Below, one piece after another: positions 1-48,006 of a stretch of DNA of 48,006 nt (its first letter is position 1; every line of letters begins with the position of its first letter). This stretch comes from Rickettsiales bacterium (lineage in GTDB: Bacteria; Pseudomonadota; Alphaproteobacteria; Rickettsiales; UBA8987): positions 197,698 through 245,703 of the forward strand of contig JAHDCD010000001.1 of assembly GCA_020630095.1 (NCBI GenBank). The letters are read 5' to 3'. Made by a program: the position numbers and the translations under genes. The notes under the pieces were generated by a model that ran no database searches, was not told where the DNA came from, and saw only the letters and a list, made by a program, of their open reading frames with translations.

Positions 1-39
1 AAGCCATCGGACCACGTGCCTGTTGTTATTGAATTATGA
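1..39 (+). CDS. 3' end of an upstream gene, possibly tolA-like
   Basis: Frame 1 is open from the window edge and reads ...KPSDHVPVVIEL then TGA at 37-39. The stop overlaps the tolB start as ATGA, the coupling seen elsewhere in this genome. In most Proteobacteria tolA precedes tolB, so a TolA or TonB-type C-terminus is likely by position. Twelve residues are too few to identify the family. Confidence 0.4.
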   Translation, partial: KPSDHVPVVIEL

Positions 40-1340
40 AAAAACTATTTAAAATTATATTTGTTTACTTAATCGCTACTAATGCGGTGCAAGCTGCACC
101 GTTAGAGATTGAAATTAGCAATAATAAGCTGGTTGAATTTCCTGTTGCGGTTTCAGATTTCTATTCAAAAGATCCTGCGTTAAATGCGGTGGCGAAGAAT
201 ATATCTACTGTAGTTAAGGCGGATTTAAATGGCTCTGATATTTTTAACGTATTATATTATAATCATAATTATGCGGTTGAGAATCCTGATTTCAACACTT
301 TAAAGAGTAAAAAGGCTGACCTTGCAGTTACTGCCGAAGTTTTAAGTAATGGCCCTGGTAATATTCGTGTTGAATATAGAGTTTGGGAAGTTTCAACCGG
401 TAGGCAGATAATTGGTAAAGTTCTTAAAAGCCCTACTAATGGCTGGCGCAGGATGGCGCATTTAATATCTGATAAAATTTATGGTCAAATTACAGGTGAT
501 GCAGGTTATTTTGATTCACGTATTGTTTATATTTCTGAATATGGTTCTTGGAGGAATAGAATTAAACGTTTAGCGATAATGGATCAAGATGGTGCTAATC
601 ATAAGTTCCTTACACCTGCGCAAGACTTGGTATTGACTCCGCGTTTTAACCCAGTAAAGCAAGAAATTATCTATATCGGTTACTATACAGGTATTCCTGA
701 GATTTATATTTATGACCTTGATAGAGGTCGCGAGCGTAGCCTTGGGCAGTTTGAAGGTATGAACTATGCACCACGTTATTCGCATGATGGTAGGCAAATT
801 GTGTTTGCTATGAGTAAGGCTGGTAATTCAGATATTTATACTATGAGCACTAGTGGTTCTGGTGTGCGCAGATTAACTTCTGGTAATTCAATTGAAACTA
901 CACCTTCATTTAGTCCTGATTCTAAGCAAATTGTGTTTGCATCTAACAAAACTGGTAAACAGCAATTATATGTTATGAATTCTAGCGGTTCTGGTGTGCG
1001 TAAAATATCACGCGGTAAAGGTGATTATGCTACGCCGGTGTGGAGTCCTAACGGCAAGTATGTTGCGTTTACTAAAATGATGGGTGGACAGTTTATGATT
1101 GGCGTTATGCGCCCTGATGGTTCTGGTGAGCGTATTTTAACTGATGCTTATATGGTTGAAAGCCCTACGTGGAGTCCGAATGGTCGCCTGCTATTGTTTA
1201 CAAAGCAAACTAGAAACGATTCTGGAACAGCAAGAAGTAATCTATATTCAATTGATACGGAAACTAATAAGATTGAAATGATTCGTACTCCGCAAGATGC
1301 TTCTGACCCTGCTTGGAGTCCATTACTTTCTAGAAGGTAA
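36..1340 (+). CDS. tolB: Tol-Pal system periplasmic protein TolB
   Basis: TolB is the soluble periplasmic part of the Tol-Pal envelope complex; it binds Pal and helps keep the outer membrane tied to the cell wall during constriction. The 434-residue protein has a typical length. A signal peptide (MKKLFKIIFVYLIATNAVQA, cleavage before APLE) is followed by the N-terminal TolB domain to about residue 140. Then comes a six-bladed propeller with repeated blades of the type 'SPDSKQIVFASNKTG..LYVM' and 'WSPNGKYVAFTK'. The start overlaps the upstream stop (ATGA), so translation is probably coupled; no clear SD is visible. A strong hairpin terminator follows the stop. The pal gene is not immediately downstream, which is unusual for the cluster. 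Confidence 0.95.
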   Translation: MKKLFKIIFVYLIATNAVQAAPLEIEISNNKLVEFPVAVSDFYSKDPALNAVAKNISTVVKADLNGSDIFNVLYYNHNYAVENPDFNTLKSKKADLAVTAEVLSNGPGNIRVEYRVWEVSTGRQIIGKVLKSPTNGWRRMAHLISDKIYGQITGDAGYFDSRIVYISEYGSWRNRIKRLAIMDQDGANHKFLTPAQDLVLTPRFNPVKQEIIYIGYYTGIPEIYIYDLDRGRERSLGQFEGMNYAPRYSHDGRQIVFAMSKAGNSDIYTMSTSGSGVRRLTSGNSIETTPSFSPDSKQIVFASNKTGKQQLYVMNSSGSGVRKISRGKGDYATPVWSPNGKYVAFTKMMGGQFMIGVMRPDGSGERILTDAYMVESPTWSPNGRLLLFTKQTRNDSGTARSNLYSIDTETNKIEMIRTPQDASDPAWSPLLSRR

Positions 1341-1344
1341 ATTA

Positions 1345-1381
1345 AAAGGGGCGCTAGCTTTCGCCAACGCCCCTTTGTTTT
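1345..1381. terminator. Bidirectional intrinsic terminator between tolB and the 103-aa gene
   Basis: A perfect 9-bp stem, AAAGGGGCG (1345-1353) with CGCCCCTTT (1368-1376), has T-rich flanks on both sides. It sits between two convergent genes and can serve both. Confidence 0.85.
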
Positions 1382-1398
1382 GCACCCGAGTATTCAGG

Positions 1399-1710
1399 TT
1401 AAGCTTCTACAGTAACTGAATAAGTATTGTCCTCACCATCGACAGGTTTGAACTTTACATTTTCAAGTCTAGTAGATTTGAAGCCGTTACCATCTCTGGT
1501 AAGGCGAAGGTTTTTTGGAAAAGGTACATACCCACTAGGGTGTGCTTTTCTATCAATTCCTTGCCAGCTTATGAGAAAGCCGTCTTCGCTTATTTCACCA
1601 CCAGCTTTAAACTGAGTGGCTTTTCCGTCTACTACTCGGAATTCAAGGTCATCAACGGAAAGTAATCCAATACAATCCTTGCTGATGTAGATACTAGCTT
1701 TTAGTGTCAT
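1399..1710 (-). CDS. Hypothetical protein, 103 aa
   Basis: I do not recognise this protein. It is small, has no signal peptide or membrane segment, and alternates short hydrophobic and charged stretches as a beta-rich domain would (ISKDCIGLLSVDDLEFRVVDG, LRLTRDGNGFKSTRLENVKFKP). The start ATG at 1710 has an AAAGGA SD about 10 nt upstream. The gene has its own promoter-like sequence (1788-1816), a leader with interleaved inverted repeats (1735-1779) and a shared terminator at 1345-1381. It therefore looks like a separately expressed, possibly regulated unit downstream of ccmF. Function is unknown. Confidence 0.7.
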   Translation of the reverse strand: MTLKASIYISKDCIGLLSVDDLEFRVVDGKATQFKAGGEISEDGFLISWQGIDRKAHPSGYVPFPKNLRLTRDGNGFKSTRLENVKFKPVDGEDNTYSVTVEA

Positions 1711-1734
1711 TTCTTTAGTGTCCTTTCTGGTTTG

Positions 1735-1779
1735 ATTGGACGAGCGCCCAATTTGAACAACTCGTCTTATATTGGGTGC
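1735..1779 (-). promoter_or_regulatory. Structured 5' leader with interleaved inverted repeats
   Basis: Two inverted repeats interlock: GACGAG (1739-1744) with CTCGTC (1761-1766), and CGCCCAAT (1745-1752) with ATTGGGTG (1771-1778). A third option pairs ATTGG (1735-1739) with CCAAT (1748-1752). On the minus-strand transcript these could form an H-type pseudoknot or mutually exclusive hairpins just before the 103-aa gene. The repeats are seen; the folding and any regulatory role are inferred. Confidence 0.45.
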
Positions 1780-1787
1780 AATAAACT

Positions 1788-1816
1788 CTTATAGAATAAC
1801 AGAAAAGAGTTAACAA
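1788..1816 (-). promoter_or_regulatory. Putative sigma70 promoter of the 103-aa gene
   Basis: On the minus strand, TTGTTA (1811-1816) and TATAAG (1788-1793) are separated by exactly 17 bp. The start point would fall near 1781, giving a leader of about 70 nt that contains the interleaved repeats. The -10 TATAAG also occurs before rpoB. Confidence 0.45.
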
Positions 1817-1820
1817 AAGG

Positions 1821-3428
1821 TTAATCCTTACAAAAAGAAATTAATGTTCCTGCTACCATTAGAATAGCTGAAAGCCAGATGTATATAATCATAGGTTCAT
1901 GATATATGCGGAAAGCGGCTTGTTTTGTATCTGTACTATATTCGCCCATTACAATGTAAGTATCATTGAATAGTTTGCTGTTAATTGAACTTTCTGTGGT
2001 TTGTGTGCGAGTAGTTAGGTAAAGCCTATTTTCTGGGCTGTAATTAATACCATCTAGTTCAATATCTGCCTTGCGTGCTAGGTAATTATTATTTGCATTT
2101 GTACTTACAGAGTTAAGTTTAAATTCGCCGTAAGGTGTTTGTGCAGTCTCGCTTGAAGCTAGTTTAAGCTCGTAAACATCTGCTTTTAGAAAGTGGATTG
2201 CAGATGATAATACTAATAGAGCAAAGCCGGCATGAGCTAACTTAGCGCCTTCCCTGCCCTTGAAGATATAATATATTGATAAAGGAATTAATATTACAAC
2301 GGAAGGAATGAAGAATAGTCGGTAATAATATCCGCCAACAGATTTTTTATAGCCAAAGATTAGCTCTGAAATTACTGGAAATAGAATGCCGAGTATTATT
2401 ACAAAAAGTAGAAGTAGAGTTATTATTCTGTGAGTCTCTAAGCTTATCTTAAATATATTGTTTTTCTTTTCTGATTTTATTGGCTTGTTGCTTTTTATAA
2501 ATTTTAAATATTGCTTTAAAGCGCGGTAGGTAATTAAGAAGAAAATACCTAGCATAAATAATCCGCGGTTAGGACTTTCGGCAAATGAATGGACTGAGCT
2601 TAACATGCCTGAGCGCACAAGGAAGAACCCTAGTAATGCCAAGCAGAAGCTTATTAGTGATAGGAATATAATCCCGCTCTGTTTGCTTTGGTCTTTATGT
2701 AAAAAGAATTGGTGCACTAACGCTAGCGAAACTAACCATGGCATTAATGATGAGTTTTCTACAGGATCCCAAAACCAGAATCCGCCCCAACCTAATTCGC
2801 GATATGCCCACCATGAGCCAATGGCTATTCCTGTTGTTAAAAATATTAATGCCAGTTTATTCCATAGTTTGGCTTTTTGTATGAAATTATCGTAAGTTTC
2901 ATCGCCTTTTATGAATGCGTATGCGTATGCGTATACAATGCATAGGCTTACGTAACCTAGGTATAGAATTGGCGGGTGAAAGGCTATGCCGATATCTTGT
3001 AATAGTGGGTTTAAGTCTGCTCCGTAGGTTGCGTTTGTGTATATTTCAAATGGGTTTGATACGCCTAGTAAATATAGGATTAAGAATATTTGGATTAGGA
3101 ATAAGCTTTTTGATTCCTTTAAATTTGCTATGTAGCTTGTGGCACTTAAAAACAGTAAAAATAGTAACATTGAGCCTTCATGATTACCCCATATACCGGT
3201 TATCTTATAAAGTAATGGCGTTAATTCCGATGAGTTAAGCGCTACGATTTTTAAGTTTAAGTCTGTTATAATAAATGCGTAAGTAAGCGATGCGAATGCC
3301 AATATTAATGATATTAAAGTTGGGCGTAAATTGAAGTTGCTACCAACTTGCGCCTTGTAGCCAATTATGGCAAATATAAGGGCTGAATATAAGAATAGTT
3401 CACCGAAGTGTAGATAATTAAAAAGCAT
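1821..3428 (-). CDS. ccmF: Cytochrome c-type biogenesis protein CcmF, short form
   Basis: CcmF is the membrane component of system I cytochrome c maturation that ligates heme to apocytochrome c with CcmH. The protein is polytopic and carries the family signatures WGNHEGSMLL (about residue 90), DLNPLLQDIGIAFHPPILYLGY, and the tryptophan-rich WWD segment GWGGFWFWDPVENSSLMPWL. It has 535 residues, whereas CcmF is usually 630-660; the start and WWD region are complete, so the missing part is in the C-terminal half. The ATG at 3428 lies only 37 bp from the divergent thrC start, so promoters must overlap or lie within coding DNA. No other ccm gene is in the window. Confidence 0.9.
   Translation of the reverse strand: MLFNYLHFGELFLYSALIFAIIGYKAQVGSNFNLRPTLISLILAFASLTYAFIITDLNLKIVALNSSELTPLLYKITGIWGNHEGSMLLFLLFLSATSYIANLKESKSLFLIQIFLILYLLGVSNPFEIYTNATYGADLNPLLQDIGIAFHPPILYLGYVSLCIVYAYAYAFIKGDETYDNFIQKAKLWNKLALIFLTTGIAIGSWWAYRELGWGGFWFWDPVENSSLMPWLVSLALVHQFFLHKDQSKQSGIIFLSLISFCLALLGFFLVRSGMLSSVHSFAESPNRGLFMLGIFFLITYRALKQYLKFIKSNKPIKSEKKNNIFKISLETHRIITLLLLFVIILGILFPVISELIFGYKKSVGGYYYRLFFIPSVVILIPLSIYYIFKGREGAKLAHAGFALLVLSSAIHFLKADVYELKLASSETAQTPYGEFKLNSVSTNANNNYLARKADIELDGINYSPENRLYLTTRTQTTESSINSKLFNDTYIVMGEYSTDTKQAAFRIYHEPMIIYIWLSAILMVAGTLISFCKD
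2914..2934. repeat. Short hexamer repeat inside ccmF
   Basis: About three and a half units of ATGCGT occur in tandem, encoding an alternating Tyr-Ala stretch (YAYAYAF) in CcmF. The 6-bp unit would keep the reading frame if copy number changed. Confidence 0.6.
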
Positions 3429-3465
3429 CGTTGATTAAATAGTGTAGTTCGTTATTTTGCGCAAT

Positions 3466-4845
3466 ATGCTTTATATAAGTACTAGAGGTCATGAGAAGGA
3501 ATTAAGCTTTACGGAGGCTGTAACAACAGGTACTGCACCGGATGGTGGTTTGTATATTCCTAAGGAATTGCCTAAATTTACTATTCATCAAATTAATAGA
3601 TGGCGTAACCTTTCATATACGGATTTAGCGTTCGAGGTTATGTATCCGTTTACAGGTGGTACTATACCTGAAGATGATTTTAGAAAGATTGTTGAAAAAT
3701 CTTATGCGCGCTTTAGGCATGAAGATGTTATTCCTACGGTTCAGATTTCAGAAAGATTAGCGATTATGGAGTTGTTCCACGGACCTACCCTTGCCTTTAA
3801 AGATGTTGCATTGCAGTTCTTAGGTAATTTACTTGATTATATTTTAAAACGTGAAGATAGAAAGCTTACTATTATTGGTGCTACTTCGGGAGATACAGGG
3901 TCTGCAGCGATTGAAGGCTGTTTAGGCTGTGATAATATTACTGTGTTCATGATGCACCCTAAGGGGCGCGTTTCGGATGTTCAGCGTAAGCAGATGACAA
4001 CTATTATGGCGGATAATATTCATAATTTAGCGATTGATGGCGTATTTGATGATTGTCAGAACATGGTAAAAGAATGCTTTATTCAAAGTGATGACTTTTC
4101 TAAAGAGCCATTAGCTGCGGTTAATTCAATTAACTGGGGGCGTATTATGGGGCAGATAGTTTACTATTTCTGGACTTACTTCCGCTTTATTGAAGAAAAA
4201 GGTGAGTTCATGAATTTCTGTGTGCCATCTGGTAATTTTGGTAATATTTTAGCTGGCTTCTACGCGCGTAGAATGGGTTTGCCAATTGGTAAGTTAATTG
4301 CAGCTACAAATGAAAATAATATTCTAGATAGGTTCTTTAAAGAGAATGATTATACGCGTAAACCTACGCGCAAAACTAATACGCCTTCTATGGATATTAG
4401 TATTTCATCTAACTTTGAGCGTTTGCTTTATTATTTATATGATCGTGATGCTTCGGCGGTAAATGATTTAATGGTTAAGTTTAAGGAAACTAACGAATTA
4501 TTTGTAACTGAAGAAGCTTTTGAGAAGGCTCAGCGTTGGTTTACATCTGCTACTTGTGATAATACTCAAACTGTTGAAACAGTTAAGGATATCTATGATG
4601 AGCATGGTTATTTAGCAGATCCTCATACGGCTACAGGTATTTATGCCGTTAAGGATAGTGAAGATAAGGTGATTATTTTAGCTACTGCTCACCCTGCAAA
4701 GTTCCCTGAAACTGTTATGGGCGCGGTTGGGGTTGATCCTGAATTGCCTCCTCACTTGGCAGACCTTATGGAGCGTGAAGAAAAGGCGGTTGAATTACCT
4801 TCTAGTTTAAGCGCGGTTAAGGATTATATTAAATCTGTTCAATAA
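3466..4845 (+). CDS. thrC: Threonine synthase
   Basis: ThrC is a PLP enzyme that converts O-phosphohomoserine to threonine, the last step of threonine synthesis. The PLP-lysine motif is in FHGPTLAFKDVALQFLG near residue 110, and the phosphate-binding GATSGDTGSAA follows. I chose ATG 3466 (459 aa, MLYISTRGHEKELSF) because it matches the usual N-terminus; an in-frame TTG nine bases earlier (3457) would add three residues. It heads a plus-strand operon: its stop overlaps the lpxI start (TAATG). The homoserine branch genes thrA and thrB are not here. Confidence 0.93.
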   Translation: MLYISTRGHEKELSFTEAVTTGTAPDGGLYIPKELPKFTIHQINRWRNLSYTDLAFEVMYPFTGGTIPEDDFRKIVEKSYARFRHEDVIPTVQISERLAIMELFHGPTLAFKDVALQFLGNLLDYILKREDRKLTIIGATSGDTGSAAIEGCLGCDNITVFMMHPKGRVSDVQRKQMTTIMADNIHNLAIDGVFDDCQNMVKECFIQSDDFSKEPLAAVNSINWGRIMGQIVYYFWTYFRFIEEKGEFMNFCVPSGNFGNILAGFYARRMGLPIGKLIAATNENNILDRFFKENDYTRKPTRKTNTPSMDISISSNFERLLYYLYDRDASAVNDLMVKFKETNELFVTEEAFEKAQRWFTSATCDNTQTVETVKDIYDEHGYLADPHTATGIYAVKDSEDKVIILATAHPAKFPETVMGAVGVDPELPPHLADLMEREEKAVELPSSLSAVKDYIKSVQ

Positions 4846-5651
4846 TGGTTGAGAAAAAGAAAATAGGTTTAATTGCTGGTGGTGGTAGCTTACCGAAAGA
4901 AATCATATCTAAAAATGGTGATAATTTGGTAGTTGTTAGCTTACAAGGTTTTGCTGATGAAAGCATTGATGGTAAGGAGTTTAACATTGCTAAAGTTGGC
5001 GCTATATTAAAGTACTTAAAAAAGAATGATGTAGAAGATATTGTTTTTGCAGGAAAAGTTAAGCGCCCTGCACTTCTTTCACTTCGTCCTGATATTACTG
5101 GATTAAGTTTAGTTAAAAAACTTCGAGGGCTAAAGAATGGTGGTGATGATGGTTTTATGAAGGCTATATCGAGCTTTTTAGCTGAGCGCGGTTTTAATAT
5201 ATTATCTGTTCCGCAGGTTTATGGGGCTTCGGTTATTCAGCGTGGTAATTTATCTTCAGAAAAGCCAAATGATGAACAGCGTGACTGGCTTAAATCTGGT
5301 TTTGAAAAGGCTAAGCAGATTGGTAAGTTAGATATTGGGCAATCTCTCGTTATTAATGAGAATAATGTAGTTGGTGTAGAAGGTTTGGAAGGTACGGATA
5401 TGCTAATTAGGCGCTGTGCGGACTATGCTACGCATCATGAATTGGATAATAAAAATATCTTAATTAAAATTTGCAAGCCTAACCAGTATGAGAAAATGGA
5501 CTTACCTACAATTGGCTTTAAAACTGTAGAGAATGCGATAAATAATAATTATGCAGGAATAGCAGTAGAAGCGGATAAGACCCTTATTGTAGAGAAGGAG
5601 AAAGCGATTGAATTGGCTAACGAAAATGGTATATTCTTAATCGCTTTATGA
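4845..5651 (+). CDS. lpxI: UDP-2,3-diacylglucosamine pyrophosphatase LpxI
   Basis: LpxI (formerly DUF1009) hydrolyses UDP-2,3-diacylglucosamine to lipid X and UMP in lipid A synthesis. It replaces LpxH in many alphaproteobacteria. The 268-residue length fits. The N-terminus reads GLIAGGGSLPKEI, and the C-terminal domain has the conserved run KICKPNQYEKMDLPTIGFKT followed by AGIAVEADKTLIVEKEKAI. The start shares one base with the thrC stop (TAATG) and the stop overlaps thiS by four bases (ATGA). In alphaproteobacteria lpxI often sits with lpxA, fabZ and lpxB, so placement between thrC and thiS is unusual. Its presence implies the cell makes lipid A. Confidence 0.9.
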   Translation: MVEKKKIGLIAGGGSLPKEIISKNGDNLVVVSLQGFADESIDGKEFNIAKVGAILKYLKKNDVEDIVFAGKVKRPALLSLRPDITGLSLVKKLRGLKNGGDDGFMKAISSFLAERGFNILSVPQVYGASVIQRGNLSSEKPNDEQRDWLKSGFEKAKQIGKLDIGQSLVINENNVVGVEGLEGTDMLIRRCADYATHHELDNKNILIKICKPNQYEKMDLPTIGFKTVENAINNNYAGIAVEADKTLIVEKEKAIELANENGIFLIAL

Positions 5652-5854
5652 CTTTAAAAATATACATTAATGGTGAAGAAAAAGAGTTTGGCTCTGAGTC
5701 TACTATTTTTGATATAGTTAGCACTATGGATGTTAATCCGCGTAAAATTGCGGTTGAAAAGAATAAAGAAATTATTCCCAAATCTACTTATAAAAATGAA
5801 ACTATATCATCTGGTGATGTAATAGAAATTGTGGATTTTGTTGGTGGAGGTTGA
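5648..5854 (+). CDS. thiS: Sulfur carrier protein ThiS
   Basis: This 68-residue ubiquitin-like protein carries sulfur as a C-terminal thiocarboxylate for thiazole formation in thiamine synthesis. The fold pattern starts MTLKIYINGEEKEF and the chain ends in FVGGG, supplying the required terminal Gly-Gly. The start overlaps the lpxI stop (ATGA), and thiG follows 9 nt after the stop, so the pair is co-translated with its direct partner. The adenylating enzyme ThiF is not in the window. Confidence 0.92.
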   Translation: MTLKIYINGEEKEFGSESTIFDIVSTMDVNPRKIAVEKNKEIIPKSTYKNETISSGDVIEIVDFVGGG

Positions 5855-5863
5855 TTAAATATT

Positions 5864-6649
5864 ATGTCTGATAATAAATTAATAATTGCAGGTAAGGAGT
5901 ATAATTCTCGTTTGTTAGTGGGTACGGGCAAGTACGCTGACCATAATCAAGCTAGAAATGCTATTGAGGCTTCTGGTGCTGAGATTGTTACGTTTGCAGT
6001 GCGTAGGGTTAATTTAACGGATGTTAATGCGCCTAAATTAACTGATTACGTTGATCCTGATAAATATACTTATCTTCCCAATACTGCGGCGTGTTATACC
6101 GCTGAAGATGCTGTTCGCACGTGCAAGCTTTCGCGTGAATTATTAGATGGCAAGAAATTGGTTAAGCTGGAAGTTATTGGTGATGCTAAAACTTTATATC
6201 CTGATGTTGTTGAAACATTAAAAGCCGCGCAGGAACTTGTTGATGATGGCTTTGATGTAATGGCTTATACAACGGATGATTTGCTTGTTGCCAGAGAGTT
6301 AGAGAAAATTGGTTGCGTGGCGGTTATGCCGTTAGCTGCTCCAATAGGCTCAGGGCTTGGTATTCAAAATTCATTAAATATCAAATATATAGTTGAAGAA
6401 CTTACTGTACCAGTTTTAGTTGATGCTGGCGTTGGTACGGCATCGGATGCATCTGTTGCGATGGAGTTGGGTTGTGATGCTATATTAATTAATACTGCAA
6501 TTGCAAAGGCGGATGACCCAGTAAAAATGGCAGAAGCTATGAAGCTAGGTGTTGAGTCTGGCAGGTTAGCTTTTGAAGCTGGTAGAATGGGGCGTTCAAA
6601 ATATGCAAACGCATCTTCACCTATAGATGGTAAAATTGCTGCTAGCTAA
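5864..6649 (+). CDS. thiG: Thiazole synthase ThiG
   Basis: ThiG condenses 1-deoxy-xylulose 5-phosphate, the ThiS thiocarboxylate sulfur and dehydroglycine into the thiamine thiazole. The 261-residue TIM barrel shows [10 protein letters not shown] near the start, the Schiff-base lysine region [10 protein letters not shown] around residue 100, and the phosphate-binding strands [14 protein letters not shown] and [14 protein letters not shown]. It is the last gene of thrC-lpxI-thiS-thiG. Its stop codon overlaps the convergent proS stop by 8 nt with no terminator between. The partner that supplies dehydroglycine (ThiO or ThiH) is not in the window. Confidence 0.95.
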
Positions 6650-7904
6650 GCTTACTAATTAATTCATCAATTTTAACTAATTCCTTTTCGCCTGTTGTGC
6701 GGTTAACAAGCTCGGCTTCGTTTGCTTCTAGTGTGCGTGGGCCGATAGCAATTTGATAAGGCGCGCCGATTAAATTAGCGTTGTTAAATTTATAACCTGC
6801 GCCGTTGTCAGTATTGTCATATAAAGTTTCAATACCGGCATTGTTTAATGCTTCGTATAATTTGTCACAGGCTTTTGTGCAGGCTTCGTCTTTTACTCTG
6901 ATATTAATTAAAACTGCCTTAAATGGAGCGACTGCTTCTGGGAATATTATGCCATTATCATCGTGATGGGCTTCAATAATTGCGCCAAGTAATCGTGATA
7001 CGCCAATACCAAAGGTGGACATTTGCATTGTTTCTACTTTGCCTTCTTTACTTTGATATTGAGCTTTAAGGGGGGAGGAATATTTATCACCTAAATAGAA
7101 AATATGACCAACTTCAATACCACGTCCTTTTTTTACATCGGCTGGAGCTTTGCTTGGGTTATGCTTTTCGTCAGTTGCTGCGTATTTTTCTTTTAAAATA
7201 CCAAGGTCGATATCTTCAATATCTTCGTAATATGAATCGTAATAAATCTCTGATTCGCCAGTTTTAGCTAGAACTTGGAATTCATGGGACATATCGCCGC
7301 CAATTTCACCTGAATCTGCGGTGAAAGGAATTGCGGTTAATCCTAAGCGCTTAAAAATACGGAAATATACTTTAAGCATTTTATAATATTCAGCTTCAGC
7401 ATCTTCTTTAGTTTCGTGGAATGAATAGCCATCCTTCATTAAAAACTCACGTCCACGCATTAAGCCGAAGCGAGGGCGAATTTCATCGCGGAATTTCCAG
7501 TTAATTTGATATAAGTTTTTTGGTAAATCCTTGTAAGATTTAATATTATTGCGGATAAGGTCGGTTATTACTTCTTCACAAGTGGGTGAAAATAAATAAT
7601 CACGTTCATGCCTGTCTTTAATTTTCAGGGCTTCGTCGCCATAGGTTCCTCTACCAGATTCTTCCCATAATGATGTTGGTTGAATGATTGGTAATTTAAC
7701 TTCTTGGCAGCCGGCTTTATTAAGTTCATCGCGGACTATGTTTTCTACTTTTTGTAGTACTGCCAAGCCGTAGGGTAAAAATGAATATAGGCCTTGCCCT
7801 AGTTGGCGAATCATACCGGCGCGCAACATTAATTGGTGCGAAACTATTTCAGCTTCACGCGGTGATTCTTTTAGAGTAGGAAGGAAATAATTACTTAATT
7901 TCAT
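6642..7904 (-). CDS. proS: Prolyl-tRNA synthetase, short form
   Basis: ProS charges tRNA-Pro with proline. The 420-residue class II enzyme has motif 2 ([21 protein letters not shown] region) and motif 3 ([13 protein letters not shown]), then the anticodon-binding domain ([14 protein letters not shown] onward). It is the alphaproteobacterial short type: residues run from motif 2 into the core without the roughly 180-residue editing insertion of the E. coli type. Editing of Ala-tRNA-Pro would therefore need a free-standing protein, not seen here. The start overlaps the upstream membrane gene by 14 nt, so it is the last gene of the fadD-pgpA run. The 3' end overlaps thiG tail to tail by 8 nt. 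Confidence 0.95.
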
Positions 7905-9330
7905 TTTCGATTTTGTTAAAGAATGCCTTTAAATCGGCATCTAGTTGAGCATCAACATTCTTACCCGTAGCTATATTATTATTCAATCTTTTTACTAGCG
8001 CGCGGTAAGTATTTTCATCCTCTGATGATATGGTATAATTAAATTGCTCTTTAAGTGAGGTTTTCATTTCCTCTACTAAAGCTTCTGTATCATCTAGCTC
8101 TTCATCGGATTTACTATCAGTAGCTAAATAATTAAATGGTTCATCTTCATTTGTTTCTAGTTGTTCAAAACGTTCTTTGATAGTTTGTTCAGAGATCAAG
8201 GTTTGTGCACGTTTACTTACACCGCCTTCAACTTTCATTTCTAAATCGCGGATAGGGTCATCAGGGTGAGCTAAACCTAGGGTATCGGCGAATAGGTTTT
8301 CATATAGTTTTGAGCCTTCATCGCAAATGCCGTAAAAGTCATCAACTCCAAAGCCTTCTGCTTGAGCAAAGAATTTCCAGTTGCGATTATTTGTTTTTGA
8401 GTGAAAACCTGCTTTAATGCCATCATCATGGATGAACATGCAATATTTATCTTCACGAGGTAGGTAAAATGCGCCATCAGAGTTTAATTTTGTATCTAAG
8501 TTTCTAAGAAGTAAAGGCTTAGGTTCTGATAGGTTTAGTACACTTATATCGCGTGCGAATTCGCCTTGTGACTCTTTAAGCTTTTCGGTTTTTATAGATA
8601 CTTCGTTTAGGTATGTTTTGGCTTTATCTATTTCAATTGCGCGGAAGGTTTTACCTAGTGGAATTGAAAATAAAGATATTAAAAATACTACGGCACAAAG
8701 GAATGAAATAGATACGTTCTTAATTAATAATTCAGGTGAGATTTCGCCATTTTTTAGCCAGTGGATAAGTAGTATAATAAATGCGTATAATATACCGAAT
8801 ACAAATATTACGCTTGGAATTAATACGGCATGAGATGTTGATATTTCCTCTTTAGTTAAGCCTTTTAATTGTGTGGTTATAGCTTCAGATGATGCTAGGC
8901 CATAGATTGCAAGTAGTAGGGTTGCAATAAGTGTAACGGCTATTAGTAGGTAACCTAACCATCTCTTTTTAAAGAATATGCAAGCTATTGAGAGTGTTAG
9001 CGATAAAGTTAGAAATGCGTAGTATGCAAATGCATAATTTTCGTAACCTATAGATGTTTGCTGAATTAATTGATTAACTGCGCTTGCGTATCCGAACTGA
9101 AGTAGCGGTATAGTTAGCATTAATAAGAAGAACTTTTTAATCTCATCGCCCGTTCTAGTTAATGAATAGGTAATTGCAATTATTAAGCTTAAGCAAAGTG
9201 CAAAGAATTTATAATGGAAATTTAGGCATAGCTCAATTTCACCGCATGCTTGATTTAATGCGGTTGGTATTTCAGAATAACCAAAGTAAATTGTTAGGCC
9301 TAAGAATATTAGAAAGTAAATTAGTCTCAT
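7891..9330 (-). CDS. Unknown polytopic membrane protein with a long soluble C-terminal domain
   Basis: I do not recognise this 479-residue protein. The first 235 residues hold about seven hydrophobic segments (MRLIYFLIFLGLTIYFGY, FFALCLSLIIAITYSL, FLTLSLTLSIACIFF, YLLIAVTLIATLLLAIYG, LIPSVIFVFGILYAFIILL, ISFLCAVVFLISLFS). The rest is soluble, acidic and predicted helical, ending in a charged coiled-coil-like stretch (DDTEALVEEMKTSLKEQF). ATG 9330 is preferred over an upstream ATG at 9342 because it overlaps the pgpA stop as TAATG. Its 3' end overlaps proS by 14 nt. The coupling to pgpA suggests an envelope role, but that is inference only. Confidence 0.75.
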   Translation of the reverse strand: MRLIYFLIFLGLTIYFGYSEIPTALNQACGEIELCLNFHYKFFALCLSLIIAITYSLTRTGDEIKKFFLLMLTIPLLQFGYASAVNQLIQQTSIGYENYAFAYYAFLTLSLTLSIACIFFKKRWLGYLLIAVTLIATLLLAIYGLASSEAITTQLKGLTKEEISTSHAVLIPSVIFVFGILYAFIILLIHWLKNGEISPELLIKNVSISFLCAVVFLISLFSIPLGKTFRAIEIDKAKTYLNEVSIKTEKLKESQGEFARDISVLNLSEPKPLLLRNLDTKLNSDGAFYLPREDKYCMFIHDDGIKAGFHSKTNNRNWKFFAQAEGFGVDDFYGICDEGSKLYENLFADTLGLAHPDDPIRDLEMKVEGGVSKRAQTLISEQTIKERFEQLETNEDEPFNYLATDSKSDEELDDTEALVEEMKTSLKEQFNYTISSEDENTYRALVKRLNNNIATGKNVDAQLDADLKAFFNKIENEIK

Positions 9331-9917
9331 TATTGAACCCAATCAGGGTGTATTAATCTTACGAACTCTACTAATAGGCCAGTATAGTAGCTTGTCATTA
9401 GTAAAATAAAGAATGTTAGTGCTGCCATTAAGCCTGCGGCGATATCATCTAGCATTATGCCCATGCCTCCGCTTACTTTTTGATCGAAATAGCTTACAGG
9501 GAATGGTTTAAAAATGTCAAATATTCTAAATAGCACTAATGTTATAAATAAAAATACAGATGAGAATTCGACCGATAATAAGATTAGGAATTGCGGGTCG
9601 AAGTTCAATAGTTGGCTGTAGCCAATAATAAATAGACTTACTGTGAAGAAGCTACCGGCTACTTCATCTATTACTATTATTGAAGGGTCTTTTATACCTA
9701 GTTCCTTTGCGTGCTTATCTGATGTATAAATGCCGTAAACTGTAAAGAATATAGTTAGTGCAAAGATACTGTAGATTGAGAAGTTAGGATTAATATTAAT
9801 AGATATTAATGATGGGCTTAAAAATATTAGCACTATAAATATATATGCAACGCATGATGCCCAAGTGCCGCCACCTTTTAAATTACCCAATCCAAGTAGT
9901 GTGTTAAAATTTCTCAT
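9330..9917 (-). CDS. pgpA: Phosphatidylglycerophosphatase A
   Basis: PgpA dephosphorylates phosphatidylglycerophosphate to phosphatidylglycerol at the inner membrane. The 195-residue protein has several membrane spans and the family motifs GLGNLKGGGTWAS near the N-terminus, IVIDEVAGSFF mid-protein, and FRIFDIFKPFPVSYFD plus GGMGIMLDDIAAGLMAAL near the C-terminus, which hold the conserved acidic residues. Its start shares a base with the fadD stop and its stop overlaps the next gene (TAATG). Position after an acyl-CoA ligase gene suggests a lipid-related operon. Confidence 0.9.
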   Translation of the reverse strand: MRNFNTLLGLGNLKGGGTWASCVAYIFIVLIFLSPSLISININPNFSIYSIFALTIFFTVYGIYTSDKHAKELGIKDPSIIVIDEVAGSFFTVSLFIIGYSQLLNFDPQFLILLSVEFSSVFLFITLVLFRIFDIFKPFPVSYFDQKVSGGMGIMLDDIAAGLMAALTFFILLMTSYYTGLLVEFVRLIHPDWVQ

Positions 9918-11506
9918 TAGTTTTTAGGTAGTTTTTTCTTCTCAACTTTACCGATCATGGTTTTAGGAAGTTCTTTGATAAACTCAACCTCTGAAGGCAC
10001 TTCATGTTTACCAATTTTACCTTTGCAATATTCTATAATATCTTCAGCTGAAACATCTGAGCCAGCTTCGCGTACGCAGAAGGCCTTAACTATTTGGCCG
10101 TAATGGTCATCGTCTTTACCTACAACGGCTGCCTCAACAAGTTCAGGGTGTTTATATAAAATTTCTTCAACGTTACGTGGATAGATTTTAAAACCACCGC
10201 GAATAATCATTTCTTTAATGCGGTCTACAATAAATACATAGCCTTCTTTATCAATTTTAGCTACGTCGCCGGTGCGTAACCATGCGCCTTCCATAACTTC
10301 TTTTGTAGCTTTTTCATTCTTGTAATAGCCCTTCATAACTTGAGGGCCTTTAATCATCAGCTCACCAGTTTCTTCATCTACTTTGCATTCTGTGCGCGGT
10401 AAAGGTAAGCCGATAGAGCCTTCCTTATTATCGCCTACAAGCGGGTTACAGTTAGTTACAGGAGATGTTTCAGTTAAGCCGTAACCTTCAACTAATGTGC
10501 AGCCAGTTTTTTCTTCAAAGGCAGACTTAATTGCAAGGTTAAGTGGGCCGCCACCAGATATACAGGCTTCAAGCGAGGTAAGGTCGTACTCATCTAGGTC
10601 CTTACATTGGTTGATAGCATTATACATTGTTGGTACGCCGGCCATAAGCTCTGGCTTTTTCTCCGTGATATCTTTTAGCACTGGTTTCATTTCAAATTTA
10701 GGGTGCATAAGAATATGGAAACCACGAGAGATAGGGAAGTTAAGTACTACAGTATTAGCAAATACATGGAAGAATGGTAGGACAGCTAGGATTTTAGCGT
10801 CACCATCTGCGCGTTGACCGCCAAGCCATAAGCCACATTGGATAGCGTTAGCGTAGCAATTATAATGTGTTAGCATTGCGCCCTTAGGTGTACCTGTTGT
10901 ACCGCCAGTATATTGAATTAAGGCTAAATCTTCCTTTGGGTCTAGCTTTGCACCAGCTTTAATTGGTGCGCTGTTTTCTATTAAGCTGTCGAAGTCTAAT
11001 GCGTCCTTTATGCCACTAGCTTTTAATAGTGAGAATAATAATTTGATTGGGAAGCCTAGGTATTTATTAAACTTAGCAACTATAATTTTCTTTAGCTTTA
11101 GTTGGCTGGCAATTTTTGCAAGCTGTTTAATGTTGAATGTTATAAGTATAGTTGCACCAGAATCTTTTAATTGGTGTGCAAGTTCATCCTTTGAATATAA
11201 AGGTGAGCAGTTAACCACCACGCCACCAACTTTTAATGTAGCATAATATGCGATTACATATTCAGGTGAGTTCGGTAAATATAAGGCTACTTTAGAGCCT
11301 TTCTTAACACCCTGCTCTTTTAATGCTGTAGCGAACCTGTCAACTTTATTCTTTAGTTCTGCATAAGAGGTAAACTGACCCATAAATTCTAGAGCAGTAT
11401 TCTCTGGAAACTTACCTGCAGTTTCATCTAAAACTTCATATAAAGCTTTTGTAGGAATTTTGGCATTCCAGTTAATATTATCAGGGTACGTTTTAGGTGC
11501 AGTCAT
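9917..11506 (-). CDS. fadD: Long-chain acyl-CoA synthetase (FadD-like)
   Basis: This is an ANL-superfamily adenylate-forming enzyme that activates a carboxylate, most likely a fatty acid, to its acyl-CoA through an acyl-AMP. The 529-residue protein has the P-loop YTGGTTGTPKGAMLTHYN near residue 200, GYGLTETSP near 345, and the FadD-type linker GDVAKIDKEGYVFIVDRIKEMIIRGG ahead of the C-terminal lid domain ending KTMIGKVEKKKLPKN. No signal peptide. It begins the tightly overlapped run fadD-pgpA-unknown-proS, 35 nt after mscS. Chain-length preference cannot be read from sequence; a ligase for a non-fatty carboxylate is the alternative. Confidence 0.85.
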   Translation of the reverse strand: MTAPKTYPDNINWNAKIPTKALYEVLDETAGKFPENTALEFMGQFTSYAELKNKVDRFATALKEQGVKKGSKVALYLPNSPEYVIAYYATLKVGGVVVNCSPLYSKDELAHQLKDSGATILITFNIKQLAKIASQLKLKKIIVAKFNKYLGFPIKLLFSLLKASGIKDALDFDSLIENSAPIKAGAKLDPKEDLALIQYTGGTTGTPKGAMLTHYNCYANAIQCGLWLGGQRADGDAKILAVLPFFHVFANTVVLNFPISRGFHILMHPKFEMKPVLKDITEKKPELMAGVPTMYNAINQCKDLDEYDLTSLEACISGGGPLNLAIKSAFEEKTGCTLVEGYGLTETSPVTNCNPLVGDNKEGSIGLPLPRTECKVDEETGELMIKGPQVMKGYYKNEKATKEVMEGAWLRTGDVAKIDKEGYVFIVDRIKEMIIRGGFKIYPRNVEEILYKHPELVEAAVVGKDDDHYGQIVKAFCVREAGSDVSAEDIIEYCKGKIGKHEVPSEVEFIKELPKTMIGKVEKKKLPKN

Positions 11507-11541
11507 CTTTATATAAAAGCGAGGTTAATCTTATTAATCAA

Positions 11542-12837
11542 TTACTTTTCTGATTTAATATGAACATCACGTTGTGGGAATGGAATTTCAATATTTGCAT
11601 CGCGCAGTGCATTCCAGATTATAAACATAATATCTGATGTAAATTTGTTCTTACCATCGTCAATACCTTTGCACCAGAACTCTACCGCAAAATCAATAGA
11701 TGAGTCACCAAAGCCACGCAGCTCAACATCTGGCATTTCAGGGTTCTTTAATACGCGCTTATCTGTAAGTACTGCCTTTGTAATAAGATCAGGAACTTTA
11801 TTAATATCAGTATCGTATGAAACTCCGAACTCTACTTCATATCTAATTCTATCAGAAGAGCCTGTCCAATTAGTTACACGTGTGGTTATGAAATCTTCGT
11901 TAGGTATCATAACTTCTTTGCCGTCATAGGTTTTAATAGTAGATGCACGCGAGCCTAAGTCTACCATCTCACCGAATGTGCCATCGTCTAGTTCTACAAT
12001 GTCGCCAACGTTAACTTTTCTTTCTAAAATAAGTATTATTCCTGAAATGAAGTTTGATGCGATTTTTTGCAAACCAAAACCAATACCAACACCAAGCGCA
12101 CCACCTAGAACAGCTAAGGCGGTAAGGTCAATACCTGCAACGTTCATTATAAGTAGGAATATTATGCCGAACATTACCATTTCTAATAGTTTGGCTAATA
12201 GTTCGCGGGTGGTGATATCTAGATCCTTTTTCTTGCGGATCATATTTTCCATTTGGTTTGATAAATTATTACCAAGCCAGAATATGAATATCGAGACGAT
12301 CAATATCTTGGCAATGCTAAACAGAGAAAAGTTGTATTCGTCGCCCAAGCTTAGAGATATTTTATTTAAGCCTGTGCTTACAGCTTCATATAATCCAAGG
12401 GCATTTAGAACTAGCATTGGGATTATTATCCAAAAACCTAAGGTGCGAATTAATTTATTTCTAACGAATGCCGTGAATGCTATCCAGATAAGATAAACGA
12501 TGGCTAGTTTATAGGTTAAATTTACTATTTCGGAGCGTTGAAATAAAGACTCAGAAAGGCTAACGCCAGTTTTTAATAATACTAATATGCATAGCGGGTA
12601 TAATATTCTTCCAAGGCGATAAAAATACCATTTAAAACGGAAGAATTTTGAGCGTGCAGGTGGTTTTGAGAAGAATTTTATCTTTTTTCTAACTATGCGT
12701 GCAATAATTGGAGCTATAAAAATTATTGCTAAAATAATTGCCGCTTGGTAGTAGCTTGTTGGCTGTGAAAGCCACTTTACCACTTGTTCAAAAAGTTCAG
12801 TTCCTACTTCTAGAATTTGATTAATATACTCTTCCAT
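11542..12837 (-). CDS. mscS: MscS-family mechanosensitive channel
   Basis: This 431-residue protein belongs to the small-conductance mechanosensitive channels that release solutes on hypo-osmotic shock. Several N-terminal membrane spans precede the pore helix TALAVLGGALGVGIGFGLQKIASNFISG, rich in the Gly/Ala packing pattern of MscS TM3, then the beta domain (KVNVGDIVELDDGTFGEMVDLGSRASTIKTYDG) and the mixed C-terminal domain. I chose ATG 12837 (MEEYINQ): an upstream ATG at 12888 would lie inside the rpoC terminator hairpin. It is about 150 residues longer at the N-terminus than E. coli MscS, so it resembles the medium-length members. Confidence 0.88.
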   Translation of the reverse strand: MEEYINQILEVGTELFEQVVKWLSQPTSYYQAAIILAIIFIAPIIARIVRKKIKFFSKPPARSKFFRFKWYFYRLGRILYPLCILVLLKTGVSLSESLFQRSEIVNLTYKLAIVYLIWIAFTAFVRNKLIRTLGFWIIIPMLVLNALGLYEAVSTGLNKISLSLGDEYNFSLFSIAKILIVSIFIFWLGNNLSNQMENMIRKKKDLDITTRELLAKLLEMVMFGIIFLLIMNVAGIDLTALAVLGGALGVGIGFGLQKIASNFISGIILILERKVNVGDIVELDDGTFGEMVDLGSRASTIKTYDGKEVMIPNEDFITTRVTNWTGSSDRIRYEVEFGVSYDTDINKVPDLITKAVLTDKRVLKNPEMPDVELRGFGDSSIDFAVEFWCKGIDDGKNKFTSDIMFIIWNALRDANIEIPFPQRDVHIKSEK

Positions 12838-12872
12838 AAATGAAACGTATTTGCTGTTGAATTTTATGCAAT

Positions 12873-12899
12873 AAAAAAGCCCGCTCATTGGCGGGCTTT
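12873..12899 (-). terminator. Intrinsic terminator of rpoBC
   Basis: On the minus strand, AAAGCCCGC and GCGGGCTTT (plus-strand arms 12876-12884 and 12891-12899) form a perfect 9-bp stem with a 6-nt loop. A run of T residues follows (plus-strand A residues 12873-12878). It lies 23 nt past the rpoC stop. Confidence 0.9.
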
Positions 12900-12921
12900 A
12901 GTTTTAAACCTTTGAAATACC

Positions 12922-15900
12922 TTAAGCTTCAGTGCCAGTAGCTTCTGTAGTTTCTTCAGTAGTTACGTCTATTTCTGGAGTGTTATCATTAACTGTAGAT
13001 TCAGCTAATCTAGCTTCAGATAATAACTTATCTTGATCCGCTGCTTTACGCTTTAACTCATGTACGTAAGCACCAGTACCAGCAGGTATTAATCTACCAA
13101 CAATAACGTTCTCTTTTAAGCCACGTAAGTAGTCTTCTGCACCAGCAATAGATGCTTCAGTAAGTACACGCGTAGTTTCTTGGAACGAAGCCGCTGAGAT
13201 GAATGACTTAGTTTGTAACGATGCTTTAGTAATACCTTGTAATACAGGGATTGCTTCAGCAGGTTCGAAACCTTCAGCTTTAACACGGTTATTTTCCTTG
13301 ATGAAGTCATCTTTATCAACTTGTTCGCCAACTAAGAACGTAGTAGCACCAGTTGCACTGATCTCTACTTTCTTAAGCATTTGAGACACAACAACCTCAA
13401 TATGCTTATCGTTCAGACCTACACCTTGTAAACGATATACTGCTTGTACTTCGTCCGTTAGGTAGTCTGTTAAGGCAGGAACGCCGTTGATACGTAAGAT
13501 ATCATGTGGGCTCATTTGACCGTCAATCAGTAGATCACCAGCACGAACGTAATCACCTTCGTTAACTAGCATCGGCTGACCCTTAGGAAGCATGTATTCT
13601 ACTAGCTCCTCATCAGGGTTTTTAGGGCGTATGGTAACTTTTGTTTTAGTTTTATAGTCACGGCCAAATTCAATATACCCCTCGTTCTCCGCTGCAACAG
13701 CTTGATCCTTCGGCTTACGAGCCTCGAATAATTCAGCTACACGCGGTAGACCACCGGTAATATCTTTCGTTTTAGAACCTTCTTTTGCTACACGGGCAAG
13801 AACATCACCTGCATGAACATTTACGCCGTCAGTAATATTAATTACTGCGCCGATAGGTAAGAAGTAACGAACTTCAATACCATTTTCATGACAGATAGGC
13901 TCACCATTTTCGTCAACTAAAGCAACGTGAGGTTTTAAGTCTGCTTTCTTCTTGCTTGTGCTGCCCGTTTTCCAGTCAACAACAACAAGTGAGGTTAAGC
14001 CTGTAGCTTCATCCATCTCTTGTTTGATTGATTGACCATCAACTAGATCAACAAATTTAGCAGTACCTGTTTTCTCAGTGATAGTTGGGTTTGTATATGG
14101 ATCCCATTCTGCGATTAAAGTACCCTGCTCTACAGTGTCACCTTCAGCGAATGAAAGTTTTGAACCGTAAGGAACTTTATATCTAGAAAGCTCTCTGTCT
14201 TTGTCATCTGTTACTAAGATTTGAGATGAACGAGAAGTGACAACTTCTTTGCCATCCTTATCTGTTACAGTTGCAGTGTTCTCAAATCTTAACTTACCAG
14301 AACGTGTAGCTTCAACAGTTGATTGCTCAACCGAACCTGTTGCTGCGCCACCGATATGGAATGTTCTCATTGTAAGCTGCGTACCTGGCTCACCAATTGA
14401 TTGTGCCGCGATAACACCCACCGCTTCACCAATATCAACTAATTGACCAGATGCTAAGTCACGGCCATAGCATTTAGCACATACACCAAAGTCTTGGTCA
14501 CAAGTTACAGCTGAACGAACGATTACAGATTCAATACCTGCTTCTTCAACAATTTGCGCTTCTTCCTCTTGGATAAGTTGACCAGCTTTAACCAATATTT
14601 TGCCGTTTTCGTCAACAATATCTTCAGCAGATGAACGACCAACAATCTTTTCAGCTAGTGAAACGATTATCTCGCCATCTTCAATAATTGCACGAGTACG
14701 TAAGCCATCAGCTGTTCCGCAATCTTCTTGAGTAACAATACAATCTTGGGCAACGTCAACCAAACGGCGCGTTAAGTAACCAGAGTTTGCAGTTTTAAGT
14801 GCCGTATCGGCCAAGCCTTTACGTGCACCATGTGAAGAGTTGAAGTACTCAAGTACTGATAAACCTTCTTTGAAGTTTGAGATAATTGGAGTCTCGATGA
14901 TGTCACCGTTAGGTTTAGCCATCAGACCACGCATACCAGCAAGCTGTTTAATTTGCGTTGCAGAACCACGTGCACCAGAATCCGCCATCATGAATACAGA
15001 GTTTACAGATGCTTGACCTTGCTTTTTAGTCAGCTCAGTTTCTGCTTCACCATTCATGTAGCGCATCATTTGTGATGCTACCTGATCAGTACAACCTGAC
15101 CAAGCGTCTACTACTTTGTTATAACGCTCACGCTTTGTAATTAGGCCGTCCGCATATTGTTGTTCGAACTTTTTAACTTCATCCATTGTAGCGTTGATCA
15201 TCTCGTCCTTTTCGTTCGGGATAATCATATCATCCTTACCGAATGAGATACCTGCTTTTGCTGCCCAACCGAAACCTAGCTGCATTAAATCATCAGCGAA
15301 GGTTACAGTAGCACGAGCACCGGCGATACGATAAACGTCTTCAATTAATTTAGAAACTTGCTTCTTACCAAGCGTTACATTTACGATATTATATTCAATA
15401 CCTTCATGCTTTGGTAGAATCTCAGAAACTAATGCTCTACCCGGAGTAGTATCAACAACTTGAGAAATAGTATTTCCTTCTGCATCAATAGCTTTGTGGT
15501 TGAACTTAATCTTAGCATGTAAGCTTACAAATTTATTATCAAGCGCTTGGTGAATTTCATCGATAGATGAGAATATCATGTTCTCACCAGGTTCGTTATC
15601 GAACTCTAAAGATAAGTAATATAAACCAAGTACGATATCTTGCGATGGTACAATAACAGGCTTACCAGAAGCTGGCGAAAGAATGTTATTAGTAGACATC
15701 ATTAGAATGCGCGCTTCTAACTGAGCTTCAATTGATAATGGTACGTGTACCGCCATTTGGTCACCATCGAAGTCTGCATTGAATGCAGTACATACTAGCG
15801 GGTGTAGGCGAATAGCTTTACCTTCAATTAGCACAGGTTCGAATGCTTGGATACCTAATCTATGAAGCGTAGGGGCGCGGTTTAGAAGAACAGGATGCTC

Positions 15901-17157
15901 TTCAATAACTTCAGATAGGATATCCCAAACTTCAGGACGCTCCATTTCTACCATTTTCTTAGCAATCTTAATAGTAGAGGCGTAGCCGTATAATTCTAGC
16001 TTGCCGTAGATGAATGGCTTGAATAGCTCAAGTGCCATTTTCTTAGGTAAACCACATTGGTGAAGCTTTAATGTAGGGCCAGTAGTAATTACCGAACGAC
16101 CAGAATAGTCTACACGCTTACCAAGTAAGTTCTGACGGAATCTACCTTGCTTACCTTTAAGCATGTCCGAAAGAGATTTGAATGGACGCTTATTAGCATC
16201 TTTAATAACTCTACCGCGACGGCCGTTATCAAATAATGCATCAACAGATTCTTGAAGCATACGCTTCTCGTTTCTGATAATAATTTCAGGAGCCTTAAGC
16301 GAGATTAAACGCGCTAAACGATTGTTACGGTTAATAACTCGTCTGTATAAATCGTTAAGGTCAGACGTTGCGAATCTACCACCATCTAGAGGAACTAATG
16401 GGCGGATATCAGGCGGAAGTACAGGTAGTACATCCATTACCATCCACTCAGGGCGGTTACCAGATTCAATTAAATTATTAACAAGCTTTAAGCGCTTAAC
16501 TAATTTCTTACGACGAATCTCAGATTTAGTTTCAGCAAGCTCGCGCTGCATTAATTCGCGCTCTTCTTCAAGGTCAATCTTAGATAACATATCTTTAATT
16601 GCCTCAGCACCAATCATTGCAGTGAATGAATCATCACCGAATTCATCTTGAGCATCAATATATTCTTCTTCTGTAATAACTTGACCATATTCAAATGGGG
16701 CTAAACCCGGCTCAACAATAATGAAGCTTTCAAAGTATAATACTTTCTCAAGCTCTTTCATTGTCATATCAAGTAGTAAGCCAATACGAGAAGGAAGAGA
16801 TTTTAAGAACCAAATATGTACAACCGGCGCTGCAAGGTCAATATGACCCATACGTTCACGGCGTACCTTAGATGTAGTTACTTCAACGCCACATTTTTCA
16901 CAAACAATACCACGGTATTTCATGCGCTTATATTTACCACATAAACACTCATAATCGCGGATAGGACCAAATATTCTAGCGCAGAATAAACCATCTTTCT
17001 CAGGCTTAAAAGTACGATAGTTAATCGTTTCAGGTTTCTTAACTTCACCGAAAGACCAAGAGCGGATCTTGTCAGGTGATGCTAGTGATATACGCAATTT
17101 ATCGAATTCTTGCGCTTTATCAGTTTGACCAAATAGATTTATAATTTCGTTATTCAT
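12922..17157 (-). CDS. rpoC: RNA polymerase beta' subunit
   Basis: RpoC forms, with RpoB, the catalytic core of RNA polymerase. The 1411-residue length is normal for alphaproteobacteria. The N-terminal zinc ribbon is [20 protein letters not shown], the Mg-binding catalytic loop NADFDGDQM lies near residue 461, and the second zinc site [13 protein letters not shown] comes before the trigger-loop region ([16 protein letters not shown]). The C-terminus ends in an acidic Thr/Glu-rich tail. It follows rpoB by 43 nt and is closed by a strong terminator. Confidence 0.98.
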
Positions 17158-17200
17158 GTTCTAGTTATGGGTTACTAGTTAGTGGTTATAGGTGTGTGGT

Positions 17201-20200
17201 TTAAGCAGCTTCAGTTTTGTCTTCATCTTCACGAAGTTCAAGGTTCAAGCAAAGAGAACGAAGCTCTTTTACCAGTACGTTGAAGGATTCAGGAATTGAA
17301 GCAGTGAAGTTGTTATCACCTTTAACAATTGATTTATATACAGATGTTCTACCTTGTACGTCATCCGACTTAACAGTTAATAATTCCTGTAAAGTATAAG
17401 ATGCGCCGTAAGCTTGTAGAGCCCAACATTCCATCTCACCGAAACGCTGACCACCTAAGTGAGATTTACCACCTAGAGGTTGTTGCGTTACTAATGAGTA
17501 TGGACCTACTGAACGAGCATGGATTTTCTCATCAACTAAATGGTGAAGTTTGATGATATACATAACACCTACAGTTACTTGACGATCGAATTTTTCACCA
17601 GTTCTACCATCGTAAAGCGTTGACTGACCAGATTTATGGCAACCAGCCTCTTCAAGTAGTTCACCTACTTTATCAGCAGAGATACCATCGAATACAGGAG
17701 TGGCATAAGGAACACCTGATTTAAGGTTATTAGCTAATTCTAATACCTCATCGTCATTCATATCCTTAACTTCTTTTTCATCTTCTTTAGAAGTATAAAC
17801 TGTTTCTAGCTTGTTACGGATATCAGTAACTTCATGTGTTTTACGATATTGTTCAATTAAATCGTTGATTTGCCTACCCATTTCATGAGATGCCCAACCT
17901 AAGTGAGTCTCAAGAATTTGACCAACATTCATACGAGAAGGTACACCAAGTGGGTTAAGTACGATATCTACCGCGCGACCATCTTCAAGGTATGGCATAT
18001 CTTCAAGAGGGTTAATTCTTGAGATAACACCTTTGTTACCATGACGACCAGCCATCTTATCACCTGGTTGAATTTTACGTTTGATTGCAACGAATACTTT
18101 AACCATTTTAAGTACGCCAGTCGGTAAATCATCACCAGACTGTAACTTGTCGATTTTAGTATTCATTTCAGAGTCAAGCTTTTCAACGATTTGCTTATAC
18201 TCGTCACGTAATTCAGTAATTTTGTTTTGAGCCTTCTTATCAGAAACAGTTAAATCCCAAAGTTGAGGCTTAGTTAAGCCAGATAAATCTTTTCTTGAGA
18301 TTTTATGGCCTTTCTTGAAGCTTAAAGCTGCTTTAGATAATTCCTTACCATCAAGCTCTTTTTGTAAGTTATCGTAAACGTGAGAGGAAAGAATATCTAA
18401 CTCATCTTTACGATTACGCTTTAAGCGCTCAATTTCGTTCATTTCGATTGAAAGTGTACGAGCATCTTTCTCAATACCTCTACGAGAGAATACACGAACT
18501 TCAATAACTGTACCAGTTTGCCCTGGCTTCATACGAAGTGAAGTATCACGAACTTCTGCAGCCTTTTCACCGAAGATAGCGCGTAGTAGCTTTTCTTCTG
18601 GAGTCATTGGGCTTTCAGATTTAGGCGTTACCTTACCAACTAAAATATCGCCAGCAGTAACGTGAGCGCCTTGGTGAACAATACCACACTCATCTAAGTG
18701 TACTAAAGATTCTTCACCTACGTTTGGAATATCACGAGTAACTTCTTCAGGTCCAAGTTTAGTATCACGAGCAAGAACTTCAAATTCTTCGATGTGAACT
18801 GATGTATAAACATCATCACGTACGATACGTTCAGAAAGTAAAATTGAATCCTCGAAGTTGTAACCATTCCAAGGCATGAATGCTACTACAACGTTTTTAC
18901 CAAGAGCAAGCTCGGCAATATCAGTTGAAGGGCCATCGCAGATAACTTCGCCAGCTTTTACTTGATCGCCATTTTTAACAATCGGGAGCTGGTTAATACA
19001 TGTATTTTGGTTTGAGCGGCTATATTTACGAAGGTTATAGATGTCTACACCCTGCTCTTCGCCATCATCAACCCTAATTACGATACGATTTGAATCCACT
19101 GAATCAACAACACCAGTACGCTTAGCACGGATAACCGCGCCAGAATCTAATGCTACAGTGCGCTCCATGCCAGTACCAACTAAAGGCGCATCAGCCTTTA
19201 ATAAAGGTACAGCCTGACGTTGCATGTTTGAGCCCATTAATGCGCGGTTTGCATCATCATTCTCTAAGAAAGGAATTAAAGATGCCGCTACAGAAACTAG
19301 CTGCTTAGGTGAAACGTCTGCGTATTGAATGTCTTCAGGTTTAACTAGAGTGAAGTCGTTTTCCACGCGAGAAGGTACAAGCTCCTGTGTGAATTCGCCT
19401 TTATCACCAAGTTGCGCATCAGCCTGAGCGATGGCATACTCGCCTTCTTCAATTGCTGACATATATTTAGTATCAGTTCCTACTTTACCATCTTTTACCT
19501 CACGATATGGAGTTTCAATAAAACCATAATCGTTAATTTTAGCGTAGGTAGAAAGTGAGTTAATTAGACCGATATTTGGTCCCTCTGGAGTTTCAATCGG
19601 ACAAATTCTACCATAGTGAGTAGTATGTACGTCACGAACTTCGAAACCAGCACGTTCACGCGTTAAACCGCCTGGGCCAAGCGCTGAAAGCCTACGCTTG
19701 TGCGTAACTTCTGAAAGTGGGTTAGTTTGATCCATGAATTGTGATAACTGAGATGAACCGAAGAAATCCTTAACAACTGAAGATAGAGTCTTGCTGTTAA
19801 TAAGGTCGTTAGGCATTACAGTATCAAGTTCAACCGCAGAGATACGTTCAACAATTGCACGCTCCATACGTAATAAACCTAAACGGAATTGATTCTCAGC
19901 TAATTCACCTACTGAACGTACGCGACGATTACCTAAGTGATCGATATCGTCAACTTCACGTTTACCAACTTTTACACGGAAAAACTCTTCAACTGAACGG
20001 CGGATATCGTCGTTAGTTAAAATAGTAACTTCTTCGCCAATTTCTAAATCAAGTGCGTTAGATATCTTCATACGACCTACGTTTGAAAGGTCATACCTAT
20101 CTTTATCGAAGAATAATTGGTTAAATAACTCTTCAGCAACTTCTGGGGTTGGTGGCTCGCCTGGACGAAGAACCTTATAGATTTCCATTAAAGCTTCTTC

Positions 20201-21286
20201 ACGACTATTGTTTTTATCAGCTTGAGTTGTTTTAAGTAAATACTCACCACGCTCAACTACGTTGGCAACAACCTTAACTGTTTTGATTTTATTTTCATTG
20301 AAGTACTCAACCACGTTAGGCTCTATGTTTGAGCCTACTGAAGCGATTACTTCGCCATTACCATCAACGATATCTTCAATAACCGCTAAGTTACCAAGAA
20401 CTTCTTCAGGGATGATATAGTTTTTAGTTTCAGATTTCTCTAAATCGCGGATACGCTTACCGGTAACTTTAGTGCCAGTTTCAAGGATAATCTCACCTGA
20501 ATCAGCGTCGATAAGGTCGAACGCTAGAGTTACAGCGCGGAAACGTTGAGCGTTAAGTGGCAAGTACCAGCCGTTCTTATTTTTCTTTAATTCTGTAGTG
20601 CCGTAGAAGCCTTCAAGAATTTCAGCCTTAGTCAGGCCAATGGCTTGCAATAAAGATGAAATGTATATCTTACGCTTTCTATCAATTCTGAAATATGCGA
20701 AATCTTTTGGATCAAACTCGTAATCTAACCATGAACCACGGTAAGGGATAATTCTAGCAGAGTATAAGAACTTACCAGATGAGTGAGTTTGACCTGAATC
20801 ATGATCGTAGAAAACACCAGGTGAGCGATGCATTTGCGATACAATTACACGCTCCGAACCGTTGATAACAAATGTACCAGTTGGAGTCATTAATGGCATA
20901 TCGCAGAAATAAATCTTTTGCTCTTTAATACCTTTTACTTCGCGAGTATCAGCTTCTTCATCAATCTCCCAAAGAATAAGGCGTACATTTAAACGCATAG
21001 GCGCTTGGTAAGTAATACCGCGAGTAATACATTCAGCGATGTCGTACTTAGGGGTATCGAACTCGTAAGATACATACTCTACAGTTGCCTCTCTTGCAGG
21101 GTCTTCAATTGGGAATACAGATTTTAGCGCACGTTCAATGCCTGAAGGGGATTTATCACCCTCTCCCTCTAGGAATTTCTTGAAAGAAATTAACTGAACT
21201 TCGATTAGATTCGGAAGGTCTAGTATGTCTTTGTGTTTGCCAAAATTTTTACGGATACGTTTTCTAGAAGTGAAGCTGTGAGGCAT
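17201..21286 (-). CDS. rpoB: RNA polymerase beta subunit
   Basis: RpoB is the second large catalytic subunit and the rifampicin target. I placed the start at ATG 21286 ([17 protein letters not shown]), the standard alphaproteobacterial N-terminus; upstream in-frame codons would run into the leader and promoter. This gives 1361 residues. The rifampicin-region cluster reads [32 protein letters not shown] with the usual sensitive-type residues (Q, D, H, R, S). A promoter at 21342-21370 drives rpoB-rpoC. The usual upstream genes rplK-rplA-rplJ-rplL are absent; the neighbour is a divergent unknown gene. Confidence 0.98.
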
Positions 21287-21341
21287 TTTTATTACTTGAT
21301 AAAGGTTAATTAGTGCGCGCACGAAAAAAATTCGAACTAGA

Positions 21342-21370
21342 CTTATAGTCAAACAACAGCCTTATTACAA
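21342..21370 (-). promoter_or_regulatory. Putative promoter of rpoBC
   Basis: On the minus strand, TTGTAA (21365-21370) and TATAAG (21342-21347) are separated by 17 bp. Transcription would start near 21335, giving a leader of about 50 nt to the rpoB ATG. The same TATAAG -10 precedes the 103-aa gene. Confidence 0.5.
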
Positions 21371-21418
21371 GAAAAAAGTTAACAATTTATTAATAATTAT
21401 AGCTTAATATGTAGACAG

Positions 21419-22657
21419 ATGGATCCAATCAAAAAAATACTTTTAAGTAAGCAGGTAAGTGCGCTTTGCTCAAAAGGATTAGATGGTGTAACAAATGATA
21501 CATTAATTGGCCATTCTGGTAAGAGGGATATAATTAGAAGTGCTGTAGTTTATATAGGTTACGATAGTCAGCAGATTAGTGCAAATCTAGGGGCTTTTAA
21601 TGAGTATATAATTAGGGGGAGAAGGGATGAGAGTATGTTTTTTAGGCCTGATTGTTTTGAGTTTGTTCATATTGCACCAAAGGCAGATTTAGCCGTTGAT
21701 TATGAATACACACCTAAAACATGTAATGCAAATATTTCTCTTGAGAGTAATTATGAATTACAGTTAGAGTTGCGTAGTAATGGGGTGGAGGTAGAGTGGA
21801 TAGATTACATGTTTAATCCAGATATGTTCGAGTCAGACAGGCATTTTAGAGCACATGCAAGTTGCTCACACTCTAGCAAAACTGCTGCTCATAGTACATA
21901 TACTTCTAATTTAGGCCCACGTGTTCTTGAGAATGGGGACTTTGAGTTGCCCTGTAAAGGAAATGCTTATAAATTGGTATATGCGCATGAAAGAATGCAT
22001 GCTTTTAGCATGGCAACTTTTCCGGACCATGAAATATACATCGGCGATTCGTACACCAGGCCTTTAAATGATGCTGAATTAAGGGCAATTAAAATGGGCT
22101 CCCACTCTGAGCTATTTATGATAAATGCTAAAGGGGAATGGGTTTCTAGTGCGCAAAATCCAATTATTGTGGATGCTATTGAAAAAAGTGGCACTGGATT
22201 GCATCATACTAGCTATATAAGCAATATTCCAGAAGGAGTAGAAGGGTGTGACTATAAATTGATTACCCCTAATCCTGAGAACGCAATTATGGGTAGTGCT
22301 ACAACGCTATCGTGCAAGGATGGTAAGGATTATATTAAAAATGGAGGAGAAATTTTCACTGATTATCAAAAGAGAGTTTTACATGGCTGCACTTCAAAAG
22401 TTATGCTTAATAGGTTTGGGGTTGATATAGGTGAATTTAAAGATCTTAGTATTGTTGACTGGCCTACTCCAAGGCAAATAATTGAAGCGAAGGGGAATGG
22501 AACGTTGAGTTTTCCAACTATTAAAGAAGTTGTGCAGGAAGTACCCGCAGCCATTAAAGATATAGGTAAAGCTTTAGTTTGTGGAGTTTCTACTCTTGCT
22601 AATAAAGTTGGTGTAGATTTGGACAAGAATTCTGAGGATGCAGGAAATTCACGATAG
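21419..22657 (+). CDS. Unknown protein with an HExxH motif
   Basis: I do not recognise this 412-residue protein. It has no signal peptide or membrane segment. The one motif is AHERMHAFSM, which gives His190-Glu191-x-x-His194, the zinc-binding HExxH of many metallopeptidases; His204 and Glu205 (FPDHEIY) could offer a third ligand, but this is unproven. Its many Asn, Ser and Cys codons and its composition differ from the housekeeping neighbours, suggesting a lineage-specific gene. There is no SD; a TAATAT at 21405-21410 lies so close to the ATG that the mRNA may be leaderless. It is divergent from rpoB and its 3' end overlaps tsaD by 9 nt. A secreted or effector-like role is possible but speculative. 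Confidence 0.7.
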   Translation: MDPIKKILLSKQVSALCSKGLDGVTNDTLIGHSGKRDIIRSAVVYIGYDSQQISANLGAFNEYIIRGRRDESMFFRPDCFEFVHIAPKADLAVDYEYTPKTCNANISLESNYELQLELRSNGVEVEWIDYMFNPDMFESDRHFRAHASCSHSSKTAAHSTYTSNLGPRVLENGDFELPCKGNAYKLVYAHERMHAFSMATFPDHEIYIGDSYTRPLNDAELRAIKMGSHSELFMINAKGEWVSSAQNPIIVDAIEKSGTGLHHTSYISNIPEGVEGCDYKLITPNPENAIMGSATTLSCKDGKDYIKNGGEIFTDYQKRVLHGCTSKVMLNRFGVDIGEFKDLSIVDWPTPRQIIEAKGNGTLSFPTIKEVVQEVPAAIKDIGKALVCGVSTLANKVGVDLDKNSEDAGNSR

Positions 22658-23650
22658 TGGCATTCTGGCTTTTGGTGAGATATTTAAGTTAGATGTTTTA
22701 CCCCGTTGAAACTTCTCAATACCCGCCCAAGCTATCATTGCGGCATTATCAGTACAAAGATTTAAAGGAGGTGCTATAATTTTATAATTATTTAGCGCTT
22801 CGGATAACTCTTTTGAGATATATTTATTGGCAGCTACTCCACCGACAATAACAATATTTTCTACATTAATATCAATACCTTCTAGTATGTTCTTAGTTCT
22901 ATTGATTAATATATTGCATACTGTACTTTGGAATGATGCGCATAGGTCGAATTTATCTTGATCTGTATTAACTTCGTCTGATTCAATAGTGCGTAGTACA
23001 GCGGTTTTTAAACCTGAAAAAGATACATCAAATTTAGATTTAGCTAGCAGTGGCTTTGGTAATTTAAATCTTTTTTTGTCACCTTGCAAAGCTAGTTTCT
23101 CAACTGCTGGCCCACCGGGGTAGCTTAAGCCCAGCATTTTAGCTACTTTGTCAAATGCCTCGCCCAAGGCATCATCAATTGTTCCGCCGAATATTTGATA
23201 ATCACCAACACCTTTAACTAGCATAAACTGGCAGTGACCGCCAGAAAGTAGTAAGCATAAATATGGAAATTGTATGTTATTAGAAAGGCGTGGAGTAAGT
23301 ATATGACCTTCAAGGTGGTTAATACCTATAAGTGGAATGTTGGATGCGGAGCTGATGGCCTTAGCGGTAATTAAACCGACAATTAGCCCGCCAATTAATC
23401 CGGGGCCTTGGGTAACAGCGATAGCATCAATATCTTTTAAGGTGCAATTTGCATCTTGAAATGCTAGCTCGATGGTATCTTTAATTTTAACAGAATGTGC
23501 CCTACTCGCTATTTCGGGCACAACTCCACCATATTCTTTATGGAGGTCAATTTGAGAGTGGATAATATTGGATAATATTTCCCTATCAGATGTTACAACA
23601 CTTGCAGCAGTTTCATCGCAAGATGATTCTATGCCAAGTATTTTAATCAT
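22649..23650 (-). CDS. tsaD: tRNA N6-adenosine threonylcarbamoyltransferase TsaD
   Basis: TsaD transfers threonylcarbamoyl to A37 of ANN-decoding tRNAs, acting with TsaB, TsaE and TsaC. The 333-residue ASKHA-fold protein starts KILGIESSCDETAASVV and has the metal-binding motif NHLEGH (about residues 109-114). Further motifs are LLLSGGHCQF, GDALGEAFDKVAKMLGL and the C-terminal TDNAAMIAWAG. It begins 5 nt after the metE stop, so it is probably co-transcribed from the metE promoter. Its 3' end overlaps the convergent HExxH gene. Confidence 0.96.
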   Translation of the reverse strand: MIKILGIESSCDETAASVVTSDREILSNIIHSQIDLHKEYGGVVPEIASRAHSVKIKDTIELAFQDANCTLKDIDAIAVTQGPGLIGGLIVGLITAKAISSASNIPLIGINHLEGHILTPRLSNNIQFPYLCLLLSGGHCQFMLVKGVGDYQIFGGTIDDALGEAFDKVAKMLGLSYPGGPAVEKLALQGDKKRFKLPKPLLAKSKFDVSFSGLKTAVLRTIESDEVNTDQDKFDLCASFQSTVCNILINRTKNILEGIDINVENIVIVGGVAANKYISKELSEALNNYKIIAPPLNLCTDNAAMIAWAGIEKFQRGKTSNLNISPKARMPLS

Positions 23651-23655
23651 ACTAA

Positions 23656-25950
23656 TTAAGCTGCTTTAGAAGTATATTCCTCACGCAGTTCTTTAGCCGC
23701 GTTTACCATCTCTTCAAGAGCTGGTTTAACTTCAGCCCAGCCACGAGTTTTTAAACCGCAATCAGGGTTAACCCATACTTGCTCAGGCTTAAGAACTTCT
23801 AGAGCTTTATCTAATAGTGCGCGCATTTCTTGCTTTGATGGAATACGAGGTGAATGAATATCATAAACACCGGGTCCAATCTCTAGTGGGTATTTATACT
23901 CAACAAACGCATCAAGTAATTCCATTGCAGAGCGAGAAGTTTCGATTGAGATAACATCCGCATCCATGCGAGCGATATCACCCATGATGTCATTAAATTC
24001 AGAGTAGCACATGTGTGTATGAATCTGAGTTTTGTTTTGTACACCGGCAGCAGAAAGTTTAAATGCATCTACAGCCCATTTTAAGTATTCAGCCTTATCT
24101 TCATTACGAAGTGGTAAACCTTCACGAATAGCAGGTTCATCAATTTGAATTGCCTTAATACCAGCCTCTTCTAAATCAACAACTTCATCGCGGATAGCTA
24201 ATGCAATTTGCTTACAAGTTTCTGAGCGAGGTTGGTCATCGCGAACGAAAGCCCATTGTAACATTGTAATAGGGCCAGTTAACATACCTTTTACTGGCAG
24301 GTCAGACTGTTCCACTGTGTATTTTGACCATCTAACAGTCATTGGAGTTGGGCGAGAAACGTCACCGAAGATAATTGGTGGTTTAACGCAACGTGAGCCG
24401 TAAGACTGTACCCAGCCGAATTTAGTAAATGCATAGCCTTCTAATTTCTCGCCGAAATATTCTACCATGTCATTACGCTCAAATTCACCATGTACAAGCA
24501 TATCAATGCCGATCTCTTCCTGCCATTTAACGGCATCATCAGTTAATTTAGCGATGTAAGCATCGTATTGTTCACGAGTAATATTACCCTTTTTAAAGTC
24601 TGCACGAGTTTTACGTAAGTCTTTAGTTTGCGGGAATGAACCGATTGTAGTGGTTGGGAACAAAGGAAGTTTTAATGCTTCGATTTGATCTTTAACACGA
24701 GTTGAGTATGAATCATCACGCTCGTAATCGTTCGCTGCAACACCATCGGCGCGCACTTTAGTTTCAGTATTATGAATACGAGTTGAAGTTGCACGAGATT
24801 CAATGCACTTTTTATTTTCAGTTAATTCTGCAGATACGTCTTCGCCGTTAACAGCTTTTGTAATTGTAGCTACTTCAGCAATTTTTTGTTTAGCAAAAGA
24901 TAACCAGCCTTTAAATTCATCGTCTAATTTAGTTTCTGAATCTAGGTTAACCGGTGTATGCAGTAAAGAGCATGAAGATGCAATAATTACGTTCTCAGCG
25001 CCAAACTTACCAGCAACTTTGTTTGCAATTTTAATTGAAGCTTCAAGGTTGTTTTTCCAGATATTTCTACCATCAACTAAACCTAATGAGATTTTCTTGT
25101 TAGATGGGAACTTAGCTAAAATGGTATCTAACTCGTTAATACCTCTTGAGCTTAAGTCGAAGTGAAGTGAAGCTACAGGAAGGTTAAGGTAGGTATCTAA
25201 ATTATCACGAAGCTCACCAAAATATGTAGTTAAGTTGATATTTAAACCAGATGAAGCAAATGCATCGTAAGTTGTGCCTAGTGCATTGCGCTGCTCATCA
25301 GTTAAGTTTAAGGATAAGATTGGTTCATCAATTTGAACTTCTGTTGCGCCAGCTTCTTTTAGCTGAGCTAGAATTTCGGTATAAACTGGAAGTAATGCGC
25401 TTAATAATTCTAGCGGGTTTCTGTTTGATCTATCCTTACCGATTGTTAGGAATGTTACAGGTCCAACAAGAACTGGACGGGCTTTGCTGCCTACTTGTAC
25501 ACGAGCTTCTTTATACTCATCAACAATTTTAGACGAAGTAACTTTGAACTCATTGATATTATCGAATTCAGGTACGATATAATGATAGTTCGTATCGAAC
25601 CATTTGGTCATTTCCATTGCTACAACATCTTTACCATCAGTTTGCGAGCCACGAGCCATTGCGAAGAATGTATCAAGGTCTACGTTATCGCCAGAGAAAT
25701 TATAACGTGCAGGGATAGCGCCAACTGTTGCTATCATATCAAGAATATGATCATAAAAAGTAAAGTCGCCAGTTGCTACTGTAGTTAAACCTGCATCAGC
25801 TTGTAAACCACGATTATATTCGCGGATAGTTTTAGCTTCAGCCTTAAGTTCCGCTTCAGACATATTGCCTTTCCAATATGCTTCTTGCGCTTTTTTAAGT
25901 TCTCTAAATGCTCCTATTCTTGGGAAGCCTAATATTGATGATGTTGCCAT
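23656..25950 (-). CDS. metE: Cobalamin-independent methionine synthase
   Basis: MetE transfers a methyl group from 5-methyltetrahydropteroyl-triglutamate to homocysteine without B12. The 764-residue length is standard. Both barrels are present: the N-terminal half starts SSILGFPRIGAFRELKKA, and the catalytic half starts PTTTIGSFPQTKDLR. Zinc ligands appear in HTHMCYSEFNDI (His and Cys near 642-644) and NPDCGLKTRGW (Cys near 728). A clean promoter lies at 25981-26009 with a leader of only about 24 nt, so there is no room for a SAM or cobalamin riboswitch. tsaD follows in the same transcript. Confidence 0.97.
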   Translation of the reverse strand: MATSSILGFPRIGAFRELKKAQEAYWKGNMSEAELKAEAKTIREYNRGLQADAGLTTVATGDFTFYDHILDMIATVGAIPARYNFSGDNVDLDTFFAMARGSQTDGKDVVAMEMTKWFDTNYHYIVPEFDNINEFKVTSSKIVDEYKEARVQVGSKARPVLVGPVTFLTIGKDRSNRNPLELLSALLPVYTEILAQLKEAGATEVQIDEPILSLNLTDEQRNALGTTYDAFASSGLNINLTTYFGELRDNLDTYLNLPVASLHFDLSSRGINELDTILAKFPSNKKISLGLVDGRNIWKNNLEASIKIANKVAGKFGAENVIIASSCSLLHTPVNLDSETKLDDEFKGWLSFAKQKIAEVATITKAVNGEDVSAELTENKKCIESRATSTRIHNTETKVRADGVAANDYERDDSYSTRVKDQIEALKLPLFPTTTIGSFPQTKDLRKTRADFKKGNITREQYDAYIAKLTDDAVKWQEEIGIDMLVHGEFERNDMVEYFGEKLEGYAFTKFGWVQSYGSRCVKPPIIFGDVSRPTPMTVRWSKYTVEQSDLPVKGMLTGPITMLQWAFVRDDQPRSETCKQIALAIRDEVVDLEEAGIKAIQIDEPAIREGLPLRNEDKAEYLKWAVDAFKLSAAGVQNKTQIHTHMCYSEFNDIMGDIARMDADVISIETSRSAMELLDAFVEYKYPLEIGPGVYDIHSPRIPSKQEMRALLDKALEVLKPEQVWVNPDCGLKTRGWAEVKPALEEMVNAAKELREEYTSKAA

Positions 25951-25980
25951 TTTCTTTATATCGTTAATAAAATTTTAAGG

Positions 25981-26009
25981 ATTATATGTTTTAATGATAG
26001 TTTAATCAA
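25981..26009 (-). promoter_or_regulatory. Putative metE promoter
   Basis: On the minus strand, TTGATT (26004-26009) and a perfect TATAAT (25981-25986) are separated by 17 bp. The predicted leader is about 24 nt. Confidence 0.6.
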
Positions 26010-26026
26010 GTTACAAATTAGAATTA

Positions 26027-27424
<1,398 letters not shown>

Positions 27425-27434
27425 CTAACTAATA

Positions 27435-27896
27435 TTACTGTCCGATAATGCTTCTAGCTTCAGCTTCTGCATCAGCAGCAGCTTGGTTAGCTTCAGCTTC
27501 ACCGCCAGTTATAGCAGATTCAGTAGCATCTACTGCATCGCCAGCTAGGTCTGAAGCGCCTTCAGCAACATCAGAAACAGCCTCTGTAGTAGCGTCCACA
27601 GCGTCACCTGCTAAGTCAGCAGCGCCAGTCGCAACATCAGAAACACCTTCAGCAACTGCAGAGCCAGCATCGCTGATAGCTTCGCCAGTAGCAGAAATTG
27701 CGTTACCAGTAGCATCTACTGCATCGCCAGCTAAATCAGCAGCGCCTTCAGCAACGTCTGATACACCTTCAGCAACAGATGAAGCAGCATCGCCAGCAGC
27801 GTCTACTGTAGCTTCAGCAGCGCCAGTAATTTCGTCCCAAAATACATAAGCTAATACGCCTAAGATAATGATAATAGGTAAAGATAGTTTTTTCAT
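27435..27896 (-). CDS. Membrane-anchored Ala/Asp-rich repeat protein
   Basis: This 153-residue protein has a short N-terminal membrane anchor (LSLPIIIILGVLAYVFW) followed by an acidic, alanine-rich domain. Three near-identical copies of VSDVAEGAADLAGDAVDAT lie at residues 45-63, 85-103 and 107-125. The pattern suggests a long amphipathic helix, like LEA-type or apolipoprotein-like stress and membrane-associated proteins; that parallel is structural only. Its SD (AAGGAGA, minus strand at 27902-27908) is among the strongest in the window, suggesting high expression. It lies 35 nt downstream of guaA. Function is unknown. Confidence 0.75.
   Translation of the reverse strand: MKKLSLPIIIILGVLAYVFWDEITGAAEATVDAAGDAASSVAEGVSDVAEGAADLAGDAVDATGNAISATGEAISDAGSAVAEGVSDVATGAADLAGDAVDATTEAVSDVAEGASDLAGDAVDATESAITGGEAEANQAAADAEAEARSIIGQ
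27522..27764 (-). repeat. Three internal 57-bp direct repeats in the Ala-rich gene
   Basis: Units at 27708-27764, 27588-27644 and 27522-27578 encode nearly the same 19 residues; spacing is 120 bp then 66 bp. The units differ mostly at single positions. They could recombine and change length without shifting the frame. Confidence 0.7.
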
Positions 27897-27931
27897 TTTA
27901 TTCTCCTTAAGAATTTATAGTTAGTTGAGTG

Positions 27932-29467
27932 CTATTCCCACTCAATTGTTCCGGGTGGTTTTGAGGTGTAATCGTACACTACTCGGTTTACACCTTTAAC
28001 ATTGTTGACAATTCTTCTAGCGACTTTTCCTAAAAAGCCAACAGGAAATTCATAAAAGTCCGCGGTCATTCCGTCTTTTGAGGTAACTGCACGCAATGAA
28101 CATACGTTTTCATAAGTTCTAGCATCACCCATAACGCCAACAGTTTTTACTGGTAATAGTACCGCAAATGCCTGCCATATTTCATCGTATAAATTATCTT
28201 CACGAAGACTTTCTGTGTATATAAAATCTGCCTCTTGAAGTACTTTAACCTTATCTTCAGTTATTTCACCAAGTACTCTGATAGCTAAGCCTGGGCCAGG
28301 GAATGGGTGTCTGCCTAGCATTTTCTTAGGTAATCCTAATTCTGCACCTAGTTCACGCACTTCATCTTTAAATAACTCGCGAAGTGGTTCAATTAAGCTT
28401 AAGTTCATACGCTCAGGCAGTCCACCAACATTATGATGGGACTTAATAGTTACTGCGGCATCGCCATGAACAGATACTGATTCAATAACGTCTGGGTAAA
28501 GAGTGCCTTGAGCCAAGAAGTCTGCATTACCAACGGCATTGGCCTCACGCTCAAATATATCAATAAATAAGCCGCCGATTATTTTACGTTTCTTTTCTGG
28601 ATCATTAATGCCTGCAAGTTTTGAGAAGAACTCTTCTGAAGCGTCAACTTTAGTTAGTGGTACGCCTACAGATTCAAATATAGCTACCACATCCTCAGCT
28701 TCGTTTTTACGTAGTAAGCCATGGTCAACAAATATACATTTAACTTGGTCGCCTAGAACTTTGTGTAAAAGTACAGCAACAACTGAACTATCTACACCAC
28801 CTGATACTCCACATATAACGTTTTTATCGCCAACTAGCTCGGCTATTTCTTTTGACTTCTGTTCAATGAAGTTATCCATTTGCCAATCTGGTGTGGCATT
28901 GGCAATGTTTAATACGAAGTTTGAAAGTAGCTTCTCACCTTCTTCTGAGTGGGTAACTTCGGGGTGGAATTGTACGCCATAAATATCTTTATCTTCATTG
29001 GCAATAGCTGCGTAAGGACACTCGTTGGTATCGGCTATTATTTTGAAACCTTCAGGTAGTTTTTCTACTTTATCGCCGTGACTCATCCACACTGTGGTAG
29101 TTTTACTAACTCCTTGAAGTAGCTTTGATTCGGCCTTTAAATTAAGCTCAGCTTTGCCGAATTCTCTTTTATCGGATGATTCAACTTGGCCACCAAGTTC
29201 ATTAGCAATATATTGCTGGCCATAGCAAATGCCTAAAATTGGCACGTTGTTTATATCTTCAATTTTAAATGGAAGTTTTGGTGAATTTGCAGTAGATACC
29301 GAAGAAGGGCCGCCAGAAAGGATTATGCCTTTAGCGCCATAATTTTTAACATTTTCTAGAGGCTTGTTATATGGGAATATTTCACAGTAGACCCCGCTTG
29401 CACGCACTCTACGCGCTATAAGTTGGGTTACTTGTGATCCGAAATCTATTATTAGTATCTTGTCCAT
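27932..29467 (-). CDS. guaA: GMP synthase (glutamine-hydrolysing)
   Basis: GuaA aminates XMP to GMP. The 511-residue enzyme has the glutamine amidotransferase domain ([25 protein letters not shown], nucleophile Cys near residue 80 in GICYGQQ, and His in [11 protein letters not shown]). It then has the ATP pyrophosphatase loop [10 protein letters not shown] near 220 and the C-terminal dimer domain ending KPPGTIEWE. The ATG at 29467 lies behind an unusual leader that holds a second, diverged copy of its first 12 codons fused to a palindromic element (29482-29580). No SD is visible. Confidence 0.97.
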
Positions 29468-29481
29468 CTTGTAATTTAAAG

Positions 29482-29580
29482 CTAGTTATCTTTGGTCGCA
29501 CGGGCATGGAAAACCGGTCCCCACTTTTCCTGCCCTTCGCTCCGGTGTGATCCGAAATCTATTATTAGTGTTTTATCCAC
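29482..29580 (-). pseudogene. Vestigial guaA start fused to a REP-like element (32-codon ORF)
   Basis: From GTG 29580 the minus strand reads MDKTLIIDFGS, matching Gua[12 protein letters not shown]. It then continues through the palindromic element as HRSEGQEKWGPVFHARATKD and stops at TAG 29482. The first part is a copy of the guaA N-terminus; the second is translated element. It could be the old guaA start, cut off by the insertion, or an upstream ORF influencing guaA. I doubt it makes a functional protein. Confidence 0.5.
29498..29531. repeat. REP-like hairpin with GGAAAA / TTTTCC core
   Basis: The hairpin arms surround a core (ACCGGT plus a short loop) that resembles, from memory, a hairpin repeated widely in alphaproteobacterial genomes with the pattern GGAAAAGTGG..ACCGGTTTTCC. 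Only this copy is visible in the window. Confidence 0.5.
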
Positions 29581-29616
29581 TTGAAGGTTTATATATAAAC
29601 GGCTAGAAACTTCTAC

Positions 29617-30471
29617 ATGAAATTTATTCAAAATATTGTCCAGATAGCAGATAATTATGACAATCTAATTATCGACCTATGGGGAGTGTTGCATGATGGC
29701 TCTAACGCCTACCCTAATGCTCAGAAATGTTTGGAAGAATTAAGTGACTTAGGTAAAAATATTATTCTTTTATCTAACGCTCCGCGCAGAGCAACTAAAG
29801 CAGTTGGTACTTTAAATAACTTGAACTTTAACAAAGGTTTATATCAAGATATTGTTACATCGGGTGAAGTTGCTTGGTTGTATTTTAAAGATAAATTTTT
29901 AGGTGGTAAGAGGTTTTACTATATAGGGCCCCAGAAAGATTATGATATTTTAGATGGGTTAGATTACACTCATACAGAAAATGCCAATGAAGCTGATTTT
30001 TGTTTAGTAACGGGCTTTGATTATTTTGGACAAGGTTTTGAAAGTAAACAGGCGCAAATAGATGCAGCATTTGATGCTGGCTTGCAGATGGTATGCGTTA
30101 ACCCTGATAGAATTGTGGTGCGTATAACGGGTGAAAAGATGTTATGCGCAGGGCTTATAGCAGAACATTATGCTGAGCGAGGTGGAGAAGTTAAGCTTTT
30201 TGGTAAGCCGTATAAAGATTGTTATGACGAGGTGTTTACTCGATTTTCTAATAAGGATAAGCAAAGAACGCTTGCAATAGGCGACAGTTTACATACAGAT
30301 ATTAAAGGTGCGAATGATTATGGTATAGATTCGCTACTTATTTCATCGGGGATTTTAATGAAAGATTTAGGAACGCAATTTGGGCAGTTACCTAATAAAG
30401 AAAAACTCGAAGAATTAAGTAAGAAGGAGAATGCAACTCCGACATATGTAATATCAGAGTTTAAATTTTAA
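29617..30471 (+). CDS. HAD-superfamily subclass IIA protein with a DLWG motif
   Basis: This 284-residue protein matches the alphaproteobacterial HAD-IIA group related to NagD-type phosphatases (as I recall, TIGR01459). Motif I is D20-L-W-G, motif II is ILLSNAPRRA, a lysine follows in LFGKPYKDCYDEVF, and the acidic motif is AIGDSLHTDIKGANDYG. Ordinary HAD phosphatases have DxD in motif I; here the second Asp, the general acid, is Trp, so normal phosphatase chemistry is doubtful. The gene is divergent from guaA and followed 18 nt later by proC. No SD is seen. Substrate is unknown. Confidence 0.8.
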   Translation: MKFIQNIVQIADNYDNLIIDLWGVLHDGSNAYPNAQKCLEELSDLGKNIILLSNAPRRATKAVGTLNNLNFNKGLYQDIVTSGEVAWLYFKDKFLGGKRFYYIGPQKDYDILDGLDYTHTENANEADFCLVTGFDYFGQGFESKQAQIDAAFDAGLQMVCVNPDRIVVRITGEKMLCAGLIAEHYAERGGEVKLFGKPYKDCYDEVFTRFSNKDKQRTLAIGDSLHTDIKGANDYGIDSLLISSGILMKDLGTQFGQLPNKEKLEELSKKENATPTYVISEFKF

Positions 30472-30489
30472 CGTATAAATATAAGTAAC

Positions 30490-31263
30490 ATGAGTGATAG
30501 AAATATAATATTTTTAGTTGGCGCAGGTAGAATGGGAACTGCAATTATGCAAGGGTTGCAAGGTAACTCTGAAGTTATTACGATTGACCCTGAAGATGGC
30601 GATTACGCCGACATTAATGATGTTCCAGAGGATATTAGGCCTAATAATATTTTCTTTTGTGTTAAGCCGCAAATCATTGATGACATTATAATTGATTACG
30701 ATGCTTACAATTCTAAGGATATAACTATTGGCTCGGTTATTGCTGGTAAAAATATTGCGTATTTTACGCGCGTGTTTACAAAGAATCCTATTATTAGAAT
30801 TATGCCTAACTTGCCATCTGCTATTGGTTTAGGGGCAAATGTATTTTGTTTAAATGAGCTAGCTAAAGGTGGAAAACGTGAAGACATTATCAATTTAATA
30901 GCTGGCCTTGGTGATGCATTTGAAGAAGATGATGAGAGTAATTTTGACCTTATAACGGCGGTTTCAGGTTCTGGCCCTGCATATATTTATTATTTCGCTG
31001 AGGCGTTTAAACAAGCAGCGATGAATAAAGGTTTAGGTAAATATTTAGCGAACTTCTTAGTTAACCAAACGTTTATTGGCTCTGCTAAATTGGCGGACAA
31101 ATGGGTTACAGATATTGCTGAGCTTAGAGATCAAGTAACTTCACCGGGTGGAACAACCGAAGCCGGCTTAGCTACGCTTATGGGTGGTGGTAACTTGGTT
31201 AAGTTATTAGAGGAAACTATTGAATCTGCAAAGACTCGCTCAGAGGAGCTAGGTAAAGATTAA
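30490..31263 (+). CDS. proC: Pyrroline-5-carboxylate reductase
   Basis: ProC reduces 1-pyrroline-5-carboxylate to proline, the last step of proline synthesis. The 257-residue protein has the Rossmann loop FLVGAGRMGTAIMQGL, the conserved segment RIMPNLPSAIGLG, the GSGPAYIYYFAEA region and the signature ELRDQVTSPGGTTEAGLATL near the C-terminus. It follows the HAD gene by 18 nt. Its TAA overlaps the convergent ubiB stop (shared TTAA). Confidence 0.95.
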   Translation: MSDRNIIFLVGAGRMGTAIMQGLQGNSEVITIDPEDGDYADINDVPEDIRPNNIFFCVKPQIIDDIIIDYDAYNSKDITIGSVIAGKNIAYFTRVFTKNPIIRIMPNLPSAIGLGANVFCLNELAKGGKREDIINLIAGLGDAFEEDDESNFDLITAVSGSGPAYIYYFAEAFKQAAMNKGLGKYLANFLVNQTFIGSAKLADKWVTDIAELRDQVTSPGGTTEAGLATLMGGGNLVKLLEETIESAKTRSEELGKD

Positions 31264-32639
31264 GCTGTTTTATCTAAGATATCGGGCATAATATCATTTA
31301 ACTTTCTTATATTTAAAAGGAATTGTTTTAGCTCTTTTTTAGCTTCTTTAGGAATTGCTTTGTAAGAAAGGTTTTCTTTAGCCCATTCCTTTAAGTAAGG
31401 ATGGCAATGAATCCAGAAATTATCATCTTCACTTAGTACTTGGGCTAAGCCCTCCATGTAAACCATGGTTTTCTGTAGTAGGATAAGTTGCGGTTGAGTT
31501 TCCATTTGGAATTGTTCAGTTAGGGCAAACATTTGCTCTAGTATTTGTGCAACAGAAACTTCTTGTAGTGGCTTGCCGTACATAGGCTCACCGATGGCGC
31601 GTAGGTGCAATGCTAACAGCTTTCTGTCCTGATCTTTTGGTACATAGCCGGCATCGAAGTGAATGTCCGCCAGTTTTTGGTATTCTCTGTTTAGATAGCA
31701 ATATGCAATAGAGGCGATGTAGCGTTTTTCTCTATCAGTTAAGTGACCCATTATACCGAAATCTAACAGCCCTACTTTGCCATCTTCTAATATTAAAATA
31801 TTACCGGGGTGCAGGTCTGCATGGAAGTAGCCGTTATTATAAACTTGCTCAAAGTAAATGCGGGCAAGCTTTGGCGTTATATCTTTTTTATCAATTTTAG
31901 ATTCTGCAAATGCTTTATTATCATTGATTTTAAAGCCGTTTAGGCGCTCAGTAGTTAGCACTCGTGTTGCGGTTCTGTCCCAATCGATATCAGGTATTTT
32001 AACAATATTAGATATGTTGGATAGATTCTCTTTAAGCTCCGCCGCACAAGCTGCTTCATATTGTAAATTAAGTTCACGTTTAACTTGGCTTTCAAAGTCG
32101 TTAACCAAATCTTTTAAGCGCATTAATTTAAATTTTTTATTAAAGCGTGGCGCAATTTTTGCAATTAAGCGAAATAATTTAACATCTTTTTTAAATACGC
32201 GCTCAATATCTGGGCGTAATATTTTAACGGCAACTTCTCTATCGTCATGAGTTTTGGCGAAATGTACCTGTGCTATAGATGCGGCCGCAACGGGCGTTTC
32301 TTCAAATGATTTAAATAGAATAGATAGCGAGTTTCCAAGTTGCTGTTCAACTATTGCCTTAGCTTTATGTACTTTAAATGGCGGTAGTTTATCCTGCAAT
32401 TCAGCAAGTTCGGATGAGAAGTCTTTACCAATAATATCAGGGCGCAAGCTTAGCGCCTGACCCATTTTAATAAAGGCAGGCCCTAGCTTTTGGATAGCGT
32501 TGGCGAATTTCTTACCTTCGGATATTTTACGTTTTCTAGGGTAAATAAAACGTATAACTCTTACAAACCATAGCTTGCGGAACAAATATAGCGCGTCATT
32601 CTTTGCTAGAACGTGGATTATTTTTAATAAATATAACAC
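31260..32639 (-). CDS. ubiB: Ubiquinone biosynthesis protein UbiB (ABC1/ADCK atypical kinase)
   Basis: UbiB is an atypical kinase-like ATPase that supports coenzyme Q synthesis. The 459-residue protein has the family KxGQ motif (FIKMGQALSLRPD), the alanine-rich nucleotide loop AAASIAQVHFA, the lysine strand EVAVKILRPD and the catalytic loop GYFHADLHPGNILIL with DFG in GLLDFGIMG. The start is GTG 32639, directly abutting the ubiE stop. Usual members end in one or two membrane helices near residues 480-530; this one stops in a charged helix and appears to lack them. Confidence 0.9.
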   Translation of the reverse strand: MLYLLKIIHVLAKNDALYLFRKLWFVRVIRFIYPRKRKISEGKKFANAIQKLGPAFIKMGQALSLRPDIIGKDFSSELAELQDKLPPFKVHKAKAIVEQQLGNSLSILFKSFEETPVAAASIAQVHFAKTHDDREVAVKILRPDIERVFKKDVKLFRLIAKIAPRFNKKFKLMRLKDLVNDFESQVKRELNLQYEAACAAELKENLSNISNIVKIPDIDWDRTATRVLTTERLNGFKINDNKAFAESKIDKKDITPKLARIYFEQVYNNGYFHADLHPGNILILEDGKVGLLDFGIMGHLTDREKRYIASIAYCYLNREYQKLADIHFDAGYVPKDQDRKLLALHLRAIGEPMYGKPLQEVSVAQILEQMFALTEQFQMETQPQLILLQKTMVYMEGLAQVLSEDDNFWIHCHPYLKEWAKENLSYKAIPKEAKKELKQFLLNIRKLNDIMPDILDKTA

Positions 32640-33404
32640 TTAGATTTTCTGCCCCCAATGCATGGCGCAAATACCTTTAGTTAGCTTTGTAAAGCCTGTA
32701 TCTTTAAAGCCTGCAGATTCTATCATAGATTTAAATTCAGAATCCTTAGGGAACATTTTAATTGATTCTACTAAGTATTTATATGAGTCGGCATCTTTAG
32801 CGATTAAGCCACCGATTTTAGGGATAATATTAAATGAATATTTATCATAAATTTTAGCGAATAATTCATTATCTACATTACTAAATTCTAGGCAGTGGAA
32901 CTTACCTTTTGGCTTAAGAACTCTATTAATTTCCTGTAATGCTAGTGGAATATCGGGCACGTTGCGAATGCCAAATGATATAGTTGCTAGATCAAAGAAG
33001 TTATCTTCAAAATCTATCTCGGTGGCATCAACTATTTTAAAGTTGATATTAGCATTGGAATTAGCGCCCCAATTCTCGTTATAATATCTAGCTTTACCTT
33101 CGGCTAACATATCTTCGTTAACGTCCGTTATATAGATGGTGATTGATTTACCTTCATCTGTCGCTTTATTAATTAGCTTTTTAGATATATCGCCAGAGCC
33201 AGCCGCAAGGTCTAAAATTTTAGCATTGTTTGGAATGGTTATATCCGCAACGAAGTCACGCTTCCATAGGCGGTGTATACCTAGGCTCATAAGGTCGTTC
33301 ATTATATCGTAGTTACCCGCAACAGATGAGAATACCGATGATACAAGATTTTGCTTTTCATCTAGGTTTACTTCTTCGAAGCCAAAATTTACTTTCTTAG
33401 ACAT
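32640..33404 (-). CDS. ubiE: Ubiquinone/menaquinone C-methyltransferase UbiE
   Basis: UbiE performs the C-methylation of the benzoquinol ring in ubiquinone synthesis (also demethylmenaquinone where present). The 254-residue protein has the SAM loop KILDLAAGSGDIS near residue 65, the family signature SFGIRNVPDIPLAL and FHCLEFSNVDN. It abuts ubiB with zero spacing, forming ubiE-ubiB, and is divergent from mutM, the gene order seen in many alphaproteobacteria. The intergenic region is largely occupied by a dispersed palindromic repeat (33416-33492). Confidence 0.95.
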   Translation of the reverse strand: MSKKVNFGFEEVNLDEKQNLVSSVFSSVAGNYDIMNDLMSLGIHRLWKRDFVADITIPNNAKILDLAAGSGDISKKLINKATDEGKSITIYITDVNEDMLAEGKARYYNENWGANSNANINFKIVDATEIDFEDNFFDLATISFGIRNVPDIPLALQEINRVLKPKGKFHCLEFSNVDNELFAKIYDKYSFNIIPKIGGLIAKDADSYKYLVESIKMFPKDSEFKSMIESAGFKDTGFTKLTKGICAMHWGQKI

Positions 33405-33415
33405 AAAAATAATGG

Positions 33416-33492
33416 GTCATTCCAGCGAAGGCTGGAATCTCATAGTTATTAGGTTATAACTTAAGGAGATTCTGGATCAAGTCCGGAATGAC
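33416..33492. repeat. Dispersed palindromic repeat between ubiE and mutM
   Basis: The outer arms are GTCATTCC (33416-33423) and GGAATGAC (33485-33492), with inner similar arms (AGCGAAGGCTGGAATCT and GATTCTGGATCAAGTCC). This strongly resembles a repeat known from Rickettsiales and other Proteobacteria that reads as SGLDPES in one frame. It fills most of the shared promoter region. Confidence 0.75.
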
Positions 33493-33503
33493 GGAGTGAA
33501 GAA

Positions 33504-34322
33504 ATGCCAGAGTTACCTGAAGTAGAAACTGTAAAGAAATCACTAGAGCCTAATATAGTTGGTGCAACTATTGAGAGCGTTGAATTGCGTCGCCCTAACC
33601 TACGCATTCCGTTTAATGATGATTTTATGGAAAGGCTTGAGGGGCGTAAGATTATTAAGTTAACGCGTCGTTCAAAATACATTATAGTTCAATTAGATAA
33701 TTCAGATAATTTAATTATTCATTTAGGTATGAGCGGAGTTTTAAAATACTTAGATGAAGCACCAAGTGAGATTGAAAAGCACGATCATGTTATAATCCAA
33801 TTTAGCGATAATTCTTATCTTATTTATAATGATTATAGGCGTTTTGGTTTGATGACTTTAACGCGAAATGTTAATGAGCATGATTTAATTAAGAATTTAG
33901 GAGTTGAGCCATTAACAGAAAATTTTACTGGTGAGTATCTATACTCCTTATTTAAGGGTAAGAAGGTGAATATTAAGCAGTTTATAATGAATGCTAAAAA
34001 CTTAGTTGGTGTGGGGAATATCTACGCATCTGAAAGTTTATTTCAAACAGGTATATTGCCAACTAGAACAGTTGATAAGATTAGTAAGAAAGAGGCTGAG
34101 CTTTTAGTTAAGAATATTAAAGCGGTTTTACTTGATGCGCTGGATTCTGGTGGCTCTAGCTTGCGAGATTTTGTATCAAGCAATGGTGATGCGGGGTATT
34201 TTCAGCATAAGTTTTTTGTATATGGACGTGAAGGTGAGAGTTGCTTTACGTGCGGTAAGGAAATTATCCGTATTGTACAGTCTAACCGTTCAAGCTTCTA
34301 CTGCCCGAAGTGTCAGGCATAA
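33504..34322 (+). CDS. mutM: Formamidopyrimidine-DNA glycosylase (Fpg/MutM)
   Basis: MutM removes 8-oxoguanine and other oxidised purines and cuts the abasic site. The 272-residue protein starts PELPEVETVKKSLEP with the catalytic Pro2 and Glu3. It has Lys in RRSKYIIVQLD, the helix-two-turn-helix region (LVGVGNIYASESLF), and the C-terminal zinc finger CFTCGKEIIRIVQSNRSSFYCPKC. The SD GGAG at 33493-33496 lies just outside the dispersed repeat. Confidence 0.97.
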   Translation: MPELPEVETVKKSLEPNIVGATIESVELRRPNLRIPFNDDFMERLEGRKIIKLTRRSKYIIVQLDNSDNLIIHLGMSGVLKYLDEAPSEIEKHDHVIIQFSDNSYLIYNDYRRFGLMTLTRNVNEHDLIKNLGVEPLTENFTGEYLYSLFKGKKVNIKQFIMNAKNLVGVGNIYASESLFQTGILPTRTVDKISKKEAELLVKNIKAVLLDALDSGGSSLRDFVSSNGDAGYFQHKFFVYGREGESCFTCGKEIIRIVQSNRSSFYCPKCQA

Positions 34323-34356
34323 AAAAGCCCCGTCTAATAGCACATAGGCGGGGCTT
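34321..34356 (-). terminator. Terminator between mutM and hpf
   Basis: A 12-bp stem (34325-34336 with 34345-34356, one wobble pair) is followed on the minus strand by six T residues (plus A 34321-34326). It best fits the end of the hpf transcript; the weaker plus-strand tail may still stop mutM. Confidence 0.8.
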
Positions 34357-34398
34357 CGTAGTTAAAGTCACATTTTGTATGCGACATTGCTAGTAAGT

Positions 34399-34752
34399 CT
34401 AGCTTGCTAAAAGCATAACGCGTTCATCGTGCGTCATTTTATGCTTATGGTGTTCTTTTAATTTGCGTTTTAAGCGTCTTAGTTGCTTTGAAAGCTTCAT
34501 CTGAGCGTCTGAAAATGCGCTATAAGCTTGTACAGCTTTTGCATCCGCAACTACTTCAGTATGATTTGTTTTAGTTCCATCATTAACTCTAATGACTGCT
34601 TTTATGACATTTCCAGATTCTTTACTAAATATGACGTCCGCGTTCGTTGCCCTTTTGGAGTATTTATCCCCAATTTTATCTAGATTATCTTTTACGAAAT
34701 TTGTTAGAGCTGAACCAACTTTCATTCCTTTACCGGAAACATTAATTTTCAT
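34399..34752 (-). CDS. hpf: Ribosome hibernation promoting factor, short form
   Basis: HPF/YfiA-family proteins bind the decoding centre of idle ribosomes in stationary phase. This 117-residue protein is the S30AE domain: MKINVSGKGMKVGSALTNFVKDNLDKI, then strands with VIFSKESGNVIKAVIRVNDG and a basic helix (KLSKQLRRLKRKLKEHHKHK). I chose ATG 34752, with a strong AGGAGGT SD at 34757-34763; a GTG two codons upstream overlaps the SD. Alphaproteobacteria usually have the long form (about 190 residues) with a dimerisation domain; it is absent here. Confidence 0.85.
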   Translation of the reverse strand: MKINVSGKGMKVGSALTNFVKDNLDKIGDKYSKRATNADVIFSKESGNVIKAVIRVNDGTKTNHTEVVADAKAVQAYSAFSDAQMKLSKQLRRLKRKLKEHHKHKMTHDERVMLLAS

Positions 34753-35026
34753 AAGCACCTCCTATTAGTACTCTGTTAGGTGTTGATATAGACCTTCCTA
34801 TTTTTTACTTGAACTTAGTAGAAAATAGAAATTGCTATAGTGATCACAATTCTCATGAGGAGTATTTTAACTTCTCACATAGGCAGTTTTTATAGTAGCA
34901 CCAATGTAATGCGCATGTCAAGCCTAAATAACATAATGTTGACCATAAATAACTGGCAACCACGATATATGGTATGTTTTATATGTTTAACAATATTTTA
35001 ACTATTTGTGTTTATTGTGTATTTTA

Positions 35027-35845
35027 GTGGATGGTAATAAGGAAATAGTAAGCTATAGAGAGGAAATTACACAAGCTAAGAAGCTATCTAATTTTTTTAG
35101 AAAAATTGTTAACTCAGGCACGTGTTTAAGTAGCCCTTTAATTGCTTTTCCTAATTTATTACAGAATACTCCTGAACTTGTTAATAGGTTTGGATTGGCA
35201 GATTCACCCGATTTAATAAATGCCAGCTTAAGATTAGGAGCCGGTGGAGTTACCTTAGTAGCGGCTCATTTTGTTTCTAAATATGCTGATGCTGATGAAG
35301 AAACTAAAGCCCCTAGTTGGGGAGAGCTCTTGAATATCCCCAAAGCAATTAAGAAATACCCACAAAGAACTGCCTATTTAATAGCGGGTGGTACTTTTAA
35401 TCTTATGGCAGGTGCACGCGGCATAAAAGGTTACATGGCATTAGAGCATGGTGAAAATTTAAAACAATCTTTTGTAGGACATCCGTATACAGATATGTCC
35501 TTAGCGTTAGTTAGCTCATTAACTGGTGTTGGCATGGTTTTAATGGCAAAAACCGATTTAGAAGAATCTAAGGTAAAACGAAAGGTAGCTAACTCTCTTC
35601 TTTATGTTGGTGCAGCTATAAATACAGCTGAAGGCTTTAATAGCGCGGTGTTAAATGGTCAACCTGAGTATAGCGCAACGCTTGCCGCTGGTGTATTTGG
35701 ATTTGGACAGGCTTATTTTGTAAGTAAGTTAGAGAAATATGGTAGAATGGAGAAAGCAACCATTGCCGAAGCTAGTAAAGCAACTGAGGTGGAATCTATT
35801 GTACTGGAAACAAAAAGTAAAGAAAACGATAAAGGTAGGCAATAA
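35027..35845 (+). CDS. Unknown multi-pass membrane protein
   Basis: I do not recognise this protein. About five hydrophobic segments follow a soluble N-terminal stretch: LRLGAGGVTLVAAHFVS, TAYLIAGGTFNLMAGARG, MSLALVSSLTGVGMVLMA, ANSLLYVGAAINTAEGF and ATLAAGVFGFGQAYFVS. The C-terminal tail is charged and ends SKENDKGRQ. The start is uncertain: no ATG or SD is near, and GTG 35027 (272 aa) is preferred over TTG 35006 (279 aa). It is followed by a terminator shared with aqpZ. The tail resembles that of the protein at 38872-39570. Confidence 0.65.
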   Translation: MDGNKEIVSYREEITQAKKLSNFFRKIVNSGTCLSSPLIAFPNLLQNTPELVNRFGLADSPDLINASLRLGAGGVTLVAAHFVSKYADADEETKAPSWGELLNIPKAIKKYPQRTAYLIAGGTFNLMAGARGIKGYMALEHGENLKQSFVGHPYTDMSLALVSSLTGVGMVLMAKTDLEESKVKRKVANSLLYVGAAINTAEGFNSAVLNGQPEYSATLAAGVFGFGQAYFVSKLEKYGRMEKATIAEASKATEVESIVLETKSKENDKGRQ

Positions 35846-35885
35846 AAAAGCCCGCTCCTAATAAGGAAAGCAGGCTTTCTTTTGG
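35844..35885. terminator. Bidirectional terminator between the membrane protein gene and aqpZ
   Basis: An imperfect hairpin with outer arms AAAGCC (35847-35852) and GGCTTT (35873-35878) and inner GCT/AGC pairs is flanked by an A run on the left and T-rich sequence on the right. Confidence 0.7.
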
Positions 35886-35898
35886 TTGTAAGTATCAA

Positions 35899-36603
35899 TT
35901 ACTTAGCGTCGCAAGACTCGTAGCATTTGCCACAGCAAAGCTTATGAGCAAGACCAGCTAATATAGCGCCACCTAATGGAGCTACAATGAATACCCATAA
36001 TTGGCTAAGAGCTTCGCCACCAGCCATAATAGCAGGTCCGAATGATCTAGCAGGGTTAACTGATGTACCAGTTACCGGAATACCAATTAAGTGAATTACA
36101 GTTAATGCAGAACCAATTGCAAGACCAGCTAGAGCTGGGTTACCTTTAGCCGAAGTAGCTTTTAAGATAACGTATACAAAGATGAATGTTAAGATCACCT
36201 CAGCTGCAATCGCTGAATTAAGGTCGTATCCACCAGGAGAGCCATTTAAGAAACCGTTTTGACCGAATCCGCCAGTATAAGTACCAGCTACACCGTCAAC
36301 GATAACTTTGATTAGGAATGCACCTACTAATGCACCTAGGCATTGAGAGATGATATATCCAATAGAGTTTCTAACGCAGATTTTGCCGTTAATTAACAAA
36401 GCTATTGTAACCGCAGGGTTAACGTGACAGCCAGATATAGGGCCGATAGCGTAGATAAGGAATGTTAATGTTAAGCCGAATGCTAATGAGATGCCTAAAT
36501 AACCTACTTGGTCGCCAGCGATAACTGCCGTACCACAGGCTAGTAGAACGAGAATAAGAGTTCCGATGAACTCAGCAAAGTATTTACTAGTTGTGTTACA
36601 CAT
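35899..36603 (-). CDS. aqpZ: Aquaporin Z-type channel
   Basis: This 234-residue MIP-family protein conducts water across the inner membrane. The six-helix fold carries both NPA boxes, GCHVNPAVTIAL and GTSVNPARSFGP, the latter with the selectivity-filter Arg. The N-terminus FAEFIGTLILVLLACGTAV is typical. An unusual C-terminal tail LCCGKCYESCDAK holds four cysteines, unlike standard AqpZ. Upstream lies a 212-bp intergenic region with five hairpins. Water selectivity rather than glycerol is inferred from the AqpZ-like sequence. Confidence 0.93.
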   Translation of the reverse strand: MCNTTSKYFAEFIGTLILVLLACGTAVIAGDQVGYLGISLAFGLTLTFLIYAIGPISGCHVNPAVTIALLINGKICVRNSIGYIISQCLGALVGAFLIKVIVDGVAGTYTGGFGQNGFLNGSPGGYDLNSAIAAEVILTFIFVYVILKATSAKGNPALAGLAIGSALTVIHLIGIPVTGTSVNPARSFGPAIMAGGEALSQLWVFIVAPLGGAILAGLAHKLCCGKCYESCDAK

Positions 36604-36614
36604 AATAATAATCC

Positions 36615-36757
36615 TAGAGCGTTAAGCTCTAATTGGTTAGTTTGTTTTTTAGTAATAAATTTTGTTAATTTATTACTATCCGCCATGTTAGCTTACGCTC
36701 ACAAGCGTAAAAGCAACTGAAGTTGCTTTTGGTGTATAAGTTTACAAACGTAAACTT
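36615..36757 (-). repeat. Tandem hairpin array A (five hairpins)
   Basis: Five perfect inverted repeats follow one another between aqpZ and the chorismate mutase gene: TAGAGC/GCTCTA (36615-36631), AGTAATAAATT/AATTTATTACT (36651-36677), TTACGCT/AGCGTAA (36693-36710), AAAAGCAACT/AGTTGCTTTT (36709-36730) and AAGTTTAC/GTAAACTT (36738-36757). An alternative ATAAGTT (36736-36742) with AACTTAT (36762-36768) competes with the last. The order and shapes match array B at 39851-39946. Minus is given because both arrays trail a minus-strand gene. Confidence 0.75.
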
Positions 36758-36815
36758 TGTTAACTTATCCACTTATTAACCCACTACCCTAGATGGTTGG
36801 TTTGTAAAGAGTTTT

Positions 36816-37469
36816 TTAAATATTAACAAAGAAACCGATGATATCATCTTTGTTATCTATGGTTGTGGAAGTGTTGAATTTACCATCTTGAAAATTAATA
36901 AAACTTTGTTCACTAGTATTTTCTATTTCTAAGTTGGCAATCGCTACGAAATCTTGAGCATTGCTTTCTATAACGGGAACTTTTGCAAATATCTTGGGCG
37001 CGCCCTCGCCTTTTAACATGTCCCAGTAAATTTTATCTTCTTTAAAAGGTATAACAGCTAGAGATGCTTCGCCTGTTAGCAACTTCTCTACAGCGTCTTT
37101 TGCATTGTTGCGGATTGTAATATTATTAAACTCGCCAAAATACTCCCTTGAAAGCCAATAGCCGGTATCGCAACAGGTAGATATTTCTGTATTTTCTTCG
37201 AGCGCTACAGAAGAGCCAATTATTTTACGCATTATTGAGATAATCTTGTTATCGGCAATTTTACCTGAAGATTCCTTAATAAGATTACGAACCATTAATG
37301 CTTCGCGTGTTGGGCGTATAATAGTTTCCTTCGAATTCTTCAGATCTTTTAACTCGCCAACATTTTCTACAACATCAAAACGCTTTTCTAATAAATGCAA
37401 TATTTGCGCATCTATTGCGTCTATTTGCCCTCTTAAACGATTTAATTCTATTTCCTTATCTGGAGTCAT
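36816..37469 (-). CDS. Chorismate mutase (AroQ) with a C-terminal extra domain
   Basis: The N-terminal 90 residues form an AroQ-type chorismate mutase, which rearranges chorismate to prephenate for Phe and Tyr synthesis: ELNRLRGQIDAIDAQILHLLEKRFDVVENVGELK, then REALMVRNLIKESSG. The remaining 125 residues (GYWLSREYFGEF ... LAVIPFKEDKIYWDMLKGEG) resemble a C-terminal domain I recall from alphaproteobacterial chorismate mutases, perhaps regulatory; it is too short for a prephenate dehydratase. I chose ATG 37469 (217 aa) over TTG 37502. No SD is seen. Hairpin array A lies downstream. Confidence 0.82.
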   Translation of the reverse strand: MTPDKEIELNRLRGQIDAIDAQILHLLEKRFDVVENVGELKDLKNSKETIIRPTREALMVRNLIKESSGKIADNKIISIMRKIIGSSVALEENTEISTCCDTGYWLSREYFGEFNNITIRNNAKDAVEKLLTGEASLAVIPFKEDKIYWDMLKGEGAPKIFAKVPVIESNAQDFVAIANLEIENTSEQSFINFQDGKFNTSTTIDNKDDIIGFFVNI

Positions 37470-37550
37470 GAATCTTGAAGATATAGTTGATGCAAAGTGC
37501 AATCAAGGGGTTTTTTATATAGTTTGATACTTAATTAGTTAATTAAATCA

Positions 37551-37594
37551 TTGTGTTATTAACAAATAATTCGTTATACAGATAACGAATTATT
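37551..37594 (+). promoter_or_regulatory. Promoter and palindromic operator of the HigA-like regulator
   Basis: TTGTGT (37551-37556) and TTATAC (37574-37579) are 17 bp apart. A perfect 13-bp inverted repeat, AATAATTCGTTAT (37565-37577) and ATAACGAATTATT (37582-37594), covers the -10 element. Binding of the encoded HTH protein here would block transcription, the usual autoregulation of HigA-type proteins. Confidence 0.65.
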
Positions 37595-37633
37595 TTCTTG
37601 CCATCAATATATTTAATTTTATATGAATCTATT

Positions 37634-37981
37634 ATGGCAAGCATTACAGAAATTAGGAAGGTGCAAAAAAGCCCTGAAAGACCGGGGTGGATTCTTTGGC
37701 ATCAATTTATGAATCCAAATAAAATTTCTCAAGTTGAGTTAGCTAAAGCTATTGATGTTAAGCAGAATCGAATTTCTGATATTATTTATGATAAAAGGCG
37801 TATTACTGCAAATACAGCCCTTCGCTTAGCCACTTTCTTTGGTAACCAGCCAAAGTTTTGGCTAAATCTTCAGAATGACTGGGATATAAAACAAGAGCTG
37901 GCTGCTTATGGCGCTAAGAAACAACTAGAGCGCATAAAGACTATTGAAAAAATAAAAGAAGAGCGGGAAAAATCTCTATAA
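37634..37981 (+). CDS. higA: HigA-family (XRE) antitoxin-like regulator without adjacent toxin
   Basis: This 115-residue helix-turn-helix protein matches the HigA antidote family: PGWILWHQFMNPNKISQVELAKAIDVKQNRISDIIYDKRRITANTALRLATFFGNQPKFWLNLQNDWD. The WLNLQ segment is family-typical. ATG 37634 is chosen because it begins the conserved domain. HigB toxin genes usually sit directly upstream, but only 131 bp of promoter and operator lie there, and the convergent rpsD follows a terminator. It is thus an orphan regulator or the remnant of a toxin-antitoxin pair. Confidence 0.85.
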   Translation: MASITEIRKVQKSPERPGWILWHQFMNPNKISQVELAKAIDVKQNRISDIIYDKRRITANTALRLATFFGNQPKFWLNLQNDWDIKQELAAYGAKKQLERIKTIEKIKEEREKSL

Positions 37982-37982
37982 A

Positions 37983-38016
37983 AAAAACCGCCTCGTAAAA
38001 AGCCAAGGCGGTTTTT
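37983..38016. terminator. Bidirectional terminator between higA and rpsD
   Basis: An 11-bp perfect stem, AAAAACCGCCT (37983-37993) with AGGCGGTTTTT (38006-38016), has A and T runs as part of the arms and so works both ways. Confidence 0.9.
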
Positions 38017-38045
38017 AAGTTTGCTACTTTTATAGCGCGGAAGTA

Positions 38046-38669
38046 TTAGTTTCTTGAGTAGAATTCTACTACTAAATTCGGGTGCATTTCAGTTGCATAA
38101 GGAACTTCCTCAAGTGAAGGAACGCGTAATAACGTACCCTTGAAAGAATTTTGCTCAACTTCGAAATATTCAGGGAAGTCACGCTCAGGATTTTGGAATG
38201 CGTGAGCAAAAATAGCGTTAGCTCTAGACTTCTCTTTAAGCTCTATAACGTCACCTGGCTTAACTGTGTAAGATGCAACATCTACTTTCTTGCCGTTAAC
38301 TAAAATGTGACCATGTGAAACCAACTGACGAGAACCGAATACAGTAACCGCAAAGTTTAGTCTGTATACTACAGCGTCTAAGCGAGTTTCTAATAAACCG
38401 ATAAGGTTTTGACCAGTATCGCCTTTCATGTTATCTGCCTTTTTAAAGATGGAACGGAATTGCTTCTCGCGGATACGACCATAGAAGCCTTTAAGCTGCT
38501 GCTTAGCAAATAGCTGAGTTTTATAGTCTGATGGAGGAGCTTGACGCCCGTTAACGCCGTGTTGACCTGGGCGGTAATTTTTGCGATTGATAGGGTCTTT
38601 ATCTCTACCCCATAAATCCACACCTAATCTGCGGGAAATTTTATATTTAGCTTTGATAATTTTAGTCAT
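38046..38669 (-). CDS. rpsD: 30S ribosomal protein S4
   Basis: RpsD nucleates assembly of the 30S 5' domain and takes part in decoding fidelity. The 207-residue protein begins TKIIKAKYKISRRLGVDLWGRDKDPINRKNYRPGQHG and contains the S4 RNA-binding domain (LETRLDAVVYRLNFAVTVFGSRQLVSHGHILVNGKKVDV). As in many alphaproteobacteria it stands alone rather than in the alpha operon. Its roughly 120-nt leader is GC-rich compared with its surroundings and contains repeats, so autoregulation is possible. Confidence 0.97.
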   Translation of the reverse strand: MTKIIKAKYKISRRLGVDLWGRDKDPINRKNYRPGQHGVNGRQAPPSDYKTQLFAKQQLKGFYGRIREKQFRSIFKKADNMKGDTGQNLIGLLETRLDAVVYRLNFAVTVFGSRQLVSHGHILVNGKKVDVASYTVKPGDVIELKEKSRANAIFAHAFQNPERDFPEYFEVEQNSFKGTLLRVPSLEEVPYATEMHPNLVVEFYSRN

Positions 38670-38790
38670 AAGTAAACTAGCGAGATTAGCGCCTTAGCGA
38701 GGGGTGGCGAGGATTAGCTTAACTATGTCTAATATGGTAAGGACTTGCACCTAACCCGCGCGCTTAAAACGTGCGTCTTTTCGAATATGC
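38670..38790 (-). promoter_or_regulatory. rpsD leader, possibly structured
   Basis: The leader carries direct repeats GCGAGATTAGC (38680-38690) and GCGAGGATTAGC (38707-38718), with a third GCGAGG between them. A hairpin forms on the minus strand from GGTTAGG and CCTTACC with a 7-nt loop (about 38732-38752). A ribosomal-protein binding site is a reasonable guess but no known class is recognised. Confidence 0.35.
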
Positions 38791-38794
38791 GAGC

Positions 38795-38824
38795 TTTATA
38801 ACTTAAACTAAAGGCAATAGTCAA
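38795..38824 (-). promoter_or_regulatory. Putative rpsD promoter
   Basis: On the minus strand, TTGACT (38819-38824) and TATAAA (38795-38800) are 18 bp apart. This is the closest -35 to consensus in the window. Confidence 0.55.
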
Positions 38825-38871
38825 GCGATATTAATGATTTGTTAATCTTATAAAGATATAATAACGCATAC

Positions 38872-39570
38872 ATGGATGAAAAGGAATTACAAATGATATT
38901 AAATAAACTCTTTGAAGGTTTATGTATTATTTCAATAAATGATTTATATGGAAGATCTGATTCTACCATCAAATTTCAGACTCAAAAATTTCTTGATTCA
39001 ATAGGTTTGGAACATCATTTAATTAAAGGAGAAAGTGAGCTTACTAATTTAAGGCATAAAGAGAATGTATTCTATATACTTTCTGATCAAGTGCTTAGCT
39101 ATAAAGATGGACAATATGGAGATTATGTTTTGAATAAAGTTGATGATGGAGAGTTTGGTGAACATTTAATGAACTCAAAGAAGGCAATAGTGTCTACAGT
39201 AAAAAGTCAAAGGTATAAAAGCTTTATGTATGGCATATGTAGCGCTGCAGATATGAATCTAAAAGATACTTTAAATCTTGAAATTATGAAATTATTAATT
39301 TTTGAAGCGGCAAGATGTAAAGGAGTTAAGTGCCCTATTAAATTCAATGAAGATGTTATTGAATATAATAGAGCCGTTGCAAAGGGACATATAGATCATC
39401 AAAAGAAATGGGCTGATTTCGTAAAAGATAGAGAACAAGAAAAGAAATATCTTACACCTGAAGAACTGAAAGAAGGCAAAGGTAATCCTTACTTTGAGAA
39501 TGACACTGATTACTTAAGGAATTTAAAAGGAGAATCGCCTGAAAATGATAAAGGAGGGCTTTCTAGATAA
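38872..39570 (+). CDS. Hypothetical protein, 232 aa
   Basis: I do not recognise this protein. It is soluble, Lys- and Glu-rich and mostly helical, with no signal peptide. A central part (DTLNLEIMKLLIFEAARCKGVKCPI) looks like a packed helical core. The C-terminal third is charged (KKWADFVKDREQEKKYLTPEELKEGKGNPYFEND) and the tail ends SPENDKGGLSR, resembling the SKENDKGRQ tail of the protein at 35027-35845. TATAAT at 38857-38862 lies only 9 nt before the ATG, so the transcript may be leaderless. It is divergent from rpsD. Confidence 0.65.
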   Translation: MDEKELQMILNKLFEGLCIISINDLYGRSDSTIKFQTQKFLDSIGLEHHLIKGESELTNLRHKENVFYILSDQVLSYKDGQYGDYVLNKVDDGEFGEHLMNSKKAIVSTVKSQRYKSFMYGICSAADMNLKDTLNLEIMKLLIFEAARCKGVKCPIKFNEDVIEYNRAVAKGHIDHQKKWADFVKDREQEKKYLTPEELKEGKGNPYFENDTDYLRNLKGESPENDKGGLSR

Positions 39571-39640
39571 CCCCCTTCCGGTTATACTTTAAGGGATATA
39601 TCCTTTTAAAACATCATTGTCACTAAGCAATGACAGCAAA

Positions 39641-39677
39641 AAAAACGTCAATTTTTGTTTAAAAAATGGACGTTTTT
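39641..39677 (+). terminator. Long A/T-flanked terminator hairpin
   Basis: AAAAACGTC (39641-39649) pairs with GACGTTTTT (39669-39677); after one mismatch an inner ATTTTT/AAAAAT stem continues the helix. It lies 70 nt past the 232-aa gene stop and ends in a T run. Confidence 0.7.
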
Positions 39678-39699
39678 GTACGTTTTTGACTAGTTTTTT

Positions 39700-39838
39700 G
39701 AGCTAAAAACAAAGATTTTTAACATAGCGCCATTGATATATAAGGGTTTTTAAAAGAATTGGGCTTGAAAATATTATTTTCTGAGGATTTTAAGGTTTTA
39801 AGGATTTTCTATATTCTGGAAAATGCTGTTTTTAGCTC
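39700..39838. repeat. 139-bp segment bounded by 12-bp inverted repeats
   Basis: GAGCTAAAAACA (39700-39711) and TGTTTTTAGCTC (39827-39838) are perfect inverted repeats enclosing AT-rich, non-coding DNA. The shape is like a MITE, but no target duplication is evident. Confidence 0.4.
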
Positions 39839-39850
39839 TATAGTCTTTTC

Positions 39851-39946
39851 TAAATTGCATCGTATATACGATGCAATTTAGGCACGCTTGCTTCGCAGCG
39901 CAAAAGTGGCTCAAGCCACTTTTGAGAGTAAATTCTAATTTACTCT
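39851..39946 (-). repeat. Tandem hairpin array B (four hairpins)
   Basis: Four adjacent inverted repeats: a perfect 30-bp palindrome TAAATTGCATCGTAT/ATACGATGCAATTTA (39851-39880), CGCTTGC/GCAGCG with one bulge (39885-39900), CAAAAGTGGCT/AGCCACTTTTG (39901-39924) and AGAGTAAATT/AATTTACTCT (39925-39946). The last contains the RND stop codon (39935-39937). Same order as array A. Confidence 0.75.
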
Positions 39947-42900
39947 ATTTCTATCCACTAAATATATTAATACTGGTGTGAAGAATAAGGTTAGAATTGT
40001 TGCAAAGGTTAACCCGCCAGCAACGGATGTTGATAATTGTTGCCACCATTGTGTTGATGGTGCGCCGATTGAAACTTCACGGCTGATGAAGTTAATATTA
40101 AATGCTAGTACCATTGGCAGTAAACCCAAAACAGTTGTACCTGCAGTTAATAATATAGGGCGCAAACGCTCCGAACACGCGTTTATTATAGCATTTAGCG
40201 AACTTACCCCCTTCCGACGATATTCATTGTAAGTATCTATTAAGATAATGTTGTTGTTAACTACAACGCCAGCTAGCGAGATAACCCCTACTCCGCACAT
40301 TACAATGCCGAACGGTTGACCGGTTATCATTAAGCCAAATAATACGCCTATGGTCGATAAGAATATTGCGCTCATTATTAGCACCGCTTGGAAGATATTA
40401 TTAAACTGAATAAGTAAGATAATAAACATTAGCAATAAAGCTGTGCCGAATGCGGAACTTAGGAATTTTTGGGTTTCTTTTTTACTTTCATCGTCACCTT
40501 TGAAGCGTACTTGGATATTAGGGCTAAAAACTTTGGCATCATATTGTTCTGATAACCAGTTAGTTAGCTCCTTAATTTTATTATTAGGTAGAGTGCCACG
40601 TTTAACATCGGCCTTAACTGTGTATGCACGCTTGCCATCTACGCGTTTAATAATGCCGGTGGTTGGTTTAGCTTCACGCTCAATAAAGTTAGATGCTGGT
40701 ATAAGGTTATCGCCAGATACGATATTTAAATTATCAAGCTGGGTGATATCCCGCGCATAGGATGGGAAGCGGATTACAACATCCACTTCGTCATCAGATG
40801 TTTCAGGGCGGTAAGTTGTTACCTTTAAGCCGTTAGTTATTAGACGGATGAAATTACCAATCTCTGCAATTGAAACTCCAAATTGGCTGGCGATATCACG
40901 TTTAATGTTAATTACCCATTCAATAGATGGTACGGGAATGTCAGACTCTACGTTGATTATCTCTTCTTCATCTTCAAGCTTTTGGGTGATTAGTTTACTT
41001 GCCTGTAGAATTTCAGCTCTATCATTGCCAGCAACTTCAATAATAATTGCTTTATCGGATGCTGGACCTTTCTTTTCTTTAGCGGCTTCAATTTTTACGC
41101 CAGATATTTTATCTAGCTTAGTTTGCATATCTTCTAAAATTTCGTTAGCTTTACGGCGCTTTTGCCAATCTTGAAATTCTAGGGTTATTAAGCCGATAAC
41201 ATCTTCAGGCAAGTCATTGCCGCCGCCGCTGAACTCGCCTGCTCTGGTGTATACAACGCGAACTTCGTTTTGATATTGCATGGAGATTTCTTCGACTTCT
41301 TTCATTATATCTGCTTTTTCATAAACAGATAAATTGCCACGCGCTCTAACCTGTAACTTTGCATTATCGGGTTCTATGGATGGAAAGAACTCTACGCCTT
41401 TTGCAGTTACAACGAATAAAGCTACTATTATAAAGATTAGCGCGGTAAACCCGCTCAAAAACTTAAATGGGTTATTTAAGAAGGTTTTTAAATATTTAAT
41501 ATACTTATCTTTTAAGTTGCTCTGCTTTTCTTTTGAGGTTTTAGATGCGCCAAATAACGAGCCCACTGATGGCATGAATATTAAAGCCGTAAATACCGAT
41601 GCGATAAGTACACAAATAAGTGTTAATGGCAGATACTTCATAAACTGTCCCATTATTCCGGGCCAGAATAGTAAAGGTGCGAATACAACTAATGTTGTGG
41701 CTGTAGAGGCTATAATAGGCAGGCTCATGCGCTTGGCAGATTCCGCGTAGGCTTGGACTTTTGTTTTACCTTGGCTCATCAATCTACTGGCGTATTCAAC
41801 TACAATTATGGCGGAATCTACTAGCATGCCAACACTCATTATGAGTGAGAATAGTACCACGATGTTTAGTGTTAGCCCTAAATGGTTGATTAATAATATG
41901 CCTATCAGGAATGATACTGGAATCGAGAAAGCTACCATCATGGATGAGCGGATGCCGATGAACGCCATAACAACAACTAGTACAAGCAGGAATGCTAAGA
42001 ATAAGTTATTCTGCAAATCTGATAGCATATTTAATATGTTACCAGATTCGTCTTGTGCGTAGAGTAGTTGTATTTGCCCTTGGAATAATCCTTCATTTTC
42101 TTGTAGCACTTGCTTTACGGCAGATACTGTTTGAATAATATTCTCACCTGTGCGTTTGGATATTTCAAGTACTACCGCCTTGCTTTGATTAACGGATGCG
42201 AATGAGGTTGCGTCTTTGTAAGATTGTCGAATCTCCGCTAAATCTTTAAAGCGTAGGGCGTTGTATTCGTCTGATTTAATTGGGAAGTTTATTATGTCTT
42301 CAAAAGTTTCAATTACCCCAGGAACTTTAATTCCAAATCTACTGCCATTAGCGCCGCTTGAGCCGGTATCTAGAATACCAGCGCTTACGAGTAGGTTATT
42401 ATTTCTGATAACGTTAATTAATTCAGATGATATTCCATAGCTTTCTAAAATGTGTGGTTCAATTACTACCTCAACCATGTCTTCACGTTCGCCAGCAATA
42501 TCCACTTCTAGCACGGAAGGTATAAGCTCTATTTTATCTTTTAGCTTTTTGGCAATGTTAATTAATGAGCGTTCTGGGATGTCTGAAAGTAAAATAACAT
42601 TTAGAACTGGAAACTCAGAAAGATTTATTTCATGTACCCGTGGCTCCTCAGTTTCTTCAGGTAATTTGGTTTTTACCTTATCTACCGCTTCACGAATTTC
42701 ATCTAAGGCTTTATCAGAATTAAAACCGGCATTGAATTCCATTGTTACCGATGCGTATCCAGTAGATGCCACTGAGCGAATTTCTTTTATGCCCTCAATT
42801 GTGTTTACTTCATCTTCAACTGGGCGCACAAGCATGCGTTCAGCGTCTTCTGGTGAAATACCTTCATGGCGTAACGATACGTATATAATTGGAATTTTAA

Positions 42901-43021
42901 CATCCGGAGTAGACTCGCGAGGTATTGATTTATATGCAGAAATTCCTGAAATAACTAACAGTAATAGGATGGCAATTGTTGCCCTGCTCTTTGATATAAA
43001 AAATTGTATTAATGAATTCAC
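39935..43021 (-). CDS. RND-superfamily efflux permease, orphan
   Basis: This 1028-residue inner-membrane transporter has the AcrB/HAE1 layout: TM1 (ATIAILLLLVISGISAY), a large periplasmic loop, TM2-6, a second loop and TM8-12. The TM4 motif is GMLVDSAIIVVE, keeping the first proton-relay Asp (about residue 402) but with Ser in place of the second. The TM10 motif GVVVNNNIILID has Asn where AcrB has the relay Lys. These variants occur in other RND branches, so substrate cannot be guessed. The start is GTG 43021. No membrane fusion or TolC-like gene is adjacent; the upstream neighbour is tRNA-Asn. Confidence 0.9.
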   Translation of the reverse strand: MNSLIQFFISKSRATIAILLLLVISGISAYKSIPRESTPDVKIPIIYVSLRHEGISPEDAERMLVRPVEDEVNTIEGIKEIRSVASTGYASVTMEFNAGFNSDKALDEIREAVDKVKTKLPEETEEPRVHEINLSEFPVLNVILLSDIPERSLINIAKKLKDKIELIPSVLEVDIAGEREDMVEVVIEPHILESYGISSELINVIRNNNLLVSAGILDTGSSGANGSRFGIKVPGVIETFEDIINFPIKSDEYNALRFKDLAEIRQSYKDATSFASVNQSKAVVLEISKRTGENIIQTVSAVKQVLQENEGLFQGQIQLLYAQDESGNILNMLSDLQNNLFLAFLLVLVVVMAFIGIRSSMMVAFSIPVSFLIGILLINHLGLTLNIVVLFSLIMSVGMLVDSAIIVVEYASRLMSQGKTKVQAYAESAKRMSLPIIASTATTLVVFAPLLFWPGIMGQFMKYLPLTLICVLIASVFTALIFMPSVGSLFGASKTSKEKQSNLKDKYIKYLKTFLNNPFKFLSGFTALIFIIVALFVVTAKGVEFFPSIEPDNAKLQVRARGNLSVYEKADIMKEVEEISMQYQNEVRVVYTRAGEFSGGGNDLPEDVIGLITLEFQDWQKRRKANEILEDMQTKLDKISGVKIEAAKEKKGPASDKAIIIEVAGNDRAEILQASKLITQKLEDEEEIINVESDIPVPSIEWVINIKRDIASQFGVSIAEIGNFIRLITNGLKVTTYRPETSDDEVDVVIRFPSYARDITQLDNLNIVSGDNLIPASNFIEREAKPTTGIIKRVDGKRAYTVKADVKRGTLPNNKIKELTNWLSEQYDAKVFSPNIQVRFKGDDESKKETQKFLSSAFGTALLLMFIILLIQFNNIFQAVLIMSAIFLSTIGVLFGLMITGQPFGIVMCGVGVISLAGVVVNNNIILIDTYNEYRRKGVSSLNAIINACSERLRPILLTAGTTVLGLLPMVLAFNINFISREVSIGAPSTQWWQQLSTSVAGGLTFATILTLFFTPVLIYLVDRNRVN

Positions 43022-43124
43022 GATACTTTAGCTAAAAACTTCTTGCATGATTGTCTATTAATATATTATAAGATACCACAAATTCGTTTCAGCTTAGTTT
43101 GAAACATTTTTTTTATTAGAGCGT

Positions 43125-43199
43125 TCCTTGGTAGCTCAGTGGTAGAGCAGGAGACTGTTAATCTCTTGGTCGGGGGTTCGAATCCCTCCCAAGGAGCCA
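43125..43199 (+). tRNA. tRNA-Asn (GTT)
   Basis: The cloverleaf is complete: acceptor TCCTTGG/CCAAGGA, D-arm with AGCTCAGTGGTAGAGC, anticodon loop CTGTTAA giving anticodon GTT, TpsiC loop GGGGGTTCGAATCCCTCC, discriminator G and encoded CCA. An integrase gene follows 185 nt downstream, so its 3' end is the likely attachment site. Confidence 0.97.
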
Positions 43200-43261
43200 A
43201 TAAAATCTATATATTTCAATAGATTATATCAACTCCGCAAATTAACAAAAACATTCTTGGG

Positions 43262-43325
43262 CCAAATTTGGGCCACTTCATTTCAATAAAGGTAATTTTC
43301 TGAATAAATTTGACTGAATTTATTC
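43262..43325. repeat. Inverted repeats between tRNA-Asn and the integrase gene
   Basis: A CCAAATTTGG palindrome (43262-43271) lies within two overlapping TTGGGCCA-like units. A 9-bp inverted repeat GAATAAATT/AATTTATTC (43302-43310 and 43317-43325) follows. Position suggests integrase arm sites or a repressor operator. Confidence 0.45.
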
Positions 43326-43383
43326 CTATTAACCTAACAGCTAAAAACATAATGTGGTCCGCTAACTTTTACAGGAGTTTATT

Positions 43384-44421
43384 ATGGCCACTATCAATGA
43401 AAGAAAAACTGCTAACGGAACCATCAAATATCGTGCTAAAGTGCGTATGAACGGTTTGGAGTTTAGTAAGACCTTTGCACGCAAAACAGATGCTAAAGAA
43501 TGGATTGCTTCAACTGAAACCAAGATACGAGAGGGAGAACTTACCGGTGGCGCAGTATATCGCAAGAAAACACTTTCTGAGGCAGTCGCTAAGTTCAAAA
43601 AGCAGAAAGAAAGTATGTCTGCACATTGGAAGAACTATAAATTCCACTTCAAATATTTAGAGAATAATTACGGCAAAGTTAAAATTGAAAACTTCACACC
43701 GGCCAAGATTGCTGAAATTCGTGATAGGTTAAAAGATGAAGGGCGGAGTAATGCAACTGTTAATAGATATCTCAGCACTTTAAGTAGTTTATTTAATACT
43801 ATAGTTAAAGAATGGATGTGGTTAAATGCAAACCCTTGCAGGAATATTAAAAAGCTCCGTGAAGATAATGCACGCGAACGTTTCTTAACTAAAGATGAAA
43901 TATCAAAGCTCTTAGCGGTGGCTAAGCAAGAAACTAAGCTGCCTATGTATCCTATATTATTAATTGCGGTGCGTACTGGCATGAGGCGCGGTGAGATATT
44001 AAACCTCAAATGGACTGACATTGATTATGATAACGGTCTTATAATTATTCAGCGCACCAAGAACGGCGATAAACGCTCAGTTCCGTTAACTCTAGAGATT
44101 AAAGAGGCTTTAGAAGTATACGGCAAAGTTAGAAGGCTAGATACTCAGCTTGTATTTCCCTCACCTACTAAACCATCAGTTCCACCAGAAATTAAGAATG
44201 AATTTGCTAATATTATTGCAAAAGCAGAGATTACAGATTTTCGTTTTCATGACTTACGCCATACAGCGGCATCATATATGGCTATGAGTGGAGCTAGTTT
44301 ACTTGATATAGCTTCAATACTTGGCCATCGCACAATGCATATGGTTAAACGCTACAGCCACTTGACAAAAAGCCATGAACGTTCAGTAATAGAGCGAATG
44401 AACCAAGCAATGATTGAGTAA
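43384..44421 (+). CDS. int: Tyrosine recombinase/integrase
   Basis: This 345-residue protein catalyses site-specific recombination. An N-terminal arm-binding segment (ANGTIKYRAKVRMNGLEFSKTFARKTDAKEWI) precedes a SAM-like core-binding domain (LSEAVAKFKKQ ... LSTLSSLFNTI) and the catalytic domain. The catalytic residues are Arg in RTGMRRGEILNLKW (near 198), His-x-x-Arg in FHDLRHTAASYM (near 290), His in LGHRTMHMV and Tyr in RYSHL (near 324). The SD AGGAG lies at 43372-43376. Its 3' end shares a base with the next ATG (TAATG). It sits beside tRNA-Asn, the presumed target. Confidence 0.95.
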   Translation: MATINERKTANGTIKYRAKVRMNGLEFSKTFARKTDAKEWIASTETKIREGELTGGAVYRKKTLSEAVAKFKKQKESMSAHWKNYKFHFKYLENNYGKVKIENFTPAKIAEIRDRLKDEGRSNATVNRYLSTLSSLFNTIVKEWMWLNANPCRNIKKLREDNARERFLTKDEISKLLAVAKQETKLPMYPILLIAVRTGMRRGEILNLKWTDIDYDNGLIIIQRTKNGDKRSVPLTLEIKEALEVYGKVRRLDTQLVFPSPTKPSVPPEIKNEFANIIAKAEITDFRFHDLRHTAASYMAMSGASLLDIASILGHRTMHMVKRYSHLTKSHERSVIERMNQAMIE

Positions 44422-45320
44422 TGGCTAATATAAGTTCTGAAAGAGTTTCTAGAGTTAAAAGGGATGTTAAAGATGAACGCAATAAATTAATTAAGTATCT
44501 AAAAGATAGCGCAAAAGAAAAAGGTCTTCGTGATATTGAAGATGATATATTTGCTATTAATACCTTCTATGACACACACTTAGACAGCCTAAGCAACTCT
44601 GCTACCCAATTTATTGAAAAACTCTTAGAATATGATTCTTTTTATGAGACTCTTACATCTTTGATAACCATACTTCCTGTTGATATAAAAGATTACCCTA
44701 TAAAAGAAAAAAGAACTCTTAAGCAAGTTGAATCTTCGTTAGAAGATATAGTTACTAATTTAGTTAAGTTATCGAATCAATTTAAAGAAATTGGATTAGA
44801 TATGGATGGTACTCTATTTTTATCTAATGAACTTTATGATAAGATATTTCCTAAAGCACTAATACCAGCCTCAAAAATAGGTGACGCCAACTTTTTAGGT
44901 ATAGAGTTCCAGCCCAGAGAGCATTTAAATATTAGTATATCTGAATTATTAATAGATATATCTAAGCAGATAGCAACGAAGGCGCCTTTTCAGTATTCAT
45001 ACAGTAAAACAGATTATTCACACTCCGCAGAAAAAGAATATTATGTAGATATAACACTATTCACATATTACAAATTCCTTAGGACTGAAGGTGTTGAATT
45101 AAATCTATCTGGCCTGTGTTCATTTATTAATGACGTTTGTAATTTAAGCGGGCAACAAAATCTAGATCCAATAAAAATCAAACAACGTCTTAATAAAGAT
45201 TCCAGCGATTTAATGGACAAGTTCAGTGGACAAATTGTAAATCCAAATGATATAATTATTAGCTTCAATCTTTCAGAAAGATTGTTGAAGAAAATCAAAA
45301 AGATAGAGTCAAATTATTAA
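44421..45320 (+). CDS. Unknown element-encoded protein, 299 aa
   Basis: I do not recognise this protein. It is soluble and helical at the N-terminus (RVSRVKRDVKDERNKLIKYLKDSAKEKG), with a long predicted coil (TLKQVESSLEDIVTNLVKLSNQFKEIG) and a C-terminal half rich in aromatic and acidic residues. No enzymatic motif is apparent. It is translationally coupled to the integrase through TAATG, so it may be a cofactor or cargo of the element. Confidence 0.6.
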   Translation: MANISSERVSRVKRDVKDERNKLIKYLKDSAKEKGLRDIEDDIFAINTFYDTHLDSLSNSATQFIEKLLEYDSFYETLTSLITILPVDIKDYPIKEKRTLKQVESSLEDIVTNLVKLSNQFKEIGLDMDGTLFLSNELYDKIFPKALIPASKIGDANFLGIEFQPREHLNISISELLIDISKQIATKAPFQYSYSKTDYSHSAEKEYYVDITLFTYYKFLRTEGVELNLSGLCSFINDVCNLSGQQNLDPIKIKQRLNKDSSDLMDKFSGQIVNPNDIIISFNLSERLLKKIKKIESNY

Positions 45321-45335
45321 TACATATAAATCCCT

Positions 45336-45393
45336 TAAATTTTTATCAATTTATAAATTTTTATCAGAAACTCAGAAAATATTATGAGTTTCT
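45336..45393 (+). promoter_or_regulatory. Control region of the HTH-188aa-polymerase module
   Basis: Two identical direct repeats TAAATTTTTATCA (45336-45348 and 45354-45366) are 18 bp apart. They are followed by a perfect inverted repeat AGAAACTCA/TGAGTTTCT (45366-45374 and 45385-45393) that touches the ATG at 45394. This looks like an iteron-like or operator region for the encoded HTH protein. Confidence 0.5.
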
Positions 45394-45642
45394 ATGACAA
45401 ATAAGTCACATAAAACCCAGTCTTGGCAGCAGCTATATAGTGTTGCTGAGATGGTGCAGCGTCATGGCTTTTTAAGTGAAGGTCAGCTGCGTAAACTTAT
45501 CTTTAATTCTAATACTAACGGTTTCGATGAAGTTATTCTCCGACTTGGACGTAAGGTTCTTATTAATGAGGATAAATTCTTCGAATGGTTAGATAACAAA
45601 AATCAACAAAACTTAGACTTAGGAGGTGCAAGCTATGAGTAA
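45394..45642 (+). CDS. Excisionase/MerR-like HTH DNA-binding protein
   Basis: This 82-residue protein resembles small HTH proteins of proteobacterial integrative elements: LYSVAEMVQRHGFLSEGQLRKLIFNSNTNGFDEVILRLGRKVLINEDKFFEWLDNK. The R-x-GRKVLI..DKFFEWL pattern is characteristic of that group. It begins directly after an inverted repeat and its 3' end overlaps the next gene by 8 nt. A role in regulating the module or in excision is likely. Confidence 0.75.
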   Translation: MTNKSHKTQSWQQLYSVAEMVQRHGFLSEGQLRKLIFNSNTNGFDEVILRLGRKVLINEDKFFEWLDNKNQQNLDLGGASYE

Positions 45643-46201
45643 AGATAATAAAGCTCCATTTTCTAATATGGACAAGTTTAAGGTAAACAATGATTTCCTT
45701 AATACTGGCGCTACAGAAGAAATGTTATCTAAGGTACCTATTAGCAAGCCTAATAAGAAGAAGTTTGTTCATGCTAACCCTGAAGAATCTTATACAGTTC
45801 AAATACGTTGTATTGAAGATAATGAGGGACAGTTGTACTATGTTAGCGATAATATAGCTGGTAATATACCAGAGCTGTGCGCCACCTATAGAATAACTCA
45901 TTATATTACTAGACAAGGTAATTCTTTTCTTTGGCCTGTTAAACTATCTACATGGGGTGATAAGCTTAATGGCTGGGCAGAGTCAGCTCTAAAAGCAGTT
46001 GAAGAAGCTAAAGATAACTGGATTCGTATTTGTGCAGAAAAAGAGCTGAACGGTTATAAAATAATAAAACCAAAAGCTCAACTTGAATCTCCAATATGGC
46101 CTAGCTATTCAATGGAAGAGTTACTTGAAACTGCTTTTGAAGGCCGTGTTATTGACTCAATGGATAACCCGCTAATTAAGGAGTTAGAAGGTCGTGTATA
46201 A
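45635..46201 (+). CDS. Conserved element protein, 188 aa, of unknown function
   Basis: The true start is ATG 45635, with AGGAGG at 45621-45626; a GTG at 45626 lies in the SD. The 188-residue soluble protein reads FVHANPEESYTVQIRCIEDNEGQLYYVSDNIAG, then ITRQGNSFLWPVKLSTWGDKLNGWAESALKAVEEAKDNWIRI and IDSMDNPLIKELEGRV. From memory, similar proteins sit between an HTH gene and a DNA polymerase in other proteobacterial elements. It is coupled to both neighbours by 8-nt overlaps. A replication or single-strand DNA handling role is possible but unproven. Confidence 0.65.
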   Translation: MSKDNKAPFSNMDKFKVNNDFLNTGATEEMLSKVPISKPNKKKFVHANPEESYTVQIRCIEDNEGQLYYVSDNIAGNIPELCATYRITHYITRQGNSFLWPVKLSTWGDKLNGWAESALKAVEEAKDNWIRICAEKELNGYKIIKPKAQLESPIWPSYSMEELLETAFEGRVIDSMDNPLIKELEGRV

Positions 46202-47918
46202 TTTTGATAAACAATTTAGCGATTTTCAGGAAGTATGGTGCTGCGATTTTGAATTCGCAGCACTTGATGGCAATCGTCCAGAAGTTAAATGTATGGTTGC
46301 CATCGAACTTCATAGCGGGAGGGAGATAAAACTATTTAGAGAAGATCTTTACAGACTTGATAAACCTCCTTTCGATATTGGTAAAAACTCCCTCTTTATA
46401 GCTTATTATGCTCCTGATGAAATATCTTGTTTCTTAAGTCTTGGTTGGGAATTGCCCAAATATATTCTAGACTTATGTGTTGAATTTAAAAATATCCTCT
46501 CAGGCATTGAGGGTTGTAAAGGCTTAATAGATTGTTTGAAATATTACGGCCTTTCTTCAATTGATACGCTTAAAAAAGATTCTATGCGTGAACTAGCGTT
46601 GCGTGAAGGTGATTATACAGATAAAGAAAGGCGAGACTTACTCGATTACTGTAAGTCAGATGTTGATGCGCTTGTTAAGTTATTGCCACAAATGATTGGC
46701 TCAATATCTTTACCTTATGCACTAATTAGAGGTGAGTACACAAAAGCAACGGCTCAAATTGAACGGAACGGAGTTCCTATTAGTGCTACTTTGCTAACCC
46801 AAATAAAAGAGCAATGGCCAGATATCAAAGCTAAACTTATTGAAGATGTTGATAAAGATTATGGTGTTTTTGATAATGGTAGCTTCAATAATAAAAAGTT
46901 TAGAAACTTTATTGATGAGCGAGGCTACAGATGGCCAAGAAATATTAACGGCTCACTCAAAACCGATAAAGATACACTCAAACAACTAGCTAAAAAATAT
47001 CCTGAATTAGAGTATCTAAAAGAGCTTTTAGCTACAATCCGTTCAACAAATTTACTTAAGCTTCCAGTTGGTGTTGATGAGCGCAATAGAACTAATTTAT
47101 GGTGCTTCGGTACTAAAACGAGCAGAAACGCACCTAGCACTAGTGAGTTTATATTTGGTCCTGCAACATGGGTTCGATATTTGATAAAACCTAAAGAAGG
47201 TTTCGCATTAGCTTATATTGATTATTCGCAGCAAGAATTCGCAATAGCAGCCTATATGTCAGGTGATAAGAAAATGCAGGAAGCTTATGAGTCAGGTGAT
47301 CCGTATTTAACCTTTGGCAAGCAATCAGGGTTAATACCTGCACACGCCACAAAAGAAACTCATAAAGCGGATCGTGATAAGTGTAAGATGTTAGTTCTTG
47401 CAATGAATTATGGAATGGCAGCCGAATCCTTATCAGATGCTTTAGATATCTCTAAGGCTGAAGCTCAACAGCTGATAGATAAATACCACAAAACATATGG
47501 TACCTATTCTAAATGGTCTGAATCAATCATAAATCATGGCGATATGACTGGCAATCTAAAGAGCGTTCTAGGCTGGCAGGTAAGTTGTCCCTATGAAGCT
47601 AAGTGGCGAAGTATGGCTAATTTTCCAATGCAAGCTAATGGAGCTGAAATGCTGCGACTATCGTGCATCGAAGGTTTAAGGCACGGTATTAAAATTTGTG
47701 CGCCTATTCATGATGCTGTGCTTATTGAGGCTCCTATAGATGAAATAGAAGATAAAATTGCCACTATGCGTGAGGTGATGTGTCAAGCTAGTAAATTTAT
47801 CCTAGATGGTGCGGAGGTTAAGACAGATAGAGAAATATATTGCTACCCCGAAACGTTCCAAGATAAACGTGGTGAGGAGATGTTTAATAAGATAGTAAAC
47901 CTACTTAAACCTGAGTAA
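46194..47918 (+). CDS. Family-A DNA polymerase with 3'-5' exonuclease
   Basis: This 574-residue protein is a phage-type family-A polymerase lacking the 5' nuclease domain of DNA polymerase I. The DEDDy exonuclease starts with DxE in CDFEFAALDG (Asp18, Glu20) and ends at LLDYCKSDVDAL. Polymerase motif A is DYSQQEFAIAA (Asp343), motif B RDKCKMLVLAMNYG near 394, and motif C PIHDAVLIEAP (Asp507). In motif C the usual HDE is HDA. The start is GTG 46194 with AAGGAG 10 nt upstream, overlapping the previous gene by 8 nt. Likely element replication or repair. Confidence 0.92.
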   Translation: MYNFDKQFSDFQEVWCCDFEFAALDGNRPEVKCMVAIELHSGREIKLFREDLYRLDKPPFDIGKNSLFIAYYAPDEISCFLSLGWELPKYILDLCVEFKNILSGIEGCKGLIDCLKYYGLSSIDTLKKDSMRELALREGDYTDKERRDLLDYCKSDVDALVKLLPQMIGSISLPYALIRGEYTKATAQIERNGVPISATLLTQIKEQWPDIKAKLIEDVDKDYGVFDNGSFNNKKFRNFIDERGYRWPRNINGSLKTDKDTLKQLAKKYPELEYLKELLATIRSTNLLKLPVGVDERNRTNLWCFGTKTSRNAPSTSEFIFGPATWVRYLIKPKEGFALAYIDYSQQEFAIAAYMSGDKKMQEAYESGDPYLTFGKQSGLIPAHATKETHKADRDKCKMLVLAMNYGMAAESLSDALDISKAEAQQLIDKYHKTYGTYSKWSESIINHGDMTGNLKSVLGWQVSCPYEAKWRSMANFPMQANGAEMLRLSCIEGLRHGIKICAPIHDAVLIEAPIDEIEDKIATMREVMCQASKFILDGAEVKTDREIYCYPETFQDKRGEEMFNKIVNLLKPE

Positions 47919-47962
47919 CCAACAACCACCCGTACAATATAATAATTATATAGGGGCTGACA

Positions 47963-47986
47963 CCTAACTTTTAACAAGTTAGGAGA
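47963..47986 (+). promoter_or_regulatory. Hairpin covering the SD of the next gene
   Basis: CCTAACTT (47963-47970) pairs with AAGTTAGG (47976-47983), and the right arm overlaps the AGGAGA SD (47981-47986) before ATG 47992. It could mask the ribosome site. Confidence 0.4.
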
Positions 47987-47991
47987 TCGGT

Positions 47992-48006
47992 ATGTATATA
48001 AAGCAT
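47992..48006 (+). CDS. 5' end of a further element gene
   Basis: ATG 47992 with AGGAGA 5 nt upstream opens a frame (MYIKH) that leaves the window after five codons. The direction matches the element genes; identity cannot be judged. Confidence 0.4.

Follow-up and report, generated by a model that had tools for sequence, protein, structure and literature searches.

Dispersed four-hairpin elements with covarying stems in a Rickettsiales genome, a likely family of IS630-type MITEs

Described miniature elements

Two tandem hairpin arrays, A and B, lie about three kilobases apart in a 48,006-nucleotide stretch of a Rickettsiales genome, which we refer to as the window, and several described families of small repeats resemble the element that they represent. 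RUP of Streptococcus pneumoniae, a MITE that IS630-Spn1 is believed to mobilize, is like the four-hairpin family in its length of about 107 bp, its ends shared with an IS630-family element and its insertions into transposase genes, and its TA target is a probable further likeness (PMC2229807, in the part available to us). RUP copies, however, are described as highly similar to one another (same part of PMC2229807), whereas the four-hairpin family has four local hairpins with drifting, covarying sequence. Judged by analogy, RUP with IS630-Spn1 is the closest system in mechanism.

Correia elements, like the elements described here, have ends that begin TATAG. Correia/NEMIS and other TA-ended MITEs are also small, with TA at both termini and stable folds (PMC2229807 and PMC10969869, each in part). 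Unlike them, the four-hairpin family has local stems; bacterial repeats other than CIR form a stem-loop by pairing of their 5' and 3' ends (PMC2229807, in part). A MITE of Ca. Thiomargarita nelsonii shares TATAG ends and many intergenic copies and has been likened to IS630 derivatives, but, in a comparison by description only, it forms one long hairpin (PMC4853749, in part). The Rickettsia palindromic elements (RPE), probably from the same order, are palindromic repeats of 105-146 bp (PMC2229807 and PMC10969869, each in part); compared by description only, they differ in being known for in-frame coding insertions, whereas 2 of 63 places of the four-hairpin family are inside a predicted frame. 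REPINs are mobile hairpins with compensatory changes (PMC3116915, in part), but they are RAYT-linked, and 11 of the 12 genomes that bear the present element gave no match to PF01797. A degraded IS630 in Orientia is mentioned, as are miniature relatives of other IS elements (PMC10732058, in part). The four-hairpin element is not described in the portions of PMC2229807, PMC4853749, PMC10732058, PMC10969869 and PMC3116915 that were available, and a limited literature search, with most subscription journals outside it, returned no described MITE with four tandem hairpins.

Arrays A and B and their dispersed family

The initial annotation of the window had proposed two tandem hairpin arrays with the same order of stems and a common shape, and both arrays are present as it described them (Table 1). 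At two places in the window three perfect hairpins fall within 130 nt, whereas this happened in none of 60 dinucleotide-shuffled windows, where the maximum was one (55 windows) or two (5 windows). Folding of the minus strand gave z-scores of -6.7 for array A and -8.7 for array B, with no equally stable shuffle among 200 for either. Array B retains TATAGT at its left end and has a degenerate right end (ACTCTATT). The common shape is upheld by a covariance model trained without array A (R2, below), which found array A with 41.6 bits (filters off, E 9.7e-7 in 48 kb); an earlier model, R1, gave it 27.2 bits, and the next R2 matches in the window after the two arrays had E values of 0.07 and 0.15. 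Two details of the annotation need amending. Its array A began at 36615, and while the array itself stands, the small hairpin at 36615-36631 falls outside the element because the family match starts at 36640. It also had both arrays trailing a minus-strand gene, which is half right: array A does follow the chorismate mutase gene, yet it also precedes the start of the aquaporin gene, and array B overlaps the end of the AcrB-type gene, holding its last four codons and stop. Alignment of the AcrB-type product to six close homologs stops at residue 1024 or earlier, with a few distant homologs reaching 1027-1028; its best named relative, at 45%, is in a Midichloriaceae MAG.

Table 1. Positions of the two arrays, their stems and the adjacent genes in the window
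Feature	Position	Strand	Remarks
Aquaporin (MIP) gene	35899..36603	-	array A is 37 nt from its start
Array A, diverged copy of array B's element	36640..36769	+	found by R2 and R1; TATAGT lost at both ends
A stem 1	36650..36678	+	12 bp
A stem 2	36681..36707	+	outer CGC/GCG, enlarged interior
A stem 3	36709..36730	+	AAAAGCAACT / AGTTGCTTTT, 2-nt loop GA
A stem 4	36732..36772	+	imperfect 17-nt arms; perfect 8-bp inner hairpin 36738-36757
Chorismate mutase type II gene	36816..37502	-	3' end 47 nt from array A
Array B, four-hairpin element copy	39839..39949	+	R1 125.4 bits, R2 122 bits; in 14-copy alignment A1
B stem 1	39850..39881	+	16-bp perfect palindrome
B stem 2	39885..39900	+	CGCT/AGCG, core GCTTCGC
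B stem 3	39901..39924	+	CAAAAGTGGCT / AGCCACTTTTG, 2-nt loop CA
B stem 4	39925..39946	+	terminal palindrome bearing right end
AcrB-type transporter gene	39935..43021	-	Pfam ACR_tran 1.7e-176

When the region of array B was used to search its own genome (1,598,447 bases in 13 contigs), many copies of 76-84% identity were recovered, and the same search with array A gave, besides array A itself, nothing better than E 0.15. Model R1, built on an alignment of fourteen copies that was made without structure (A1), found 58 distinct places in the own genome at E<1e-3, a count from which six rows on the opposite strand and the overlapping row C13:155848 are omitted. From R1 we obtained a second alignment, A3, with 57 rows, comprising 41 own-genome copies and 16 copies from four relatives and not array A; it drew on 51 of 90 sources together with locus L109 and left out, among others, 15 sources with opposite-strand matches, near-duplicates and loci L114, L139, L152, L153 and L158. 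The covariance model R2 was made from A3, and among 88 genomes of the order it detected the family in 12, the own genome counted, in a search that used stricter filters, scored at most 38 candidates per genome and left 76 genomes to serve as negatives. Since a model that rewards pairing was used to detect the copies, decayed ones are under-counted. A lack of further copies in relatives, which the initial annotation had named as grounds for giving up its reading, is thus not what these genomes show. An exact 24-mer pattern had no match in a collection of genome contigs (which perhaps does not include the own genome), and one element of genome G005 had none among plasmid and phage records.

The element runs from TATAGT at one end through three local hairpins and a terminal palindrome to ACTATA at the other, and the best copies are about 103-138 bp long. 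A typical copy starts with TATAGTnTTT and a first stem of some 8-16 bp of free sequence, followed by stem 2, whose core reads GCTNCGC in 62 of 98 copies and the inverse, GCGNAGC, in one of the 98. Stem 3 mostly has AAAA at its start and TTTT at its end, and the terminal palindrome then closes with ACTATA. Compared by eye, L106 and L114 have stem 1 in common but not stems 2 and 3, and L114 agrees with L120:850 in the right half alone. On the right flank of the element at L115 there is a palindrome of about 50 bp, TATACAGGTATTC..GAATACTTGTATA, possibly another TA-ended MITE, and a lone 14-bp perfect hairpin at 37564-37595 of the window stands beside the start of a helix-turn-helix (HTH_3) gene at 37598.

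Ends, insertion and the relation to IS630

We think it likely that arrays A and B are two copies of a non-autonomous IS630-type MITE that inserted at TA, with stems kept paired by re-copying of their arms at the DNA level. As expected of a MITE, the elements are short and dispersed and have no transposase gene, and in one genome, G005, they share 12 of 12 bp at an end with an IS630-family element. There, TATAGTCATACC begins 15 nt beyond the stop codon of a DDE_3 gene remnant and agrees in every base with the 12-bp right end of the G005 elements. It is one of the matches of a pattern for both element ends, which matched 36+24 times in G005 as against 0+0 for the reversed pattern. TATAGT end pairs were also seen in three of the 14 IS630 loci examined (L215, L219 and L221), two of which carry TATAGTAAATT where the own-genome element has TATAGTAAATTCTAATTTA. 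The end pairs of whole IS630 copies are TATAGTAAATT/TATAGTAAAAT in G034, TATAGTAAATT/TATAGTCAATT in G012 and TATAGTAAGAT/TATAGTAAAAT in G070.

Several observations count against the link to IS630. Most of the 14 loci differ in their ends or lack an end pair, and the three genomes with whole TATAGT-ended IS630 copies (G012, G034 and G070) gave no element match in the 88-genome R2 search. In G050, where a weak DDE_3 match below the Pfam cut-off is followed by TATAGTAATTCC, the element ends (TATAGTATTTCT and TATAGCAATTTC) merely resemble that IS630-like end. Matches to DDE_3, which marks the IS630 family, were found in 22 of the 88 genomes, 17 of them over the Pfam cut-off, and they showed no significant tie to the element, being present in five of the 12 bearers (two over the cut-off) and in 17 of the 76 others (Fisher p 0.17).

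An IS630 transposase would have moved the element in trans. DDE_3 was not matched in the own genome, so the copies there are probably immobile, and the element would have become so when the gene for an IS630 transposase was lost. The G005 copies probably moved recently, since ten 138-bp copies (ten, not all) have only 0-3 differences from their consensus. As to the insertions themselves, we joined the flanks of 46 copies in a check for TA duplication, and among the 21 listed the one that was followed up is convincing: the copy at C2:71202 splits a reading frame, and removal of the element with one TA restores a frame of 133 amino acids. The join is spanned by an own paralog, L241, and by a G009 gene, L238, at about 30% identity; a tblastn search did not recover the paralog at C9:58623 (L240) seen in another search. 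Tandem G005 copies share one TA (L163), whereas at L223 two element-type ends abut without TA between them, which counts against insertion at TA. One element copy is located inside a DDE_3-like remnant (L224). With copies in many places and in several genomes, IS630-like ends and an interrupted frame, the structured mobile repeat that the initial annotation had offered as one of two explanations finds support. At L223 of G005, a 158-bp sequence at 626-783 carries TATAGTCATACC at both ends and abuts the IS630 remnant; the models did not list it as an element.

Covarying stems and what may keep them paired

Covariation commonly counts as the strongest sign of a functional RNA fold, and the family shows it very strongly. 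In A3, 95.1% of 1584 cells pair and double changes occur in 29 of 30 stem pairs. They make up 426 cells, where shuffles have a mean of 111, and the covariation score of 0.623 compares with 0.153 for shuffled and at most 0.093 for slid alignments. A3 was fitted to the structure, and in A1, aligned without it, double changes are seen in 15 of the 30 pairs. Conserved pairing across relatives, whose absence the initial annotation had likewise named as telling against it, is therefore present.

One possibility is that the arrays are transcribed into functional structured RNAs, either small RNAs or structures of a 3' or 5' UTR, whose pairing is selected. The strong covariation and the stable folds of arrays A and B would fit this explanation, but the mispairs do not, and we regard it as improbable. 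RNA pairing under selection tolerates wobble, so G-U would greatly outnumber A-C, and in A3 the two are close (42 G-U and 34 A-C in the 1584 cells, p 0.42), with 6 and 12, respectively, in A1. As a control, 27 own-genome tRNAs gave 36 G-U and 2 A-C, and own-genome element copies gave 32 and 25 (Fisher p 2e-5); 12 tRNAs from the extracted loci gave 10 and 1. ARAGORN, with which the tRNA control was made, itself favors paired stems. Given that G-U is not preferred over A-C, unlike in the own tRNAs, selection on RNA is not supported, and the other explanation of the initial annotation, selection on structure, is not borne out if RNA was meant. Gene context points the same way. All contexts occur among 63 places assigned with heuristic frames (27 same-direction, 16 divergent, 14 convergent, two inside a frame and four unresolved), a set made up of 61 listed places plus arrays A and B in which four are weaker than E 1e-3 or absent from the list at E<1e-3. 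Near gene starts the 3' end of the element is found 15 times and the 5' end eight times (p 0.21), and as neither orientation nor gene end is significantly preferred, we claim no UTR role. Besides tRNA, no Rfam family reached its cut-off in the window, Rfam matches to the elements in five loci at E<=1 were all below gathering scores, and no T-run typical of intrinsic terminators was seen by eye after the stems of A or B. In the copies that we class as worn, G-U outnumbers A-C by 21 to 11, which favors an RNA role but is not significant (p 0.11), and these copies may show a weak RNA effect. Several worn copies (L138, L142, L143, L146, L147 and L148) have their last hairpin at, or a few bases from, the start codon of a frame of at least 90 amino acids, a position that would also suit an RNA role.

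An alternative is that folded DNA, as a single strand or cruciform, is itself selected, in that the hairpin array is required by the transposase, by a host factor or for replication, and well-folded copies alone multiply. This explanation, which we consider rather unlikely although less so than an RNA function, agrees with the missing wobble preference, with the recurrence of the architecture across families of the order, and with the stem 2 core, which holds its orientation unlike some other loops. IS630 MITEs, however, are thought to need their ends alone, and the worn copies, presumably immobile, are as well folded as the intact ones: an exact left TATAGT is found in one of 21 worn copies and in 14 of 20 of the rest, in a class set by a model score that includes the ends, and pairing is 95.3% and 94.5%, respectively. 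That copies without ends pair as well as the others speaks against pairing being kept for mobility. Stem 4, which is unpaired in the model, makes a less biased test: in 15 of 20 worn copies no more than 3 of 100 mononucleotide shuffles attained its palindrome, and five copies fell short of this. Another mobilizer, one that recognizes hairpins, the Y1 (HUH) transposase of REPIN/RAYT-type elements, is highly improbable. The several hairpins and the compensatory changes described for REPINs (PMC3116915, in part) are in its favor, but the TATAGT ends are like those of IS630 elements, and we rejected a Y1/RAYT mobilizer with PF01797 in one of the 12 bearing genomes and absent from the own genome.

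Re-copying of the arms at the DNA level, the reading that we prefer, would account for the double changes, for the inverted loops and for G-U not being preferred, with no need of an RNA function. The arms of each hairpin would be re-copied from each other, by template switching or a cruciform-type exchange. A few loops are inverted between near-identical copies. Locus L165 differs from the G005 consensus solely by GTAAG to CTTAC in stem 4, and a loop that reads ATTC in five own copies is inverted to GAAT in L112. Such inversions are scarce, which counts against this reading: among copy pairs with like flanks, the loops are the same in 32, inverted in five (all via L112) and neither in 125; outside that count, weak inversions noted by eye are L126/L170 (GTA/TAC) and L127/L130 (TAA/TTA, equal to a single base change). 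Loop inversion together with multi-base compensatory change is described as a mark of template switching at hairpins (PMC8794818, in part). We infer that the arms are corrected at the DNA level, in copying or repair and probably by template switching. It is conceivable, if somewhat less than an even bet, that the family consists of self-correcting palindromes, a selfish element whose arms are repeatedly re-copied from one another, so that the fold is passed on across bacterial families as the sequence drifts, in dead copies too. If true, nature would here offer a case of textbook covariation, in nearly every stem pair, with little or no RNA selection behind it. A mobile DNA family with very strong covariation, no wobble preference and some inverted loops points to a DNA-level cause, and the count of G-U against A-C mispairs is a simple test that may be applied to other intergenic hairpins. 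The some 95 copies offer material for the study of template switching at hairpins.

Two further features of the window were noted. At 43125-47918 a tRNA-Asn is followed by a phage-type integrase gene and, at 46194-47918, by a family A DNA polymerase-like gene, possibly an integrated element. A second dispersed repeat occupies 39700-39824 and has at least six further copies in the genome (e.g., C10:14350, C8:48230 and C1:56809); it conserves CACCATTGAAATATAAG..AAAATATTATTTTT..TTTTCTATATT and occurs near hairpin elements in the window and at three other places.
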